Assembly (NCBI RefSeq): GCF_004028275.1 | Contig: NZ_CP035033.1 | Coordinates: forward strand, 868,001-932,000 | Direction: 5' to 3' | Length of the DNA: 64,000 nt | Source of the DNA: Hydrogenovibrio thermophilus | Lineage (GTDB): Bacteria; Pseudomonadota; Gammaproteobacteria; Thiomicrospirales; Thiomicrospiraceae | In this document: in pieces, positions 1 through 64,000 of the stretch | Layout: each line of letters begins with the position of its first letter | How positions within the stretch are numbered: position 1 is the stretch's first letter | Notes under the pieces: model-generated | Told to the model about the DNA's origin: nothing | Databases searched by the model: none | The model's input: the letters and a program-made list of their open reading frames with translations, nothing else | Made by a program: the position numbers and the translations under genes

Positions 1-28
1 AGACTGATCTAAACTGAAAGTTTTTCAG

Positions 29-53
29 AAAAGCCGTTTTTACGGCTTTTTTT
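29..53 (+). terminator. Rho-independent terminator of the gene upstream of fabF
   Basis: The arms AAGCCGT and ACGGCTT (31-37, 42-48) flank a TTTT loop and are followed by a T run. The gene it ends lies outside the window. By the usual gene order it would be acpP, but that is inference. Confidence 0.8.
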
Positions 54-182
54 GTTTCTGGCCACTGAAAAATCGCCAAGTCGATATTTAATTATGTGGG
101 GCTTGGCGAAAGGCGCATGGAACAATGGAATAAAACACTGACGGATAAGCGTCGGTGGCGTGTGAATGTAAAGGAATGAAAG

Positions 183-1421
183 ATGAAAATGCGTCGTGTT
201 GTGGTAACGGGTATCGGTTGTGTCACACCGGTCGGGAATACGGTTGAAGCCACTTGGTCGGCCTTGCTGAAAGGGCAAAGCGGTATTGAAACCATTAAAG
301 GCTTTGACACGGATGGTTTTGCCGTGACATTCGGTGGGGAAATCAAAGATTTTGATATTACCGAATACATTACACCCAAAGAAGCGAAAAAAATGGACCC
401 GTTCATTCACTATGGGATGGCAGCGGGCACGCAAGCGCTCAAAGACTCCGGTTTGGAAGTGACCGAAGAGAATGCCGAGCGTATCGGTGTGTCCATCGGT
501 TCCGGTATTGGCGGGATCGGCTCCATTGAGAAACAACATGCGACCTTGCAGAAATCCGGTCCGCGTCGTGTTTCACCGTTTTTCGTTCCAAGTTCCATCA
601 TTAATATGGTCTCCGGTAACCTGTCGATCATGCACGGTTTGAAAGGCCCGAATATGGCGATTGGCACCGCCTGTGCAACCGGTACACACAGTATTGGTGA
701 TGCCTACCGAATGATTCAATTCGGCGATGCCGATGTGATGGTCGCCGGTGGGGCGGAACAAGCCACCACGCCGCTGGGATTGGCCGGGTTTGCCGCGGCG
801 AAAGCCTTGTCGACCCGCAATGACGATCCGCAAACCGCCAGCCGCCCTTGGGATAAAGGGCGCGACGGCTTCGTTCTGAGTGACGGTGCCGGTGCCGTGG
901 TGTTGGAAGACTATGAACATGCGAAAGCGCGTGGCGCGCATATTTATTGTGAAATCGTCGGTTTCGGCATGAGTGGTGACGCATATCATATGACCAAACC
1001 GGCCGACGGCGGGGAAGGCGGCGCGCGTTGTATCCAAAATGCTTTGCGAAACGCCGAGCTGAACCCGGATCAAATCGATTACATTAATGCGCACGGCACC
1101 TCGACACCGGCCGGTGATGTGTGTGAAGCCAGCGCGATCAAATCCGTCTTTGGTGACCACGCGCACAAATTGGCGGTCAGTTCCACCAAATCCATGACCG
1201 GGCACGCCTTGGGCGCGGCCGGGGCGATGGAAGCCGTGTTCACCGCCTTGATGATTCAAGAGCAGGTATTGGCGCCGACTATTAATTTGGAAGATCCGGC
1301 GGACGGATGTGATTTGGACTTTGTGTCCGATGGGGCACGTGAGGCGAAAATCACCTATGCGGTGTCCAACTCGCTTGGGTTTGGCGGAACCAATGCCTCT
1401 TTGGTGTTTGCTAAAGTTTAA
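183..1421 (+). CDS. fabF: beta-ketoacyl-ACP synthase II (FabF)
   Basis: Condenses malonyl-ACP with a growing acyl-ACP in type II fatty acid synthesis in the cytoplasm. The 412-residue product has the usual family length. The thiolase-fold active site is visible: Cys164 in [10 protein letters not shown], His304 in NAHGTSTP and His341 in [11 protein letters not shown], plus the C-terminal NSLGFGGTN loop. The ATG at 183 follows an AAAGGAATGA ribosome site. It heads a run of same-strand genes that matches the fabF-pabC-mltG-tmk-holB-tatD order of gammaproteobacteria, here with pabB inserted. Identification is firm; FabB is less likely given the neighbours. Confidence 0.97.
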
Positions 1422-1462
1422 TGGTTTTTGACTGCTTCCGACATCAATAAAGGTTCGACCAA

Positions 1463-2806
1463 ATGGCCGCCACGTCTACGCAGACAATGAACGTTGTTTC
1501 CATTGACTGTCCACAAGTTGACCTGTTAAAACTGCATCAGCTGGATGCGGCACGCTATCCGTTTTTATTGGAGAGCGTGGCCCAAGGGCAATTGGGACGT
1601 TTTGATGTGCTGTTTGCCTTTCCGCAAGACACCTTGACCTTGTCGGATGCAACCGACGCCGAGGCGTTCCAAAATGCGTTTCACGACGCCTATCAATCAC
1701 TCCAAGTTCCAGACATTGATTCGGACTTACCCTTTACCGGCGGTTGGTTCGGTTATTTCAGCTATGATTACGCTCAGGTCGTCGAACCGACGCTGAATTT
1801 GCCTGTGTCCGATTTACCGTTGGCGGTGTTGGTTCGAGTGCCGGCGGCGGTGATGGTCGATCATCAAACCGGACAGGTACACTTTATGGCCGAAGCCGGT
1901 TTTGAGGCGTGTCTCGACACCATGCATCAGGATTTTGAATCGGCGCAAGCCCGGCCGGATAAACCGGTCGATATTCAGGTCACTAATCGCTGGGAAGAAC
2001 CGGAAGCCAAATATCTGAACGGCATCGAAACCATTAAAGATTACATCCTGGCTGGAGACATCTTTCAGGTAAACCTGTCGCGTGAATGGCGCTTTGAATT
2101 AAGTGAGGCCGATTATGCCGCCTTGTACGCGTCGTTGCGGCGCAATAATCCGGCCCCATTTGCGGCTTGTGCGCAGTTTGGCGATTGGCAATTGCTCAGC
2201 TCTTCTCCGGAACGTTTGGTGCAATACCGGGCACCTTGGGTGGAAACGCGTCCGATTGCCGGTACCCGCAAACGCAGTGCCGACTTGGCGGCCGATCGCG
2301 CCTTGATCGAAGAATTGATTTCCCATCCGAAAGAACGCGCCGAACACATTATGTTGATTGACTTGGAGCGAAATGATCTCGGGCGAATCTGCTTGCCCGG
2401 TTCAGTGGAAGTTAATGAGTTGATGGTGGTGGAAACCTACGAGCATGTGCATCACATCGTGTCGAATGTGCGCGGGCATCTCCAGCCCGGCATGACGCCG
2501 TTGGAAATCATTCACGCCACCTTCCCGGGCGGCACCATTACCGGCTGTCCGAAGGTGCGCTGCATGGAAATCATCGCCGAATTGGAACAAATGCCTCGAC
2601 AAGCCTATACCGGTTCTTTAGGCTATATCAACCGGGACGGTTCGTTGGATTTCAATATTCTGATTCGGACGATTCTGCAGCAAGGGAATCAAGTGTCGCT
2701 GCGGACCGGCGCGGGCATTGTCGCCGATTCGATTCCGGAACGGGAGTTGAAGGAATCACGCCATAAAGCCAAGGGGCTGTTGAACGCGTTACTGGGCGAT
2801 GTTTAA
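1463..2806 (+). CDS. pabB: aminodeoxychorismate synthase component I (PabB)
   Basis: Chorismate-binding enzyme of 447 residues, expected to convert chorismate to 4-amino-4-deoxychorismate with a PabA glutaminase for folate synthesis. The C-terminal half carries the family signatures: GDIFQVNLSRE (about 198-208), PIAGTRKR (264-271), LIDLERNDLGR (about 299-309), and the ATFPGGTITGCPK block. The PIAGT motif has Ala where E. coli PabB has Lys, as in TrpE-type enzymes, so anthranilate synthase is the alternative. The pabC gene starting 26 bp downstream favours PabB. In E. coli pabB is not in this cluster, so its position between fabF and pabC is a local rearrangement that brings two folate genes together. 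Confidence 0.9.
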   Translation: MAATSTQTMNVVSIDCPQVDLLKLHQLDAARYPFLLESVAQGQLGRFDVLFAFPQDTLTLSDATDAEAFQNAFHDAYQSLQVPDIDSDLPFTGGWFGYFSYDYAQVVEPTLNLPVSDLPLAVLVRVPAAVMVDHQTGQVHFMAEAGFEACLDTMHQDFESAQARPDKPVDIQVTNRWEEPEAKYLNGIETIKDYILAGDIFQVNLSREWRFELSEADYAALYASLRRNNPAPFAACAQFGDWQLLSSSPERLVQYRAPWVETRPIAGTRKRSADLAADRALIEELISHPKERAEHIMLIDLERNDLGRICLPGSVEVNELMVVETYEHVHHIVSNVRGHLQPGMTPLEIIHATFPGGTITGCPKVRCMEIIAELEQMPRQAYTGSLGYINRDGSLDFNILIRTILQQGNQVSLRTGAGIVADSIPERELKESRHKAKGLLNALLGDV

Positions 2807-2832
2807 AGGGTTGATACCAAAGAGGAGTGGTT

Positions 2833-3732
2833 ATGAAGTTCAATACACAAATCTGGCTGAATGGGGAACCGATTTCACAGTCTGGCTTTGACCGAGGTTT
2901 GTTGTATGGCGACGGTTTCTTTACCACGATCTTGCTGGTCGACGGTCAACTGGCCAATTGGGACGCCCATTGGGCGCGACTGAACGAAAGCCAGAAGCGT
3001 TTGGGTTTTCCGGCGTTGAATCCGGTCAATATGATCAATGATTTGATTGCCTTTATCAAATCGCGCCCGGCGCAACCGTTGGAAGTTATTAAGATTTTGA
3101 TTACCCGCGGCGAAGGTGGCAAGGGCTATCAGCCGTTGGCCAAGCCACGTCCATCGGTCTTCATCCAGCGGCTGCCGTTTCCTGAAGAGGGCGCGACGGA
3201 AAGCCTAACATTGGAAAACGACCGGGCCTGGCCGTTTTTTCGATTGAAGATGACCGTGTCCGATATCGAGGCGTCGCGTCAAACCCAATTGGCCGGCTTG
3301 AAGCACTTGAATCGCTTGGAAAACGTCTTGGCCCGCCAGGCGTTGTTGGACACCGAGTTCGACGAAGCGGTGATGCTGGACGGTGACGGTCAGGTTATCA
3401 GCGCTACTCAGGCCAATCTGGTGCTGCTCAAAGACGGGCGGCTTTTGACGCCGAAATTGACGCACAGCGGGGTCTTCGGAACCTGTTTGCGTTCGCTCAA
3501 TCACGCCTTGCAGGCAAGCGGGTTTGAACAGACGGTGGAATGGAGCGAGATACGCCGCGAAGATGTATTGTCCGCCGACGAACTCTTTTGCTGCAATGCC
3601 TTGCGCGGAGTGATGCCGGTGAGTCACTTTCAGGGCAGAGCCTACGCCATGCATCAAAGTGATAAAATCGCCCAGGCCTGGCTGAATTGGCAACAGACGA
3701 ATTTAACGAATATCCGAGGGTTACGGGTTTAA
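2833..3732 (+). CDS. pabC: aminodeoxychorismate lyase (PabC)
   Basis: Class IV PLP-dependent lyase that splits aminodeoxychorismate into p-aminobenzoate and pyruvate, the step after PabB. The 299-residue product has the fold-type IV N-terminus GFDRGLLYGDGFFTT and the PLP lysine in GLKHLN (Lys157). I choose ATG 2833 because AGAGGAG (2821-2827) sits just before it; the in-frame GTG at 2827 lies inside that ribosome site. The 3' end contains the repeated palindrome at 3672 and overlaps the next start by one base (TAATG). A branched-chain or D-amino acid aminotransferase has the same fold, but the context decides for PabC. Confidence 0.92.
   Translation: MKFNTQIWLNGEPISQSGFDRGLLYGDGFFTTILLVDGQLANWDAHWARLNESQKRLGFPALNPVNMINDLIAFIKSRPAQPLEVIKILITRGEGGKGYQPLAKPRPSVFIQRLPFPEEGATESLTLENDRAWPFFRLKMTVSDIEASRQTQLAGLKHLNRLENVLARQALLDTEFDEAVMLDGDGQVISATQANLVLLKDGRLLTPKLTHSGVFGTCLRSLNHALQASGFEQTVEWSEIRREDVLSADELFCCNALRGVMPVSHFQGRAYAMHQSDKIAQAWLNWQQTNLTNIRGLRV
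3672..3681. repeat. CCAGGCCTGG palindrome, copy 1 (in pabC)
   Basis: Exact copy of the window-wide 10-bp palindrome, read in frame as Gln-Ala-Trp within PabC. Confidence 0.9.
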
Positions 3733-4739
3733 TGCAAAAAATCAAACTGTTCCTTATGACGGTGGCGGCCTGTGTGCTGGTCACCTGGTTATCGGTGGAA
3801 GGTTGGGCCTTCAAGCAGTTTCTGACTCAACCGATTTCCTCACAAACCGACGCGCAAGTGGTGTCGATTCCGAAAGGGGCCACCTCCCGTAAAGTGGCGC
3901 ATTTGCTGTACGAGGCTAAGATGGTGCGTCACCCGGAATGGCTGGTTTGGGTCCTGAAGTGGCGTGGTCAGGCAGAGCAGGTGAAAGCCGGTGAAATCGA
4001 AATTCATCCGAATTGGACGTTGGATGAATTAATCGACGCCTTGATTCAAGGCAAAACGGTGACGTATCCGGTGACGTTTATTGCCGGGGAGACCATACAA
4101 CAAGGCTTGGAAACCCTGCGCAATTCACCCAAGCTGGAAAAGGTGCTCGATTATCAAGACACCGCCGCCATCCAGGCCCAGCTGGGTTTGAAACAACCTT
4201 TGGAAGGCCAGTTCCTGCCGGAAACCTATTTCTATTCCGCCGACGAAACGGACTTGTCGATTTTGCAGCGTTCCCATGCGTCGTTACAGAAAACCTTGCA
4301 GCAGGCCTGGGCGAATCGTGCGGATAACTTGCCGATTAAAACCCCTTACGAGGCGCTGATTCTGGCGTCGATTGTCGAAAAAGAAACCGGCTATGCGCCC
4401 GAGCGACCGATGATTGCCGGTGTGTTCGTCAACCGCCTGCGTAAAGGTATGCGGCTGCAGTCCGACCCGACGGTGATTTACGGCATCGGCGATAAGTACG
4501 ACGGCAATATCCGCAAGAAAGACTTGCAGACCAAAACCGCTTACAACACTTATCGCATCAACGGTTTGCCGCCCACGCCGATTGCACTGGCGAGCGCCGA
4601 TGCGATTCATGCGGTGTTGAACCCGGCGACCACCAAGGCGTTATACTTTGTGTCGAAAGGCAATGGTCAGCACGTGTTTTCCAACACGCTGAAAGAACAC
4701 AATCGCGCGGTACGTAAATACATTTTGTCGCGCCAATAA
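3732..4739 (+). CDS. mltG: endolytic murein transglycosylase (MltG/YceG)
   Basis: Inner-membrane enzyme that cleaves nascent peptidoglycan strands and ends their elongation. The 335-residue product starts with one membrane span (about residues 7-24), followed by a LysM-like region and the YceG catalytic domain. The active-site glutamate is in ASIVEKETGY, and the conserved LQSDPTVIYG and YNTYRINGLPPTPI segments follow. An in-frame start exists 45 bp upstream inside pabC, but the ATG at 3732 overlapping the pabC stop (TAATG) gives a normal short cytoplasmic tail and suggests translational coupling. Confidence 0.95.
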   Translation: MQKIKLFLMTVAACVLVTWLSVEGWAFKQFLTQPISSQTDAQVVSIPKGATSRKVAHLLYEAKMVRHPEWLVWVLKWRGQAEQVKAGEIEIHPNWTLDELIDALIQGKTVTYPVTFIAGETIQQGLETLRNSPKLEKVLDYQDTAAIQAQLGLKQPLEGQFLPETYFYSADETDLSILQRSHASLQKTLQQAWANRADNLPIKTPYEALILASIVEKETGYAPERPMIAGVFVNRLRKGMRLQSDPTVIYGIGDKYDGNIRKKDLQTKTAYNTYRINGLPPTPIALASADAIHAVLNPATTKALYFVSKGNGQHVFSNTLKEHNRAVRKYILSRQ

Positions 4740-4755
4740 CTCAAGTAGCCCATAG

Positions 4756-5430
<675 letters not shown>

Positions 5431-5586
5431 AATTTCCGGGCGAAGCCTCTTTAAAACGTATTTCATGAAACACCTCAGGGTGTTAGAATGCAAACTTCCC
5501 GTGAACGAAATGAGAATCAATCTACCTATGAACCAGCGTGATACAGCACGAAAAAACGATGGGTGGCTAAAACGGATGGTGACTCA
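5431..5586 (+). other. 156-bp spacer between tmk and holB
   Basis: Contains a small hairpin AACACC-TCAG-GGTGTT (5468-5483) without a T run, and a TAGAAT hexamer at 5482 that could be a -10 element. No gene is convincing here. Confidence 0.4.
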
Positions 5587-6564
5587 ATGATTTTTCCCTG
5601 GCAGGAAACCGCTTGGCAACAGTGGCAGCAGCAGGCCGCCCATTTGGGACAGGCGTATCTGCTGTCCGGTGCGGCGGGCATTGGTATTGATGCCTTTGCG
5701 CGGGAAATGGCGCAAGGCTTATTGTGCCAAACGCCAGGCGTAAAAGCTTGCGGGCAATGCGCGCAATGTCATCAGTTTCAGCAGGCGACGCACCCGGACT
5801 TTTGGGTGTTGAAACGCCTGGAGGATAAAAAAGAAATCACCATCGATCAAGTGCGTGAGCTGACCGACAAGGTCAGCCGCACGGCCCATCAGGGCGGCTT
5901 CAAAGTGGTGCTGGTGCTGGAAACCGAAACCTTGAATGTGTCGGCTTTCAACGCCTTGCTGAAAACCCTGGAAGAACCGCCGGAACGCACGGTGTTGATT
6001 TTGACTACGCATCGTTTGAGTGCGCTGCCAGCCACCATTATCAGCCGATGCCGTCAGGTGGCGTTTGCCGCCCCGTCGCGTGATGAGGCCCTGGCCTGGT
6101 TACAACAGGCCTTACCGCAAGCGGATTTGCCGTTGTTGAAAAAAGCGCTGACGCTCAACTGGGGTGGGCCGGTGGCAGCGAAAACCTGGATTGACGACAA
6201 AGCGTTTGAATGGGAAGCGGCTTGGCAGGACGATATCAAAGGCCTGCAACAAGGACGCCTGAGTGTGTCGCAGGCCGTCGAAAAATGGAAAAAATGGCCC
6301 CAGCCGGAAGTGACGCTGGATTATTTCTACGCCTGGTCGGTGAATGTGGTGCGTTCCGCTTTGTATGGCCAAAAGCGGCCTTACAGTCCTAATTGGTTAG
6401 CCTTCCAGAAAGCGGTGTTGCAGGCGCGCCAATACTGGCATCAGAACGTCAATAAAGATTTGTTGCTGGAAGGCATCTGTTTGGAATGGTTGCAACAGCA
6501 CCAGGCCGATTATCAGCCGGGCGCGGCGTTTTCCGGTGCCTTGATTCGCGGCCGCGATTTGTAA
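5587..6564 (+). CDS. holB: DNA polymerase III subunit delta'
   Basis: Clamp-loader subunit of the replicative polymerase. The 325-residue product has the AAA+ fold with a degenerate P-loop (GAAGIGIDAFA, without GKT), which is typical of delta' rather than of the ATPase DnaX. A four-cysteine zinc module follows (LLCQ...KACGQCAQCHQF, about residues 44-62), and the SRC motif appears as ISRCRQVAF. I choose ATG 5587 because GGATGG lies 7 bases upstream and the protein then starts MIFPWQ, as usual for HolB. A GTG 24 bp upstream is possible but lacks a good ribosome site. Confidence 0.93.
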   Translation: MIFPWQETAWQQWQQQAAHLGQAYLLSGAAGIGIDAFAREMAQGLLCQTPGVKACGQCAQCHQFQQATHPDFWVLKRLEDKKEITIDQVRELTDKVSRTAHQGGFKVVLVLETETLNVSAFNALLKTLEEPPERTVLILTTHRLSALPATIISRCRQVAFAAPSRDEALAWLQQALPQADLPLLKKALTLNWGGPVAAKTWIDDKAFEWEAAWQDDIKGLQQGRLSVSQAVEKWKKWPQPEVTLDYFYAWSVNVVRSALYGQKRPYSPNWLAFQKAVLQARQYWHQNVNKDLLLEGICLEWLQQHQADYQPGAAFSGALIRGRDL

Positions 6565-6624
6565 TGAATGACGGGGGTGTTCGTGAATGGATGAGCATCA
6601 CACCCAAAATAAACGAGTTTTACT

Positions 6625-7398
6625 ATGATTATTGATTCACATTGTCACCTGAATATTTTGCCCGACGATGTCGGCGGAACGGAAGAGGTGCTGGAAAAGG
6701 CACATGAATTGGGCGTCGATAAAATGATGTGCATCGCCATTGGCCCCGGCGCCTGGCATGAGGTGCTGACGTTGGCGGACACGCACGAAGAAGTCTATGC
6801 CGCCATCGGTATTCATCCATGTGAACCCAAAGACGTGGTCACCACCGATGATGCCCTGTTAAAGGCGGCGTCGCACCCGAAAGTGCTTGCGGTGGGGGAA
6901 GTCGGTTTGGATTATTATCATTTTAATGCCGACGATGAGGACATGACGTGGCAGGCGGATCGTTTTCGGCAAATGATTCGGTTGGCCAAGCAGTTGGATA
7001 AGCCGCTGGTGATTCATACCCGTAACTCCACTCCGGATTGTTTACAGATTCTGAAAGAAGAAGGGGCAGACCAGGTCGGGGGCATTATGCATTGTTTCGT
7101 CGAAGATTTGGCGACGGCACAGGCGGCGATGGCGTTGGGCTTTTACATTTCCTTTTCCGGCATCGTGACTTTCAAAAACGCTAAAGAATTGAAAGAAGTG
7201 GCCAAAGCCATTCCGCTTGATCGCATTTTGGTGGAAACCGATTCGCCGTACTTGGCGCCGGTGCCATATCGCGGCAAAACCAACCAACCGGGTTATACCC
7301 GTTACGTGGCCGAAGAAATTGCGCGCTTAAAAGATTTGCCGTTGGAGACCGTGGCCGAAGCCACCACGGCCAATTTCAAGCGCTTGTTTAAGTTATGA
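6625..7398 (+). CDS. ycfH: TatD family metal-dependent DNase (YcfH-like)
   Basis: Predicted cytoplasmic metal-dependent hydrolase of the TatD family. The 257-residue product carries the N-terminal metal ligands DSHCHLN, then GIHPCEP, VGEVGLDYYH, VIHTRN, MHCF and the ETDSPYLAP motif, in family order. It follows holB as in E. coli, where the orthologue is ycfH. Its stop overlaps the next start by 4 bases (ATGA). The precise substrate cannot be told from sequence. Confidence 0.93.
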   Translation: MIIDSHCHLNILPDDVGGTEEVLEKAHELGVDKMMCIAIGPGAWHEVLTLADTHEEVYAAIGIHPCEPKDVVTTDDALLKAASHPKVLAVGEVGLDYYHFNADDEDMTWQADRFRQMIRLAKQLDKPLVIHTRNSTPDCLQILKEEGADQVGGIMHCFVEDLATAQAAMALGFYISFSGIVTFKNAKELKEVAKAIPLDRILVETDSPYLAPVPYRGKTNQPGYTRYVAEEIARLKDLPLETVAEATTANFKRLFKL

Positions 7399-9254
7399 GT
7401 CAGGTTGGAGCCGGGAAAAGCGACGACGCCTTAGTGAGTGTGTCGGCGGATCAATTGGGGCAACCGGAATCAACGGCGGCATCCGATCGTCCGGCGTATA
7501 GTTGGCAGCGTATTTTCGACTTGGTCTTGCGCCATAAATCACGTCTGATTAAAGCCCATATCATTGCGTTGTTCGCCATGCTCGCCACGGTGCCTTTGCC
7601 GTTGTTGTTGCCGTTGCTGGTGGACGAAGTGTTGCTGGATAAACCCGGTTGGATTGTGCATTCGTTGAATGATGTGATTCCGCTGGCTTGGCAAACCGCA
7701 CTCGGCTATATCCTGATTGTGACCTTGATTACCATTTTGTTGCGTGTGCTCGGGGTGGTGTTCGGAGTGTGGCAGGTGCAGCAGTTCACCGTGATTTCCA
7801 AAGACGTGACCTTTGGCATCCGCAAGGACTTGCTGGCGCGGATTCAAGGCGTTGCCATGAGTCAGTATGAAACCATGGGCAGCGGCAGCGTGACGGCCAC
7901 GATGGTGAATGACGTCAATACCATCGACACCTTTTTGGGCACGACCGTCGGCAAGGTGATACTGGCGATTTTCTCACTGGTCGGGGTGACGGCCGTGCTC
8001 TTGTGGCTGCATTGGGAACTGGCCTTGTTCATCCTGTTGATGAACCCCATCGTAGTGTATTTCACCATGCGGATGGGGCGCGCGGTCAAAACCCTGAAAA
8101 AAGACGAAAACACCGCCATCGATGCTTTTCAGCAGGCGTTGTCGGAAACATTGGACGCCTTGCAACAGGTACGTGCCGCCAATCAGGATACGCCGTTTTT
8201 CCGCCGGATTCTCGGCAATGCGCAGGACATCAAACGCCATTCCGAAGCCTTTACCTGGAAGTCGGAAGCTGCCAGCCGCATTTCGTTTTTGATTTTTCTG
8301 GTCGGGTTCGACATTTTCCGTGGCGTCAGTTTTCTGATGGTGGTGTTTTCCAACCTGTCCATCGGCGAAATGATGGCGGTGTTCGGGTACCTTTGGTTCA
8401 TGATGGGGCCGGTGCAGGAAATTCTCGCCATTCAATACGCTTACAGTGCCGGTAGCGGGGCGTTGCAGCGCATCAACAATGTTCTCGATTTGGAGCAGGA
8501 ACCCAAATACCCGCAAAAGCAGAACCCATTTGACGCCGATACCGTTTCGGTGGAAGTCAAAAACCTGTTTTTCCATTATCCCGGCAAAGACGAAGCCGTA
8601 TTGCATGATCTGAGTTTTACCATTCAGCCAGGAGAAAAACTGGCGTTTGTCGGTGCCAGTGGCGGGGGCAAAACCACGCTGGTGCAATTGCTGCTCGGTT
8701 TTTATCAACAAGATGCCGGCGAGGTGTTATATAACGGGGTGTCGATTAAAGACATCGGCCAGCAGTGCGTGCGGGAAAATGTGGCCACTGTCTTGCAGCA
8801 ACCCGTGCTGTTTCAGCAGAGCATTCGTTTCAACTTGACGCTGGGGCAGGATTTGGCGGATGAGCAATTGTGGCAGGCGTTGGAAATGGCGCAATTGAAA
8901 GAGGTGGTCGAGAAGCTGGAACATCGTTTGGACACGATGGTCGGCCGTAACGGCATTAAATTGTCCGGTGGTCAGCGTCAACGCCTCGCCATTGCGCGAA
9001 TGATTTTGCAGGATCCGAAAGTGGTGATTATGGACGAAGCGACGTCGGCGTTGGACATGGAGACCGAACGCCAGCTGTACGTCGATTTAGCGCCTTTCCT
9101 GAAAGGGCGAACCACTTTGATTGTGGCGCACCGTTTGAGTTCCATCAAGCAGGCGGACCGCATTCTTGTCTTTGAAGACGGTCACATTATCGAATCGGGC
9201 AGCCATGAAGATTTGGTGGTTTCCGGCGGGACTTATCAGCGCCTGTATCGTTAG
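7395..9254 (+). CDS. ABC exporter with fused membrane and ATPase domains (MsbA-like family)
   Basis: Half-transporter of 619 residues: a six-helix exporter membrane domain (about 45-340) fused to an ATPase (about 385-619). The ATPase has Walker A GASGGGKTT (420-428), the signature LSGGQRQR (from 523), Walker B VVIMDEATSALD and the H-loop IVAHRLSS. Two such chains form a transporter. It overlaps tatD by 4 bp and is followed by a strong terminator, so it ends the fabF operon. The substrate is unknown; lipid A flippase, peptide or drug export are all possible, and the extra N-terminal 40 residues give no hint. Confidence 0.85.
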   Translation: MSQVGAGKSDDALVSVSADQLGQPESTAASDRPAYSWQRIFDLVLRHKSRLIKAHIIALFAMLATVPLPLLLPLLVDEVLLDKPGWIVHSLNDVIPLAWQTALGYILIVTLITILLRVLGVVFGVWQVQQFTVISKDVTFGIRKDLLARIQGVAMSQYETMGSGSVTATMVNDVNTIDTFLGTTVGKVILAIFSLVGVTAVLLWLHWELALFILLMNPIVVYFTMRMGRAVKTLKKDENTAIDAFQQALSETLDALQQVRAANQDTPFFRRILGNAQDIKRHSEAFTWKSEAASRISFLIFLVGFDIFRGVSFLMVVFSNLSIGEMMAVFGYLWFMMGPVQEILAIQYAYSAGSGALQRINNVLDLEQEPKYPQKQNPFDADTVSVEVKNLFFHYPGKDEAVLHDLSFTIQPGEKLAFVGASGGGKTTLVQLLLGFYQQDAGEVLYNGVSIKDIGQQCVRENVATVLQQPVLFQQSIRFNLTLGQDLADEQLWQALEMAQLKEVVEKLEHRLDTMVGRNGIKLSGGQRQRLAIARMILQDPKVVIMDEATSALDMETERQLYVDLAPFLKGRTTLIVAHRLSSIKQADRILVFEDGHIIESGSHEDLVVSGGTYQRLYR

Positions 9255-9274
9255 AGTCATCGTGTTAAGGCACA

Positions 9275-9303
9275 TAAAAAACCACCAGGCCTGGTGGTTT
9301 TTT
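9275..9303 (+). terminator. Rho-independent terminator built on CCAGGCCTGG
   Basis: The stem is the perfect palindrome AAACCACCAGGCCTGGTGGTTT, with an A run before and a T run after, so it could act in both directions. The core palindrome copy is at 9285-9294. It ends the ABC transporter gene. Confidence 0.88.
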
Positions 9304-9351
9304 CAATTCAAACACAAGGTGACCGTTCCATCGGCGGTTCCCTCTGGTGGT

Positions 9352-11583
9352 TTAAAAATCACTCCATTCATCGGACGCCTTTTCCGACTCGTGACTGTCA
9401 GACGGTTTCGGTTCTGCAGGCGCGTTTGATTTTTTAGCCGGCGGTAAGCTGGCAGGTTTGGTATCCGTCTTTTTGGCCGGTGGCAGATGAACTGATTGAC
9501 CGGTTTTGAAAAACGCCATGTTCCGGTCAAGGCTTTCGGCCTGCTCGTTCATGCTGTCGGCGGCGGCGGCCGTTTCTTCTACCAGTGCCGCATTTTGTTG
9601 AGTGACTTCGTCGATTTGACTGATGGCTTTATGCGCCTGGTCGATGCCTTCCATCTGCTGGTTCGAGGCTTGCGAGATTTGTTCGATCATCTGGGCGACT
9701 TCATTAATGGATTGATTAATGCCTGACAGAACCTCGCCCGACTCCGAGGCCAGTTGCGTTCCTTGGTCGATGCGGGCGACACTCTCGGTGATTAGGCTGG
9801 TGATTTCCTTGGCGGCATCGGCTGATTTTTGTGCCAGTGAACGGACTTCGCCGGCCACGACCGCGAAACCACGCCCGTGTTCACCGGCCCGTGCCGCTTC
9901 AACGGCGGCGTTGAGTGCCAGCAAGTTGGTTTGGAAGGCGATGCCATCAATCAATGTAACGATGTCGGAAATTTTGTGGCTGGATTCCTGAATCGCATTC
10001 ATGGCTTCAATGGTCTGCTTCATCACTGTAGAGCCGCTGTTGGACTGGCCTTGTACCGTATGGGCCACTTCCGAAGCTTCCTTGGCATGTTGGGCGTTGT
10101 TTTTCACGCTGGAGGTCATTTCTTCCATGGTCGAAGAGGTTTCTTCAATGGCGGCGGCCTGTTCTTGAACCCGTTGGCTTAAGTCCATGGCGCCTTGCGC
10201 CACTTCCTGAGAGCCCTGCGAGACGACTTGAGATGCCTGAGCCGTTTGATTGATGACATCGGACAGTTTGGTGACGGTGTTGTTGACCGTTTGTTTGAAG
10301 TCGTCCAAATGGCCTTTGTAATCGCCGTTGATGGTTTGGGTGAGGTTGCCTTGCTCGATTTCCTTTAAGACCTGGATGGCTTCATTGACCGGCTGCACGA
10401 TGCCGTCCAGTATCCGGTTGATGCCTTCAATCATTTGTTTCCAGTCGCCTTGGAATTGGTTGGCGTTGGCGCGTTTGTCGAGTGCGCCATCGGCCACGGC
10501 TTGAATCAACATGTCGGTGTCGGCGGTAATCGCTTTGAGGTTATGGCGAACCGCTTCAATAGCGTTGTTGATAAACGCTTTTTTGCCGGGAAGCTTTTCA
10601 ATGTCGGCCCCGAAATCGCCTTTACCGAACGATTCAAACACGGCCATGGCTTTCTTTTTCACTTGAATGTGTCCGTCAACCATCTTGTTGACGCCGGTGG
10701 CCATTTTTTGGAAATCGCCCTGGAATTTACTTTCGTCGACATGGACATCGATGTCACCGGCATCGTGCTGTTGAGACATGTGGTCCATGTCCTGCAATAA
10801 GGATTGCAACGTGCCTTGAACGTGTTTCATGGCATTCAATAATTGTCCGGTTTCGTCTTCGGTCCGAATATCGATGTTTGTGGATAAGTCACCCGCGGCG
10901 ATGGCGTTGGCGGTATCGATGGATTGGTGGAGTTGCCGGGCAATGTTTCTGGGAATGGAATACCCCAGCCACAAAGCACCAATTAGAATCACGCCCAATA
11001 CTGCCATGGCGATGTTCTGGAATTGTTCAAGTTGCTGGGCTAGGTGTTCGCGTATCTCGACGGATTTCGACAAAGCCGCTTCGCCGGCTTTATCCAGGTT
11101 GTCGCGTAATGCGGAGAACTTCTGTTCGGCATCCTGGCGCAGCGCGCTGATTTCTTCCGGTGAGGCTTGTCCGATGGCGGCGACCAACTTGTCTGATTGT
11201 TGTTTCCAGGCGGCAAAGTCGGCTTGAAATGCGGAGGATTTTTCCAGCACATCCGGGTAATCCTGCATATTGGTTTGGTACTTGGCATAACGGTCGGCGA
11301 CTTGCTGGGCGTTTTCAACGCGAGAGGCGTTTTCGGCCTCGGCATCGCCGTAGCGCGCCAATAAGTTCAACTCGGCTTCTTTGGCCTGATACAAATCCCG
11401 GTCCGCATTGAGCGTTAAGGAAATGGATTGGACAAATTTATCCGCTTGCAGTTGGATGGAGTGCTCTTGCATCTTGAGCATCCAGGATGACGCCGCAAGC
11501 AACAGAATGATGGAAATGGCCAGTGTGACAATGGGAATTGTACTTTTGACTCGAATACTGTTGAGTGCTTTTGCGTTTGTCAT
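9352..11583 (-). CDS. methyl-accepting chemotaxis protein with several HAMP-like segments
   Basis: Transmembrane chemoreceptor of 743 residues. A membrane span (about 17-36), a helical periplasmic region (about 37-188) and a second span (about 190-208) are followed by a HAMP domain. Further HAMP-like linkers then contain a repeated unit ([17 protein letters not shown] and [17 protein letters not shown]), and the signalling hairpin is centred on [18 protein letters not shown] (about residue 575). The last five residues, EWSDF, fit the x-aromatic-x-x-aromatic peptide that tethers CheR and CheB in E. coli Tsr and Tar (NWETF). CheR and CheB are encoded at 48416-50440. The ligand is not predictable. 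The gene stands alone, with AAAGGG before the start. Confidence 0.93.
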
Positions 11584-11830
11584 TAGTGCAGACCCTTTAT
11601 TGTTTTAATTGTTGAAGCGTTTACATGCATACATGCAATATTTTCATTAATTATATAGGGGGTATCTTGTATTTTTGTGATAAAAAATTTTTACGAGGAT
11701 TGAATGCTTTTATTTCAGTATTTGATGTTATGTGTTTAAGAGGAAAGAAAGGGAAGGGAGCTTGGACATACGAATCGGTTTCAGCGATGAAAGAATGCTG
11801 AGTGTTACAGGATTATTTGAATGGGGAAAA
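11584..11830. other. AT-rich spacer between the chemoreceptor and the tRNA cluster
   Basis: Holds the leader of the chemoreceptor gene, with its AAAGGG ribosome site on the minus strand, and an alternating repeat of CATGCATACATGCA (about 11623-11637). No convincing sigma-28 or sigma-70 promoter and no gene was found. Confidence 0.4.
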
Positions 11831-11907
11831 TGGGGCGAATGACGGGGATCGAACCCGCGACAACAGGAATCACAATCCTGGGCTCTACCAACTGAGCTAC
11901 ATCCGCC
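11831..11907 (-). tRNA. tRNA-His (GTG)
   Basis: Full cloverleaf with encoded CCA. The anticodon stem CAGGA/TCCTG encloses TTGTGAT, giving anticodon GTG. An extra 5' G (position 11907) opposite C73 is the hallmark of tRNA-His. First of three tRNAs on the minus strand. Confidence 0.96.
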
Positions 11908-11934
11908 ATAGTGGTTTGAAAGACATACCGTAAA

Positions 11935-12011
11935 TGGCACGCCCATCAGGATTCGAACCTGAAACCCTCGCCTTAGAAGGGCGATGCACTATCCAGTTGT
12001 GCTATGGGCGC
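11935..12011 (-). tRNA. tRNA-Arg (TCT)
   Basis: Cloverleaf with acceptor GCGCCCA/TGGGCGT, anticodon loop TTCTAAG (anticodon TCT) and encoded CCA. It lies 27 bp from tRNA-His in the same cluster. Confidence 0.95.
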
Positions 12012-12065
12012 TTATCGAACCTCTTAGATATCGTGCTGAATAGTGAGCATCAACAAGATAAAAAT

Positions 12066-12142
12066 TGGTCGGAGTAGAGGGATTTGAACCCCCGACCACC
12101 TGTACCCAAAACAGGTGCGCTACCAGACTGCGCTATACTCCG
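12066..12142 (-). tRNA. tRNA-Pro (TGG)
   Basis: Cloverleaf with acceptor CGGAGTA, anticodon loop TTTGGGT (anticodon TGG) and encoded CCA. It is the promoter-proximal gene of the Pro-Arg-His cluster. Confidence 0.96.
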
Positions 12143-12156
12143 AAAAGATGCGGCGT

Positions 12157-12185
12157 ATTTTATAGACCGGACGGTAAGCTGTCAA
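12157..12185 (-). promoter_or_regulatory. Sigma-70 promoter of the tRNA cluster
   Basis: On the minus strand a perfect -35 TTGACA (12185-12180) is followed after 17 bases by TAAAAT (12162-12157), just upstream of tRNA-Pro. A GC-rich stretch after the -10 suits a stable-RNA promoter. Confidence 0.75.
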
Positions 12186-12304
12186 TAATTAAAAGCAGGA
12201 AATATGAAAAAATTTTTACATGCGGTTTTGGCGACGAACCCCATGAAATCAGTTATTATATCCAGCTATTTTCGTATTAATTTGTTTTAAATAGGATTTT
12301 TCAC

Positions 12305-13156
12305 ATGACGGCAAAAATTTTGGATGGAAAGGCCATTGCTCAGGAGTTGAGAGAGAGTATTCGTGCGGAAGTGGACGCACAGGTTGCGAAAGGGCAAAAT
12401 CCGCCAGGCCTGGCCGTTATTTTGGTGGGTGAAGACCCGGCTTCCCAGGTATATGTGAGAAACAAAAAGATTGCGTGCGAGAAAGCCGGCTTCAATGATG
12501 TGTCGATGGTGTTGCCGGCCGACACGACCGAAGAACAGTTGTTGGCGGAAATTGACACTTTGAATGCCCGTGACGATGTGCACGGTATTATTGTGCAACT
12601 GCCGGTGCCGGATCACATCGACCCGGAAAAAATCATCGAGCGTATTGACCCGAAAAAAGACGTGGACGGTTTCCACGCTTATAACATGGGGCGTTTGGCG
12701 ACGCGCATGCCTGGGTTGGCACCTTGTACGCCGCACGGCGTCATGACCATGCTGGAAAAAACCGGCATTCCGCTGCGCGGATTGGACGCCGTTGTCGTGG
12801 GTGCGTCCAATATCGTGGGGGTGCCGATGGCATTGGAACTGTTGAACGCCCGTGCCACAGTCACGGTTTGTCACAGTGCCACCAAAGATTTGGCGCAGAA
12901 AGTGTCCGAAGCCGATTTGGTGGTTGTGGGCGTCGGGATTCCGAATATGGTGAAAGGCGAGTGGATTAAAGACGGTGCCATTGTGGTGGATGTGGGCATT
13001 AATCGTTTGGACGACGGCACTTTATGCGGTGATGTGGAATACGATGTCGCCAAAGAAAAGGCCAGTTGGATTACCCCGGTGCCGGGCGGTGTCGGGCCGA
13101 TGACGATTGCCACCTTGATGCAAAACACTTTGCAGGCGGCTTACGCTCAGTCGTAA
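12305..13156 (+). CDS. folD: bifunctional methylenetetrahydrofolate dehydrogenase/cyclohydrolase
   Basis: Interconverts 5,10-methylene-, methenyl- and 10-formyl-tetrahydrofolate in one-carbon metabolism. The 283-residue product shows [13 protein letters not shown] with the catalytic lysine, the QLPVP motif, [21 protein letters not shown], the dinucleotide-binding [14 protein letters not shown] and the terminal [13 protein letters not shown]. It is transcribed alone. A copy of the CCAGGCCTGG palindrome lies at 12404 inside the gene and another just after it. Confidence 0.97.
12404..12413. repeat. CCAGGCCTGG palindrome (in folD)
   Basis: Exact copy, read as Pro-Gly-Leu in FolD. Confidence 0.9.
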
Positions 13157-13170
13157 CCGAATTGTCCAAA

Positions 13171-13217
13171 ACCGCCAGGCCTGGCGGATATCTTATTGTT
13201 CAGCCGTTCGGCTGAAC
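13171..13217. terminator. Two inverted repeats between convergent folD and the AraC-type gene
   Basis: The first is ACCGCCAGGCCTGGCGG, containing an exact palindrome copy at 13175-13184. The second is the perfect GTTCAGCCG-TT-CGGCTGAAC (13198-13217). Neither has a strong T run. Their place between convergent genes suggests a bidirectional terminator. Confidence 0.5.
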
Positions 13218-13278
13218 ATTCATTCTCTTTTTATCGCAGCTGATGGTTGATGGCCTTAAATCGTATTGTCGTTTGAGT

Positions 13279-14214
13279 TTAAGCCGTTTGTGAGTTTTGG
13301 CGCAAGGCTTCAATATCCCGTCTCGGTGGCGCGCCGAACAGGCGACTGTACTCCCGGCTGAATTGCGAGGGACTTTCGTAACCGACCTGAAATGCGGCGC
13401 GTGCCGCTTCCATGCCTTCATTGAGCATTAAACGTCGGGCTTCATTTAAACGTAACCATTTTTGATATTGCAACGGACTTTTGGCCGTGAGTTGGCGGAA
13501 GTAGTGGTGCAGGCTGGAACTGCTCATTTGCACATGGTGCGCGAGTTCATCAATCCGAAGCGGTTGGGCGTAATTCAGTTTCAGCCAATCGATGGCGCTG
13601 GCAATCCGCTGGCTTTGACTGCCGACTGAAACAATTCGCCACAACCGTGGTGCCAAATCCGTTTGCAGTAAGCGGTAATGAATTTCCCGTTCAATCAGCG
13701 GGGCCAAAACAGTCATGTCGTCGGTGTGGTCCAACAAGGCCAGCAACCGCGTAAAGGGTTCCAATAATTCCGGGGTGACGGTTCCGAGAACAGCGCTGCT
13801 TTCCGCCGCATCGCCGCGTGGAATCGGCCGTTTGGTTTGTGAAATCAATTCCGCAATGATGCGCATATCGAGTTTTAAAACCAAGCCCAAAGAGGGGGTT
13901 TCGGGGCTGGCTTCCAGCACTTGTGAGCTGGCCGGCAAATCCAGTGAGGTTACCAGAAAGCGTTCGGTATTGTATTCATGCACATCGTCGCCAATCAACA
14001 TTTGTTTGGCGCCTTGCACCACGAGCACAATGCTCGGTTCGATCAAACACACACACGGATCCGAGGGCGCTTCCCGTCGGAAAAACGATAGATTGGGAAT
14101 CGCCGTCGGACAGTCTTCCTGATCCAGGGTCAAACGGTTAATCACCGCGGCCAGTTCATCATGCAATGCTTGAATGGCAGATGTGTTTGGTGTTTTGTTA
14201 TGTCCGGTTGTCAT
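13279..14214 (-). CDS. AraC family transcriptional regulator (YqhC-like)
   Basis: DNA-binding regulator of 311 residues. The N-terminal part (about 30-190) is the beta-barrel arm of the AraC type-N family. The C-terminal 100 residues hold two helix-turn-helix motifs, including IDELAHHVQMSSSSLHHYFR and the signature region ending QVGYESPSQFSREYSRLFG. It is divergent from the three-gene operon starting at 14424. E. coli YqhC, of the same architecture, activates an adjacent alcohol/aldehyde dehydrogenase gene, so control of the neighbouring ADH operon is a fair inference. The inducer is unknown. Confidence 0.88.
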   Translation of the reverse strand: MTTGHNKTPNTSAIQALHDELAAVINRLTLDQEDCPTAIPNLSFFRREAPSDPCVCLIEPSIVLVVQGAKQMLIGDDVHEYNTERFLVTSLDLPASSQVLEASPETPSLGLVLKLDMRIIAELISQTKRPIPRGDAAESSAVLGTVTPELLEPFTRLLALLDHTDDMTVLAPLIEREIHYRLLQTDLAPRLWRIVSVGSQSQRIASAIDWLKLNYAQPLRIDELAHHVQMSSSSLHHYFRQLTAKSPLQYQKWLRLNEARRLMLNEGMEAARAAFQVGYESPSQFSREYSRLFGAPPRRDIEALRQNSQTA

Positions 14215-14295
14215 GGCATTTCTCCCATTTATTTCACTTCATACGATACCGTTTCCTATAGTGCGTTGTCGAATACCAATTTAATTTTCTGGTGG

Positions 14296-14318
14296 ATTAG
14301 GCAAGAAATTTGCCTAAT
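14296..14318. promoter_or_regulatory. Candidate operator between the regulator and the ADH operon
   Basis: Perfect 9-bp arms ATTAGGCAA and TTGCCTAAT around GAAAT, roughly mid-way in the 209-bp divergent spacer. A looser pair GATACC/GGTATC flanks it at about 14245 and 14354. It is a plausible binding site for the adjacent AraC-type protein; only the symmetry is seen directly. Confidence 0.5.
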
Positions 14319-14423
14319 TAATATACCTTTTAAGGTGGGTTTCGATGCAATATGGTATCCAACACTTAAGTTATCTTTGGCTGAGAAGAGCCGAGTGTCG
14401 CAGTTTTAGGAGTGAGTGGTGAG

Positions 14424-14887
14424 ATGACAAGGTTATTGAAAAAAGCCTATGGGGGTTATTGGCATTAATGACCCACGCCGCTTTTGCACAAAACGAGGCC
14501 ACATCCATGGAAAGAGAGTCGTTTATGAAAATACGCCTGGTGGTGGAAAATGCCGTGGTGGAAGCCACCTTGGATGATAACGCGACCAGTCGGGATTTTG
14601 CGGCGATGTTGCCATTGGATGTGACCTTGTCTGATTACCATCAAACCGAAAAAATCGCCGATTTGCCGTCGACCTTGTCGACGGATGGCGCGCCGGACGG
14701 TATCGACCCAGCCATTGGTGACATCACTTATTACGCGCCCTGGGGCAATCTAGCAATTTTTTACCGAGATTTTGGTTATGCGCGAGGCCTGGTTCGCCTT
14801 GGGCGCATCGATTCCGGCATTGAAACGCTTATTCAACAAGGTGAGTTGCGCGTGCGAATTGAACGTGTTCAAGACGATCCGGACTGA
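14424..14887 (+). CDS. exported cyclophilin-like protein, readable only with a -1 shift
   Basis: ATG 14424 follows AGGAG but reaches a stop at 14466. If the ribosome or polymerase slips by -1 at the run AAAAAAG (14439-14445), the frame continues as MTRLLKKS-LWGLLALMTHAAFAQ, a textbook signal peptide, and on to 14887 (154 residues). The mature part (SFMKIRLVVENAVVEATL..., then DITYYAPWGNLAIFYRDFG) resembles small cyclophilin-like beta-barrel proteins often encoded beside oxidoreductases. Alternatives are a real one-base deletion (pseudogene), a sequencing error in the homopolymer, or a cytoplasmic form starting at ATG 14525 behind GGAAAGAGAG. The next two genes also encode exported proteins, which supports the signal peptide as original. 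Confidence 0.7.
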
Positions 14888-14942
14888 TTAAAGTCAGTCC
14901 GGACAGAACGTAATAAGTTTCAACTAGGAAGGAGAGAAGGAT

Positions 14943-16100
14943 ATGCAGACTCGACCATTTTTCAGAGCGTTTTTGATTGCGCTTAAGAGCAGTTTCGCCA
15001 CACTCGGCTTTGCGCAAAGCGATCTCCCGCAAAACCAGGCCCAGACCCTGTACCCGCTTGATACACAAGAGACCTTTAACGGCCCGGACGCTTACTTTAC
15101 CGGAGATGTGTCGGTGAAAATGTTGTTTCCCAACAACGAAACAGCACATTACTCCGGCGCTTATGTCACCTTTCAACCCGGTGCGCGAACCGCGTGGCAC
15201 CAGCATCCCGCCGGGCAGCATATGGTGGTGACGTCGGGCACGGCTTTGACCGGCACCCGAGACGGACAGGTGATAGCGTTTGAGAAAGGCGAAACCGTCT
15301 GGTGTCCGAAAGACATTGACCATTGGCACGGTGCTACGCCGGACGCGGCCATGACCCATTTGGTGGTGACGGGGAGTTTGGACGGTGAAAATGTGGTGTG
15401 GAAAGAAAAAGTCTCCGATGCCGACTATCAGTTGGCGGTGGCTGCCAATGTCTCCAAAAAACTGGATATTCAATCTTTGACGTTACAGCAGCAGGCGTTG
15501 GTACCGATTTCGGCCTTAACGGCCAGTGGGGATTTGACGGCCTTGGAAGCCGCGATGCAAGCCGGCTTGGACGCTGGGTTAACGGTGAATGAGATCAAGG
15601 AAATTCAAGTGCATCTCTATGCTTATGTTGGTTTTCCGCGCGCGCTGAATGGTATGGGGACTTTGATGAAAGTCGTCGAAGCCAGACGTACCCAAGGTAT
15701 TAAAGACCCGGTAGGTGACGCGCCCGGATCGATTCCAAAAGGGCAGACCAGCCGCGAGTTCGGTGAAAAAGTACAGACCGAATTGGTGGGTCACCCGGTG
15801 AGCGGGCCTTTGTTCGACTTCTCGCCGGCGATGAATGAGTTTTTACAGGCGCATTTATTTGGTGACCTGTTCGCACGCGGGATTTTGGATCACCAGGCCC
15901 GAGAACTGGTCACGGTGGCTGCTTTGGCTAATATGGACGGCGTGGAACCGCAGCTGAATGCGCATATCGGTATGGCGTCCAATGTGGGGTTAAGTCGACA
16001 GCAATTGCAGGATGTGGCCAGGGTGCTGAGTGCCCGTGTCAGCCGGGAAGCCGGATTAAGAGTCGACAACGCGTTAAAAGCGGTGCTTGCGAAGAACTAG
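14943..16100 (+). CDS. exported cupin / carboxymuconolactone decarboxylase-like fusion
   Basis: Product of 385 residues with three parts. The N-terminus (1-25) resembles a signal peptide ending FAQ, although a Lys at 14 weakens its core. A cupin barrel (about 55-140) follows, with metal-ligand candidates His86, His88, His127 and His129 and the motif FEKGETVWCP. Two CMD-like helical repeats (about 170-250 and 295-380) complete it. CMD-family proteins include AhpD-type peroxidase partners and decarboxylases; no CxxC is seen, so AhpD chemistry is unlikely. It lies between the cyclophilin-like gene and the ADH and is read in the same direction with short gaps. The reaction is unknown. Confidence 0.82.
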   Translation: MQTRPFFRAFLIALKSSFATLGFAQSDLPQNQAQTLYPLDTQETFNGPDAYFTGDVSVKMLFPNNETAHYSGAYVTFQPGARTAWHQHPAGQHMVVTSGTALTGTRDGQVIAFEKGETVWCPKDIDHWHGATPDAAMTHLVVTGSLDGENVVWKEKVSDADYQLAVAANVSKKLDIQSLTLQQQALVPISALTASGDLTALEAAMQAGLDAGLTVNEIKEIQVHLYAYVGFPRALNGMGTLMKVVEARRTQGIKDPVGDAPGSIPKGQTSREFGEKVQTELVGHPVSGPLFDFSPAMNEFLQAHLFGDLFARGILDHQARELVTVAALANMDGVEPQLNAHIGMASNVGLSRQQLQDVARVLSARVSREAGLRVDNALKAVLAKN

Positions 16101-16145
16101 CGGGTGTCTGAATGGAATTCAAAATCGGATAACAGGAGTCATGAA

Positions 16146-17312
16146 ATGGATAAGAAGAAAGGTCTGACCAGACGGGAATTTATTGAAACATCAACCATTG
16201 CAGGAGCCAGTCTTATGTTAGGAAATACACCAAATGCATCGGCCGCCGAAACACCGGCCAACCAAAACATTCCATCCAGAGGTTATGCCGCCACGGATGA
16301 GTCGGGCATTTTAACGCCTTGGGAGTTTGAACGTCGCCCGGTCGGTGACAATGACGTGCTGATTGATATCAAGTTCGCCAGCATTTGCCATTCCGACATT
16401 CACCAAATGAAAGGGCACTGGGGGCCACAACAGTATCCGCAGGTGCCGGGCCATGAAATCGTCGGGGTGGTGGCTGCCGTCGGTAAAAACGTCACCAAAT
16501 TTAAGGTCGGAGACCGTGCCGGGGTCGGTTGTATGGTCGATACCTGTCTGGAATGTGAGGACTGTAAGGGACAGGGCGAGCAGTACTGTCCGGAAACCAC
16601 CTTCACTTACGGCTATCCGGAAGAAAGTTCTCCGACGGGCATTTCTCAAGGGGGCTATTCCAATAACATCGTGGTACGCGATTATTTTGCGGTGCACATT
16701 CCGGAAAGCATTTCCTTTCAGGAAGCGGCTCCGTTATTGTGTGCCGGCGTCACCACTTATTCTCCGATCATGAAAGCCGAGTTTAAGAAAGGCGATAAGG
16801 TTGGGGTGGCCGGTATCGGTGGTTTGGGGCACATGGCGATCAAGCTGGCGGTGTCGAAGGGCGCGGAAGTTTATGCGTTTACCACCACGCCGGACAAAGC
16901 CAAAGATATTTTGGCGTTCGGTGCCAAAGAAGCCATTGTTGTGGACGATTTGCAGAAGCTGGCCCCTTACAAAGGGATGTTGGATTACATGATCACCACC
17001 ATTCCAGTGCAGTATGATGTGGCGGCCTACGCTTCAGTGGTGAAGCCGAACGGTTTCTATACCCAGGTCGGGATGCCGGAAGGGTTTGCGCTGACGTTAA
17101 GCGCGATTGGCATGTCGATTAACCGGGTGAATTTCAATGCTTCCTTGATTGGGGATATGAAAGAAACCCAGGATGTGGTCAATTATTGCGCCAATCACAA
17201 GATTTACCCGCAGATTGAAGTCATCAATGCCGAACAGGTGAATGAGGCCTGGAAAAATGTCGTGGACAAAAAAGCGCGTTATCGTTATGTCATTGATGCC
17301 GCGACGATTTAA
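16146..17312 (+). CDS. Tat-exported zinc-dependent alcohol dehydrogenase (YahK/CAD-like)
   Basis: Medium-chain dehydrogenase of 388 residues preceded by a twin-arginine signal: TRREFIETS at 8-16, a hydrophobic stretch and an ASA-A cleavage site near residue 33. The enzyme part keeps the catalytic zinc ligands Cys81 and His103 (GHE), the structural zinc cysteines 134, 137, 140 and 148, and the nucleotide site GIGGLGHMAIKLA, so it looks active. Cytosolic relatives reduce aldehydes with NADPH. I choose ATG 16146, 7 bases after AGGAG, over a GTG at 16104. A periplasmic location for a pyridine-nucleotide enzyme is odd; folding with bound cofactor before Tat export would explain it. Last gene of the operon. 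Confidence 0.88.
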   Translation: MDKKKGLTRREFIETSTIAGASLMLGNTPNASAAETPANQNIPSRGYAATDESGILTPWEFERRPVGDNDVLIDIKFASICHSDIHQMKGHWGPQQYPQVPGHEIVGVVAAVGKNVTKFKVGDRAGVGCMVDTCLECEDCKGQGEQYCPETTFTYGYPEESSPTGISQGGYSNNIVVRDYFAVHIPESISFQEAAPLLCAGVTTYSPIMKAEFKKGDKVGVAGIGGLGHMAIKLAVSKGAEVYAFTTTPDKAKDILAFGAKEAIVVDDLQKLAPYKGMLDYMITTIPVQYDVAAYASVVKPNGFYTQVGMPEGFALTLSAIGMSINRVNFNASLIGDMKETQDVVNYCANHKIYPQIEVINAEQVNEAWKNVVDKKARYRYVIDAATI

Positions 17313-17366
17313 ACCACGGTGACAGACGTATAAGGCCTATTGCTGTATTATGGCGTTTGACCGTAA

Positions 17367-17398
17367 ACAAAAAAAGCCCCGCAATGCGGGGCTTTTTA
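17367..17398 (+). terminator. Rho-independent terminator of the ADH operon
   Basis: AAAGCCCCGC-AAT-GCGGGGCTTT with flanking A and T runs. It is symmetrical enough to serve the convergent gene at 17429 as well. Confidence 0.88.
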
Positions 17399-17428
17399 TT
17401 TTCCGAGCTGAGAAGTTGGAATCGTGGG

Positions 17429-18079
17429 TTAAACGGTTTCCGTGTCGGTGCCGGTGTCGTCACTGTCCGGCGTGGCTTCTGCTTCCTCTAACGGCGGTAA
17501 GCCCAAATAGTCCCGACGGAAGTTTTCCATGCCTTTATTGACCAAATCGGTGGTGGTCGTGAAGTTGTCCTTGACCATGCCGTCGAACACTTTGAGTTCT
17601 TCCAGAATGCCTTGGGCTTCGTCAAAGCCTTGCTGCAACCCGCCGCCAACGACTTCCATGAATTTGTTCATCAGTTCTTCACCTTCCAGTTCCGGGTGGA
17701 CTTTTTTAAAGCCTTCCAGGAAGCCGGTGGCACCACTGAGAATACGGTCGGCGGTGTTTTCCGGCGACCAATATTCCATACCACCTTGTTTTTCCAGGTT
17801 CTCCAAACTAATGGCATTTTCGCCCAGGTCTGGTGCCAGAATGTCATTCAGGTTGGTAATGGCCGATTGGTAGGTCATTTTCAATGCGTTGCCGATGGCC
17901 TCGTCGGAGTTGCCGAACAAATGTGCCACCAGGCTGGCTTGGTTTTCGTTGCGGATGGCGATTTGGTCGAATTTCATTTCCTGCCCTTTCTGGGCTTTGT
18001 CCGACGCGAGGGCTTCACTTTGGGTGCCGGCCAGTTTTTGGTAGGCCTGTAATCCGGGTGGTATCTGTGAAATAGACAT
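17429..18079 (-). CDS. DUF5610-like protein of unknown function
   Basis: Acidic, helix-rich protein of 216 residues without signal peptide or membrane span. The pattern PPGLQAYQKLAG near the start and SPENTADRILSGATGFLEGF in the middle recalls DUF5610 proteins of aquatic gammaproteobacteria. This is from memory and unverified. The C-terminal tail is rich in Asp, Glu and Thr. I choose the ATG at 18079 with AAAGGAAAT upstream; an in-frame start 72 bp earlier gives an unlikely basic leader. It is a single-gene unit divergent from prfB. No function is proposed. Confidence 0.7.
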   Translation of the reverse strand: MSISQIPPGLQAYQKLAGTQSEALASDKAQKGQEMKFDQIAIRNENQASLVAHLFGNSDEAIGNALKMTYQSAITNLNDILAPDLGENAISLENLEKQGGMEYWSPENTADRILSGATGFLEGFKKVHPELEGEELMNKFMEVVGGGLQQGFDEAQGILEELKVFDGMVKDNFTTTTDLVNKGMENFRRDYLGLPPLEEAEATPDSDDTGTDTETV

Positions 18080-18353
18080 GACGATTTCCTTTTTCTGGTA
18101 TTCGGTCTGGAGAAATCTTATTGTTTTTGAACCACTTTTCGTTGCTTTCATCTTAACGGTTTTTCGTTGTTTGAGAAAGCCTTTTCTCCAAAATCGTTAT
18201 CGGCTGAAGGTTTGAAAACTTAAGAAAAATTTGCCTTCAGGTAATGAAAAAACCGATTGGCCAGTGTGCTGAGAAAAGTGATGTGACTGGCTGATAATAA
18301 AGGCAAAAAGTGGTATCATTCCGCTTTTACAGAAAAAGCACATTTTTACGGAT

Positions 18354-19449
18354 ATGGAACTCAACCCGATTTACACCAAAATCAAAGATTTTACCGAGCG
18401 CACAGACGTGCTTAGGGGGTATCTTTGACTATGAAACCAAGCAAGAACGATTAGTCGAAGTCGACCGCGAACTGGAAGACCCGGCGGTCTGGAACGACCC
18501 GGAACGCGCCCAGAATTTAGGGAAAGAAAAAGCTCAGCTGGATAAGGTGGTGAAAACCATCCAGGATTTGGACGGCAGTTTGGAATCGGCTCAGGAAATT
18601 CTGGAAATGGCCGAAATGGACGAAGACCAGGAAATGGTCGATGAGGTCGTCAGCGAGCTGGAGCGTCTGGAGCAGGAATTGGATCAATTGGAATTCCAGC
18701 GCATGTTCTCCGGCGAACTGGACCCGAACAATTGTTATCTGGAAATTCAGTCCGGTTCCGGCGGGACCGAAGCGCAGGATTGGGCCAATATTCTGTTGCG
18801 CATGTATTTGCGCTGGGCGGAAAGCCATGGCTTCAAAGCGGAGTTGATGGAAGTCTCGGCCGGGGAAGTGGCCGGCATCAAGAGTGCCACCGTCCATGTG
18901 CAGGGCGATTATGCCTTTGGTTGGCTGCGTACCGAAACCGGCGTGCATCGTTTGGTGCGTAAATCGCCGTTCGATTCCGGCAACCGACGTCACACCTCGT
19001 TCGCATCGGTCTTCATTTCGCCTGAAATCGACGACAGTTTTGAAATCGAAATCAATCCGGCGGATTTGCGAATCGACGTTTACCGCGCCAGCGGTGCGGG
19101 CGGTCAGCACGTTAACCGGACCGAATCGGCGGTACGTATCACTCACTTGCCGACCAATACGGTCACGCAATGTCAGAACGGGCGTTCCCAGCATCAGAAT
19201 AAAGCGGAAGCGATGAAACAATTACGTGCCAAGCTCTATGAGTTGGAGATGTTGAGCCGTAACGCCGAGAAACAGGAGTTGGAAGACAGCAAATCCGACA
19301 TCGGGTGGGGCAGCCAGATTCGTTCTTACGTGCTGGATTCCGGTCGCATCAAGGATTTACGTACCAATGTGGAAACCGGTAATACCACAGCGGTGCTGGA
19401 CGGTGATCTGGACCAGTTCATCATCCCGAACCTGAAAGCAGGTGTCTGA
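18354..19449 (+). CDS. prfB: peptide chain release factor 2, with programmed +1 frameshift
   Basis: Terminates translation at UGA and UAA. The first 24 codons run from ATG 18354 to CTT (18423-18425), then an in-frame TGA (18426-18428). The classical shift site AGGGGGTATCTTTGAC is present, with the internal Shine-Dalgarno AGGGGG at 18414-18419, so a +1 slip continues at GAC 18427 and gives 364 residues. The SPF anticodon-like tripeptide ([14 protein letters not shown]) and GGQ ([14 protein letters not shown]) are intact. The shift autoregulates RF2 level: low RF2 lets ribosomes pause at the UGA and shift. lysS follows 110 bp downstream, as in E. coli. Confidence 0.97.
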
Positions 19450-19482
19450 CATACACCTTAAGTCGGTGTTGGACACAATCGG

Positions 19483-19492
19483 CCAGGCCTGG
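19483..19492. repeat. CCAGGCCTGG palindrome (between prfB and lysS)
   Basis: Exact copy in the 110-bp gap. It has no extended stem and no T run, so it is not a terminator. Confidence 0.9.
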
Positions 19493-19559
19493 TAGAAAAG
19501 CCTGATTGGCTTGACGATAAAGAATTGAAACATTTTAAGTGATTTGAATAGGAAACATC

Positions 19560-21068
19560 ATGGCAAACCCTGAAACCCCAGCAGTGGATGAAAACAAAAT
19601 CATTGCGGAAAGACGCGCCAAGCTCGCCGCTTTAAGAGAAGAAGGGCATTCTTACCCGAATACCTTCCGTCGTAACGACGTCTCCAGTGATTTGCACGAG
19701 CAATACGATGCCTTGAGCAAGGAAGAAATGGAAGCCATGCCGAAGGTGCGCGTTAAGGTGGCCGGGCGTATGTTATTGCGTCGTATTATGGGAAAAGCCA
19801 GTTTCGCGACGTTGCAGGATACGCATGGCCGTATTCAGATTTACGTGACACGCGACGAATTGCCGGAAGGGTTCTACAACACTCAGTTCAAGAAATGGGA
19901 TTTGGGCGACATTGTGGGCGCCGAAGGCTATTTGTTCAAAACTAATACCGGTGAGCTGTCGGTTCACGTTGAGCACATTGAGTTGATCACCAAATCATTG
20001 CGTCCATTGCCGGATAAGTTCCACGGCTTGCAGGATCAGGAAATCAAGTACCGTCAACGCTATGTGGATTTGATCGTCAACGAAGAAAGTCGCGAAACCT
20101 TCCAGTTGCGCTCCAAAATCGTTCAGCATGTGCGTCACTTCCTGATTGAAAAGGGCTTTATGGAAGTGGAAACCCCGATGATGCACGTCATTCCGGGGGG
20201 CGCCACAGCCAAACCGTTCAATACCCATCACAATGCGCTGGATATGCCATTGTATCTGCGGATTGCACCGGAGTTGTATTTGAAGCGTTTGGTCGTGGGC
20301 GGTTTCGAGAAGGTGTTCGAAATCAACCGCAGTTTCCGTAACGAAGGCTTGTCGACCCGTCATAACCCGGAATTCACCATGGTGGAATTCTATGCGGCTT
20401 ATACCGATTATCATCAGTTGATGGATTACACCGAAGAACTGTTGAAAGAATTGGCGGAAATGACCGTTGGTTCGACACAAGTGCCGTATCAGGGGCAAAC
20501 TTTTGACTTCGGCAAGCCGTTTGCACGCTTGACGATGAAAGACGCCATTTTGCAATACAACCCGAATATCTCCGCCGAGCAACTGGATGATTTGGACTCG
20601 GCGCGTGCCATTGCGAAATCGTTGCACCTGGATTTGGACGAGAGTTGCGGGCTGGGCAAGATCATGACCGAAATCTTTGAAGAAACGGTCGAAGAAAAGT
20701 TGATGGACCCGACGTTCATTACCGAATATCCGGCGGAAGTATCGCCTTTGGCGCGTCGTAACGATGACAATCCGTTTATCACCGACCGTTTCGAACTGTT
20801 CATCGGTGGCCGTGAACTGGCCAACGGCTTCAACGAGCTGAATGATGCCGAAGACCAGGCGGAGCGTTTCAAGGCGCAGGTGGAAGCGAAAGACGCCGGT
20901 GATGACGAGGCGATGCATTACGATGAAGATTACATCATCGCCTTGGAGCACGGTATGCCGCCGACGGCCGGTGAAGGTATCGGAATTGACCGTTTGGTGA
21001 TGTTGTTCACCGATAAGCCGTCGATTCGGGATGTGTTGTTGTTCCCGCATATGCGTCCGGCGGATTAA
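19560..21068 (+). CDS. lysS: lysyl-tRNA synthetase, class II
   Basis: Charges tRNA-Lys. The 502-residue product has an N-terminal OB-fold anticodon domain ([21 protein letters not shown]) and the class II catalytic core: motif 1 around FMEVETPMM, motif 2 [20 protein letters not shown] and motif 3 [13 protein letters not shown]. Family length is normal. The prfB-lysS order is conserved in gammaproteobacteria. Two terminators follow. Confidence 0.97.
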
Positions 21069-21094
21069 TGCACTCGGTCGACTCGCGATGCCAA

Positions 21095-21129
21095 TAAAAA
21101 AAGCCGCTTGAAACAGCGGCTTTTTTATT
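21095..21129 (+). terminator. Rho-independent terminator of lysS
   Basis: Arms AAGCCGCT and AGCGGCTT (21101-21122) around TGAAAC, with A and T runs on either side. Confidence 0.87.
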
Positions 21130-21145
21130 TTGAGCGGTTGCCTGA

Positions 21146-21169
21146 AAACCACCAGGCCTGGTGGTTTTT
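21146..21169. terminator. Second terminator built on CCAGGCCTGG
   Basis: AAACCACCAGGCCTGGTGGTTTT with the exact core at 21152-21161. It lies between convergent lysS and ygfZ, and on the minus strand it can end ygfZ transcripts. Confidence 0.8.
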
Positions 21170-21181
21170 GGGATGGGTGGT

Positions 21182-22249
21182 TTATTCTTCCGTCAGATCG
21201 TACGGTAGCGGTTCCACATTGGCGGGGGCGCCGCTTTCACTTTTCAGGTGGCCGTTCACGGCTTCCAGGGGTTTCAAGGTGGTAACGGCCAAACACACCG
21301 AGCCTTCGAATACATCCGGTGCGGACAAAATGCAGGTGAACTTGTATTTTTTATCCGCGTCGTCGGTCAGAACAAACTCTTGCCCGGGTGCCGGTGCGTC
21401 GGCGTCACCTAAGTGTAAGCGAAGCATGCGTTTGGTGGCTTTGCCGCGGTAATGCATGCGGGCAATAACTTCCTGGCCGGGAAAACAGCCTTTCTTGAAG
21501 TTGATGGCGTCCAGCTTGTCCAGGTTCAAAAATTGGGCAATGAACTCGTTGCCGGTGACGGCATCCACGCTGGGTTGGCCGCTGACAATTTGTAATAATT
21601 TCCAGTCAATATTGTTGGTGGCTTCGCCGTTGCTTTTTAATTGTTCCCAAACCGTTTTCATCGACGCCAGCGGGCCGAAGAAGCTGTAGCAGTGATAAGG
21701 GCCGGGGCGCTTCACGGCGATGACGTCGCGCACGCCGTCCATATCGAGTGTCTTGACTTCATACAATTCTTTGATCTTGGTGGTCAGGAGGCGCTGGATG
21801 TCTAGGTCACCGAAGTCGCCACCGTAGCCGATGTGGATCATCTCGTCGGAAACGTCTTCCAGTTCCACTTTGGAACGCAGCTTGAACATGGTCAAACGTT
21901 TCAAGATGGTGTCTTTCAGCGAGCCGTCAAAATTCAGGTAAAAAGCGTCCTGATGTTTGAAGACCATCAGGACGGCCAAGACTTTGCCTTGCGGGTCACA
22001 GTAGGCACTTAATTGCGCGTGTTCGTCGGTGACGTCACTGAGATCGTTGGTGAACTGCCCTTGCAAAAAGTCAAACGCTTCTTCGCCGGATACTTTGATG
22101 ATGGCTTGATGGGCCAGGCTGGTGAATACCGGGCCGTTTTTCACCATATAGCGTTCGATTTCCGGTAGGCCAAAGGTGGTCACTTCACCGGCGTCGTTCC
22201 ACTGCGCGCCTTTGGCGGATAAAAAGTCTTTCCAGTCAGCGTTCATCAT
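21182..22249 (-). CDS. ygfZ: folate-binding protein YgfZ (GcvT-like iron-sulfur assembly factor)
   Basis: Tetrahydrofolate-dependent protein that supports synthesis or repair of certain iron-sulfur enzymes such as MiaB. The 355-residue product has the GcvT-like fold and the diagnostic motif KGCFPGQE (253-260) with the conserved cysteine. It begins MMNADWK, so the start may be either Met. A monocistronic unit, divergent from cheW at 22417. Confidence 0.92.
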   Translation of the reverse strand: MMNADWKDFLSAKGAQWNDAGEVTTFGLPEIERYMVKNGPVFTSLAHQAIIKVSGEEAFDFLQGQFTNDLSDVTDEHAQLSAYCDPQGKVLAVLMVFKHQDAFYLNFDGSLKDTILKRLTMFKLRSKVELEDVSDEMIHIGYGGDFGDLDIQRLLTTKIKELYEVKTLDMDGVRDVIAVKRPGPYHCYSFFGPLASMKTVWEQLKSNGEATNNIDWKLLQIVSGQPSVDAVTGNEFIAQFLNLDKLDAINFKKGCFPGQEVIARMHYRGKATKRMLRLHLGDADAPAPGQEFVLTDDADKKYKFTCILSAPDVFEGSVCLAVTTLKPLEAVNGHLKSESGAPANVEPLPYDLTEE

Positions 22250-22416
22250 TTTTCCTTTGAAAAAAATTTGCGGGCGACCATTATACCTTGAAGTGACTGC
22301 CTTTTTGAATGCGAACGCACGGAGTCTCTTTACGCGGGAAATGATTTAGAGATTGATAAACCCCGTCGGAGTGGTTAATATCACACTATAAAACAATTCG
22401 ATTGGAGGTTACATTC

Positions 22417-22977
22417 GTGGCTGAAGCTTTTAATGAGTTTTTAACATTCAAACTGGGCAAGGAAGAGTTTGCAATTGCAATCGACCGTGTTCAGGAAATT
22501 CGCGGTTGGCAGGAGCCAAGCCCGCTACCGAACGTACCGGCCTATGTGAAAGGTGTGATTGATATTCGCGGTACCATTGTGCCGATTCTGGATTTGCGTG
22601 AGCGTTTCCATATGAAGGCGGAATTTAAGGCGACAACGGTGGTCATCGTGGTGAATCTGGCGACCCGTCAGGGCGAACGGATTGTCGGTCTGGTGGTGGA
22701 TGCGGTATCGGACGTACATCAATTCGATATGAATGCGTTGCAGGCTCCGCCGGACATTTCCAACTCCATCGATACGCAGTATATGCAGGGTTTGACTACG
22801 ATTTACGATCAAGGTTCGGAAGCGGAAGCGAATATTCAGAATGAGAGCCGAATCGCGTCGGAAAAAGTCTCGAAAGGCCGGATGGTGATTGTCATCGATA
22901 TTGATAAGTTGGCTTCGGAAGGGCTGATTGAGCAAGTTTCCAACGTCGATGAAGCCATCCCGCTGCGTAACGGTTAA
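22417..22977 (+). CDS. cheW: CheW-type chemotaxis coupling protein (outside the main cluster)
   Basis: Scaffold that links chemoreceptors to CheA. The 186-residue product is a single CheW domain: EEFAIAIDRVQEIRGW, VKGVIDIRGTIVPILDLRERF and VGLVVDAVSDVHQF. I choose GTG 22417, 7 bases after GGAGGT; no ATG is available near by. It is one of three CheW proteins in the window and lies 20 kb from the other che genes, between ygfZ and nadB. It has an insertion of about 20 residues (YDQGSEAEANIQNESRIAS) in the last third that the others lack. Confidence 0.92.
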   Translation: MAEAFNEFLTFKLGKEEFAIAIDRVQEIRGWQEPSPLPNVPAYVKGVIDIRGTIVPILDLRERFHMKAEFKATTVVIVVNLATRQGERIVGLVVDAVSDVHQFDMNALQAPPDISNSIDTQYMQGLTTIYDQGSEAEANIQNESRIASEKVSKGRMVIVIDIDKLASEGLIEQVSNVDEAIPLRNG

Positions 22978-22989
22978 ACGTTGTAACGT

Positions 22990-24606
22990 TTAAGATTTCT
23001 TTTTGTTTTTGTCGTGCGGTTTGGGCATTAGCGTAGTCGGCTTGCTACGCTTCTTCATGAAAGGGTAATCCAGATTGAAGTTCAAACCGCGACTTTCCTT
23101 GCGTTTTAACGCACTCTTGATCATCAGTTCGGCTACCTGAGCCAAGTTACGCAGTTCGAGCAAATCGGCGTTCAGCTTATGGTCGTAATAGTATTCGTAA
23201 ATTTCCTGTTTCAAGATTTTGATACGCTTTAAAGCGCGTTTCAAACGTTTGTCGGTGCGAACAATGCCGACGTAATCCCACATCAAACGACGCACTTCAT
23301 CCCAGTCATGACTGACCAATACCTTTTCTTTCGCCGGCGTGACCCGCGTGTCGTCCCAATCCTTGACGTTGCGGTCCGGGTCGAAGGTGGGCTTGATTTT
23401 CGCCTTGATGTCCTGATAAGCGGTTTCGGCAAAGACCAAGCCTTCCACCAATGAGTTGCTCGCCAGACGGTTCGCGCCGTGCAGGCCGGTATAGGCGGTT
23501 TCGCCAATGGCGTAAAGGTTTTTGAGGTCGGTCCGCCCTTTGAGGTCGGTGGTGATGCCGCCACAGGTGTAGTGTGCGGCCGGAACCACTGGTATCGGTT
23601 GCCGGGTGATGTCGATGCCGACGTTCAGACAGCGTTTCTGGATGGTCGGGAAGTGATGGCGGATAAAATCTTCCGATTGATGGGAAATGTCTAAATAGAC
23701 ACAATCGATACCGTGTTTTTTCATTTCCTGGTCAATGGCGCGGGCCACAATGTCGCGCGGTGCCAAATCCTTGCGTTCATCATAATGCTGCATGAAGGGT
23801 TCGCCATTCGGCAGCTTCAAAATGCCACCCTCACCCCGTACCGCTTCGGAAATCAAAAAAGACCGGTCTTGCGGGTGATACAGACAGGTCGGGTGAAACT
23901 GGTTGAATTCCATGTTGGTGACCGAGCAGCCGGCTCGCCAGGCCATGGCAATGCCGTCACCGGTCGAGGTGTCGGGGTTGCTGGTGTACAAATAGGTTTT
24001 GCTGGCGCCGCCGGTGGCGAGAACCGTGAATTGCGCCAGGTGGGTTTTTACGTCTCCGCTGGTTTGATCCAAAATATAGGCACCAATGCAGCGGCGTCGG
24101 TCCTTGTTGAGAATGAGGTCGACGGTCATGTGGTCCGGCAAAACGGTGATGTTCGGGGTGTTTTTCACCACTTCCAAAAGGGTTTCGGTGACGGTTTTGC
24201 CGGTGTGGTCCGCTGCATGGATGACGCGGCGATGACTGTGTCCGCCTTCCTGGGTCAGGTGGTAGGCATCCGACGTTTCCTGTTTGCTGAAGGGGACGCC
24301 CATTTCAATCAACTCATAGATGGCGGCGGCCCCGTTCTTGGCGACCATTTCGACGGTTTGGGCGTCGCACAAACCGGCCCCGGCATTCATGGTGTCTTCA
24401 ATGTGTGATTGTACGGAGTCGAAAGGGTCCAGAACCGCCGCGATGCCGCCTTGCGCATAGGCTGAACTGCCTTCGTTCATCGAGGATTTGGCCACCAGCG
24501 TGACGGAAAAATGTTTGGCCAGTTTCAGGGCGATGGACAGCCCGGCAATGCCGCTGCCGATGACGAGAACATCAGTGTGGGAATGAGGAAGGACATCGGA
24601 ATTCAT
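22990..24606 (-). CDS. nadB: L-aspartate oxidase
   Basis: FAD flavoprotein that oxidises aspartate to iminoaspartate, the first step of de novo NAD synthesis. The 538-residue product begins with the dinucleotide site VLVIGSGIAGLSIAL and shows SSAYAQGGIAAVL, HRRVIHAADHTGKTV, EFNQFHPTCLY, AAHYTCGGI and GANRLASNSLVEGLVF, in family order. The ATG at 24606 gives the family's length; an open frame extends 84 codons further upstream but has no homology character and crosses the divergent promoter region. Transcribed away from rseC. Confidence 0.95.
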   Translation of the reverse strand: MNSDVLPHSHTDVLVIGSGIAGLSIALKLAKHFSVTLVAKSSMNEGSSAYAQGGIAAVLDPFDSVQSHIEDTMNAGAGLCDAQTVEMVAKNGAAAIYELIEMGVPFSKQETSDAYHLTQEGGHSHRRVIHAADHTGKTVTETLLEVVKNTPNITVLPDHMTVDLILNKDRRRCIGAYILDQTSGDVKTHLAQFTVLATGGASKTYLYTSNPDTSTGDGIAMAWRAGCSVTNMEFNQFHPTCLYHPQDRSFLISEAVRGEGGILKLPNGEPFMQHYDERKDLAPRDIVARAIDQEMKKHGIDCVYLDISHQSEDFIRHHFPTIQKRCLNVGIDITRQPIPVVPAAHYTCGGITTDLKGRTDLKNLYAIGETAYTGLHGANRLASNSLVEGLVFAETAYQDIKAKIKPTFDPDRNVKDWDDTRVTPAKEKVLVSHDWDEVRRLMWDYVGIVRTDKRLKRALKRIKILKQEIYEYYYDHKLNADLLELRNLAQVAELMIKSALKRKESRGLNFNLDYPFMKKRSKPTTLMPKPHDKNKKKS

Positions 24607-24677
24607 GCAGTGTCTAGCGTCTCTTGAAAATCGAATAAATGGTACCATATCTGTCATGCTGTTATGGAATAGAAATA

Positions 24678-25163
24678 ATGGGTAACCCAAAAGAGTTAAA
24701 TGCGGAAAACCGGGAGAATCGCCTGACGGCAAAAGGCTGGGTGGTGTCGGTTTCGGGTGAGATGGCTTATGTCTCGACCGAGCGTCAAACCGGTTGTTCC
24801 GGCTGCGCTTCGCAGGAAGGGTGTGGAACGGCTTCGTTGGCCAAACTGTTTGCGCCACGTAATCGTTCTCCGATTGCGGTGTTCAATGCACTGGGGGCCA
24901 AGTCTGGAGATGAGGTTTTGCTCTCAATGGAGGAGTCACATTTGATCAAACATTCCTTCATGGCCTATGGGGTACCATTATTAGGACTGTTTATTGGAGC
25001 AGGCTTGCTGCAATTTATCACTCAAGCATTTGCGATGACCGAAGCGAGTGAATCGCTGACCATGGTCGGAGGGGTGTTGGGTGTCGTCATCGGCTGGTGG
25101 GCCACAAAAACATATTACCGCCCAGAGCCTCCGGTGATGGAGAAGATTCTGCAAGCCTCTTAA
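24678..25163 (+). CDS. rseC: SoxR-reducing/RseC-type inner-membrane protein
   Basis: Small inner-membrane protein of 161 residues: an N-terminal domain with Cys40, Cys43 and Cys49 (GCSGCASQEGCG) and two membrane spans (about 96-118 and 128-146). RseC in E. coli belongs to the rpoE operon and contributes to reduction of SoxR; the Pseudomonas homologue is MucC. Here it is directly followed by degP (mucD), but rpoE, rseA and rseB are absent between nadB and this gene. The perfect palindrome ATGGTACCAT lies at 24639-24648, in the divergent promoter region. The start at 24678 is chosen by family length; its ribosome site is weak. Confidence 0.87.
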   Translation: MGNPKELNAENRENRLTAKGWVVSVSGEMAYVSTERQTGCSGCASQEGCGTASLAKLFAPRNRSPIAVFNALGAKSGDEVLLSMEESHLIKHSFMAYGVPLLGLFIGAGLLQFITQAFAMTEASESLTMVGGVLGVVIGWWATKTYYRPEPPVMEKILQAS

Positions 25164-25173
25164 AGGAGCTAAG

Positions 25174-26598
25174 ATGAAAACAATGGTTAAATCGTTATAC
25201 ACTTATGGTTTGGTCAGCTTGTTGTTGGTGCTGAGTTTGACGTCCGCTCAAGCCGCTACGGTCACCCTGCCGGATTTTTCCGAGTTGGCGGCTGAAAACA
25301 GCCCGATGGTGGTGAATATCAGTACCACTCGTAAGGTCGAGCGTGCGGCGTATCCGCAGTTCCGGGGCATGCCGGATGAAATGTTACGTTACTTCTTCGG
25401 TATTCCGGGGCAACAAGGTCCACGTGGCCAGCAGCCAATGCCGGAAGAGCAAGTAAATTCATTGGGGTCCGGTTTCATTATTTCCGAAGATGGATACATT
25501 ATCACCAATAATCATGTCGTGGCGGATGCCGACGACATTGTTGTGAAGTTAAGCAATCGCCAGGAAATGAAGGCTAAAATCATCGGAACGGATGAGCGTT
25601 CCGATATTGCGTTGATTAAAATCGAAGGCGATGATTTGCCGGTGGCGAAAATCGGAACATCGAAGGACTTGAGAGTTGGTGAATGGGTCATGGCCATCGG
25701 TGAACCGTTTGGTTTGGATTACACTGTCACTCATGGGATTGTCAGTGCCTTGGGACGTTCGTTGCCGGACGATACCTACGTGCCGTTTATTCAGACCGAC
25801 GTGCCAATCAATCCGGGGAATTCCGGCGGGCCTTTGTTGAACATGAAAGGTGAAGTGGTTGGCGTTAATGCACAGATTTTCAGTAAAAGCGGTGGTTCCA
25901 TGGGATTGTCGTTCTCGATTCCGATTGACATCGCTATGAATGTGGCACAACAGTTGAAGGAAAAAGGACATGTCGAACGCGGCTTCTTAGGTGTAGGCGT
26001 GCAGGAAGTTTCCGGTGATTTGGCGCGTTCTTTCGACATGGAAAGGCCTACTGGCGCTTTGGTGACCTCCACTGAAAAAGACTCTGCTGCTGCCAAAGCT
26101 GGCATTGAGCCGGGCGATATTATTGTCGAATTTGCCGGTAAAACCATCCAGAAGTCGGCGGACTTGCCTCCGGTGGTCGGTAATTCGCCGGTTGGTAAAC
26201 CGGTCAAAGTCAAAATCCTGCGGAATGGTGATTACAAAACCGTAACGGTTCGCCTGAAAGCATTGGATGGCGCTAAGGTTGCGTCGGCGGGAGACTCCGG
26301 CAAACAACCAGGCCTGGAGAACACGGCGCTAGGTGTCAAAGTGGAAATCATCGATCAGGAAACGTTGGATGAATTGAACATTCCGTTTGGTGTCGGTGTC
26401 AGCCAGGTTCAAAATGGCAGCGCGGCGCAAAAAGCCGGTATCCTGCCGGGCGATATTCTGGTGACGGTCAATTTTAAACCGATTAAGTCGGCCGCCGATT
26501 TAAACAAAATCGTTCGTTCCGCTCCGAAGGGGCGTTCGATTCCGGTTCGCATCATTCGTGGTAATCGTTCGATTTTCCTGCCATTGATGTTGTCTTAA
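25174..26598 (+). CDS. degP: periplasmic serine endoprotease DegP/MucD
   Basis: HtrA-type protease and chaperone for misfolded envelope proteins. The 474-residue product has a signal peptide (1-28, ending AQA), a trypsin-like domain with triad His114 (TNNHVV), Asp144 (SDIALIK) and Ser217 (GNSGGPL), and two PDZ domains (about 265-355 and 390-470). The strong AAAGGAG site fixes the start. It follows rseC as mucD follows mucC in Pseudomonas. A CCAGGCCTGG copy (26308) falls in the linker between the PDZ domains. Confidence 0.95.
   Translation: MKTMVKSLYTYGLVSLLLVLSLTSAQAATVTLPDFSELAAENSPMVVNISTTRKVERAAYPQFRGMPDEMLRYFFGIPGQQGPRGQQPMPEEQVNSLGSGFIISEDGYIITNNHVVADADDIVVKLSNRQEMKAKIIGTDERSDIALIKIEGDDLPVAKIGTSKDLRVGEWVMAIGEPFGLDYTVTHGIVSALGRSLPDDTYVPFIQTDVPINPGNSGGPLLNMKGEVVGVNAQIFSKSGGSMGLSFSIPIDIAMNVAQQLKEKGHVERGFLGVGVQEVSGDLARSFDMERPTGALVTSTEKDSAAAKAGIEPGDIIVEFAGKTIQKSADLPPVVGNSPVGKPVKVKILRNGDYKTVTVRLKALDGAKVASAGDSGKQPGLENTALGVKVEIIDQETLDELNIPFGVGVSQVQNGSAAQKAGILPGDILVTVNFKPIKSAADLNKIVRSAPKGRSIPVRIIRGNRSIFLPLMLS
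26308..26317. repeat. CCAGGCCTGG palindrome (in degP)
   Basis: Exact copy, read as Pro-Gly-Leu in the inter-PDZ linker. Confidence 0.9.
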
Positions 26599-26705
26599 CC
26601 ATACGAAAGGTAACTAAATCGGATAAACGAGTGAGATTTGAAACGAATTAGCGTAAAATACGCGAAATATTTGTTATCAAACGATTTAATACCTTGATAT
26701 CGAAG

Positions 26706-26744
26706 AAGGGTGGCTAGCGCTATGCAACTAGACACCCTTTTTTA
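26706..26744 (+). terminator. Rho-independent terminator of degP
   Basis: AAGGGTGgCTAG pairs with CTAGaCACCCTT across a 10-base loop, with one mismatch, followed by a T run. It separates degP from lepA. Confidence 0.72.
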
Positions 26745-26812
26745 TTATGCTTGGACGGATTTTGAAATCGTTTGGTTGGATTTCGTTTTGTATCGTTTTA
26801 TTTGAGGCGTAG

Positions 26813-28618
26813 ATGTCAAACCAGCTTGATCATATTCGTAACTTTTCCATTATCGCGCACATCGACCACGGAAAATCGACCATTGCCGACCGTTTTATCC
26901 AACTTTGTGGTGGCCTCACCGAGCGGGAAATGGCCGCTCAAGTATTGGATTCCATGGATTTGGAGCGGGAAAGAGGCATCACAATCAAGGCGCAAAGTGT
27001 GACGCTACACTATCAGGCTGACAACGGTGAGACTTATCAACTGAATTTTATCGATACCCCGGGACACGTGGATTTTTCTTATGAAGTGTCACGTTCTCTG
27101 GCGGCGTGCGAAGGTGCCTTATTGGTGGTGGACGCCTCTCAAGGTGTGGAAGCGCAAACGGTGGCGAACTGTTACACCGCCATTGAGCAAGGCTTGGAAG
27201 TCTTGCCGGTACTGAATAAAATCGACTTGCCGGCCGCGGATCCTGAAAAAGTGGTGGACGAAATCGAAGAAATCATCGGTATCGAAGCGCATGAGGCCGT
27301 GCAAGCCAGCGCTAAATCCGGGCTTGGTGTTAAGGAAACGCTGGAAGAAATCGTTCATAAAATTCCGGCCCCGGAAGGGAATCCGGATGGGCCTTTGAAG
27401 GCGCTGATTATCGACTCCTGGTTTGATAATTATCTGGGGGTTGTGTCGTTGGTGCGTGTGATTGACGGCAAAATCGGCAAAAAAACCAAAATGAAAATCG
27501 TCTCCACCAAGGAAGAATATCAGGTGGACGATGTGGGCATTTTTACGCCGAAACGGACCCCACGCGATTTTCTGACCGCCGGAGAGGTGGGGTATGTCAT
27601 TGCCGGTATCAAAGACATTGACGGTGCACCGGTCGGGGATACCATTACCACGGCGGATGCCGATATTGAACCGTTACCGGGGTTTAAGCCTGTTCAGCCG
27701 CGTGTTTTTGCCGGTTTGTTCCCAATCAGTTCCGAAGATTTCGAAGATTTGCGTGAGGCCTTGCGAAAACTGCGCCTGAATGATGCGGCTCTGCATTTTG
27801 AACCGGAGAGTTCCGATGCGCTAGGTTTCGGTTTCCGGTGTGGTTTCCTGGGAATGCTGCACATGGAGATCATCCAGGAACGACTGGAACGTGAATATGA
27901 TCTGGATTTGATTACGACCGCTCCGACCGTGGTGTATGAGGTTCTAAATAAAAGTGGTGAATTGATACGAATCGATAACCCGTCCAGCTTGCCGGATCAA
28001 AGTTTGATTGACGAAGTCCGCGAGCCGATTATTCAAGCGAATATCCTGGTACCGGACGAGTTTGTCGGAGCGGTGATGAAGCTGTGCCTGGAGAAACGTG
28101 GCGTGCAAAAAGACATGCAATACGTCGGAAGCCAGGTATCGATTACTTATGATTTGCCGCTGAATGAAGTGGTACTGGATTTCTTTGACCGCTTGAAGTC
28201 GACCAGCCGGGGTTATGCGTCCATGGATTATGAATTCCGTCGTTTCCAAGCGGATGATTTGGTGAAGCTGGAATTCATGGTCAACGGTGAGAAGGTGGAT
28301 GCCTTGGCTTTGATTGTGCACCGTTCAACCGCGGTTCAGCGTGGTAAGGTGTTGATTGAAAAATTGAGAAAGATCATTCCGCGTCAAATGTTCGATGTCG
28401 CCATTCAAGCGGCAATTGGTGCTAAAATCATTGGCCGAACCAACGTGAAAGCGCTTCGCAAGAACGTAACCGCCAAGTGTTACGGCGGGGATGTGTCGCG
28501 TAAGAAGAAACTGCTTCAAAAACAAAAAGAAGGGAAAAAGCGCATGAAGTCCATCGGCAGTGTTGAATTGCCACAGGAAGCGTTTTTAGCCGTCTTGAAT
28601 ACATCCGAAGAGAACTGA
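26813..28618 (+). CDS. lepA: elongation factor 4 (LepA)
   Basis: Ribosome-associated GTPase related to EF-G. The 601-residue product has G1 [10 protein letters not shown]2/RGIT within [14 protein letters not shown]3 DTPGHVDF, G4 NKID and the LepA-specific C-terminal domain with [16 protein letters not shown]. The lepA-lepB order is conserved. A ribosome site GAGGCG precedes the ATG. Confidence 0.97.
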
Positions 28619-28630
28619 GAGAACTGAAAC

Positions 28631-29398
28631 ATGAGCTTTGAATTAATTTTGGTGATTATCACCGCCATCACCGGGGTAATCGTGTATGTGGACCGCGTGG
28701 TTTGGAAGCCGAAACGTGACCGATCCGTGACCACAGAAAAAGAGCCGGTGTTGGTCGAGTATTCGCGCTCATTGTTTCCGGTTTTCTTGATTGTCCTGGT
28801 ATTGCGATCCTTTGTGGTGGAACCTTTCCGAATTCCGTCCGGTTCCATGTATCCAACATTGGAAATCGGTGACTTTATTGTCGTGAACAAGTTTGCTTAT
28901 GGCGTGAAACTGCCAGTCACTCAGACGAAGATTCTACCGGTAGGTGAACCGGAAAGAGGCGATGTTGTGGTCTTTAAATATCCGAAAGATCCGGATGTGG
29001 ATTACATCAAACGCGTCATCGGGTTGCCGGGAGATGAAATCGCTTACTATGGTAAGACGCTGTATATCAATGGCAATCCGGTCAAGCAAAAGCTACTGGG
29101 CGAATATGAAGGTACGGCATCCGGTAAGGTGATGGATGGCGCGTCTCTGTTGGAAGAGTTTTTGGAAGAACATTCGCATGACATTCTGTTGGATCCGGAA
29201 AAAAGCAGTCAGGATATGAATACGGTCGTGGTGCCGGAAGGTCATTATTTCATGATGGGGGATAACCGTGATCACAGTAATGACAGTCGCTTTTGGGGCT
29301 TTGTCCCGGAGAAAAACTTAAAAGGCAAGGCGTTTGCGATTTGGATGAACTGGGATGATGGCGTCCATTTCGATCGCATTGGCAAGGGAATTGAGTAA
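28631..29398 (+). CDS. lepB: signal peptidase I
   Basis: Inner-membrane protease that removes signal peptides from secreted proteins. The 255-residue product has an N-terminal span (1-20), a second hydrophobic span (about 47-63), the catalytic serine Ser72 in PSGSMYPTL and the general base Lys127 in YIKRVIGLPGD. The downstream box GDNRDHSNDSRFWG is intact. It is encoded 12 bp after lepA. Confidence 0.96.
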   Translation: MSFELILVIITAITGVIVYVDRVVWKPKRDRSVTTEKEPVLVEYSRSLFPVFLIVLVLRSFVVEPFRIPSGSMYPTLEIGDFIVVNKFAYGVKLPVTQTKILPVGEPERGDVVVFKYPKDPDVDYIKRVIGLPGDEIAYYGKTLYINGNPVKQKLLGEYEGTASGKVMDGASLLEEFLEEHSHDILLDPEKSSQDMNTVVVPEGHYFMMGDNRDHSNDSRFWGFVPEKNLKGKAFAIWMNWDDGVHFDRIGKGIE

Positions 29399-29399
29399 G

Positions 29400-30098
29400 A
29401 TGTCAGAAGTTGAAAAGCGTGCTAAGTTAGAGCGACTTTCAAAACGGCTGGGTTACCAATACCAAAACCTTGATTTCCTGCAGCGTGCGCTGACGCATCG
29501 CAGCATGGGCGCTAAAAACAATGAACGATTGGAGTTTCTGGGGGACAGTCTTGTTAACTTCATTATCGCCGATGCCCTGTTTCATCAGTTTCATAAAATT
29601 TCCGAAGGGGACTTGAGTCGTATTCGAGCCTTTCTGGTCAAGGGCGAAACGCTGGCCAAGATCGGAAAGGAATATCAGTTGTCGGACTACCTGATGCTCG
29701 GACCGGGGGAGTTGAAAAGCGGCGGTTATCGTCGTGAATCGATTATCGCCGATGCGGTCGAAGCGATTATCGCTTCCGTTTATGAAGACGGCGGCTTGGA
29801 AGCCTGTCGTGATTTCGTCTTGCGACTGTACCATAAGCGCTTGAAAGAGCTGGACCCTTCCAAGGTTGGCAAAGACCCGAAAACCCGCTTGCAGGAATTT
29901 TTACAATCCAACCATGAGCAGTTGCCGGAATACAGCGTGATTACCGTTAACGGACCGGCTCACGCTCAAGAATTTACAGTTTCTTGTTATGTAGCCAAAC
30001 TGAATCGTAAGTTTGAGGCGACGGCCACCAATCGTCGTAAAGCGGAGCAAATTGCGGCCGAAGAGGCGCTCGACATTCTGGAGAATGCCAATGACTGA
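29400..30098 (+). CDS. rnc: ribonuclease III
   Basis: Double-strand RNA endonuclease for rRNA processing and mRNA decay. The 232-residue product has the catalytic signature NERLEFLGDS, a second acidic block (ADAVEAIIASVYEDGG), and a C-terminal double-strand RNA binding domain (about 155-228). The ATG at 29400 is one base beyond the lepB stop. An open frame extends 45 bp further up inside lepB but has no ribosome site. It overlaps era by 8 bp. Confidence 0.96.
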   Translation: MSEVEKRAKLERLSKRLGYQYQNLDFLQRALTHRSMGAKNNERLEFLGDSLVNFIIADALFHQFHKISEGDLSRIRAFLVKGETLAKIGKEYQLSDYLMLGPGELKSGGYRRESIIADAVEAIIASVYEDGGLEACRDFVLRLYHKRLKELDPSKVGKDPKTRLQEFLQSNHEQLPEYSVITVNGPAHAQEFTVSCYVAKLNRKFEATATNRRKAEQIAAEEALDILENAND

Positions 30099-31023
30099 CC
30101 ACACTTCTGAAATGGATGCCACAACCGACTATCAAGCGGGGTTTGTGGCCGTTATCGGTCGCCCGAATGTGGGCAAATCCACGATTATGAACAGTTTGAT
30201 CGGGCAAAAGCTCAGCATCACGTCACCAAAGCCGCAGACCACGCGTCACCGTATTCACGGTATTTTAACGACCGACCGCTTTCAAGTCGTGTTCGTCGAT
30301 ACGCCGGGGATGCATTTGGGCGGACAAAAATCGATCAATCGTTACATGAATCGTGCGGCCAACAGTGCCTTTGGCGATGTCGATTTGGTGTTGTTTGTGG
30401 TGGAGGCGGGCCGCTGGACCAAAGAGGACCAGGCCGTGGCCGATAAATGCCGCAATTTGGATGTGCCCGTTGTGATTCTGGTCAATAAGGTCGATAAGTT
30501 CAAAGACAAAACGGAACTGTTTCCGTTTTTACAAAAAGTTGGCGATCAAGTGGCGTTTGAAGCCTTGATTCCGATTTCGGCCTATACCAAGTCGGGCTTT
30601 GAACAGGTGCAGGCCGAAATTTTGAAACATTTGCCGCAGCAGGACGCGATTTTCCCGGAAGATTACATTACCGATCGTTCAACCCGTTTCCTGGCCGCGG
30701 AAATCGTGCGGGAAAAACTGATGCGTGCCCTAGGGGATGAAGTCCCTTATGGTGCCACGGTGGAAATTGAACAATTTGCGTTTAATGAAGAAGAGGGGCG
30801 TTGGCATATCAACGCCTTGATTCTGGTCGAGCGCCCGGGGCAAAAACAGATCGTAATCGGTAAGAAAGGCGAGCAAATCAAGCAGATGGGGATTCAGGCA
30901 CGTAAGGACTTAATGCATTTGCTGGACAGTCGTGTGCATCTGGAGTTGTGGGTCAAGGTCAAGGAAAACTGGTCGGACGACGACCGGGCGCTGGCCAGTT
31001 TGGGCTATACCGAAAACCCTTGA
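30091..31023 (+). CDS. era: GTPase Era
   Basis: Ribosome-assembly GTPase binding the 3' end of 16S rRNA. The 310-residue product has G1 GRPNVGKST, G3 DTPGMH, G4 NKVDK and a C-terminal KH domain with GKKGEQIKQMGIQAR. The start at 30091 (GGAG 8-12 bases upstream) overlaps the rnc end by 8 bp, a common coupling for this pair. Confidence 0.96.
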   Translation: MTDHTSEMDATTDYQAGFVAVIGRPNVGKSTIMNSLIGQKLSITSPKPQTTRHRIHGILTTDRFQVVFVDTPGMHLGGQKSINRYMNRAANSAFGDVDLVLFVVEAGRWTKEDQAVADKCRNLDVPVVILVNKVDKFKDKTELFPFLQKVGDQVAFEALIPISAYTKSGFEQVQAEILKHLPQQDAIFPEDYITDRSTRFLAAEIVREKLMRALGDEVPYGATVEIEQFAFNEEEGRWHINALILVERPGQKQIVIGKKGEQIKQMGIQARKDLMHLLDSRVHLELWVKVKENWSDDDRALASLGYTENP

Positions 31024-31081
31024 GAGAGCTCGTCGGCGACCGATGGTTTCCTTATAAATCGCGGGTGTTTTGGAGGCGTGT

Positions 31082-31819
31082 TTGGCAAAAGACATCGAAC
31101 AATTGGCGTTCGTTTTACATCGTCGGCCTTATCGTGAAACCAGTTTGTTGGTGACCTTCTTTACACCGGACTATGGCAAACAGAATGCCATCATCAAAGG
31201 TGTCCGCAGCGGCAGTAAATCCGCACAAGCCAAACAAGCCTGGTTACAACCGTTTCAGGGGGTAACCATCGGCTGGCGCGAACGGGCGCATCGCACCTCG
31301 GACTTGGTATCGTTACGTCAACTGGAAGCCAGTCGTGTCCGTTTTCCGTTGATGGGCGAGAGTAATCTTTGCGGACTTTACGTCAATGAATTGTTGTATC
31401 GTTTGCTTTATCCCGGGCTGGAATCCGAAACGTTATTTCAGGCGTATCAACAGACCTTGTATGACTTGGCCCGTGCGGAAGAACGTTTTCACCAGGCCTG
31501 GGTGTTACGGCAGTTCGAGTTTGAACTGTTATCCGAACTCGGCGTGGCCTTTCAAGCCGAAACGGACCATTTTCATCGCCCGGTACGCGCGGGGGAAACC
31601 TATCTCTTTCATTTGGAACAAGGCTTGTTCCCCCGTTCCGAGTTGGCGGACCCGGAAGGCGCGCAAGGGGTCTGGGTGTCCGGAGACTGTTTGCTCAAGT
31701 TCGCACAACGCAGTTATTGTGAAACCTGCCTGAAAGACTGGAAGCGCTTGTTCCGTTATGTGCTTTCGGCCCATCTGGGAGACAAACCGATACAGACACG
31801 AGCCTTGTTTAAAGATTGA
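31082..31819 (+). CDS. recO: DNA repair protein RecO
   Basis: Recombination mediator that loads RecA with RecF and RecR. The 245-residue product starts with an OB fold ([20 protein letters not shown]) and has the helical C-terminal domain of the family. No ATG is available; TTG 31082, 5 bases after GGAGG, gives the expected N-terminus. A palindrome copy lies at 31492. Order era-recO-pdxJ is conserved. Confidence 0.92.
31492..31501. repeat. CCAGGCCTGG palindrome (in recO)
   Basis: Exact copy, read as Gln-Ala-Trp in RecO. Confidence 0.9.
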
Positions 31820-31824
31820 CCAGA

Positions 31825-31853
31825 CCTGCCGGAGGGCTTCGGCAGGCGTTTTT
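31825..31853 (+). terminator. Hairpin with T run between recO and pdxJ
   Basis: CCTGCCG/CGGCAGG around an 8-base loop, followed by TTTTT. It would end or attenuate transcription between recO and pdxJ, inside an otherwise tight gene string. Confidence 0.7.
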
Positions 31854-31875
31854 AATGATGATTGAAGGAATTGCT

Positions 31876-32622
31876 ATGAACCCGATTTATCTGGGATTGA
31901 ATATTGACCATGTCGCCACCATCCGTCAAGCGCGCGGAACGCGCTACCCGGATCCGGTCAAGGCCGCGCTGGATGCCGAAATGGCCGGTGCGGATAGCAT
32001 TACCCTGCATCTTCGAGAAGATCGGCGCCACATTCAGGATGCCGATGTCTATCGTTTGTCGGAATTGCGTCAGACCAAAGTCAATCTGGAAATGGCCGCG
32101 ACGCAGGAGATGTTGGAAATTGCATTGAAATGCCGCCCGGAGGACGTTTGCCTCGTACCGGAAAAACGCGAAGAATTGACCACGGAAGGCGGCTTGGATG
32201 TGGCGTCGCAAAAGCCTTGGCTAACGGATTATTGTGCGCAGCTGGCGGAAAATAAAACGCGCGTATCCTTATTCATTGATGCCGACGAAATGCAGATTCG
32301 AGCGGCCAAAGAAGTGGGGGCGCCGGTCATTGAACTGCACACCGGTACTTATGCCGAATTGACCGATCCAGTTGAGGTGGAAGCGGAATTGCAACGCATC
32401 CGTGAAGCGACCGATTTGGCGGTGTCCTTAGGTTTGACGGTGAATGCCGGTCATGGCCTGCATTATCATAACGTGCAGGCGATTGCCGGCATCAGGATGA
32501 TCGAAGAGCTCAACATTGGCCATGCAATCATCGCACAGTCGATTTATTCCGGCTTGCCAGCGGCGGTGTCCGAAATGAAGCGCTTGATGGTGGAAGCCCG
32601 TCAACAGGCGTACATGGCGTAA
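31876..32622 (+). CDS. pdxJ: pyridoxine 5'-phosphate synthase
   Basis: Condenses 1-deoxyxylulose 5-phosphate with amino-acetone phosphate in vitamin B6 synthesis. The 248-residue TIM barrel starts [20 protein letters not shown] and ends in the phosphate-binding loop [11 protein letters not shown]. The ATG at 31876 is preceded by AAGGAA. acpS follows, as in E. coli. Confidence 0.96.
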
Positions 32623-32634
32623 GGCGGCCCCGAC

Positions 32635-33018
32635 GTGATTGTTGGTATTGGAACCGATATCGTTGAAATTCAGCGAATCGATCGTTTGTGGCAAAAGCGG
32701 GGCGATGCCTTTGCGACGCGTGTGCTGTCCGAAGTTGAAATGCTGGAACTTAAAGGACATGCGCAGCCGGAGAAGTTTCTGGCGAAGCGTTGGGCCGCGA
32801 AGGAAGCCATCGCAAAAGCATTGGGAACCGGCTTTACCCAAGGAGTGTCTTTTACCGAGATGACCATTGGGCATGCGGTGACGGGCCAGCCGGAAGTCGT
32901 GTTGGCTGGCGTCACGCGTGACGTCGCCCTGCGCCTGAATGTCGATAGCTGGTCCATTAGCCTCAGTGACGAAAATCACTATGCGGTCGCCTTCGTGGTG
33001 GCCGAAAAACATCTTTGA
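32635..33018 (+). CDS. acpS: holo-[acyl-carrier-protein] synthase
   Basis: Transfers phosphopantetheine from CoA to ACP. The 127-residue product has the signature GIGTDIVEIQRI and the second motif RWAAKEAIAKALGTG. The start is GTG 32635, since the protein begins MIVGIGTD as in the family. It lies 12 bp after pdxJ. Confidence 0.95.
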   Translation: MIVGIGTDIVEIQRIDRLWQKRGDAFATRVLSEVEMLELKGHAQPEKFLAKRWAAKEAIAKALGTGFTQGVSFTEMTIGHAVTGQPEVVLAGVTRDVALRLNVDSWSISLSDENHYAVAFVVAEKHL

Positions 33019-33131
33019 TTCCATTCGGAAAATAGCATTGCGGCCTTGGCGGTCGTCTCTGTGATAGAAAGTCTGAATTCCTCGTGATAAGTGCTTACAC
33101 TTTAACAGGTTATCCATTACAATTAACTTCC

Positions 33132-33641
33132 ATGAAGCCATTATCTTTTCAAACGCTTAAGCCGAGGCTTAGGCCAATTCACCAGGCCTGGTCGTTTTTG
33201 ATCCTGGCATTTATGCAACTGCCGGCATTCGCCAAAGCAGAGGAAACCCCGTCTTTGACCACTTCGCTGGAACCCAGCAGTTACATCGGTCAAATCATCC
33301 TGTCGTTGTTTTTCATTTTATTGATTATTTTTGCGGCCGCCTGGATGCTGAAGCGTTTCGGCAAAATCAACGGCGTGGCGGGCAACCAGATGAAAGTCTT
33401 GGGTGTCATGAGCTTGGGGCAACGTGAACGGGCGGTGTTATTGGAAGTGGGGAAAGAACAACTGCTGATTGGGGTGACGTCCAGCCGCGTGTCCTTGTTG
33501 CATAAGTTGGAAGAACCGATTGAAGTGGTCACGGAGAAGTCGGTTAACAATGCGTTTGCAAAACGCTTGCAGGAAGCGATTAATCAGCGGACGGCCACAC
33601 AGCCGTCGAAAGACTCTTCGAAAGGTGGCGCGGATGATTAA
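33132..33641 (+). CDS. fliO: flagellar biosynthesis protein FliO
   Basis: Small inner-membrane protein that helps assemble the FliPQR export gate. The 169-residue product has a basic leader with a signal-like segment ending AFAKA, then a membrane span (about 56-76) and a cytoplasmic FliO domain ([21 protein letters not shown]). It opens the flagellar block. fliL, fliM and fliN, which normally precede it, are absent here. The ribosome site before ATG 33132 is poor, so the start is tentative. Confidence 0.85.
33182..33191. repeat. CCAGGCCTGG palindrome (in fliO)
   Basis: Exact copy, read as Gln-Ala-Trp near the FliO N-terminus. Confidence 0.9.
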
Positions 33642-34404
33642 GCGTTATGCACCTTATGTGCAATGGCTGTTGGGCAGCGCCTTGATGCTGTTGCCGCTGG
33701 TGGGTTGGACCGAACCGGGAATTCCGGCTTTTACCGTGGAAACCGACGCGCAAGGGAATCAGGATTACACCCTGACCATGCAGATTCTGCTGTTGATGAC
33801 GGGCTTGACGCTGTTGCCGGCGGCGCTGATTGCCATGACGTCTTTTTTGCGGATTATTGTGGTGTTGGCGTTATTACGACAGGCTCTGGGCACGCAAACG
33901 ACACCTTCCAGCCAGGTTTTGATTGGTTTGGCGCTGTTTCTCACGCTGTTTATTATGTCGCCGGTGCTGGATAAAATTTACGACACGGCGGTCAGCCCGT
34001 ATCTGGAAGAGCAAATTAAATTCAAGGAAGCGGTGGAAATCGGCGCGAAGCCGTTGCATCAATTTATGATTCAGCAAACCCGTGCCGACGATTTGGGCAT
34101 GTTTGCGGAAATGGCGGATGTGCAATTGACCGACCCGGAAACGGTCCCGTTTAAAATTTTGATTCCGGCCTATATGACCAGTGAATTGAAGACCGCATTC
34201 CAAATCGGGTTCATGATTTTTATACCGTTTTTGATCATCGATTTGGTGGTGGCGACCCTGTTGATGTCGATGGGGATGATGATGCTGTCGCCGATGATTA
34301 TTTCCTTGCCGTTCAAAATCATGCTGTTTGTGTTGATTGACGGTTGGGCGCTGATAATGGGGACTCTGGCGAACAGTTTCGTCGTTGCAGGAGGGAGTAT
34401 CTGA
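33634..34404 (+). CDS. fliP: flagellar export gate protein FliP
   Basis: Core subunit of the type III export gate in the inner membrane. The 256-residue product has a cleavable N-terminal signal (to about residue 25), the [20 protein letters not shown] segment and four membrane spans, ending in the [19 protein letters not shown] region. Its start overlaps fliO by 8 bp and its stop overlaps fliQ (TGATG). Confidence 0.96.
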
Positions 34405-34673
34405 TGACACCGGAATTTGTCTTAACCATCGGTCAGAAAATGCTTGAGGTGGTGACCATGCTGGCTGCGCCGCTGTTGATTCCTGCCTTGTTGGTCGGTT
34501 TGCTGGTGGGGATGTTTCAGGCCGCCACTCAAATCAACGAAATGACCCTGAGTTTTATCCCGAAAGTCGCCATCGTCGGCGTGGTGTTGGTGATTGCCGG
34601 TCCCTGGATGTTGACGACCCTGATTTCCTTTTCACGTGAGTTGTTCGAAAACATTCCGGCCTTTATCGGTTAA
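34404..34673 (+). CDS. fliQ: flagellar export gate protein FliQ
   Basis: Two-span inner-membrane protein of 89 residues, one of the helical subunits of the export gate. The AATQINEMTLSFIPK motif between the spans is diagnostic. The ATG shares a base with the fliP stop, so translation is coupled. Confidence 0.95.
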   Translation: MTPEFVLTIGQKMLEVVTMLAAPLLIPALLVGLLVGMFQAATQINEMTLSFIPKVAIVGVVLVIAGPWMLTTLISFSRELFENIPAFIG

Positions 34674-34724
34674 GTCATACGGCCTTAGGGATGCCGCCGC
34701 CGTTCACTCCAATGGAATGTGCTG

Positions 34725-35501
34725 ATGAGCTTTAGTTACACCGAATTTTTGCAATTGATGGGCCTCTATTTTTGGCCGTTCGTGCGCATTTCCGGCATGC
34801 TACTGATGGTGCCGTTGCTCTCGGCTTCCTATGTGCCGGTCCGGGTGCGGCTGATATTGGCCGTTTTCATTACCTTAGGCGTGGCGCCTTCGCTGGACTT
34901 ACCGCCGCCGATTGATCCGTTTACCTGGCATGGGGTGCTGTTAATTGTGCAGCAACTGGGCATTGGTGTCGCCATTGGATTGATTTTCCTGGTTATTTTT
35001 CAGGCATTTGTTCTCGCCGGTCACTTGGCCTCGATGGCTATGGGCTTGGCGATGGCCAGTATGGTGGACCCCGCAACGGGCGTAAACACGCCGATTATCG
35101 GCCGTTATTTCACCATTGTCGTTACGTTGTTGTTTTTATTGATGAACGGGCATGTTTTGGTTTTTACCGCGGTGATGAACAGCTTCGAGATGTTGCCGAT
35201 CGGGCTACACTTCTTTACCCAAGACAGTTTGAAGTTGATTTACACCTTCGGGGGGCAAATGTTTGAATACGGGGTGGCTGTCGCTTTGCCACTGGTAACG
35301 GCGTTGCTGCTGGTCAATATTGCATTTGGTGTGGTTTCGAGAGCGGCGCCGGCCTTGAATATCTTTGCGGTTGGGTTTCCGGTGACGTTGTTGGCAGGGT
35401 TGATTATGTTGATTGTGACCACGCCGCTGTTGTTACCGAATATTCAGATACTGATGAATAATGCAATTGAAACGCTCTCTAAGCTGAGTTTGAATCAATA
35501 G
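34725..35501 (+). CDS. fliR: flagellar export gate protein FliR
   Basis: Multi-span gate protein of 258 residues, with FVRISGMLLMVPLLSASYVP near the start and MGLAMASMVDPATG in the middle. GTG 34719 two codons upstream is an alternative start. Follows fliQ after 51 bp. Confidence 0.94.
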   Translation: MSFSYTEFLQLMGLYFWPFVRISGMLLMVPLLSASYVPVRVRLILAVFITLGVAPSLDLPPPIDPFTWHGVLLIVQQLGIGVAIGLIFLVIFQAFVLAGHLASMAMGLAMASMVDPATGVNTPIIGRYFTIVVTLLFLLMNGHVLVFTAVMNSFEMLPIGLHFFTQDSLKLIYTFGGQMFEYGVAVALPLVTALLLVNIAFGVVSRAAPALNIFAVGFPVTLLAGLIMLIVTTPLLLPNIQILMNNAIETLSKLSLNQ

Positions 35502-35515
35502 GGTCATCGACGGGG

Positions 35516-35530
35516 AAGCTGAGACGGAAT
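35516..35530 (+). repeat. 15-base leader shared by flhB and flhA (copy 1)
   Basis: AAGCTGAGACGGAAT lies just before the flhB ATG at 35532. The identical 15 bases occur at 36668-36682, overlapping the flhA start codon. It includes the ribosome site in both. Confidence 0.8.
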
Positions 35531-35531
35531 T

Positions 35532-36668
35532 ATGGCTGAGAACGAAGACGGTACCGAAAAAACGGAAGAACCCTCCGAGAAAAAGCTTCGGGAAGCGAGG
35601 GAAAAGGGGCAGGTTCCCCGGTCTCGAGAGTTGGCAACCTTGCTGATGACACTGGGCGCCGCGCTGTTTTTGTATTTTTTCGGTGCCGGGATGGCGGAAG
35701 ATATCCAGACCATTTTCATCGAGGGGTTGAGTTTTGACCGTTCCCACGCTTATGACGTCCATATGCTGACGAACCGTATATTGGCGCTGGTGGAACAGGC
35801 CATTTTTATGGTGTTGCCCTTCTTGATGTTGATGGTGTTGATTGCGCTGGTTTCCGGCAGCTTATTGGGCGGTTGGAATTTCAGTTTGCAGGCGATGTCG
35901 CCGAAGATCAGTAAATTGAATCCGCTGTCGGGTCTGAAGCGGATGGTGTCGATGACGGCGTTGATGGAGTTGCTGAAAGCTCTGGGCAAGTTTGTCTTGG
36001 TGTCGGTCGTGGCGACCTATTTTCTGTGGTATTCCTATGAAGAAATTCTGAGCATCGGCGTGGAGCCGACCAAGATGGCGTTGGCGCATTCCGCCAAGTT
36101 GATTTTGGAAGCGTTTATTTTCGTGAGCCTGTCGTTGATCGTGATTGCAGCCATTGATGTTCCGTTTCAAGTGCACCAACACATTTCGCAATTGAAAATG
36201 ACCAAGCAGGAAGTGAAAGAGGAGTTCAAGCAGCAAGAGGGGAGCCCGGAAGTTAAGGCGCGCATTCGTCAGTTGCAACGCGAAATGTCGCAGAAACGCA
36301 TGATGCAAAAAGTGCCGGAGGCCGATGTGGTCATCACCAACCCGACGCATTTCGCCGTGGCCTTGCAATATGACCCCGATAGCATGGGGGAGCCGATGGT
36401 TTTGGCAATAGGCAGTGACTTCATGGCGGCTCAGATTAGAACCTTGGCGAAGGAGCATGATATTCCATTGGTAGAAGCCCCACCTTTGGCCCGTGCTTTG
36501 TACTATAATGCGGAAGTTGATCGACCGATTCCGTTTCAACTGTTCCGAGCGGTTGCGACGATTCTGGCGTATGTGTACCAGTTACGGGATGGCAAGAAAG
36601 CCAATAAGGTCGATTTCGAGAATTTACCGATACCGGAAGAGATGCAAACGGACGGGCCGAGCGAGTAA
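35532..36668 (+). CDS. flhB: flagellar export switch protein FlhB
   Basis: Inner-membrane protein that switches export from rod/hook to filament substrates. The 378-residue product begins with the typical EKTEEPSEKKLREAREKGQ stretch, has four spans (about 30-210), and carries the autocleavage motif NPTH at 270-273. A separate short gene for an FlhB C-terminal-like protein lies at 45435. Confidence 0.96.
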   Translation: MAENEDGTEKTEEPSEKKLREAREKGQVPRSRELATLLMTLGAALFLYFFGAGMAEDIQTIFIEGLSFDRSHAYDVHMLTNRILALVEQAIFMVLPFLMLMVLIALVSGSLLGGWNFSLQAMSPKISKLNPLSGLKRMVSMTALMELLKALGKFVLVSVVATYFLWYSYEEILSIGVEPTKMALAHSAKLILEAFIFVSLSLIVIAAIDVPFQVHQHISQLKMTKQEVKEEFKQQEGSPEVKARIRQLQREMSQKRMMQKVPEADVVITNPTHFAVALQYDPDSMGEPMVLAIGSDFMAAQIRTLAKEHDIPLVEAPPLARALYYNAEVDRPIPFQLFRAVATILAYVYQLRDGKKANKVDFENLPIPEEMQTDGPSE

Positions 36669-36682
36669 AGCTGAGACGGAAT
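36668..36682 (+). repeat. 15-base leader shared by flhB and flhA (copy 2)
   Basis: Second copy of AAGCTGAGACGGAAT. Here the last two bases are the first two of the flhA start codon. Confidence 0.8.
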
Positions 36683-38774
36683 GGACTTTAATCAAATACT
36701 CAATAAAATCAAAGACGCTTTCCAAAAAGGTTTAGGCATTCCGATTGCGATTTTGGCTTTGTTAGCCATGGTGGTGGTGCCTCTGCCGCCATTTCTGTTA
36801 GACGTCTTCTTTACCTTCAATATCGCCCTGTCTTTGGTCGTCTTGATGGTCACTCTCTACGCCAGACGGCCGCTTGATTTTGCCGTTTTCCCAACCATTA
36901 TTTTGCTGGCCACACTGTTCCGTTTGTCATTGAATATTGCTTCCACCCGCGTTATTTTGCTGGAAGGGCATAACGGTGCCGCTGCTGCCGGGCACGTCAT
37001 CGAAGCCTTTGGTGAATTTGTCATCGGCGGTAACTTCGCTGTCGGTCTGGTGGTGTTTGCGATTCTGGTCGTCATCAACTTCGTTGTTATCACCAAAGGC
37101 GCGGGGCGTGTGGCGGAAGTCAGCGCGCGTTTCACCTTGGATTCCATGCCCGGTAAGCAAATGGCGATTGATGCCGATCTGAATGCTGGTTTGATTACCC
37201 AGGAGCAAGCACAGGCCCGTCGAATCGAAATCACCACTGAAGCCGACTTCTATGGTTCGATGGACGGTGCCAGTAAATTCGTCCGGGGGGATGCCATAGC
37301 CGGCATCGTCATTCTGTTCATCAACTTGATCGGTGGCTTTGCGATTGGGATGGGGCAGCATGACATGACGTTTAGTGACGCCATTCAGGTATACACCATC
37401 CTGACCTTGGGGGACGGACTGGTTGCGCAGATTCCATCCTTGTTGTTGTCGACCGCCACGGCCATTATCGTCACACGGGTGTCTGGCGATAAAGAGGATA
37501 TGAGTCAACAGGTGCAGGCGCAGATGTTTGCCAACCCGAAAGCATTGGGCATGACGGCGGGGATTGTCGGGGTGTTCGGCGTGATTCCTGGGATGCCCAA
37601 CTTTGCCTTTTTGTCGTTTGCGGCCATTGCCGGTGCCGGGGCATATCTGATTCATAAAAAACAGCAGGAAAAGCCGGCGCCCGAAACCTTGTTGGCCGAA
37701 GAGGATAGTGCGCAGGAAAACGCCGCGCCGGAATTGAGTTGGGATGATGTTCAAGCGGTTGATGTGCTCGGCTTGGAGGTCGGTTATCGTCTGATTCCGA
37801 TGGTGGATCAGGCGCAGAACGGACAGTTGTTGGAGCGGGTCAAAGGGGTGCGGCGTAAAGTGTCGCAAGAACTCGGTTTTTTGGTGCCGCCGGTGCACAT
37901 TCGCGATAATTTGGATTTAAAACCGAACCAATATAGAATTATGTTGATGGGAGTGTCGTCGGGAGAAGGTGAAGTTTTCCCGGATAAAGAACTGGCCATT
38001 AACCCTGGGCAAGTGTTTGGCGAAGTACGAGGCGTCGTCACCAAAGACCCGACGTTTGGCTTGGATGCGGTGTGGATTTCCCCATCGGATCGTGAGCAGG
38101 CGCAAGCGTTGGGGTATACCGTCGTCGATGCCAGTACCGTTGTAGCGACGCACATCAGCCAGGTGATTCAGGATTATGCATCGGAGTTGCTGGGGCATGA
38201 CGAAGCACAGAAACTGCTGGATAAGTTGAAAGACACTTCGCCGAAGTTGGTGGACGAGCTGGTGCCGGAGAGAATGTCGTTGGCCATTGTCGTCAAGGTG
38301 CTACAGAACCTGTTGACGGAAAAGGTTTCCATCCGGGATTTGCGAACCATTTTGGAAGCGTTGACGGAAAAGGCTTCGACGACGCAAGACCCGGCCCAGT
38401 TGACCCAGCACGTACGGGCGGCCTTGGGACGTTCCATTGTGCAGGCCATTGCCGGCACCGACGACGAGTTGAAAGTGATTACATTGGAACCTGGGTTGGA
38501 ACAGTTGTTGCTTCAAGCATCACAGGGTGCGCCTGAAGGACAATTGGCTATTGAACCAGGCCTGGCGGAAAGGTTGCATACGACATTGAAGGAAGAGGCT
38601 CAAAAGGTTGAAATGACCGGCCAATCGGCAGTTTTGCTGGTGGCGCCGCAGATTCGTGCGCAGTTGGCGAAGTTGTTCCGGTTTAGCCTGTCAAATTTAC
38701 ATGTATTGGCTTATTCCGAGGTGCCGGAAAACCGACGCATTAGTGTTGTAGCCAGTGTCGGGCAAGGAAACTAG
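36681..38774 (+). CDS. flhA: flagellar export protein FlhA
   Basis: Largest export-gate subunit, driving proton-coupled secretion. The 697-residue product has eight N-terminal spans, the conserved FHIPEP-type loop (AEVSARFTLDSMPGKQMAID) with GSMDGASKFVRGDAIAG, and a large cytoplasmic domain from about 330 that binds chaperone-substrate complexes. flhF follows with no gap. Confidence 0.97.
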   Translation: MDFNQILNKIKDAFQKGLGIPIAILALLAMVVVPLPPFLLDVFFTFNIALSLVVLMVTLYARRPLDFAVFPTIILLATLFRLSLNIASTRVILLEGHNGAAAAGHVIEAFGEFVIGGNFAVGLVVFAILVVINFVVITKGAGRVAEVSARFTLDSMPGKQMAIDADLNAGLITQEQAQARRIEITTEADFYGSMDGASKFVRGDAIAGIVILFINLIGGFAIGMGQHDMTFSDAIQVYTILTLGDGLVAQIPSLLLSTATAIIVTRVSGDKEDMSQQVQAQMFANPKALGMTAGIVGVFGVIPGMPNFAFLSFAAIAGAGAYLIHKKQQEKPAPETLLAEEDSAQENAAPELSWDDVQAVDVLGLEVGYRLIPMVDQAQNGQLLERVKGVRRKVSQELGFLVPPVHIRDNLDLKPNQYRIMLMGVSSGEGEVFPDKELAINPGQVFGEVRGVVTKDPTFGLDAVWISPSDREQAQALGYTVVDASTVVATHISQVIQDYASELLGHDEAQKLLDKLKDTSPKLVDELVPERMSLAIVVKVLQNLLTEKVSIRDLRTILEALTEKASTTQDPAQLTQHVRAALGRSIVQAIAGTDDELKVITLEPGLEQLLLQASQGAPEGQLAIEPGLAERLHTTLKEEAQKVEMTGQSAVLLVAPQIRAQLAKLFRFSLSNLHVLAYSEVPENRRISVVASVGQGN
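38556..38565. repeat. CCAGGCCTGG palindrome (in flhA)
   Basis: Exact copy, read as Pro-Gly-Leu in the FlhA cytoplasmic domain. Confidence 0.9.
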
Positions 38775-39944
38775 ATGAAGTTAAAACGCTACTTAGCCCC
38801 CAATATGCGTCGTGCCATGCTTTTGGTTCGGGATGAACTGGGAGACGAAGCTGTCATTATGTCGACCCGTCAAACCGATGAGGGGGTTGAAGTGGTGGCC
38901 GCCATAGATCCGGAGGCGAAACAGTATCAGGCGTCGGAAGCCGCGGGCGAAGCGCGAAGCAGTTACCAATCACCGGAAACGGTGATTCCGTCTAAGATGC
39001 CGGATGCAGCGTCCAGCCCGGAAATAGCAAAGATGGCGGACGAATTGAAAGCCGTCAAGCAGATGCTGGAAAATCAATTGTCCGGTTTGGCATGGCACCA
39101 GAGTGAAACACAAGACCCCAATAAGGTCGGTTTGATTAAACGCTTGGTGCAGTTAGGAATCGGCTGGGACTTGGCACAAAAGTTAGTGATGGACGTGAAT
39201 GTGCATCCTGACCAGGCCTGGTCGGAAATACTGGGCACGGTGGAGTCCATGATTCCGGTAGACGATAAGGATATTTTGGAGTCCGGTGGCATCGTTGCTT
39301 TGGTAGGGCCGACAGGGGTTGGTAAAACCACGACCATTGCCAAGATGGCCAGTCGTTTTGTCATGCGAAACAGCGCGAATCAGATTGCACTCGTGACAAC
39401 GGATTGTTATAAAATTGGTGCTCAGGCGCAGTTAAAGACTTTTGCCGACTTGATGGGCGTGCCGGTCCATGTGGTGAGTTCGGAAGGCGAAATGTACAGC
39501 TTGCTGAGCTCCCTGGCATCGAAGAAACTGATTTTGATTGATACCGCCGGCATCAGTCAGAAAGATATTATGTTGACGCAGCAACTGACCAAGGCGCAAC
39601 CGGGCGTGAATCATATCCGAAACTACTTGGTTATGTCGGCAGCGACGCAATTAAGTGTGATGAAAGACATCGTGCGATCCTTCAGCCAGGTTGGTTTGAA
39701 AGGCTGTATTTTGACCAAGGTGGATGAAGCCTTGCAGTTGGGCAACATCATTACGGTGTTGATTGAACACCGGTTGTCGTTGTCGTATTTGTCCAATGGC
39801 CAGCGTGTGCCGGAGGATTTGGAGCCGATTAAGGTTAGGGATTTAATGGATAAAGCAATTGTGCTGGGACAACAACACCAGCATTCGAATCAAGAAGAAG
39901 CCTTCCGCATGGGAATGGGCAAGGAGATTTCCGATGCTCAATGA
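38775..39944 (+). CDS. flhF: flagellar positioning GTPase FlhF
   Basis: SRP-type GTPase that places the flagellum at the cell pole. The 389-residue product has a basic N-terminus, a linker, an N domain and a G domain with GPTGVGKTTTIAKMASRF, the TTDCYKIGA motif and LTKVDEA. It starts on the base after the flhA stop and overlaps flhG by 11 bp. Its presence argues for polar flagellation. Confidence 0.95.
   Translation: MKLKRYLAPNMRRAMLLVRDELGDEAVIMSTRQTDEGVEVVAAIDPEAKQYQASEAAGEARSSYQSPETVIPSKMPDAASSPEIAKMADELKAVKQMLENQLSGLAWHQSETQDPNKVGLIKRLVQLGIGWDLAQKLVMDVNVHPDQAWSEILGTVESMIPVDDKDILESGGIVALVGPTGVGKTTTIAKMASRFVMRNSANQIALVTTDCYKIGAQAQLKTFADLMGVPVHVVSSEGEMYSLLSSLASKKLILIDTAGISQKDIMLTQQLTKAQPGVNHIRNYLVMSAATQLSVMKDIVRSFSQVGLKGCILTKVDEALQLGNIITVLIEHRLSLSYLSNGQRVPEDLEPIKVRDLMDKAIVLGQQHQHSNQEEAFRMGMGKEISDAQ
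39212..39221. repeat. CCAGGCCTGG palindrome (in flhF)
   Basis: Exact copy, read as Gln-Ala-Trp in the FlhF N domain. Confidence 0.9.
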
Positions 39945-40827
39945 TCAGGCGGCCGGACTAAGAGCGATGCAAACGAGCAATAACGGTGAACGGAAAGTGA
40001 GTTCTGAAAAGAAAAGCAAACCGGTTAGAGTGATTGCCGTCGCCAGTGGTAAGGGTGGCGTGGGCAAGACGAATGTGTCCGTCAATCTGGGGGTCAGCCT
40101 CAGCAAGATGGGGCACCGTGTCTTATTGATGGATGCCGATATGGGCTTGGCGAATGTGGACATCATGCTTGGCTTGCAGACGCAGTACAACCTTTCCCAT
40201 GTGTTGGACGGGGAAAAGAGCTTGCGCGAAGTCATGGTGGATGCCCCGGGCGGCTTGAAGGTGATTCCGGCCGCTTCGGGGGTGAAGCGCATGGCTCAAT
40301 TGACCCCGATGGAAAATGCTGGAATAATTAACGCCTTTTCCGAGCTGGATGGCATTCTGGATGTGTTGATTATCGACACCGCTGCGGGGATTGCCGACAG
40401 TGTGGTCAGTTTTTGCCGGGCGTCCCAGGAAGTTGTGGTAGTGGTCAACGATGAACCGGCTTCCATGACCGATGCGTATGCTTTGATTAAAGTCTTGAGT
40501 CGGGATTACAAGTTAACCCGTTTCAAATTATTGGCGAACATGGTCCGTTCCGAAAAACACGGTCGGATTCTGTATGACAAGTTTGCGCAGGTGTGCGAAC
40601 AGTTTTTGGATGTGTCCATTGACTATCTTGGAACCGTGCCGTTCGACCATGATTTGCGAGAAGCGATTCAGAAACAAAGCCCGGTCACCATCGCAAAACC
40701 GATGAGTGAGTCGGCACAGGCTTTCCGAAACATTGCGCAACGAATCGACCAATGGCCGATTCCGAGCGATGTGACGGGGTATTTGCAGTTTTTTGTTGAG
40801 AGTTTATTTCAGGCACCGTCTGAATAG
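39934..40827 (+). CDS. flhG: flagellar number regulator FlhG (FleN, MinD-like ATPase)
   Basis: ParA/MinD-type ATPase that limits flagellar number and counteracts FlhF. The 297-residue product has the deviant Walker A ASGKGGVGKTN, the MDADMGLANVDIMLGL segment and Walker B LIIDTAAGI. The N-terminal DQAAGLRAM motif is the FlhF-activating helix of FlhG proteins. The start at 39934 is preceded by AAGGAG within flhF. Confidence 0.94.
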   Translation: MLNDQAAGLRAMQTSNNGERKVSSEKKSKPVRVIAVASGKGGVGKTNVSVNLGVSLSKMGHRVLLMDADMGLANVDIMLGLQTQYNLSHVLDGEKSLREVMVDAPGGLKVIPAASGVKRMAQLTPMENAGIINAFSELDGILDVLIIDTAAGIADSVVSFCRASQEVVVVVNDEPASMTDAYALIKVLSRDYKLTRFKLLANMVRSEKHGRILYDKFAQVCEQFLDVSIDYLGTVPFDHDLREAIQKQSPVTIAKPMSESAQAFRNIAQRIDQWPIPSDVTGYLQFFVESLFQAPSE

Positions 40828-40844
40828 ATGAGGAATCGATTTTC

Positions 40845-41570
40845 ATGACTGGCACTCAGGCCTACGCGAACATTCACAAACAGACCTCAAACGGGATGAT
40901 GGACATAGAGGCGTTTTTGCCGTTGGTGAAACGAATCGCCTATCACTTGAAGGGGCGGTTGCCGGACAGCGTTATGGTCGACGACCTGATTCAGTCCGGT
41001 ATTATCGGTTTGATCGAAGCGTCGCAAAAGTTCGATGCTGGGCAAGGGGCCAGCTTTGAAACCTATGCCGGGATTCGTATTCGCGGCGCCATGCTGGATG
41101 AGATTCGAAAAGGGGATTGGACGCCGCGTTCGGTGTACCGTAAGTCGCGTGAGGTCTCGGATGCCATCAATGTGGTGGAGTCGAAAAAAGGACGTGAAGC
41201 GCGCGACGAGGAAGTGGCCGAGGAAATGGGAATTACTCTGGATGAGTATTACCATATCCTTCAGGATACGAACTCCGCGCAACTGTTGTCGATCGATGAA
41301 CCGGATCACGACGAATTGTCGGAAGAACGTATGGTCAGCGGTGTGAAAACGCCGGTGTCGGAATTGGCAGAATCCGGGTTTCAATCCGCGTTGGCGGAAC
41401 AAATCAACGAATTGCCGGAAAAAGAAAAACTCGTGATGGCGCTGTATTACGATGAGGAGCTGAACCTGAAAGAAATCGGCGAGGTGCTGGAGGTCAGTGA
41501 ATCGCGCGTCAGTCAAATTCACAGCCAGGCGATTAAACGCTTGAAATCACGCTTAAAAGATTGGATTTAA
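40845..41570 (+). CDS. fliA: flagellar sigma factor FliA (sigma-28)
   Basis: RNA polymerase sigma factor for late flagellar and chemotaxis genes. The 241-residue product has region 2 (LPLVKRIAYHLKGRLPDSV, DDLIQSGIIGLIEA), region 3 and region 4 with the helix-turn-helix LKEIGEVLEVSESRVSQIHS. It lies between flhG and cheY as in Pseudomonas and Vibrio. Confidence 0.96.
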   Translation: MTGTQAYANIHKQTSNGMMDIEAFLPLVKRIAYHLKGRLPDSVMVDDLIQSGIIGLIEASQKFDAGQGASFETYAGIRIRGAMLDEIRKGDWTPRSVYRKSREVSDAINVVESKKGREARDEEVAEEMGITLDEYYHILQDTNSAQLLSIDEPDHDELSEERMVSGVKTPVSELAESGFQSALAEQINELPEKEKLVMALYYDEELNLKEIGEVLEVSESRVSQIHSQAIKRLKSRLKDWI

Positions 41571-41590
41571 TAAAGGTTTGAGGAAATAGA

Positions 41591-42004
41591 ATGCAAATCG
41601 ATAGAGATATGAACATATTGGTAGTGGATGACTTTTCTACCATGAGACGCATCGTTAAGAACCTGCTGAAGGAGCTCGGGTTCAGTCGTTTCGATGAAGC
41701 CGATGACGGCGCCACCGCCTGGCCGATGATTCAGAGCGGCAAATACGATTTCATCGTCAGTGACTGGAATATGCCGGAAATGACCGGGATTGATTTGCTG
41801 AGACATGTCCGTGCCGATGCGAAATTGAAAGATACGCCTTTTCTGCTGATTACGGCCGAAGCGAAGCGCAGCCAGATTTTGGAAGCGGCAGAAGCCGGCG
41901 TGGACGGGTACATTGTCAAGCCGTTCACCGCAGCGACCTTGAATGGCAAGATTCAAAAAATATTCGAACGTGTCGAAGAGCGCAAAAAGGCCGCAGGTGG
42001 TTAG
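41591..42004 (+). CDS. cheY: chemotaxis response regulator CheY
   Basis: Single receiver domain that binds the flagellar motor when phosphorylated. The 137-residue product has the acidic pair Asp13-Asp14, phosphorylation site Asp58 (VSDWNMPEMTG), the switch Thr in LLITAEAK and the Lys in IVKPF. The neighbouring cheZ supports this copy as the motor-binding CheY. Confidence 0.95.
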   Translation: MQIDRDMNILVVDDFSTMRRIVKNLLKELGFSRFDEADDGATAWPMIQSGKYDFIVSDWNMPEMTGIDLLRHVRADAKLKDTPFLLITAEAKRSQILEAAEAGVDGYIVKPFTAATLNGKIQKIFERVEERKKAAGG

Positions 42005-42031
42005 GAGCGCATACAACAATAAGAAATGATT

Positions 42032-42073
42032 AAAAAGCCTTGTTCATCTGTCCGTGAATGAGGCTTTTTTTTT
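42032..42073 (+). terminator. Terminator-like hairpin between cheY and cheZ
   Basis: AAAGCCT...TTCA pairs with TGAA...AGGCTTT over a loop, followed by nine T. It lies within the presumed operon, so readthrough or a separate promoter must serve cheZ. Confidence 0.75.
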
Positions 42074-42089
42074 AATAAAAGGAGGAACG

Positions 42090-42740
42090 ATGAAGAATAT
42101 TAATGTCGAGCAGGCCAGAGAGCTGCTACAGGCTTTAGAAAGTGGCCAATACGACCAGGCCTCGAAGACACTGGATGGCATTGTCGCGGCCCGCGATGAG
42201 AACTTGTTGGAACAGGTCGAAGAAATTGCCCAGAACTTACATGATACGCTGGAATCGTTTGGAGCCGACTCTCGTATTTTGCAACACACCAAGCATGGAT
42301 TGCCGGATGCGACCGAGCGTTTGGAGTATGTAATTCAAGCCACTGAGGAAGCCAGTAACAAAACCCTCTCTGCGGCCGAAAACACCATTGCCTTATTGGA
42401 AACCATGGAATCCAAAGCCTCGGATAACGAGATGAAGGAATGGATTGCTCAGGCTCAGACGCAAGTGACAGAAATTATGATGGCCCAATCGTTTCAGGAT
42501 TTGACCGGGCAAGTGTTGAATCGTGTGATTATGTTGGTCACGAGTTTGGAGCAGAGTCTGGTGGAGTTGATTGAAAAGTCGGGCATCGAATTCGACAGCA
42601 TTCCGGATGTGACCACCGATGAACAGCGAAAAGCGGAAGAAATGAAAGGTGTTGGGCCGAATGTGACGAAAAACAGTCAACAAAACGTGGCGCAATCGCA
42701 AGATGAAGTGGACGATTTGTTGGGGGATTTAGGCATTTAA
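42090..42740 (+). CDS. cheZ: CheY-P phosphatase CheZ
   Basis: Dephosphorylates CheY-P. The 216-residue helical protein has the active-site segment SFQDLTGQVLNRV (Asp137 and Gln141, matching E. coli Asp143 and Gln147). The C-terminal tail QDEVDDLLGDLGI is the CheY-binding peptide. A strong AAAGGAGGAAC precedes ATG 42090. A one-mismatch palindrome (CCAGGCCTCG) lies at 42155. Confidence 0.95.
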   Translation: MKNINVEQARELLQALESGQYDQASKTLDGIVAARDENLLEQVEEIAQNLHDTLESFGADSRILQHTKHGLPDATERLEYVIQATEEASNKTLSAAENTIALLETMESKASDNEMKEWIAQAQTQVTEIMMAQSFQDLTGQVLNRVIMLVTSLEQSLVELIEKSGIEFDSIPDVTTDEQRKAEEMKGVGPNVTKNSQQNVAQSQDEVDDLLGDLGI

Positions 42741-42771
42741 CGCAGAAGCGAAACCGGTTTGACGAGTTTGG

Positions 42772-42787
42772 TGGCATAGTGATTGCT
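42772..42787 (+). promoter_or_regulatory. Candidate sigma-54 promoter upstream of cheA
   Basis: TGGCATA-GTGA-TTGCT: the -24 GG and -12 GC are 10 bases apart as required, and both boxes are close to TGGCACG-N4-TTGCW. It lies 90 bp before the cheA start. Confidence 0.55.
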
Positions 42788-42876
42788 TAAGTTTTTCCAT
42801 TGAAAAACAAGAAGGATGAAGTGGCGAAAATTTGGCACTTCATTGGGATTCACACAGGCTCAAAGAGGAATACATC

Positions 42877-44844
42877 GTGGATGAAGATATTTTACAGGAC
42901 TTTTTAGTCGAAGCGTCAGAGCTGGTTGAGCAGCTGGATGAACAGCTGGTCGAGCTTGAAAATTCGCCGTCTGATGCCGACCTGTTGAATGCGATTTTCC
43001 GTGGCTTTCATACCATTAAAGGGGGCGCAGGCTTTTTGGGTGTGACGCCTTTGGTTGAGGTATGTCACCGTGCGGAAAATGTCTTCGATAAAATTCGAAA
43101 CGGTGACGTGTCGTATGATTCCAGCGCGGCGGATATCATTATGCGCGCTTTCGATGTCATCAGCGATTATATCCAGCAGCTCAACGACGGTGCGCGTGAA
43201 TTGGAAGAGGCGGATACCGGGTTGTTGGCAGAACTGGATGCCCTTTGGAAAGGACAAGCTGCGGCCGAACCTGCTGCAGAGGTCGAAGTATCAGGGGCGT
43301 CAGAAGCCGAAACCGGTATGAAATTGGAATTGCCGGAAGGTGTGGATCCGGATGGCGATATTTCCGACGACGAATTTGAGGCCTTGTTGAATCAGCGTGA
43401 TGCTTTGATGGGCGGCGAAATGGAAACCGCGGATGCTCCGGAACCGAAATTGGAGTTGCCAGAGGGGGTCGACCCGGATGGAGACATCACCGATGAAGAA
43501 TTTGAAGCCCTGTTGAATCAGCGCGATTTGATCGACAATCTTCATGAGGCGGAAGGCAATACACCACCGGTTGCTCCGGAACCGAAACCCGAGCCGGTGG
43601 TCGAAGCGCCTAAACCGAAGCCACAACCGAAAGCCGCCGAGTCTGGCGGAGATAAAGGGTCGGCCAAAGCTGCCGCCAATACGGAATCCACCGTGCGTGT
43701 GGACACACGTCGCCTGGATGAAATCATGAACCTGGTCGGAGAGCTGGTGTTGGTTCGTAACCGTTTATTGACGCTACGCTCAAGCCAGGATTCTGAGGAA
43801 GACCTGTCCAATGCCGTGGGCAATTTGGATCACGTCACGACCGATTTGCAGGCTTCGGTGATGAAAACCCGGATGCAACCCGTCAAGAAAGTGTTTGGCC
43901 GTTTCCCTCGCGTGGTGCGTGATCTGGCGAGAAAACTCGGCAAGGAAATCGATCTGGAGCTGAAAGGCGAAGAAACCGATTTGGATAAAAATCTGGTGGA
44001 AGCGCTGGCCGACCCGCTGGTGCATTTGGTGCGTAATTCCGTCGACCACGGGATTGAAATGCCGGATGTGCGTGAACAGGCCAATAAGCCACGCAAAGGA
44101 ACGGTGATTCTGGCTGCGGAACAGGAAGGGGATCATATTCTGTTGTCGATTACCGATGACGGTAAGGGAATGGACCCGGAAGTTCTGCGTCGTAAAGCGG
44201 TGGAAAAGGGCATGATGGATGAAGTCACCGCCAATCAGTTGGATGACAAATCCGCGTTTGAATTGATTATGTCGGCCGGTTTTTCGACGGCGGATCAGAT
44301 CAGTGATATTTCCGGTCGTGGTGTGGGCATGGATGTGGTCAAGAATATGATCACCAAGCTGAACGGCAGTATCGACATTCATTCCGTACTGGGTGAAGGC
44401 ACGCAAATCAGTATTCGTGTGCCCTTGACCCTAGCCATTTTGCCGACGTTGATGGTTTCGTTTGATGACGACAGTTATGCGATTCCATTGACCAGCGTAC
44501 AGGAAATTTTCGATTACGATGCGTCGCAGGTAAACCGAATTGACGGACAGGTCATGGTTCGCTTGCGGGATAAGAGTGTGCCGTTGATGTTCCTGTCGGA
44601 ATGGCTGGCCCCTGAAAGCATCAAGGAAAACTATGAAGGTGACAAGGTGATTATCGTGTCCATCGGTAATCAACGTGCCGGTCTGGTGGTCGATCAGGTC
44701 AACGGTCAGGAAGAAGTGGTCATCAAGCCGTTGGGCGTGATGATGAAGCATCTGGAAGGTTATGCCGGCGCGACCATTACCGGTAACGGTAACATCGCCT
44801 TGATTTTGGATTTACCGGGCGTGATTCAGCGCTTTCAATATTAA
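42877..44844 (+). CDS. cheA: chemotaxis histidine kinase CheA
   Basis: Receives receptor signals through CheW and phosphorylates CheY and CheB. The 655-residue product has the HPt domain with His45 (FHTIKGGAG), a linker/P2 region, a dimerisation helix pair, an ATPase domain (NSVDHGIE, DDGKGMD, GRGVGMDVV) and a CheW-like regulatory domain. I choose GTG 42877 behind AGAGGAA. An odd feature is a near-perfect duplication in the linker: KLELPEGVDPDGDI followed by DEFEALLNQRD at 149-174 and again (with EEFEALLNQRD) at 191-217. Confidence 0.95.
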   Translation: MDEDILQDFLVEASELVEQLDEQLVELENSPSDADLLNAIFRGFHTIKGGAGFLGVTPLVEVCHRAENVFDKIRNGDVSYDSSAADIIMRAFDVISDYIQQLNDGARELEEADTGLLAELDALWKGQAAAEPAAEVEVSGASEAETGMKLELPEGVDPDGDISDDEFEALLNQRDALMGGEMETADAPEPKLELPEGVDPDGDITDEEFEALLNQRDLIDNLHEAEGNTPPVAPEPKPEPVVEAPKPKPQPKAAESGGDKGSAKAAANTESTVRVDTRRLDEIMNLVGELVLVRNRLLTLRSSQDSEEDLSNAVGNLDHVTTDLQASVMKTRMQPVKKVFGRFPRVVRDLARKLGKEIDLELKGEETDLDKNLVEALADPLVHLVRNSVDHGIEMPDVREQANKPRKGTVILAAEQEGDHILLSITDDGKGMDPEVLRRKAVEKGMMDEVTANQLDDKSAFELIMSAGFSTADQISDISGRGVGMDVVKNMITKLNGSIDIHSVLGEGTQISIRVPLTLAILPTLMVSFDDDSYAIPLTSVQEIFDYDASQVNRIDGQVMVRLRDKSVPLMFLSEWLAPESIKENYEGDKVIIVSIGNQRAGLVVDQVNGQEEVVIKPLGVMMKHLEGYAGATITGNGNIALILDLPGVIQRFQY

Positions 44845-44859
44845 TAACGGAGACGTGTC

Positions 44860-45366
44860 ATGATGGAGCAAAGTATGACATCGACAAACCAATTGCTGGA
44901 CGGCGTCATTGGTGACGAAGAAGAGGAACAGTATTCCGGTCCGAGCATCCGCTGTGTGATGTTCAACCTGGATTCGGAAGTGTATGGCATCAATGTCAAG
45001 AAGGTTCGTGAAGTATTACGCGTCGGCTCCATTCGTAAAGTCGAAGGTGCCGCGCATAATGTACTGGGCGTCATCAATGTGCGCGGGGTCATCGTCACCG
45101 TGGTGGATACGCGTGCAACCTATGGGTTGATGAGTAAACCGGCCGATGAACTGTCTCGTATTATTATCGTTGAGCTGGACACGGATAATATCGTCGGCAT
45201 GATGGTGGATTGTGTCATGGAAGTCAAAGACATCCCGGAGAAGAAATTCGAACCGATGTCCGCGACCAAAGAAGGCGCTTCGCGGTATCTGCAAGGCATT
45301 GCGCATTACAATGGCGATGTGATTATCTTGATTGATGTCGACAGCATGTTTTCAGGTCAGGCGTAA
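44860..45366 (+). CDS. cheW: chemotaxis coupling protein CheW
   Basis: CheW scaffold of 168 residues, encoded directly after cheA. Recognisable segments are SEVYGINVKKVREVLR, VLGVINVRGVIVTVVDTRATYG and VGMMVDCVMEVKDI. An acidic N-terminal tail (DEEEEQ) precedes the domain. A terminator follows. Confidence 0.94.
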   Translation: MMEQSMTSTNQLLDGVIGDEEEEQYSGPSIRCVMFNLDSEVYGINVKKVREVLRVGSIRKVEGAAHNVLGVINVRGVIVTVVDTRATYGLMSKPADELSRIIIVELDTDNIVGMMVDCVMEVKDIPEKKFEPMSATKEGASRYLQGIAHYNGDVIILIDVDSMFSGQA

Positions 45367-45397
45367 GCCGGGTTCCGAACATCCATTTGCATTTCTG

Positions 45398-45424
45398 AAA
45401 ACGCCCAGGCCTGGGCGTTTTTTA
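45398..45424. terminator. Bidirectional terminator built on CCAGGCCTGG
   Basis: AAAACGCCCAGGCCTGGGCGTTTT with the exact core at 45405-45414 and a T run. It separates the convergent cheW and FlhB-like genes. Confidence 0.88.
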
Positions 45425-45434
45425 TATTCAACGT

Positions 45435-45758
45435 TTAAGAGTGTCGCTCTGGCTCCTGAGAGGACTTCGGTTGCCCCGGAATCTCTTTTTCCGACAATTG
45501 GTAGGCGAAAATCAACACTTGCACCACGGCTTCATAAAGGATTTCCGGTATTTCCTGATCCAGCTCCACTTGTGATAGCAGACTGACGAGCTCATGGTCT
45601 TCCTTGATGGGAATGTTGTGCTCCTTGGCCAGCTCAATGATTTGCTCCGCCAGGTAACCGGTACCTTTTGCCGAGACGCGTGGCGCCGCCTGACCATCGT
45701 ATTCCAACGAGATGGCGACTTTCTGGTCAAGGGTCACAGGGGAATCTTGGTTTTCCAT
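45435..45758 (-). CDS. FlhB C-terminal-domain-like protein (FhlB/EscU-YscU-HrcU family)
   Basis: Short soluble protein of 107 residues resembling only the cytoplasmic tail of FlhB: VAISLEYDG, GYLAEQIIELAKEHNIPI, and PEILYEAVVQVLIFAYQLSE. It lacks the membrane domain and the NPTH cleavage site. Such stand-alone copies often sit with fliK, as here in the same strand block, and in some bacteria can partly replace the FlhB tail. The ATG at 45758 has AGGAT upstream. Length and similarity to the full FlhB at 35532 are clear; the role is inferred. Confidence 0.85.
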   Translation of the reverse strand: MENQDSPVTLDQKVAISLEYDGQAAPRVSAKGTGYLAEQIIELAKEHNIPIKEDHELVSLLSQVELDQEIPEILYEAVVQVLIFAYQLSEKEIPGQPKSSQEPERHS

Positions 45759-45788
45759 CCGGTATCCTGAAAGATGGTTGCAGAGCAA

Positions 45789-45819
45789 TAAAAAAGCCGC
45801 TGAAATGCGGCTTTTAAAA
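45789..45819 (-). terminator. Terminator after the STAS gene
   Basis: On the minus strand AAAGCCGC-ATTTCA-GCGGCTTT followed by a T run, directly behind the stop codon of the STAS gene. Confidence 0.8.
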
Positions 45820-46098
45820 TTAGGCGAGGCGGAGTTTTTCCGTTAACCCCAGCTTTGATGCGCTGGAGGTTAAAGGCTCGCTGGGCGAGTCCCAGAGAAT
45901 TTCTTTTTGGTTCTGGACGGCATTCTTCACGAGAGCCAACAGCGCCTGTAGACCGGAAGTGTCAATCGACTCGACAGCGGAGGCCGCGATTTTGTAGGTT
46001 TCCGCGTCGGATTGAAAAGCGATTTTCAGGTTTCCATACACTTCTTCAATGTGGTGAATGGTCAAGCTGTCTGGCAGTTCGATTTGATATTCGCTCAT
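45820..46098 (-). CDS. STAS-domain protein
   Basis: Small protein of 92 residues forming a single STAS (anti-sigma antagonist-type) domain, with the conserved serine Ser48 in SIDTSGLQALLAL, the usual site of regulatory phosphorylation. It lies between a CheY and an FlhB-like gene. STAS proteins are found in several che operons; here a signalling role is only inferred. Confidence 0.85.
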   Translation of the reverse strand: MSEYQIELPDSLTIHHIEEVYGNLKIAFQSDAETYKIAASAVESIDTSGLQALLALVKNAVQNQKEILWDSPSEPLTSSASKLGLTEKLRLA

Positions 46099-46124
46099 CG
46101 GATCACCTCTGGCCGAAGCCGTTA

Positions 46125-46487
46125 TTATAGAACGCGGTTGATAACGGAAAGTAACTTTTCAGGGCTGAAAGGTTTCACAATCCAACCGGTGGCACCAGCT
46201 TCTTTCCCCTTGGTTTTCATGTCACCGGACGATTCGGTCGTCAAGCAAAGAATCGGTGTGAATTTGTAGTTGGGAAGTGTGCCGCGAACCGCTTGAATCA
46301 GTTCGATGCCGTTCATGTTCGGCATGTTGATGTCGGTTACGATTAAGTCATATTGTTCTTTTTTGGCCATGTCGAGCGCAATTTGACCGTCTTCGGCTTC
46401 GGCGACGTCATGACCTGCTGATTTCAAAGACATGCTGACCATTTGACGCATAGATTTGGAATCATCAACCGCAAGGATTTTGGACAT
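46125..46487 (-). CDS. cheY: CheY-type response regulator (second copy)
   Basis: Single receiver domain of 120 residues with Asp8-Asp9, phosphorylation site Asp52 (VTDINMPNMNG), the Thr in ILCLTTES and the Lys in IVKPFS. It differs strongly from the CheY at 41591 and is grouped with a CheW and a STAS protein on the opposite strand. It could compete for CheA phosphate (phosphate sink) or act on a different output. Confidence 0.93.
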   Translation of the reverse strand: MSKILAVDDSKSMRQMVSMSLKSAGHDVAEAEDGQIALDMAKKEQYDLIVTDINMPNMNGIELIQAVRGTLPNYKFTPILCLTTESSGDMKTKGKEAGATGWIVKPFSPEKLLSVINRVL

Positions 46488-46535
46488 TGTTACTTCTCAC
46501 TTTCTTAATACTTAAAATCTGGTTGTAATTATACA

Positions 46536-47066
46536 TTATTCGTCAATATGAAGGCTTTTTTTGATCTCCGACAGGATGCCCGCAGAGACCAATTCATCGA
46601 CATGTAAGACGATAACCATCTTTTCGCCGACGGTGGCGAGTCCTCTAACGTATTCGGTATGAATAGTGCCGTTGATTTCCGGTGCGCCCTGCAAGTTATG
46701 CAGGTCGATACCGTGTACATCCGAGACGCCGTCAACCACGATGCCGATGATTTTCTGTGTGGCGGTCTGCTCGTCGGTGGCGCGTAAAATGATGACGACG
46801 GTGCTTTCATCGTAAGTGATGTCGGACAGCCCGAAACGCACGCGTAAATCCACCACGGGTACGACGGCGCCGCGCAGGTTGATCACGCCCATGACATAGT
46901 CGGGGGCATTCGGAATGGTGGTGGTTCTTTCCCAGCCTTTGATTTCCTGTACACGAAGAATGTCAACGCCGTATTCTTCTCCGCCAAGAATAAAACTGAG
47001 GATCTGATCGTCCGTTCCGTCGTTTTCTTCGATTTGATCTTGAATGGCTTCTACGTCAGCGCTCAT
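46536..47066 (-). CDS. cheW: CheW-type coupling protein
   Basis: CheW domain of 176 residues: EEYGVDILRVQEIKGW, VMGVINLRGAVVPVVDLRVRFG and GIVVDGVSDVHGID. It is closer to the CheW at 22417 than to the one at 44860 (shared VQEI(R/K)GW and DGVSDVH-type segments). First gene of the minus-strand set cheW-cheY-STAS, downstream of a candidate sigma-54 promoter. Confidence 0.93.
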   Translation of the reverse strand: MSADVEAIQDQIEENDGTDDQILSFILGGEEYGVDILRVQEIKGWERTTTIPNAPDYVMGVINLRGAVVPVVDLRVRFGLSDITYDESTVVIILRATDEQTATQKIIGIVVDGVSDVHGIDLHNLQGAPEINGTIHTEYVRGLATVGEKMVIVLHVDELVSAGILSEIKKSLHIDE

Positions 47067-47216
47067 TTGGTTCTAGCCTCGTATCCTCGAATAATCTATA
47101 TGCTTATATTTTGTAATGCTAACTTACCTTATTTGTCTGGAAAGGTCTAGTTTTTAAAAAGGGTTTTCACATAAAAAACCACGAGGTGATTATAAAAAAT
47201 TTACCCTCTGCGTTTA

Positions 47217-47232
47217 AGCAAGGAACTCGCCA
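47217..47232 (-). promoter_or_regulatory. Candidate sigma-54 promoter for the cheW-cheY-STAS set
   Basis: On the minus strand TGGCGAG-TTCC-TTGCT, with GG and GC 10 bases apart and a perfect TTGCT -12 box. It lies just after the fliK stop and about 150 bp before the cheW start. Confidence 0.55.
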
Positions 47233-47245
47233 ATTTCATGTGTTT

Positions 47246-48283
47246 TCAGACGTGAAGGTCAATTAAAGCGACTTTTTGTGCTTGAGGATGGTTTTCCGGT
47301 TTTTGTTGGGTGATGAATACCTGTTTCAGCGGGATGGCGGCTTGTTGGAAGCTGGCTTGCAGTTCCGGAAGGCCTGCCCGGACACGCTGTTCCAGATTGG
47401 TATTATCAGCCCAGAGGCTGAGAGAGATTTCGTCGTTCATAAACATCAGTTTGCTGGAGAGTTCACCGGATGACAGGGTCAAGTTGACGATGACCTCCCA
47501 AAAATCCGGTGTTTCCTTGGCCTGGCGGCGAATGTCGATTTCCATTTCGTCGATGTAGGGGTTAGGCTGTAGGGGGAGTTGGATGTTGAGCAAGTTTGGG
47601 TTTTCAATCGCTTGAATCTGTTGCAGGGTGATTCGGTTCAAGGTTTGAGAAAGCAGCTTGGCCAATTTCGGCATTTCTGCGGTGTCAGAAGCTTTCGTCT
47701 GTTGTGTCATTTGCAGCAGTTGCAATAGTCGAGCTTTAAGGTCACTGGTTGGTGGTTTTTGGGTTTTGCCTAACTGGTTTTCCAGAAACAAACCGCTCGA
47801 CAATAGTTGGTTTTTCAGCTCTTTTGCACTGGTTTGGGTCGAAGGCTTGAACAATTGCTCCAATAGGGAAGTGATGTGCGACTGGATATTGGCGGGCAAT
47901 AACCCGGTTTGGCTGAATTGTACGAGTTGCTGCAACCCTTGGTTGATGGGCATCTGATTAGGCAGTAGTTGTCGGTAAGCAGTTTGCAATGTCTGTTGGG
48001 TATTGGGTTGAGGTGTGCCGGGCGCCGTACGTGGTTGAATTTGCAGAATGACGTTCGGTTTGGTTTGAGTGACTTTGACATCCAATTGTTGGCCGGCTTG
48101 CAAGCTCTGCTGGCTGGTAGCGGTGAAGCTGCGCCCGGCGAGGTTGAAATTGACCTGATTGCCTTCCACTTTGGTGACGGTGACGGACAGCATTTGGCCT
48201 ACAGACAGTTTCAGGGCCTGAGCCGCGGTTTGTCCAAGGTTTAGGGAGCCGCCAATGGATGTTGAAGTCGGGCCGATTGCCAT
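47246..48283 (-). CDS. fliK: flagellar hook-length control protein FliK-like
   Basis: Product of 345 residues. The N-terminal barrel-like part (GQMLSVTVTKVEGNQVNFNL, LQAGQQLDVKVTQ), a long Gln-rich middle and a C-terminal domain (LTLSSGELSSKLMFMNDEISLSLWAD followed by LEQRVRAGLPELQASF) match the FliK/Flg_hook layout, where the tail contacts FlhB to stop hook growth. Nearby FlhB-like protein supports this. Sequence divergence of FliK proteins keeps confidence moderate. Confidence 0.78.
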   Translation of the reverse strand: MAIGPTSTSIGGSLNLGQTAAQALKLSVGQMLSVTVTKVEGNQVNFNLAGRSFTATSQQSLQAGQQLDVKVTQTKPNVILQIQPRTAPGTPQPNTQQTLQTAYRQLLPNQMPINQGLQQLVQFSQTGLLPANIQSHITSLLEQLFKPSTQTSAKELKNQLLSSGLFLENQLGKTQKPPTSDLKARLLQLLQMTQQTKASDTAEMPKLAKLLSQTLNRITLQQIQAIENPNLLNIQLPLQPNPYIDEMEIDIRRQAKETPDFWEVIVNLTLSSGELSSKLMFMNDEISLSLWADNTNLEQRVRAGLPELQASFQQAAIPLKQVFITQQKPENHPQAQKVALIDLHV

Positions 48284-48415
48284 AGCATTCCTGAGGCATG
48301 AAGCCGTTCGGTGATAGAAAATTGCCGATTAGGTAAAATAATAAACTGCATTCCGCGAATCAAGCAACTATAATTACTCTTACAATAAGACCATTTTAAA
48401 AATAAGGGCAACGGC

Positions 48416-49243
48416 GTGAGTGAAAGGGAATTTGACTTTACTGAAAAAGACTTTTTAAGAGTCAAAACAGTCGTTTATGATTTTGCCGGAATCGATTTGA
48501 ACGATTCCAAGAAAAATCTTGTCTACAATCGCTTGGCGAAGCGTATCCGCTTTTTGGATATGAACTCCTTCTCCGCATATCTGGATTACGTTGAAGAGCA
48601 GGGTGAGGCGGAATTCGTCCATCTGATCAATGCCATCACCACCAATCTGACCTTTTTCTTTCGCGAAAATCATCATTTTGAGTATCTCGCCAATCAAGTC
48701 ATTCCGATGTTGCTGGAAAAGAACAAAGGGTCGAAAAAAATCCGCATCTGGTCGGCGGGATGTTCCACCGGTGAAGAACCTTATTCCATTGCCATTGTGT
48801 TGAAAGAAGCGGTGCCGCCGGGCTGGGATGCGCGTGTTCTCGCAACCGATTTGGACACCAACGTGGTTCAGACCGGACAAACGGGCGTGTATAAAATGGA
48901 CCGTTTGAAAGGGGTGTCGGACGAACGCAAAAAACGCTGGTTTCTCAAAGGTTCGGGTTCGCGGGAAGGTTATGTGCGCGTGAAACCCGAATTGCAACAG
49001 ATTATCGATTTCGGTCAAATCAACTTGATGAATGAATGGCCGATTCGAGATGCCATTGATGTGATTTTCTGTCGTAATGTGGTGATTTATTTCGATAAGG
49101 AAACCCAGGCGCGTCTGTTTGACCGTTATGCGAACTTGTTGCCGGACAATGGTCATCTATTCATCGGGCATTCCGAATCCTTATATAAAGTGTGCGACCG
49201 TTTTGAGTTGCTCGGTCAGACCATTTACCGGAAAATTCGCTGA
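48416..49243 (+). CDS. cheR: chemotaxis protein methyltransferase CheR
   Basis: Methylates glutamates on chemoreceptors with S-adenosylmethionine. The 275-residue product has the N-terminal helical domain, then NLTFFFRENHHFEYL, the SAM site WSAGCSTGEEPYSIA and DVIFCRNVVIYF. The only good start is GTG 48416 behind AAGGGC. It is divergent from fliK, with 132 bp between. Confidence 0.95.
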   Translation: MSEREFDFTEKDFLRVKTVVYDFAGIDLNDSKKNLVYNRLAKRIRFLDMNSFSAYLDYVEEQGEAEFVHLINAITTNLTFFFRENHHFEYLANQVIPMLLEKNKGSKKIRIWSAGCSTGEEPYSIAIVLKEAVPPGWDARVLATDLDTNVVQTGQTGVYKMDRLKGVSDERKKRWFLKGSGSREGYVRVKPELQQIIDFGQINLMNEWPIRDAIDVIFCRNVVIYFDKETQARLFDRYANLLPDNGHLFIGHSESLYKVCDRFELLGQTIYRKIR

Positions 49244-49306
49244 GCCGATTGCGGTATAATGGGTAATTAGAGAATCAAGAAACATTAAGCCAGTCCAGGT
49301 GTCCCT

Positions 49307-50440
49307 ATGTCAAAGGTAAAAGTACTCGTCGTCGATGATTCAGCATTGGTCCGATCCATGTTGCAGGAAATGTTGGGCGCCGACCCTGAGATTGAGGTGG
49401 TCGGTACGGCCTCCGATCCTTACGATGCCCGTGAAAAGGTCAAGGAGTTGCACCCGGATGTCCTGACCTTGGACGTTGAGATGCCGAAAATGGATGGCGT
49501 CACCTTTCTGAAGAATTTGATGCGTTTGCACCCGTTGCCTGTGGTGATGGTGTCCACTCTGACGGAAAAAGGCGCGGACATTACGTTTGAGGCCTTGGAT
49601 TTGGGGGCGGTGGATTTCGTGACCAAGCCGAAAATCGATTTGGCGCACACCTTTGAAGATTATGCGGTGGAAATCCGTACTAAGGTCAAAACCGCGGCCA
49701 AGGTGTCGAGATGGCAGTTAGAGCGTCACTATGCGCGTTATGCCTCCAACCTGAAGGAAAAACCGATTGTATTGCCGTCTGTCCGTCCGGCCCCATCGAA
49801 AAGCGTGGCGGAAAAATATTCGGCGGATGTCATCGTTCAAAAGAAAAGTCCGTCGGCCACATCTCGAATTTCCGACAAGATTATTGCACTGGGGGCCTCC
49901 ACTGGCGGCACCGAAGCCATTAAAGAAGTATTGATGCGTTTACCGGCTAACACGCCGGCCATTGTGATTACACAACATATCCCGGCGACATTCAGTTTGC
50001 CGTTCGCGCAGCGCATGGATACGGTTTCCGAAATGACGGTGGTGCAAGCCGAAGACCGTCAACCGATTTTGCCGGGTCATGTGTATATCGCGCCGGGCGA
50101 TAAACATTTATTGGTGGAAAAAGCCGGGGGCGGCTATATTTGCCGCTTGAATGACGGTCCGCCGGTCAATCGTCACAAGCCATCCGTGGATGTCATGTTC
50201 CGTACCGTGGTGCAGAATGTCGGCAAAAATGCCGTGGGTGTGTTGCTGACCGGCATGGGCGCGGACGGTGCCAAAGGCATGAAGGAGTTGCAGGAAATCG
50301 GTGTGCCGACCATCGCACAGGATGAAAAAACCAGTGTTGTTTGGGGGATGCCGGGTGAAGCTGTAAAACTTGGCGCCGCGGATCATGTGCTGCCGCTGGG
50401 TAAGGTGCCTGAAAAAATATTGGAACTGGTCAAAAAATAA
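49307..50440 (+). CDS. cheB: chemoreceptor methylesterase/deamidase CheB
   Basis: Removes methyl groups from chemoreceptors under control of CheA. The 377-residue product has a receiver domain with Asp56 and a C-terminal esterase with triad Ser198 (GASTGG), His224 (TQHIP) and Asp320 (TGMGADGAKGM). It lies 63 bp after cheR in the same direction. Confidence 0.96.
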   Translation: MSKVKVLVVDDSALVRSMLQEMLGADPEIEVVGTASDPYDAREKVKELHPDVLTLDVEMPKMDGVTFLKNLMRLHPLPVVMVSTLTEKGADITFEALDLGAVDFVTKPKIDLAHTFEDYAVEIRTKVKTAAKVSRWQLERHYARYASNLKEKPIVLPSVRPAPSKSVAEKYSADVIVQKKSPSATSRISDKIIALGASTGGTEAIKEVLMRLPANTPAIVITQHIPATFSLPFAQRMDTVSEMTVVQAEDRQPILPGHVYIAPGDKHLLVEKAGGGYICRLNDGPPVNRHKPSVDVMFRTVVQNVGKNAVGVLLTGMGADGAKGMKELQEIGVPTIAQDEKTSVVWGMPGEAVKLGAADHVLPLGKVPEKILELVKK

Positions 50441-50449
50441 TAATATTGA

Positions 50450-50459
50450 CCAGGCCTGG
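50450..50459. repeat. CCAGGCCTGG palindrome (after cheB)
   Basis: Exact copy 9 bases after the cheB stop. The stem is hardly extended and no strong T run follows. Confidence 0.9.
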
Positions 50460-50572
50460 CGTTTCTTATTGTTTTTAAATCGAAAACTTGCCTGAAACCA
50501 AAATCGTTGCCTCTGTTCATATAAAATTATCCATCAAGAATTTATCATTCCCGCCGAGAAAACACTTGGTGC

Positions 50573-50588
50573 TGGCATATTAACTGCT
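50573..50588 (+). promoter_or_regulatory. Weaker candidate sigma-54 promoter before the second chemoreceptor
   Basis: TGGCATA-TTAA-CTGCT has the right GG-N10-GC spacing but one mismatch in the -12 box. It lies 41 bp upstream of the ATG at 50630. Confidence 0.4.
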
Positions 50589-50629
50589 TTGCATGAGTTA
50601 ACGTTACGGGAATATTTAAGGAAAAACGC

Positions 50630-51862
50630 ATGTTGCATACTTTTAAGCAATACTGGCCGGCTTGGCTCTTAACCCTGTTAGGGGTGGTATTGACCTTCAT
50701 AGACATTCCGCATATCGGTGCCATTGCACTTGTTCTGGTTTCCTTGATTTGGACATTGTCCGTGGCAAAAGTTGCCAGGGAAAGCGGTGCTCCAACCCCC
50801 GCGGTTGTTCAAGCGCCAGCGCCGATGGAAGCTTCCCAGTCCGCTAACTTTGATGCTACGGTGATTGACGATTCACTGCAGGTCATCATGAATGATATCG
50901 ATGCGGTGGTGGATCAGGAAGTCGAAGTGATCCGCGGTGAATTGCTGCAGGTCAAAGAATTGGTGGCTGAAGCGATTGAAACCCTGAACTCAAGCTTTAT
51001 GGGACTGCACAACCAAACTCAGGAAGAGTACAAAATGGTGGTGTCTTTGCTGGATAACCTGGGCGGCAGTGGTGAAGGCATGAGTATTCAGAAATTTTCG
51101 GCCGAAATCAAAGATGTCTTGGAGTTTTTGATTACTCTATTGCGTAACTCCAGTCAGCGCAGTAATGAAACGGTCGATAAAATCGACGATATGGTCAGTC
51201 AGATCGAGTCGATTTTCGCCCTGCTGGAAGATGTGAAAGGTATTGCCGATCAGACGAATTTGTTGGCCTTGAATGCGGCGATTGAAGCGGCACGTGCTGG
51301 GGAAGCCGGGCGCGGTTTCGCGGTGGTGGCGGATGAAGTCCGTAAGTTGTCCTTGAACTCCAACCAGTTGAACGAGCAAATTCGTAAGCAGGCGGAAAAA
51401 GCCAAACAAACCGTTGACCAAGTCCGTCGTCGAGTGATGGATACCGCCGAAAAAGACATGCAGGAAGCCAATTCTTCGCAGGATCAGGTCACAGTGTTGG
51501 TCACCGATCTCGAATCGATGAACAGCGGTATTTCCAACAAGCTGGGTGATGTGTCCGGTATTATTTCCGAGATTGAAGTCAGTGTGTCGAACGCCATGCG
51601 CTCTTTGCAGTTCGAAGACATTGTCCGTCAGTTGGTCGAGCAGGTGCTCAACCATTTGGAGAATTTGAGTGGCTTTTCCCACAAAATCAACCACTTCATT
51701 GAAGAGAGTAAAAACGATCCGGTGCAATCGGTGGCGGAGCATAAGCAACGTTTGGAAGCCTTCCGAAACACCATTCACCAGGAACGTGAAGAGATTGAAT
51801 CCAAGCGGATGCGACGGGTTTCTTCCGAGTCAATGGAAGAGGGTGAAATCGATTTGTTCTAA
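50630..51862 (+). CDS. chemoreceptor-like protein without a sensor domain
   Basis: Product of 410 residues with two adjacent hydrophobic segments at the N-terminus (about 11-26 and 29-47), then directly a cytoplasmic coiled coil with the MCP hairpin [20 protein letters not shown] and [15 protein letters not shown]. No periplasmic or HAMP domain fits. The C-terminal part contains [19 protein letters not shown], which resembles the CheZ active-site motif FQDLTGQVLNR. No CheR-tethering peptide is present at the C-terminus. It may sense energy or membrane state, or relay signals from other receptors. Confidence 0.88.
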
Positions 51863-51879
51863 GCGTCAAATCGATGCCA

Positions 51880-51911
51880 TAAAAAAAAGCACCGAAAGGT
51901 GCTTTTTTTAT
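51880..51911 (+). terminator. Rho-independent terminator of the chemoreceptor gene
   Basis: AAAAGCACC-GAAA-GGTGCTTTT with A and T runs; GNRA tetraloop. Confidence 0.9.
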
Positions 51912-51939
51912 GGGCGCTTTTAAGCGGGTAAAGTTGTCA

Positions 51940-52224
51940 TTAAGACGCCATATTGCCCATTTCGCTATTCCAGAAGCTGCCGAAAATCAAACTGAAAACC
52001 AAACCGGTGGCGAAAACGATATACCAATAGGTGCGCATTTTGGCGGCTTGTTTGATTTCCGCTTCACTCAATGTACTTGGGTCCGGTCGATCCTTGAAGA
52101 AAATGACCATGAAGCCGACGGCGGAAATGAACCCGGCAATGTTCGCCAGATAATGATTATGTGTCAACATCGACGCGAATCCCAATGCCAGTATTATAAA
52201 ATACGTAATCAATATGTTTTTCAT
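51940..52224 (-). CDS. small three-span membrane protein of unknown function
   Basis: Protein of 94 residues with hydrophobic segments at about 4-20, 25-43 and 66-82 and a charged loop (KDRPDPSTLSEAEIKQAAK) between the second and third. The ATG is preceded on the minus strand by AAGGTAGAG. It is divergent from the gene at 52289. I recognise no family. Confidence 0.7.
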   Translation of the reverse strand: MKNILITYFIILALGFASMLTHNHYLANIAGFISAVGFMVIFFKDRPDPSTLSEAEIKQAAKMRTYWYIVFATGLVFSLIFGSFWNSEMGNMAS

Positions 52225-52288
52225 CTTGCTCTACCTTGAGTTGGGTGATTCTGAAACCCCAATTATTTTAGTCGGTTTAAGGAGAAAT

Positions 52289-52603
52289 ATGTATAAATTG
52301 TGCTTTTTTGTCCCGGAAACACACTTGGAAACGGTCAAAGCGGCGGTGTTTGAAGCCGGGGCCGGACGCATCGGGGATTATGACCAGTGTTGTTGGCAAG
52401 TCAAAGGGGAAGGGCAGTTTCGCCCTTTGTCAGGCAGTCAGCCTTTTTTGGGGACGCAAGGAGCCCTGGAAAACGTGGCTGAGTATCGGGTGGAAATGGT
52501 CATGGAACAAAGCTGCGCTAAAACGGTTTTGAAAGCGTTGAAAGAATTGCACCCTTATGAAGAGCCGGCTTACGATGTGATGGCGTTGGTAGAGGGGTTA
52601 TAG
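52289..52603 (+). CDS. stand-alone NIF3 insert-domain (YqfO-type) protein
   Basis: Protein of 104 residues starting MYKLCFFVPETHLETVKAAV with the later motifs GAGRIGDYDQCCW and LHPYEEPAYDV. This is the pattern of the PII/CutA-like domain inserted in NIF3/YqfO proteins, here encoded alone. A strong AAGGAG precedes the ATG. The function of the free-standing domain is unknown; a trimeric metal or ligand-binding role is only a guess from the fold. Confidence 0.85.
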   Translation: MYKLCFFVPETHLETVKAAVFEAGAGRIGDYDQCCWQVKGEGQFRPLSGSQPFLGTQGALENVAEYRVEMVMEQSCAKTVLKALKELHPYEEPAYDVMALVEGL

Positions 52604-52639
52604 GCTTAAGATAAAATTTATCTATCGACATAGACAAAC

Positions 52640-52763
52640 TTTATATTAGAAAAAAATAATGTAACTGGTACACTGGGAATAGTTGAAACTTCAACTAATC
52701 CTCCCTTTGTATTAGATAACCGATAATACAGCCCGGACACAGGGATCGTGTTCGGGCTTTTTT
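52640..52763 (+). ncRNA. candidate small RNA ending in a strong terminator
   Basis: A 164-bp gap without a gene holds AGTTGAA-AC-TTCAACT (52681-52696), a single-stranded-looking CCTCCCTTT (anti-Shine-Dalgarno-like) and an 11-bp terminator stem with T run. The terminator lies 125 bp after the preceding stop codon, longer than usual for a 3' UTR, so either a 3'-UTR-derived or an independent small RNA is possible. No convincing -10/-35 pair was found. Confidence 0.3.
52730..52763 (+). terminator. Rho-independent terminator
   Basis: AGCCCGGACAC pairs with GTGTTCGGGCT (one G-T pair) around AGGGATC, followed by six T. Confidence 0.88.
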
Positions 52764-52767
52764 CGTT

Positions 52768-53475
52768 TTAGGAGGCTGGTTTTTCGGCTTTAATCAGTTC
52801 GATGGTGAAAATCAGCGTCTCATTCGGTCCGATGATGTCACCCGCACCTTTGGAACCGTAGCCCAGTGACGGTGGCACGAAAATTTCCCATTTTGCACCC
52901 GGCTTCATCATTTTCAAAGCTTCACCCCAGCCCGGGATGACATCGCCCATCTGGAATTCAATCGGCGTGCCGCGGCTGTAAGAACTGTCGAATTCGGTAC
53001 CGTCAATCAAGGTGCCTTTGTAGTTGGCGGTCAAGACATCGTCTTCTTTTGGCGTTGCACCTTTGCCCGGCTCGATAATGCGGTACTGCAAACCGCTTTT
53101 GGTGACTTTCACATCGTCACGTTTTTTGTTTTTCGCCAAAAAAGCCTCGCCTTTCTGGGCGTTGTCTTCCGCGAGTTTTTTACGGGCTTCGGCCTGCTTT
53201 TGCATGACCTGTTTTTTCACTTCATTGACCGCTTGCTGCATTTCAGCGTCGGTCAAGCGTAAGGATTTGTTTTCCATCACGTCCTGCATGCCCAGAACCA
53301 GTGCCGGAATGTCGATTTCAACGCCTTGTTGCTGGAAGTTCTTGGCCAGGTCGGAGCCGAGGGCGTAGCTGGCTTTTTTGTCAACGGAGTTCAACTTGGT
53401 GTCGTCGGCCAGCGCGGTGAGACCGGTGCTGGACAGCGTCGCAAGCAGAACTGTGGTGAGTAATTGTTTTTTCAT
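52768..53475 (-). CDS. FKBP-type peptidyl-prolyl isomerase (FkpA/Mip-like)
   Basis: Periplasmic prolyl isomerase and chaperone of 235 residues: a signal peptide (1-23, ending ALA), an N-terminal helical dimerisation domain with a long charged helix (about 85-120), and a C-terminal FKBP domain with TPKEDDVLTANYKGTLIDG, GDVIPGWGEAL and PPSLGYGSKG. I choose the Met at 53475 because it starts the signal peptide. Transcribed after trxB, with a terminator between. Confidence 0.93.
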   Translation of the reverse strand: MKKQLLTTVLLATLSSTGLTALADDTKLNSVDKKASYALGSDLAKNFQQQGVEIDIPALVLGMQDVMENKSLRLTDAEMQQAVNEVKKQVMQKQAEARKKLAEDNAQKGEAFLAKNKKRDDVKVTKSGLQYRIIEPGKGATPKEDDVLTANYKGTLIDGTEFDSSYSRGTPIEFQMGDVIPGWGEALKMMKPGAKWEIFVPPSLGYGSKGAGDIIGPNETLIFTIELIKAEKPAS

Positions 53476-53510
53476 AAACGTCTCGAATAATGATTGGAAG
53501 GGTTCGAATG

Positions 53511-53541
53511 CCAAAACCGACCAGGCCTGGTCGGTTTTGTT
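53511..53541 (-). terminator. Terminator of trxB built on CCAGGCCTGG
   Basis: AAAACCGACCAGGCCTGGTCGGTTTT is a perfect extended palindrome with the exact core at 53521-53530, between trxB and the FKBP gene. Confidence 0.83.
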
Positions 53542-53552
53542 ATTCGATTGGA

Positions 53553-54851
<1,299 letters not shown>

Positions 54852-57353
54852 ATGGGATTTAAACAACCGAAATCAGCGGACCTGGTGGACGACGTGCAAG
54901 ACGCCGACGTTTCCGGCCGCCGTGTGCACTGGGTCGTGAAAGACGCGATTTTGCTGGCCTGCATCGGTTTGGCGTTTTTCCTGTTTATCGTCTTGTTCAG
55001 CTATCATCCGAGCGACCCGGGCTTCGATACCGTCAATGAAGGTCAAATGGCGGAAAACTACGGTGGCCGCACCGGGGCTTGGATTTCCTCGCTTATCTTG
55101 TATTTGTTCGGCATTTTCGGTTTTCTGATTCCGTTTGGATTGCTGTTCGCCGGTATGGTGACCCTGAAAATCCGTGCCGGCTCGGAAATGGATTACGTGC
55201 ATTTCGCCCTGAGTATGTTGGGGCTGGCGCTGTTGATTGTGTCCGGCGCCGGGTTGTCGGCCTTGTATCTTGAACCGCAGAATGCCGTGATTCAACTGCC
55301 GTATTCCGGCGGCGGTGTGCTCGGTTATGAGTTCAGCGCCTTTTTGGTGGGCGGTATCGATTTATTGGGGGCGACCCTGGTGCTGTTGGTGATGTTTGCG
55401 ATTGCCTTCAGCATGTTGACCAGCTTTTCCTGGATCACCATTATCGATTACACCGGGGTGATGGTCTGGAAGCTGTTGGATAAACTGAAACACGAAATGG
55501 ATGCTCTGCGTTCCGACTATCAGGAAAAACGCCAGACCAGGCAGGATGATGCCTTGGTAGCGGATTCAACGGAAACCCGTGCACCGGCGATTTTGACACC
55601 GCCGAACCAAGCGGGCAAAAATGCTGACAAAACCGCGCTGGAACCGGTCAAGAAAAAGTCCAAAGTGGTCGAGGCCCTGGCGGAAAAGGTCAAGTCGAAA
55701 AGCAAACAGATGCTGGAAAGCAAAGGCGACGGTGCTGAAACGCCGCGTGTCGAACCCACGATTGATATGGATAAGTTGGACGAGTCGTCGTCTTCGGAAG
55801 AATCGTCGTCGGTCAAAGTCGGCAAGAAAGCCATTTCCAACAGTACGGTGCCGGCGGTGCGTTCCGGCGAGTTGCCGAGTGTGGAACTGTTGAATCCGGT
55901 ACCGGAATATGATGAAGGGTTTTCCGAAGACGAGCTGACCACCTTGTCGTTGTTATTGGAAAAACGTCTGGAAGAGTTCGGCGTCAAGGTGAAAGTCGAA
56001 GCGGTACAGCCGGGGCCGGTGGTCACGCGCTTTGAAGTCTTGCCGGCGGCCGGGGTCAAGGTCAGCCAAATCAATAATCTCGCCAAGGATTTGGCGCGGG
56101 TCTTGTCGGTCAAGTCTGTGCGTGTAGTCGACATCATTCCGGGTAAATCCGTGGTGGGAATCGAAATTCCAAACGATGAACGAGAGGTCGTAAGCTTCCG
56201 CGAAGTGATTTCATCCGATGAATTCCAAAATTCCAAATCGCCGCTGACCGTGGCGCTGGGCAAAGACATTGCCGGCAAGGCCGTGGTGGCGGATATCTCC
56301 AAAATGCCGCACTTGCTGGTGGCGGGAACCACCGGTTCCGGTAAATCGGTCGGTGTGAACAGCATGATTTTGAGTATGTTGTATAAGAGCACGCCGGAAG
56401 AAGTGCGCTTGATTATGGTCGATCCGAAAATGTTGGAATTGTCGGTGTACGAAGACATTCCGCATTTGTTGACGCCGGTGGTCACGGATATGTCCGAAGC
56501 GGCTAATGCCTTGCGTTGGAGTGTGTATGAAATGGACCGCCGTTATCAATTGATGGCGAAGCTCGGGGTGCGCAATATCGCCGGGTACAATGCCAAAGTC
56601 AAAGGCGCAATTGAAAAGGGCGAACCCATTATCGACCCGCTGTATCAGCAACCGGCCAACTTTGGACACGAAATGAGTGAGCCGCCACCGACCTTGGAAC
56701 CCTTGCCCTACATTGTTGTGGTGGTGGACGAGTTCGCCGATATGATTATGGTGGTCGGTAAGGAAGTCGAGCAGTTGATTGCCCGTATCGCCCAGAAAGC
56801 GCGTGCCGCCGGGATTCACTTGATTTTGGCAACACAACGGCCGTCGGTCAACGTCATCACCGGTTTGATCAAAGCCAACATCCCGACGCGGATTTCCTTT
56901 ATGGTCAACACCAAAATCGACTCGCGTACCATTCTGGATCAAGGCGGCGCCGAGCAGTTGCTGGGCATGGGGGATATGCTGTTCATGCCGCCGGGCACCG
57001 GCAGCCCGAAACGGGTGCACGGCGCGTTTATGACGGATGAAGAAGTCCATAAGGTGGCGGAGTTCGTCAAATCGCAAGGCGAGCCGCAATACTTGGAAAG
57101 CGTGACTCAGGCCAATTCGGGTGAAAAGAATGACAGTTTGGCGGAAGATGCCGAACAAGATTTACTTTACGACCAAGTGGTGGCGTTTGTATTGGAAAAC
57201 CAGCGGGTGTCGGTGTCCTTGGTGCAGCGTCAGTTTAAAATCGGTTATAACCGTGCGGCACGTATTGTCGAGGCGATGGAATCCGCCGGCGTGGTGTCGC
57301 CGATGAAAGCCAACGGTAACCGCGATGTGTTGGCGCCCAAACCGCAGGATTAA
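54852..57353 (+). CDS. ftsK: DNA translocase FtsK
   Basis: Septal DNA pump coupling chromosome segregation to division. The 833-residue product has four N-terminal membrane spans (about 35-210), a charged linker shorter than in E. coli, and the motor domain with Walker A GTTGSGKS (492-499) and Walker B VVVVDEFAD. A C-terminal gamma winged-helix (VSLVQRQFKIGYNRAARIVEAME) recognises orientation sequences. Confidence 0.96.
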   Translation: MGFKQPKSADLVDDVQDADVSGRRVHWVVKDAILLACIGLAFFLFIVLFSYHPSDPGFDTVNEGQMAENYGGRTGAWISSLILYLFGIFGFLIPFGLLFAGMVTLKIRAGSEMDYVHFALSMLGLALLIVSGAGLSALYLEPQNAVIQLPYSGGGVLGYEFSAFLVGGIDLLGATLVLLVMFAIAFSMLTSFSWITIIDYTGVMVWKLLDKLKHEMDALRSDYQEKRQTRQDDALVADSTETRAPAILTPPNQAGKNADKTALEPVKKKSKVVEALAEKVKSKSKQMLESKGDGAETPRVEPTIDMDKLDESSSSEESSSVKVGKKAISNSTVPAVRSGELPSVELLNPVPEYDEGFSEDELTTLSLLLEKRLEEFGVKVKVEAVQPGPVVTRFEVLPAAGVKVSQINNLAKDLARVLSVKSVRVVDIIPGKSVVGIEIPNDEREVVSFREVISSDEFQNSKSPLTVALGKDIAGKAVVADISKMPHLLVAGTTGSGKSVGVNSMILSMLYKSTPEEVRLIMVDPKMLELSVYEDIPHLLTPVVTDMSEAANALRWSVYEMDRRYQLMAKLGVRNIAGYNAKVKGAIEKGEPIIDPLYQQPANFGHEMSEPPPTLEPLPYIVVVVDEFADMIMVVGKEVEQLIARIAQKARAAGIHLILATQRPSVNVITGLIKANIPTRISFMVNTKIDSRTILDQGGAEQLLGMGDMLFMPPGTGSPKRVHGAFMTDEEVHKVAEFVKSQGEPQYLESVTQANSGEKNDSLAEDAEQDLLYDQVVAFVLENQRVSVSLVQRQFKIGYNRAARIVEAMESAGVVSPMKANGNRDVLAPKPQD

Positions 57354-57460
57354 TCTTTAACGAATCGTAACTTTCTTGAAAACCGCCAGGCCTTATACCC
57401 TTTAGGGTGTGATTTCCGCAGGTGGTGTTTTGAGAACTTTTGTAGGAATATGAATCGCTT

Positions 57461-58129
57461 ATGCAGTCGAATATGCAGTGTAATCCATTGAAGCGCCGCT
57501 CAGGTGTGGCGCGGTTTTTCATCGGTCTCCTATTGATGTGGCCGATGCAGATGGCCCTGGCGGCCAAAGCCCAAGTGGCGGACTTGAACCGTTTCGTTTC
57601 GAACCTGGAAACCTTCAGCGCCAGCTTCGAACAAACTCAACCGGAAGAAAACCTGTTTGAAATGAACAGTTCCAAAGGGTATTTCGTCATGCAACGCCCG
57701 GGGCAACTGTTGTGGGTGTATGAAAAGCCGGACCCGCAGAAAATCATTTCCGACGGACGCAATGTCTGGGTGTACGACGTCGAGCTGGATCAAGCCACCG
57801 TGCGCCCACTCAGCTCGGTGGAAGCGGATTTTCCGTTGAGTTGGTTGCTGTATAAAGAACCGTTGTCGGAACGTTTCAATATCATTCCCGGAGACGTGCG
57901 CAACGGGGAAAGCTGGTTCAACCTGACGCCGAAAGACGGCACCTTTTTCCAAAGTTTGGACGTGGCGATTGCCGATGGCAAGATGACGCAGATTTGGATG
58001 TATCAATCCGTGGACAACATCACCAAGGTGAAGTTCAATAACATCCGTCAAAACCAGTCGGTGAACACCTCGGATTTCGAGTTTACGCCGCCGAAAGGGG
58101 TGGACGTCATCGGTCAGCCGGTGCGATAA
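57461..58129 (+). CDS. lolA: outer-membrane lipoprotein carrier LolA
   Basis: Periplasmic chaperone that carries lipoproteins from LolCDE to LolB. The 222-residue product has a signal peptide (hydrophobic stretch about 18-34) and the LolA features FSASFEQTQ, GYFVMQRPGQLLWVYEKP and ISDGRNVWVYD. An internal Met at codon 5 is an alternative start. A degenerate palindrome (CCAGGCCTTA) lies in the gap before it. Confidence 0.93.
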   Translation: MQSNMQCNPLKRRSGVARFFIGLLLMWPMQMALAAKAQVADLNRFVSNLETFSASFEQTQPEENLFEMNSSKGYFVMQRPGQLLWVYEKPDPQKIISDGRNVWVYDVELDQATVRPLSSVEADFPLSWLLYKEPLSERFNIIPGDVRNGESWFNLTPKDGTFFQSLDVAIADGKMTQIWMYQSVDNITKVKFNNIRQNQSVNTSDFEFTPPKGVDVIGQPVR

Positions 58130-58144
58130 AGGCCAGATAAAACG

Positions 58145-59482
58145 ATGGAAACCCTCGTTTACCAACCGCTTTCGGACCGCTTGCGACCGCAGGCGCTGGA
58201 CGAATTTGTCGGGCAGACGCACTTACTCGGGCCGGGGCGCGCCTTATCGAAAATGTTCGAATCCGGCCGCATGCATTCGATGATTTTCTGGGGGCCGCCG
58301 GGCACCGGAAAAACCACTTTAGCGCGGTTGATTGCCAAGCAGTCCGGTTTGCAGTTTTTAAGCTTGTCAGCGGTGTTGGACGGGGTTAAGGAAGTGCGGG
58401 CCGCCGTCGAGCAGGCCAAATTGCATCGTTCCCAGTTTCAGGAAGGTTCGCTGTTGTTTGTGGATGAGGTGCATCGTTTCAACAAAGCCCAGCAGGACGC
58501 CTTTTTACCCTTTGTGGAAGACGGCACTTTCGTGTTCATCGGCGCCACCACCGAGAACCCGTCGTTTGAATTGAATAACGCCTTGTTGTCGCGGGCGCGG
58601 GTGTATGTATTGCGCTCGTTGGACGACGAAGATTTAGCGGAAGTCTTGGAACGCGCCGTCCGCTTGATGAGTGATGAAATGGCGCAAACGCTGGTGTTGG
58701 AAGACGCGGCCAAGCAATCGCTGATTCAGTTTTCCGACGGCGACGCGCGACGCTTGCTGAACTTGTTGGAACAGGCGGTGGATTTTGCCGAGTTCCGTGA
58801 GGAAGAGAATTCACCAGGCCTGGTGGTTTTGACCGAAGCCAATTGCCGTGAGGTGGTGCTGGGCGGCGTGCGGCGTTTCGATAAAGGTGGCGAAGCCTTT
58901 TACGATCAGATTTCCGCCTTGCATAAGTCCGTGCGCGGTTCCGACCCGAACGCCGCCTTGTATTGGCTGACGCGCATGTTGGACGGCGGCGTGGATGCAC
59001 GTTATTTATCACGCCGTTTGATTCGCATGGCCAGTGAAGACATCGGTAATGCCGATGTGCGCGCCTTGGAAGTCACGGTCAATGCGACGGAAGCCTATGA
59101 GCGACTTGGTTCGCCGGAAGGCGATTTGGCACTGGCGCAGGCGGCGGTTTATCTGGCGGTGGCTCCGAAATCCAATGCGGTGTACATGGGCTATAAAGCG
59201 GCTTTGAAAGATATCAAGGAACACGGTTCCTACGACGTGCCGCTGCATTTGCGCAATGCGCCGACCAAGCTGATGCAGAACATGGGCTACGGCGAGGGTT
59301 ATCGTTATGCGCATGACGAACCCGAGGCCTACGCCGCCGGTGAAAGTTATTTTCCGGAAGAAATGCTGGAGCGCGATTATTATCAACCGGTCAACCGTGG
59401 CCTGGAAATCAAAATCGCCGATAAGATGCAGCGCCTCAGACAAATGGACGCGCAATCCCCAATCAAAAGGAGAGAGTCTTGA
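58145..59482 (+). CDS. rarA: replication-associated recombination protein RarA (MgsA)
   Basis: AAA+ ATPase of the clamp-loader family acting at stalled forks. The 445-residue product has Walker A WGPPGTGKTT (from 49), Walker B LLFVDEVHRFNKAQQD, the sensor ATTENPSFELN and the C-terminal tetramerisation domain with VYLAVAPKSNAVYMGY. It lies 15 bp after lolA and overlaps crcB (TTGA). Confidence 0.96.
   Translation: METLVYQPLSDRLRPQALDEFVGQTHLLGPGRALSKMFESGRMHSMIFWGPPGTGKTTLARLIAKQSGLQFLSLSAVLDGVKEVRAAVEQAKLHRSQFQEGSLLFVDEVHRFNKAQQDAFLPFVEDGTFVFIGATTENPSFELNNALLSRARVYVLRSLDDEDLAEVLERAVRLMSDEMAQTLVLEDAAKQSLIQFSDGDARRLLNLLEQAVDFAEFREEENSPGLVVLTEANCREVVLGGVRRFDKGGEAFYDQISALHKSVRGSDPNAALYWLTRMLDGGVDARYLSRRLIRMASEDIGNADVRALEVTVNATEAYERLGSPEGDLALAQAAVYLAVAPKSNAVYMGYKAALKDIKEHGSYDVPLHLRNAPTKLMQNMGYGEGYRYAHDEPEAYAAGESYFPEEMLERDYYQPVNRGLEIKIADKMQRLRQMDAQSPIKRRES
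58814..58823. repeat. CCAGGCCTGG palindrome (in rarA)
   Basis: Exact copy, read as Pro-Gly-Leu in RarA. Confidence 0.9.
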
Positions 59483-59880
59483 TTCACTCGTTTCATATCT
59501 GGCAGTTGGTCGCCGTCGGGTTGGGCGGTTCCTTAGGCGCCATGGCGCGGTTTTTGGTGTCCAACCAGATGTATACCTGGTTGGGGCGGGATTTCGCCTG
59601 GGGCACCTTGACGGTCAATGTGTTGGGGTCGTTTATTATCGGGCTGTTGACGATTCTGATGATCGACAAGGTGCAGTTGTCGGTGGAAATGCGCTCCTTT
59701 TTGATTGTCGGATTCCTCGGGGCCTTCACGACGTTTTCGACGTTTTCGTTCGAAACCTATTCGTTTCTGCAAACCGGCGACGTGACCAAAGCCATGCTCA
59801 ATATCGTGGTGAGCGTTTTGTCCGGTTTGGTCGCCGTGTGGCTCGGGATTTTAGCTGGCAAACATTTTTTCAGTCCGTAA
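59479..59880 (+). CDS. crcB: fluoride channel protein CrcB (Fluc)
   Basis: Small four-span protein exporting fluoride as a dual-topology dimer. The 133-residue product has GGSLGAMARF near the start, GTLTVNVLGSFIIG and GFLGAFTTFSTFSFET. The start is TTG 59479, sharing bases with the rarA stop, behind AGGAGAG. No fluoride riboswitch is seen, fitting its place inside an operon. Confidence 0.94.
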   Translation: MIHSFHIWQLVAVGLGGSLGAMARFLVSNQMYTWLGRDFAWGTLTVNVLGSFIIGLLTILMIDKVQLSVEMRSFLIVGFLGAFTTFSTFSFETYSFLQTGDVTKAMLNIVVSVLSGLVAVWLGILAGKHFFSP

Positions 59881-59925
59881 AATAGTCACATATTTAAGGC
59901 ACAACCCCTATTCACTTTTAATTAA

Positions 59926-61230
<1,305 letters not shown>

Positions 61231-61261
61231 GCGCGCATCGGCGCTTTCATCGCCTATATCG

Positions 61262-61288
61262 AAAACCACCAGGCCTGGTGGTTTTTTT
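61262..61288 (+). terminator. Rho-independent terminator of serS built on CCAGGCCTGG
   Basis: AAAACCACCAGGCCTGGTGGTTTT with the exact core at 61269-61278 and a seven-T run. Confidence 0.9.
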
Positions 61289-61427
61289 ATATGAACCAAA
61301 AGGCGGCTTTCTGAGGTTTAAAAAGGTCTGGGCGTATTCGCATTGTGTTTGGCGAGAGCGGGAAAAGGGCGAAGCTTTGGCCGTCGAAAAAGTTTTGTAA
61401 AAAAAGGGTAAAAAACGCCGGAAACGC

Positions 61428-61455
61428 TTGCAATTATCCGGCATCCCTCTATAAT
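61428..61455 (+). promoter_or_regulatory. Sigma-70 promoter of tRNA-Ser
   Basis: TTGCAA (61428-61433), 16 bases, then perfect TATAAT (61450-61455), 13 bp before the tRNA. Confidence 0.75.
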
Positions 61456-61468
61456 ACGCACCTGATTT

Positions 61469-61559
61469 GGTGGACTGGCTGAGTGGTTGAAGGCGGCGGT
61501 CTTGAAAACCGTTGTAGGTTAGTAGCCTACCTGGGGTTCGAATCCCTAGTCCACCGCCA
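61469..61559 (+). tRNA. tRNA-Ser (TGA)
   Basis: Class II tRNA of 91 bases with a long variable arm, acceptor GGTGGAC/GTCCACC, anticodon loop CTTGAAA (anticodon TGA) and encoded CCA. Confidence 0.96.
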
Positions 61560-61636
61560 TTTAATTTCAAAAGTTGTGTTATTTGACAGCTTTTAAAATT
61601 GCGATGGGAAAAGGCATTAAAAGCGCTGAAAATGGC

Positions 61637-61665
61637 TTGACAAGATGTTCTTAACTCCCTAGAAT
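61637..61665 (+). promoter_or_regulatory. Sigma-70 promoter of tRNA-Arg
   Basis: Perfect TTGACA (61637-61642), 17 bases, TAGAAT (61660-61665), 19 bp before the tRNA. Confidence 0.75.
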
Positions 61666-61684
61666 ACGCACTTCATTTCGATAT

Positions 61685-61761
61685 GCGCCCGTAGCTCAAC
61701 TGGATAGAGTACTCGGCTACGAACCGAGCGGTTAGGGGTTCGACTCCCTTCGGGCGCGCCA
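61685..61761 (+). tRNA. tRNA-Arg (ACG)
   Basis: 77 bases with acceptor GCGCCCG/CGGGCGC, anticodon loop CTACGAA (anticodon ACG, read as ICG) and encoded CCA. Its 3' half is a likely former attachment site, since an integrase remnant lies just downstream. Confidence 0.96.
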
Positions 61762-61767
61762 TTATTC

Positions 61768-61803
61768 CAAAGGCTTGTCATTTTATGACAGGCCTTTTTT
61801 ATT
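61768..61803 (+). terminator. Rho-independent terminator of tRNA-Arg
   Basis: AAAGGCTTGTCA pairs imperfectly with TGACAGGCCTTT around TTTTA, followed by a T run. Confidence 0.82.
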
Positions 61804-61828
61804 TTCCCTTACTTTTTCCCTTAAAAAT

Positions 61829-61986
61829 TTACTCTGTCGCTTGTACTTCTTTTGTTCCGCGTAGGTAAACAGCTTTCGCTTTTTCAGGCTTATGCCCCGA
61901 CTAGTGGAGAGGGTGATTTGTTATGCCAGCCGCTTTAATATCGTGAAAAGTAAATTTGCTTTCATTGGTGACAACCTCATTTGACC
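61829..61986 (-). pseudogene. decayed C-terminal end of a phage-type tyrosine integrase
   Basis: On the minus strand the frame reads NESKFTFHDIKAAGITNHPLH, a stop, then SGHKPEKAKAVYLRGTKEVQATE and a stop at 61829. FTFHDIKAKG, SGHK and the closing VY match the end of phage-type tyrosine recombinases, with the catalytic His-containing GH box and the nucleophile Tyr. An internal TAG and the missing N-terminal 80 percent show that it is dead. Integrases of this family commonly end next to the tRNA they target, which fits tRNA-Arg 68 bp away. Confidence 0.72.
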
Positions 61987-61989
61987 ACT

Positions 61990-62174
61990 ATAACCTTATT
62001 ATAGTTTTTATATTTAGCATGGCTCCATCTCAATAATATGCTAAATTTTGACCTAAAGAATGTATTTAGCGGGATTGATGGCAGAGAGCTTAGTGGTATT
62101 TGTGTTCATAATGGAAATATTAGAATAAGGGTTCATGATTGCAAACAATCTAATCGGAAAGGCCTTTGAGTTAA
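61990..62174. other. AT-rich gap between the integrase remnant and the unknown gene
   Basis: Base composition changes sharply here toward AT. One short open frame (62038-62169) lies within it. No promoter with both hexamers was found. Confidence 0.4.
62038..62169 (+). CDS. possible small protein of 43 residues
   Basis: ATG 62038 starts MLNFDLKNVFSGIDGREL and the frame closes 5 bases before the start of the next gene. No ribosome site is visible and no family is recognised. It may be a small partner of the gene at 62175, a remnant, or chance. Confidence 0.25.
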   Translation: MLNFDLKNVFSGIDGRELSGICVHNGNIRIRVHDCKQSNRKGL

Positions 62175-63233
62175 ATGGATACAGTAATTGAAAACAGTAC
62201 AAAAATAATTGCAACGCTCGGAAAACTTTTCAAACGAGATGACTCAATGCCAGAGTTTGAAGTTTTATCAAAAGGTCTATGTGATATTGAAGTGACTGGG
62301 TTTGATAATTGGAACGGCGGAACCGATATATATGGAATATTTTGTCGTCTACCTATAGATGTCTACTCAAAATATGAACATGAAATTCAATCAATAGAGC
62401 AAAGTATCAGAAAAAAAGCTGAAATGATATTTCGGATATACCCAAACTGTTGGGTAGGAGAGGTTGTAATTTCACCAGAGCTATCAGGTGAAATGGATGG
62501 GAAGGCATATACTTTTAGTGTAGAGGAACTGTTAGAACTACTTGAGCAACAAAAAGCAATGATGATTTCTGTGTCAACTGGTGGGCCTATGATAAAAACA
62601 GTGAATTCAGAATATAAAGAAAGAGCCGAAATGATAGAAGAAGGCTTGCTAGAAAGGGGCATGGTAAATACAAACCAATTTGAAGACTTATGGACTTGGC
62701 ATGGGAAGTGGAGTGATGGTTCGTTGCCAAATTATGCATCAAGAAGGAAGTTTGTTTCAGAATTATTTGGCCCAATGCTGGAAGCTGTTAAAAATTTGAA
62801 AAGCAAAGTTATAAACCCTGTATTTGAAGAGCCAACAGGTTGGGGAAGGGTCGATAGGAGTGTTGGTGAAATAAAGCTTAGATTAACGCAAGCCTCTACA
62901 GAAGAGCAATATCAAGCTATAGGACTGCTTTGTAGAGAAACTCTAATTTCTATAGCTCAGGAGGTGTTTATCGAAGAGGTGCATCCAATACTAGATGGGG
63001 TGACAGTCAGTAAAACCGATGCGAAAAGGATGTTAGAGGCTTATATTGCTCATGAATTGTCAGGAAGCTCAAATGAGCAAGTTCGAAAACACGCGAAGGC
63101 ATCACTTGCCTTGGCAAATGATTTAACTCATAAGCGAACGGCAGAATATCGTTTGGCTGCATTATGTGCAGAAGCAACTAATGCTGTAGTTAATATAATC
63201 GCAATTATTTCCGGTAGAAGAGATCCCAGGTAA
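62175..63233 (+). CDS. AT-rich protein of unknown function, probably transferred; possible defence protein
   Basis: Protein of 352 residues without signal peptide or membrane span. The N-terminal half (about 25-130) starts from EVTGFDNWNGGTDIYGIFC. A separate C-terminal module (about 218-352) begins GWGRVDRSVGEIKLRL and contains GLLCRETLISIAQ, SKTDAKRMLEAYIAHEL, LTHKRTAEYRLAALCAEAT and NIIAIISGRRD. I recall this C-terminal block as a conserved module in accessory bacterial proteins but cannot name it. Codon use (many AAA, ATA, AGA) and low GC differ from all other genes here, and it lies beside an integrase remnant at tRNA-Arg, so transfer is likely. A defence role is a guess from context. 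Confidence 0.75.
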   Translation: MDTVIENSTKIIATLGKLFKRDDSMPEFEVLSKGLCDIEVTGFDNWNGGTDIYGIFCRLPIDVYSKYEHEIQSIEQSIRKKAEMIFRIYPNCWVGEVVISPELSGEMDGKAYTFSVEELLELLEQQKAMMISVSTGGPMIKTVNSEYKERAEMIEEGLLERGMVNTNQFEDLWTWHGKWSDGSLPNYASRRKFVSELFGPMLEAVKNLKSKVINPVFEEPTGWGRVDRSVGEIKLRLTQASTEEQYQAIGLLCRETLISIAQEVFIEEVHPILDGVTVSKTDAKRMLEAYIAHELSGSSNEQVRKHAKASLALANDLTHKRTAEYRLAALCAEATNAVVNIIAIISGRRDPR

Positions 63234-63318
63234 ATTCTTGAGGAAGTCTTGACGCTCAGGTGGGGGGTTGTTAGTCTTTTAAACCTGTATATAAAAAAAT
63301 CCTTGTTAAAGGTTCACT

Positions 63319-64000
63319 ATGTTGCGCTTCTCCAAGATTCTATTCCCGTTTATTGCTATTGTACTTGCCGCTTGTAACTCTCCATCCGAGACCAAACCGT
63401 CTGGAACTTCGGCTAAAGCGTCCAAGTCTAACGCCTATACCGATCCGTTTTATGCGCCTCTGAATGGCGTGCCGCTGAGCCAATATGAAAACGAAGGTGG
63501 CGGTTTGTTGAAGGTGACGGAAAAGAACGATTTTGATTTGCTGCTGACGTCTCCGGGAACAACGACCGTGGTTGATACGCGTGGCATGGTGTCTTTAGGT
63601 TTGGAGAGGGGAACCTTGTATAAACAGCGTTTTGAAGGGTATTTATGGCGCTGGCATAAACGAAACGACCCGATGCCGTATCTTGGGCGATTGACGATTC
63701 AACAAAAGAGTGGTCGAAAAACGGTGATTACAGGGTCTTTTTGGGCGCGTTTCTATGAAGGTAAGGTTTTTGGAAGCAGTCCTGCCAACCTGGGGACGTT
63801 GCGAGAGGGGTTTGTTGAGAAGTATGACCGGAAAGGGCGCCTGGTCAGTCGGGAATACCATGTTTATCGTTACTCCTGGCGCTATTCAAGTTTAATGAAG
63901 CGCAGTAACGCTTCGAGTTATAAATATTACACTCAAAGAAGACTGCCCTTTATCGAAAAAGAAACCGGGCAGAAGCCCTATTATGGGTCGATGCTGCCGC
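63319..64000 (+). CDS. lipoprotein of unknown function, cut by the window end
   Basis: At least 227 codons remain open to the last base. The start MLRFSKILFPFIAIVLAACNS is a lipoprotein signal with lipobox LAAC, so the protein is anchored at an outer or inner membrane by Cys19. The mature part is rich in Arg, Tyr and Trp (WRWHKRNDPMPYLGRLTI, YHVYRYSWRYSS) and looks like antiparallel beta strands. AAAGG precedes the ATG. GC content returns to the chromosomal average. No family recognised. Confidence 0.8.
   Translation, partial: MLRFSKILFPFIAIVLAACNSPSETKPSGTSAKASKSNAYTDPFYAPLNGVPLSQYENEGGGLLKVTEKNDFDLLLTSPGTTTVVDTRGMVSLGLERGTLYKQRFEGYLWRWHKRNDPMPYLGRLTIQQKSGRKTVITGSFWARFYEGKVFGSSPANLGTLREGFVEKYDRKGRLVSREYHVYRYSWRYSSLMKRSNASSYKYYTQRRLPFIEKETGQKPYYGSMLP

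Follow-up and report, generated by a model that had tools for sequence, protein, structure and literature searches.

Zinc alcohol dehydrogenases (ADHs) of the YahK/CAD family normally work inside the cell with NADPH, and most accounts of bacterial aldehyde defence place it in the cytosol, the site of NADPH production. One member of the family, H. pylori CAD, is called an aldehyde dismutating enzyme in the title of a 2005 paper by Mee et al. H. pylori CAD (3two) and E. coli YahK share the fold, the catalytic-zinc residues and the NADP loop with an ADH encoded in the window (the whole 64,000-nucleotide stretch of Hydrogenovibrio thermophilus DNA that was analyzed), and they are 41-42% identical to it over the mature part (41% for YahK). 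H. pylori CAD with NADP(H) is also the nearest solved structure to the window ADH and the closest match to its AF2 model. Neither has a leader: YahK (349 aa) aligns from residue 15, and the HpCAD chain aligns from residue 3.

To our knowledge, few nicotinamide enzymes are exported by Tat. One of them is Zymomonas GFOR, whose Tat export in the NADP-loaded form is, by its title, the subject of a paper by Halbig (1999). GFOR-type enzymes run a closed redox cycle on two substrates and contain no zinc. In the source passages, Zymomonas GFOR and Caulobacter aldose-aldose oxidoreductase are NADP enzymes that have a Tat signal and belong to the Gfo/Idh/MocA family. They share the Tat signal (predicted here) and NADP with the window enzyme, but they act on sugar substrates, whereas the window enzyme is a zinc ADH. 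Formaldehyde dismutase and NDMA-dependent nicotinoprotein ADHs would resemble it in the proposed mode, in which the cofactor stays bound; however, the window ADH lacks the long shielding loop of these enzymes (said to shield NAD in formaldehyde dismutase, in a passage of PMC8892092) and scores 91 of 440 bits with TIGR03989, far below the cut-off. Besides PMC8892092, the sources used for comparison include PMC4628093, PMC7317946, PMC2770041, PMC6222663, PMC4455696 and PMC11209023.

At the E. coli YqhC locus, an AraC_N-type regulator is divergent from yqhD and dkgA, whose annotations are NADPH-dependent aldehyde reductase and methylglyoxal reductase, and the stretch compared there has no gene for a cupin, a cyclophilin-like protein or a zinc ADH. 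YqhD belongs to another ADH family. Unlike YqhC, the window regulator has no adjacent yqhD and dkgA; its neighbors are folD and a three-gene operon. The cupin part of the second operon product has PDB relatives in the Granulicella hydroxynitrile lyases 4bif and 4uxa, and it contains the same HxHxxxQ...H metal motif (WHQHPAGQ...HWHG in the window), but the window cupin is fused to a CMD domain and has an export-type N-terminus, and its lyase activity is putative. We know of no established natural role for a hydroxynitrile-lyase-related cupin. A literature search of titles and abstract starts recognized no Tat-exported zinc ADH and no such gene set, which is weak evidence of absence given that most subscription papers fell outside its coverage.

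Layout of the regulated operon

The operon is real, and the core claim of the sequence-only reading survives. That reading had placed a YqhC-like AraC regulator divergent from genes for a cyclophilin-like protein, a cupin-CMD fusion and a zinc ADH, and the domain profiles agree for all four genes: the regulator gene lies on the minus strand, and the three genes that diverge from it, all on the plus strand, encode Cyclophil_like2, Cupin_2 plus CMD, and ADH_N/ADH_zinc_N domains (Table 1). The regulator is 32% identical to E. coli YqhC over 288 aligned positions and 95% identical to its counterpart in the sister genome, G009 (dN 0.029, dS 0.288). Within the genus sample, the gene set flanked by folD and a DUF5610 gene occurs only in the window genome and this one sister, and the operon may have been gained laterally.

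Table 1. Features of the operon (positions in the window)
Feature	Position	Strand	Basis or remark
AraC_N + HTH_18 regulator, YqhC-like	13279..14214	-	PF06719 9.9e-48 (162 bits), PF12833 8.8e-21
Divergent control region, 209 nt	14215..14423		one promoter-like match on + at 14233-14262
Original start of cyclophilin-like gene	14424..14468	+	ATG behind GGAG; 14 codons, then TAA
Cyclophil_like2 protein	14459..14887	+	PF18050 5.2e-37
Cupin + CMD fusion	14943..16100	+	Cupin_2 and CMD domains
Weak candidate export leader of cupin-CMD, MQTRPFFRAFLIALKSSFATLGFAQ	about 14943-15017	+	by eye
Zinc-type ADH (alcohol/aldehyde, NADP(H)) of the YahK/CAD family, Tat-led clade	16146..17312	+	PF08240, PF00107
Predicted ADH Tat leader, about 34 aa, TRREFIE ... 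ASAA	16146..16247	+	TIGR01409; end by eye
Terminator-like stem, 12 pairs + T-run	17371..17397		between ADH and converging DUF5610 gene; scan assigns - strand

Promoter-like matches in 13150-17450 numbered 3, versus 4.4 in shuffles, and the one in the control region is no better than chance. A palindrome spotted by eye in the window, TTAGGCAA...TTTGCCTAA, was rejected as a control site, being disrupted in the alignment with the sister. The stem downstream of the ADH gene can be read as the operon end on the plus strand too, because its A/T flanks are near-symmetric, and it is probably shared by the ADH and DUF5610 genes.

The proposal that all three products carry export signals stood in part: the ADH has a Tat-type leader and the cupin-CMD fusion a weak one, but the leader of the cyclophilin-like protein is frame-broken here and intact in the sister. 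The original ATG of this gene is out of frame with the domain, its stop (TAA, 14466-14468) overlaps a domain-frame ATG at 14468 (TAATG), and the listed reading frame starts at a TTG inside the would-be hydrophobic core. The window has one base fewer than the sister at 14444, within the leader; at the sister locus (L079) there is an extra G after an A6 run, and MTGLLKKGFWGLLALVAHAAFAQNE runs in frame into the cyclophilin-like domain. The window protein is perhaps made from the ATG at 14468 or at 14507, in which case it would have no working leader. The domain itself differs from that of the sister by dN 0.021 and dS 0.190. Its AF2 model (pLDDT 90.9) has TM1367 (1zx8) as nearest solved fold, and a PDB sequence search with the protein gave no match at E of 0.01 or below. 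After TM1367, the model resembles the Pictet-Spenglerases KslB and McbB, a likeness to which we give no weight because it is one of fold only.

In the cupin-CMD protein (dN 0.025, dS 0.305 against the sister), residues 40-163 score 150 bits with NF049940, (R)-mandelonitrile lyase, for which the cut-off is 140. A home-made signal-peptide rule was discarded as too lax, since it assigned Sec signals to 154 of the 323 ORFs without a label, and a leader to 5 of 26 proteins of the AraC_N cluster; it also missed the window's own cupin leader, and N-termini were then read by eye. Read in this way, the N-termini of eight fused cupin-CMD orthologues are of the export type. Several relatives encode a leaderless cupin or cyclophilin-like partner, so that export of all products would be common, not universal. 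Cupin/CMD genes are the commonest neighbors of the Tat-led ADHs, which bears out the recurring gene company that the sequence-only reading had suggested looking for.

The ADH leader and its distribution

The ADH N-terminus, MDKKKGLTRREFIETSTIAGASLMLG...ASAAE, contains an S/T-R-R-x-F-x-x motif and a hydrophobic core, and it scores 21.2 bits with TIGR01409 (TAT_signal_seq), above the NCBI cut-off of 16.7. PF10518 matches 17 of 34 leaders of the clade, the window leader not among them. A TatC gene is present in the window genome and in 23/23 other genomes tested, which were chosen from genomes holding the ADH.

Orthologues without the leader were looked for by testing it directly, with a stricter rule, in all 91 rows, 52 of high and 39 of low identity. 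A Tat-like leader was present in 50 of the 52 high-identity rows, the remaining two being without the N-terminus, and thus in all those of at least 58% identity whose N-terminus is present (50/50; 49 loci, one twice), versus 0/39 ADH rows at 46% identity or less. The leaderless orthologues that would have refuted the sequence-only reading therefore did not turn up. TIGR01409 (E of 1 or below) matched 33 of the 34 clade leaders scanned (of the 50 rows) and none of 20 N-termini scanned among the leaderless relatives (of the 39 rows); the sole miss in the clade, L051, has RK in place of RR. As judged by eye, most of the aligned leaders (34 in the alignment) keep a hydrophobic stretch and have small residues where cleavage could plausibly occur. 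A 100/100 branch sets the led ADH cores, which span seven phyla, apart from the others, and they show fixed differences from YahK and HpCAD. The tree and core alignment were made without L074/L074b (one frame-split gene), L075 (a 3' fragment), L031 (a second row for locus L080), L066-L068 (whose cores match that of L069 exactly), and the distant L008, L009 and L027. Together, the profile score and the conservation of the leader give good support to the prediction that this NADP-type zinc ADH is targeted to Tat, and they suggest that the enzyme may actually be exported.

Alternatively, the leader could be a Tat-like tail that holds the ADH at the inner membrane face, or export could be inefficient, with the enzyme working in the cytosol on the normal NADPH pool. 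The fully kept NADP loop (see below), the use of free NADPH by relatives, and the leaderless state of some partner proteins are consistent with this arrangement. We nevertheless consider it rather unlikely, as most leaders keep the hydrophobic stretch and plausible cleavage site, the eight cupin-CMD orthologues have export-type N-termini, and the leader is kept across seven phyla, which argues for its use.

Catalytic core and proposed mode of action

The zinc ligands had been described as intact, and this was confirmed: C95, H117, E118 and C213, together with the structural-zinc cysteines C148, C151, C154 and C162, are all present in the window ADH (402-aa numbering; subtract 14 for numbering from the ATG start), their catalytic and structural roles being presumed from the family. 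Across 45 led and 36 leaderless cores, C95, H100, H117, E118, C213 and K265 are identical in all, as are the NADP-loop residues G237, G239, G240, L241, G242 and H243 (GxGGLG), and S97 is present in 45/45 and 35/36, indicating that the hydride machinery is kept. The four structural-zinc cysteines are less strictly conserved in the led ADHs (31, 36, 29 and 35 of 45, per position) than in the leaderless relatives (35, 36, 33 and 33 of 36). Comparison of led with leaderless cores found no cofactor-locking insertion inside the fold; differences in length are typically of single residues, with residue 176 gained and one column after 163 mostly absent. Position 93 is a fixed difference (S in 45/45 led, G in 36/36 leaderless), and H105, found in 44/45 led cores, is replaced by E or D in the leaderless relatives (19 and 17 of 36). 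With NF047908, NADPH-dependent aldehyde reductase Ahr, the window ADH scores 272 bits against a cut-off of 470.

Of the aldehyde/quinone theme previously proposed, carbonyl (aldehyde) chemistry remains the likely part, given the YqhC-like regulator and the YahK/CAD-family ADH, while no observation spoke for or against quinones. Our preferred reading, to which we assign a probability of roughly 0.45, is that the ADH is a Tat-exported carbonyl oxidoreductase, preloaded with NADP(H) and recycling its bound cofactor on substrates of its own, as a zinc-ADH counterpart of Zymomonas GFOR, within a laterally gained, AraC-regulated aldehyde-response set. The enzyme would fold in the cytosol, loading NADP(H) and zinc there, leave in folded form by Tat, and act in the periplasm with the cofactor that it carries. 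Since the periplasm should hold no free NADP(H), turnover would most likely be redox-neutral: the bound cofactor would serve both to oxidize one aldehyde hydrate or alcohol and to reduce another aldehyde, in a dismutation or an exchange, and the cupin/CMD partner would act on related hydroxy-carbonyl compounds. We infer export itself, cofactor retention, the closed cofactor cycle, dismutation, aldehydes as substrate, and the regulator's signal; Zymomonas GFOR is a precedent for the prebound cofactor. If the preferred reading is correct, carbonyl stress in the envelope is met by an exported NADP-type enzyme with a carried cofactor, and a zinc ADH joins the few Tat-exported nicotinamide enzymes. 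An exported ADH raises the question of function where free cofactor is lacking, and it offers a ready test of the link between Tat export and cofactor loading.

Several observations stand against the preferred reading: the lock loop is absent, the structural-zinc cysteines are relaxed, some partners are leaderless, and the first 40 ADH codons are near neutral relative to the sister (dN/dS = 0.0395/0.0536). We give the last no weight, because few sites are involved and signal peptides drift. Also against it, a Bacteroidia genome encodes two ADHs of the leaderless branch whose N-termini look Sec-type by eye and give no TAT match, and a protein exported by Sec is not expected to bring a prebound cofactor with it. 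It is somewhat less likely than not that the rare, widely spread clade as a whole consists of zinc ADHs exported with NADP(H) inside, self-contained periplasmic aldehyde dismutases or carbonyl exchangers that would be a zinc-ADH answer to GFOR and the center of an envelope aldehyde defence under YqhC-like control.

The exported NADP(H) ADH might instead trade electrons with a separate periplasmic or membrane partner (a quinone, cytochrome or flavodoxin-like protein), with no closed dismutation. Such an exchange would also account for the Tat leader and the conserved NADP loop, and in genome G476 a Sec-led ADH is accompanied by two lipoprotein-like proteins, an FMN reductase and a flavodoxin-AKR fusion. 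It is unlikely, however, as no electron carrier was seen among the neighbor clusters labelled by reading (many neighbor ORFs being unlabelled) and the domain search found no acceptor domain in the window ADH.

It is decidedly improbable that the ADH is redox-dead, its zinc and fixed cofactor serving a lyase in an operon that processes cyanohydrins or similar adducts. Flax LuHNL belongs to another ADH branch. In the source passages it has a Zn-ADH fold with bound NAD and acts as a cyanohydrin lyase, which together with the NF049940 score and the 4bif/4uxa match of the cupin part is what recommends the idea, but the same passages give it Leu in place of the ADH general base His51, whereas the matching residue of the Tat-led clade (H100, by motif) is His in 45/45.

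Finally, a GTG at 16104, upstream of the ATG, makes start calls ambiguous, yet it is very unlikely that the ADH is just a YahK-type aldehyde reductase of the cytosol whose start was misread and whose leader is untranslated upstream sequence, on account of the in-frame leader conserved in all 50 rows, the 33/34 matches to the TAT model, and the ribosome-binding-like AGGAGT that precedes the ATG at 16146, the likely start. The sister differs from the window by one base at 16105, and the ADH gene as a whole differs from that of the sister by dN 0.0061 and dS 0.255.

The Tat-like leader and its distribution

The zinc alcohol dehydrogenase (ADH) was predicted by the sequence-only reading to be exported by Tat, and in a profile scan its leader exceeds the cut-off of NCBI TAT_signal_seq. 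Relatives were collected with six patterns, five of which lie within the mature enzyme, so that the leader itself was hardly selected for in sampling. Fifty-two rows were at least 58% identical to the window ADH, among them the two pieces of a split gene (L074) and a 3' fragment (L075). All 50 rows with an N-terminus carry R-R/K-x-hydrophobic and then a hydrophobic stretch free of charged residues, the twin positions being RR in 49 and RK in one (L051). These 50 rows correspond to 49 loci, since L031 and L080 represent a single locus; rows L066-L069 are near copies. Orthologues lacking the leader, which had been named as evidence against export, were thus absent among the 50 rows; a Tat-like leader occurs in none of the 39 rows at 46% identity or less. 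The split gene (L074:6001-7151) is the led ADH of a Helicobacteraceae MAG, broken into two frames.

The nearest relatives in the named collection are from Thiomicrorhabdus strains (84% and 79%), and the ADH of the sister genome G009, which belongs to the genus of the window genome, shares 99% identity with the window's. In the Pseudomonadota sample 48 of 299 genomes matched at E<=1e-60, and all listed matches, the genome's own aside, were at most 45% identical (N-termini were read for the matches with a stated locus); among Bacteroidia, 26 of 198 genomes gave 27 matches at E<=1e-80, and only the centre genome, G358, had a Tat-type N-terminus. Because so few matches are of the Tat type, the led ADH is rare but thinly spread. 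A plasmid search at E<=1e-100 returned a single match, annotated 'NAD(P)-dependent alcohol dehydrogenase', and we recognised no report of a Tat-exported zinc ADH or of the gene set among the titles and abstract openings searched.

In a tree, 45 led cores lie together on one side of a branch (support 100/100) and come from Pseudomonadota, Nitrospirota, Campylobacterota, Bacteroidota, Balneolota, Verrucomicrobiota and Calditrichota. Mixed-phylum forks, of Microbulbifer with two Campylobacterota rows (95/92) and of a Thermodesulfovibrio MAG with a gammaproteobacterial MAG (95/76), suggest transfer, or misbinned contigs. Among 11 genomes sampled from the genus, folD is directly followed by a DUF5610 gene in eight (L144-L151); in the window and G009 four genes sit between the two, with prfB beyond. 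In G006 the downstream gene gave no match, and G010 has a led ADH at another place in its genome. The simplest reading is that the four genes were inserted before G009 and the window strain diverged, the alternative being loss elsewhere.

Gene organization and neighbours

Layout of the locus, with gene order read from the window
Feature	Position or length	Strand
AraC_N regulator	13279-14214	-
Gap between regulator and cyclophilin-like gene	209 nt	
Cyclophilin-like gene		
Cupin-CMD fusion		
Zinc ADH	likely start, ATG 16146	
Terminator-like stem		

Gaps of only 55 and 45 nt inside the three-gene set make a single transcript likely. At distances of up to 1,200 nt, 38 of 46 led ADHs have a cupin/CMD homologue as a neighbour, versus 5 of 33 leaderless enzymes; cyclophilin-like homologues accompany 15 versus 3, and AraC homologues, which may include generic AraC proteins, 10 versus 11 (five Pseudoalteromonas loci are near copies). 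The cupin is therefore the most specific partner of the led ADH, and the AraC regulator is common to leaderless ADHs too. Flanks of 4 kb were available for one leaderless ADH only, and counts at that distance are therefore for led enzymes: 34 of 40 have cupin/CMD, 23 cyclophilin-like and 23 AraC homologues. All three kinds of partner are present together in 13 of the 40. Other recurring neighbours resemble aldo/keto reductase, sugar O-acetyltransferase, alpha/beta hydrolase, SDR and DUF2255 proteins (names from reading clusters).

Judged by eye, fused cupin-CMD N-termini look exported at eight loci (L031, L037, L038, L040, L042, L043, L047 and L076) and many Bacteroidota cupins have lipoprotein-like N-termini; Alteromonas and Pseudoalteromonas cupins adjoining a led ADH have no leader. 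Of the 58 proteins in the cupin cluster (duplicates and near copies counted), 49 contain the complete two-part metal motif, three the HWH part only and six neither half.

Export signals had been read on all three proteins; the Tat leader of the ADH stands, but the window ATG at 14424 does not read in frame into the cyclophilin-like domain. The sister has one extra base after an A run and an intact leader. The domain is conserved between the two (dN 0.021, dS 0.190), and other aligned relatives either carry an N-terminal extension or begin with the domain itself. The window strain may have lost the leader, translation may begin at 14468 or at 14507, or a base may be wrong in the assembly. At the end of the broken leader frame (14424-14470) the stop codon overlaps a start codon (TAATG), where ribosomes could re-initiate in the frame of the cyclophilin-like protein. 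A Foldseek search with a model of the cyclophilin-like protein (14459-14887) returned TM1367 first and then mostly the Pictet-Spenglerase KslB, with McbB lower; Pictet-Spenglerase chemistry joins an amine to a carbonyl compound.

Active site and a putative preloaded cofactor

In all 45 led and 36 leaderless cores, C95, H117, E118 and C213 (402-aa numbering), which we take to be the catalytic zinc site, are identical, as are H100, corresponding by motif to His51 of liver ADH, G237/G239/G240/L241/G242/H243 and K265; S97 is present in 45/45 and 35/36. These identities indicate, at the level of sequence, that led ADHs retain both the NADP loop and the machinery for hydride transfer. The structural-zinc cysteines C148/C151/C154/C162 are all present in the window ADH, in agreement with the earlier claim of intact zinc ligands; they are near-invariant in leaderless relatives and frequently missing from led enzymes (retained, position by position, in 31, 36, 29 and 35 of 45, a few of the absences being alignment gaps). 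The led clade has S93 where all 36 leaderless cores have G, and position 105, adjoining the conserved W106, is His in 44/45 led versus E or D in 36/36 leaderless cores. A92, L293, V313 and A391 are further led-only differences, and Q101, Q109, T165 and F167 are fixed in the led clade only.

An AF2 model of the window ADH (mean pLDDT 83.7, low over the leader) is closest to the Helicobacter pylori CAD structure with NADP(H), the nearest solved relative, which is termed an aldehyde dismutating enzyme in a paper title. Tat is described in abstracts as the route for folded, cofactor-bearing proteins, and Zymomonas glucose-fructose oxidoreductase (GFOR) is an established example of an NADP enzyme exported in this way. 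GFOR export is said, in the title of Halbig 1999, to need the twin-arginine motif and a signal induced by cofactor binding. By analogy, the ADH might be exported by Tat already loaded with NADP(H) and act as a dismutase independent of free NADPH. Comparison of led with leaderless sequences revealed no shielding loop for the cofactor in the led enzymes, and bound cofactor might thus leak, which counts against a preloaded dismutase.

In genome G476, two YahK-like zinc ADHs (L139:458-1600, minus strand; L140:4529-5689, plus strand) have Sec-type N-termini by eye and do not match the TAT profile; neighbours of the L140 enzyme are a lipoprotein-like FMN reductase, a Sec-led alpha/beta hydrolase and a lipoprotein-like flavodoxin-AKR fusion. 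These ADHs may represent a second mode of export for the enzyme family, through Sec. Sec-led enzymes beside lipoprotein-like flavodoxin and flavodoxin-AKR proteins suggest that the family gained export on more than one occasion, and not in every case by a cofactor-carrying route, which, if true, would point to a periplasmic cofactor supply or a further partner.
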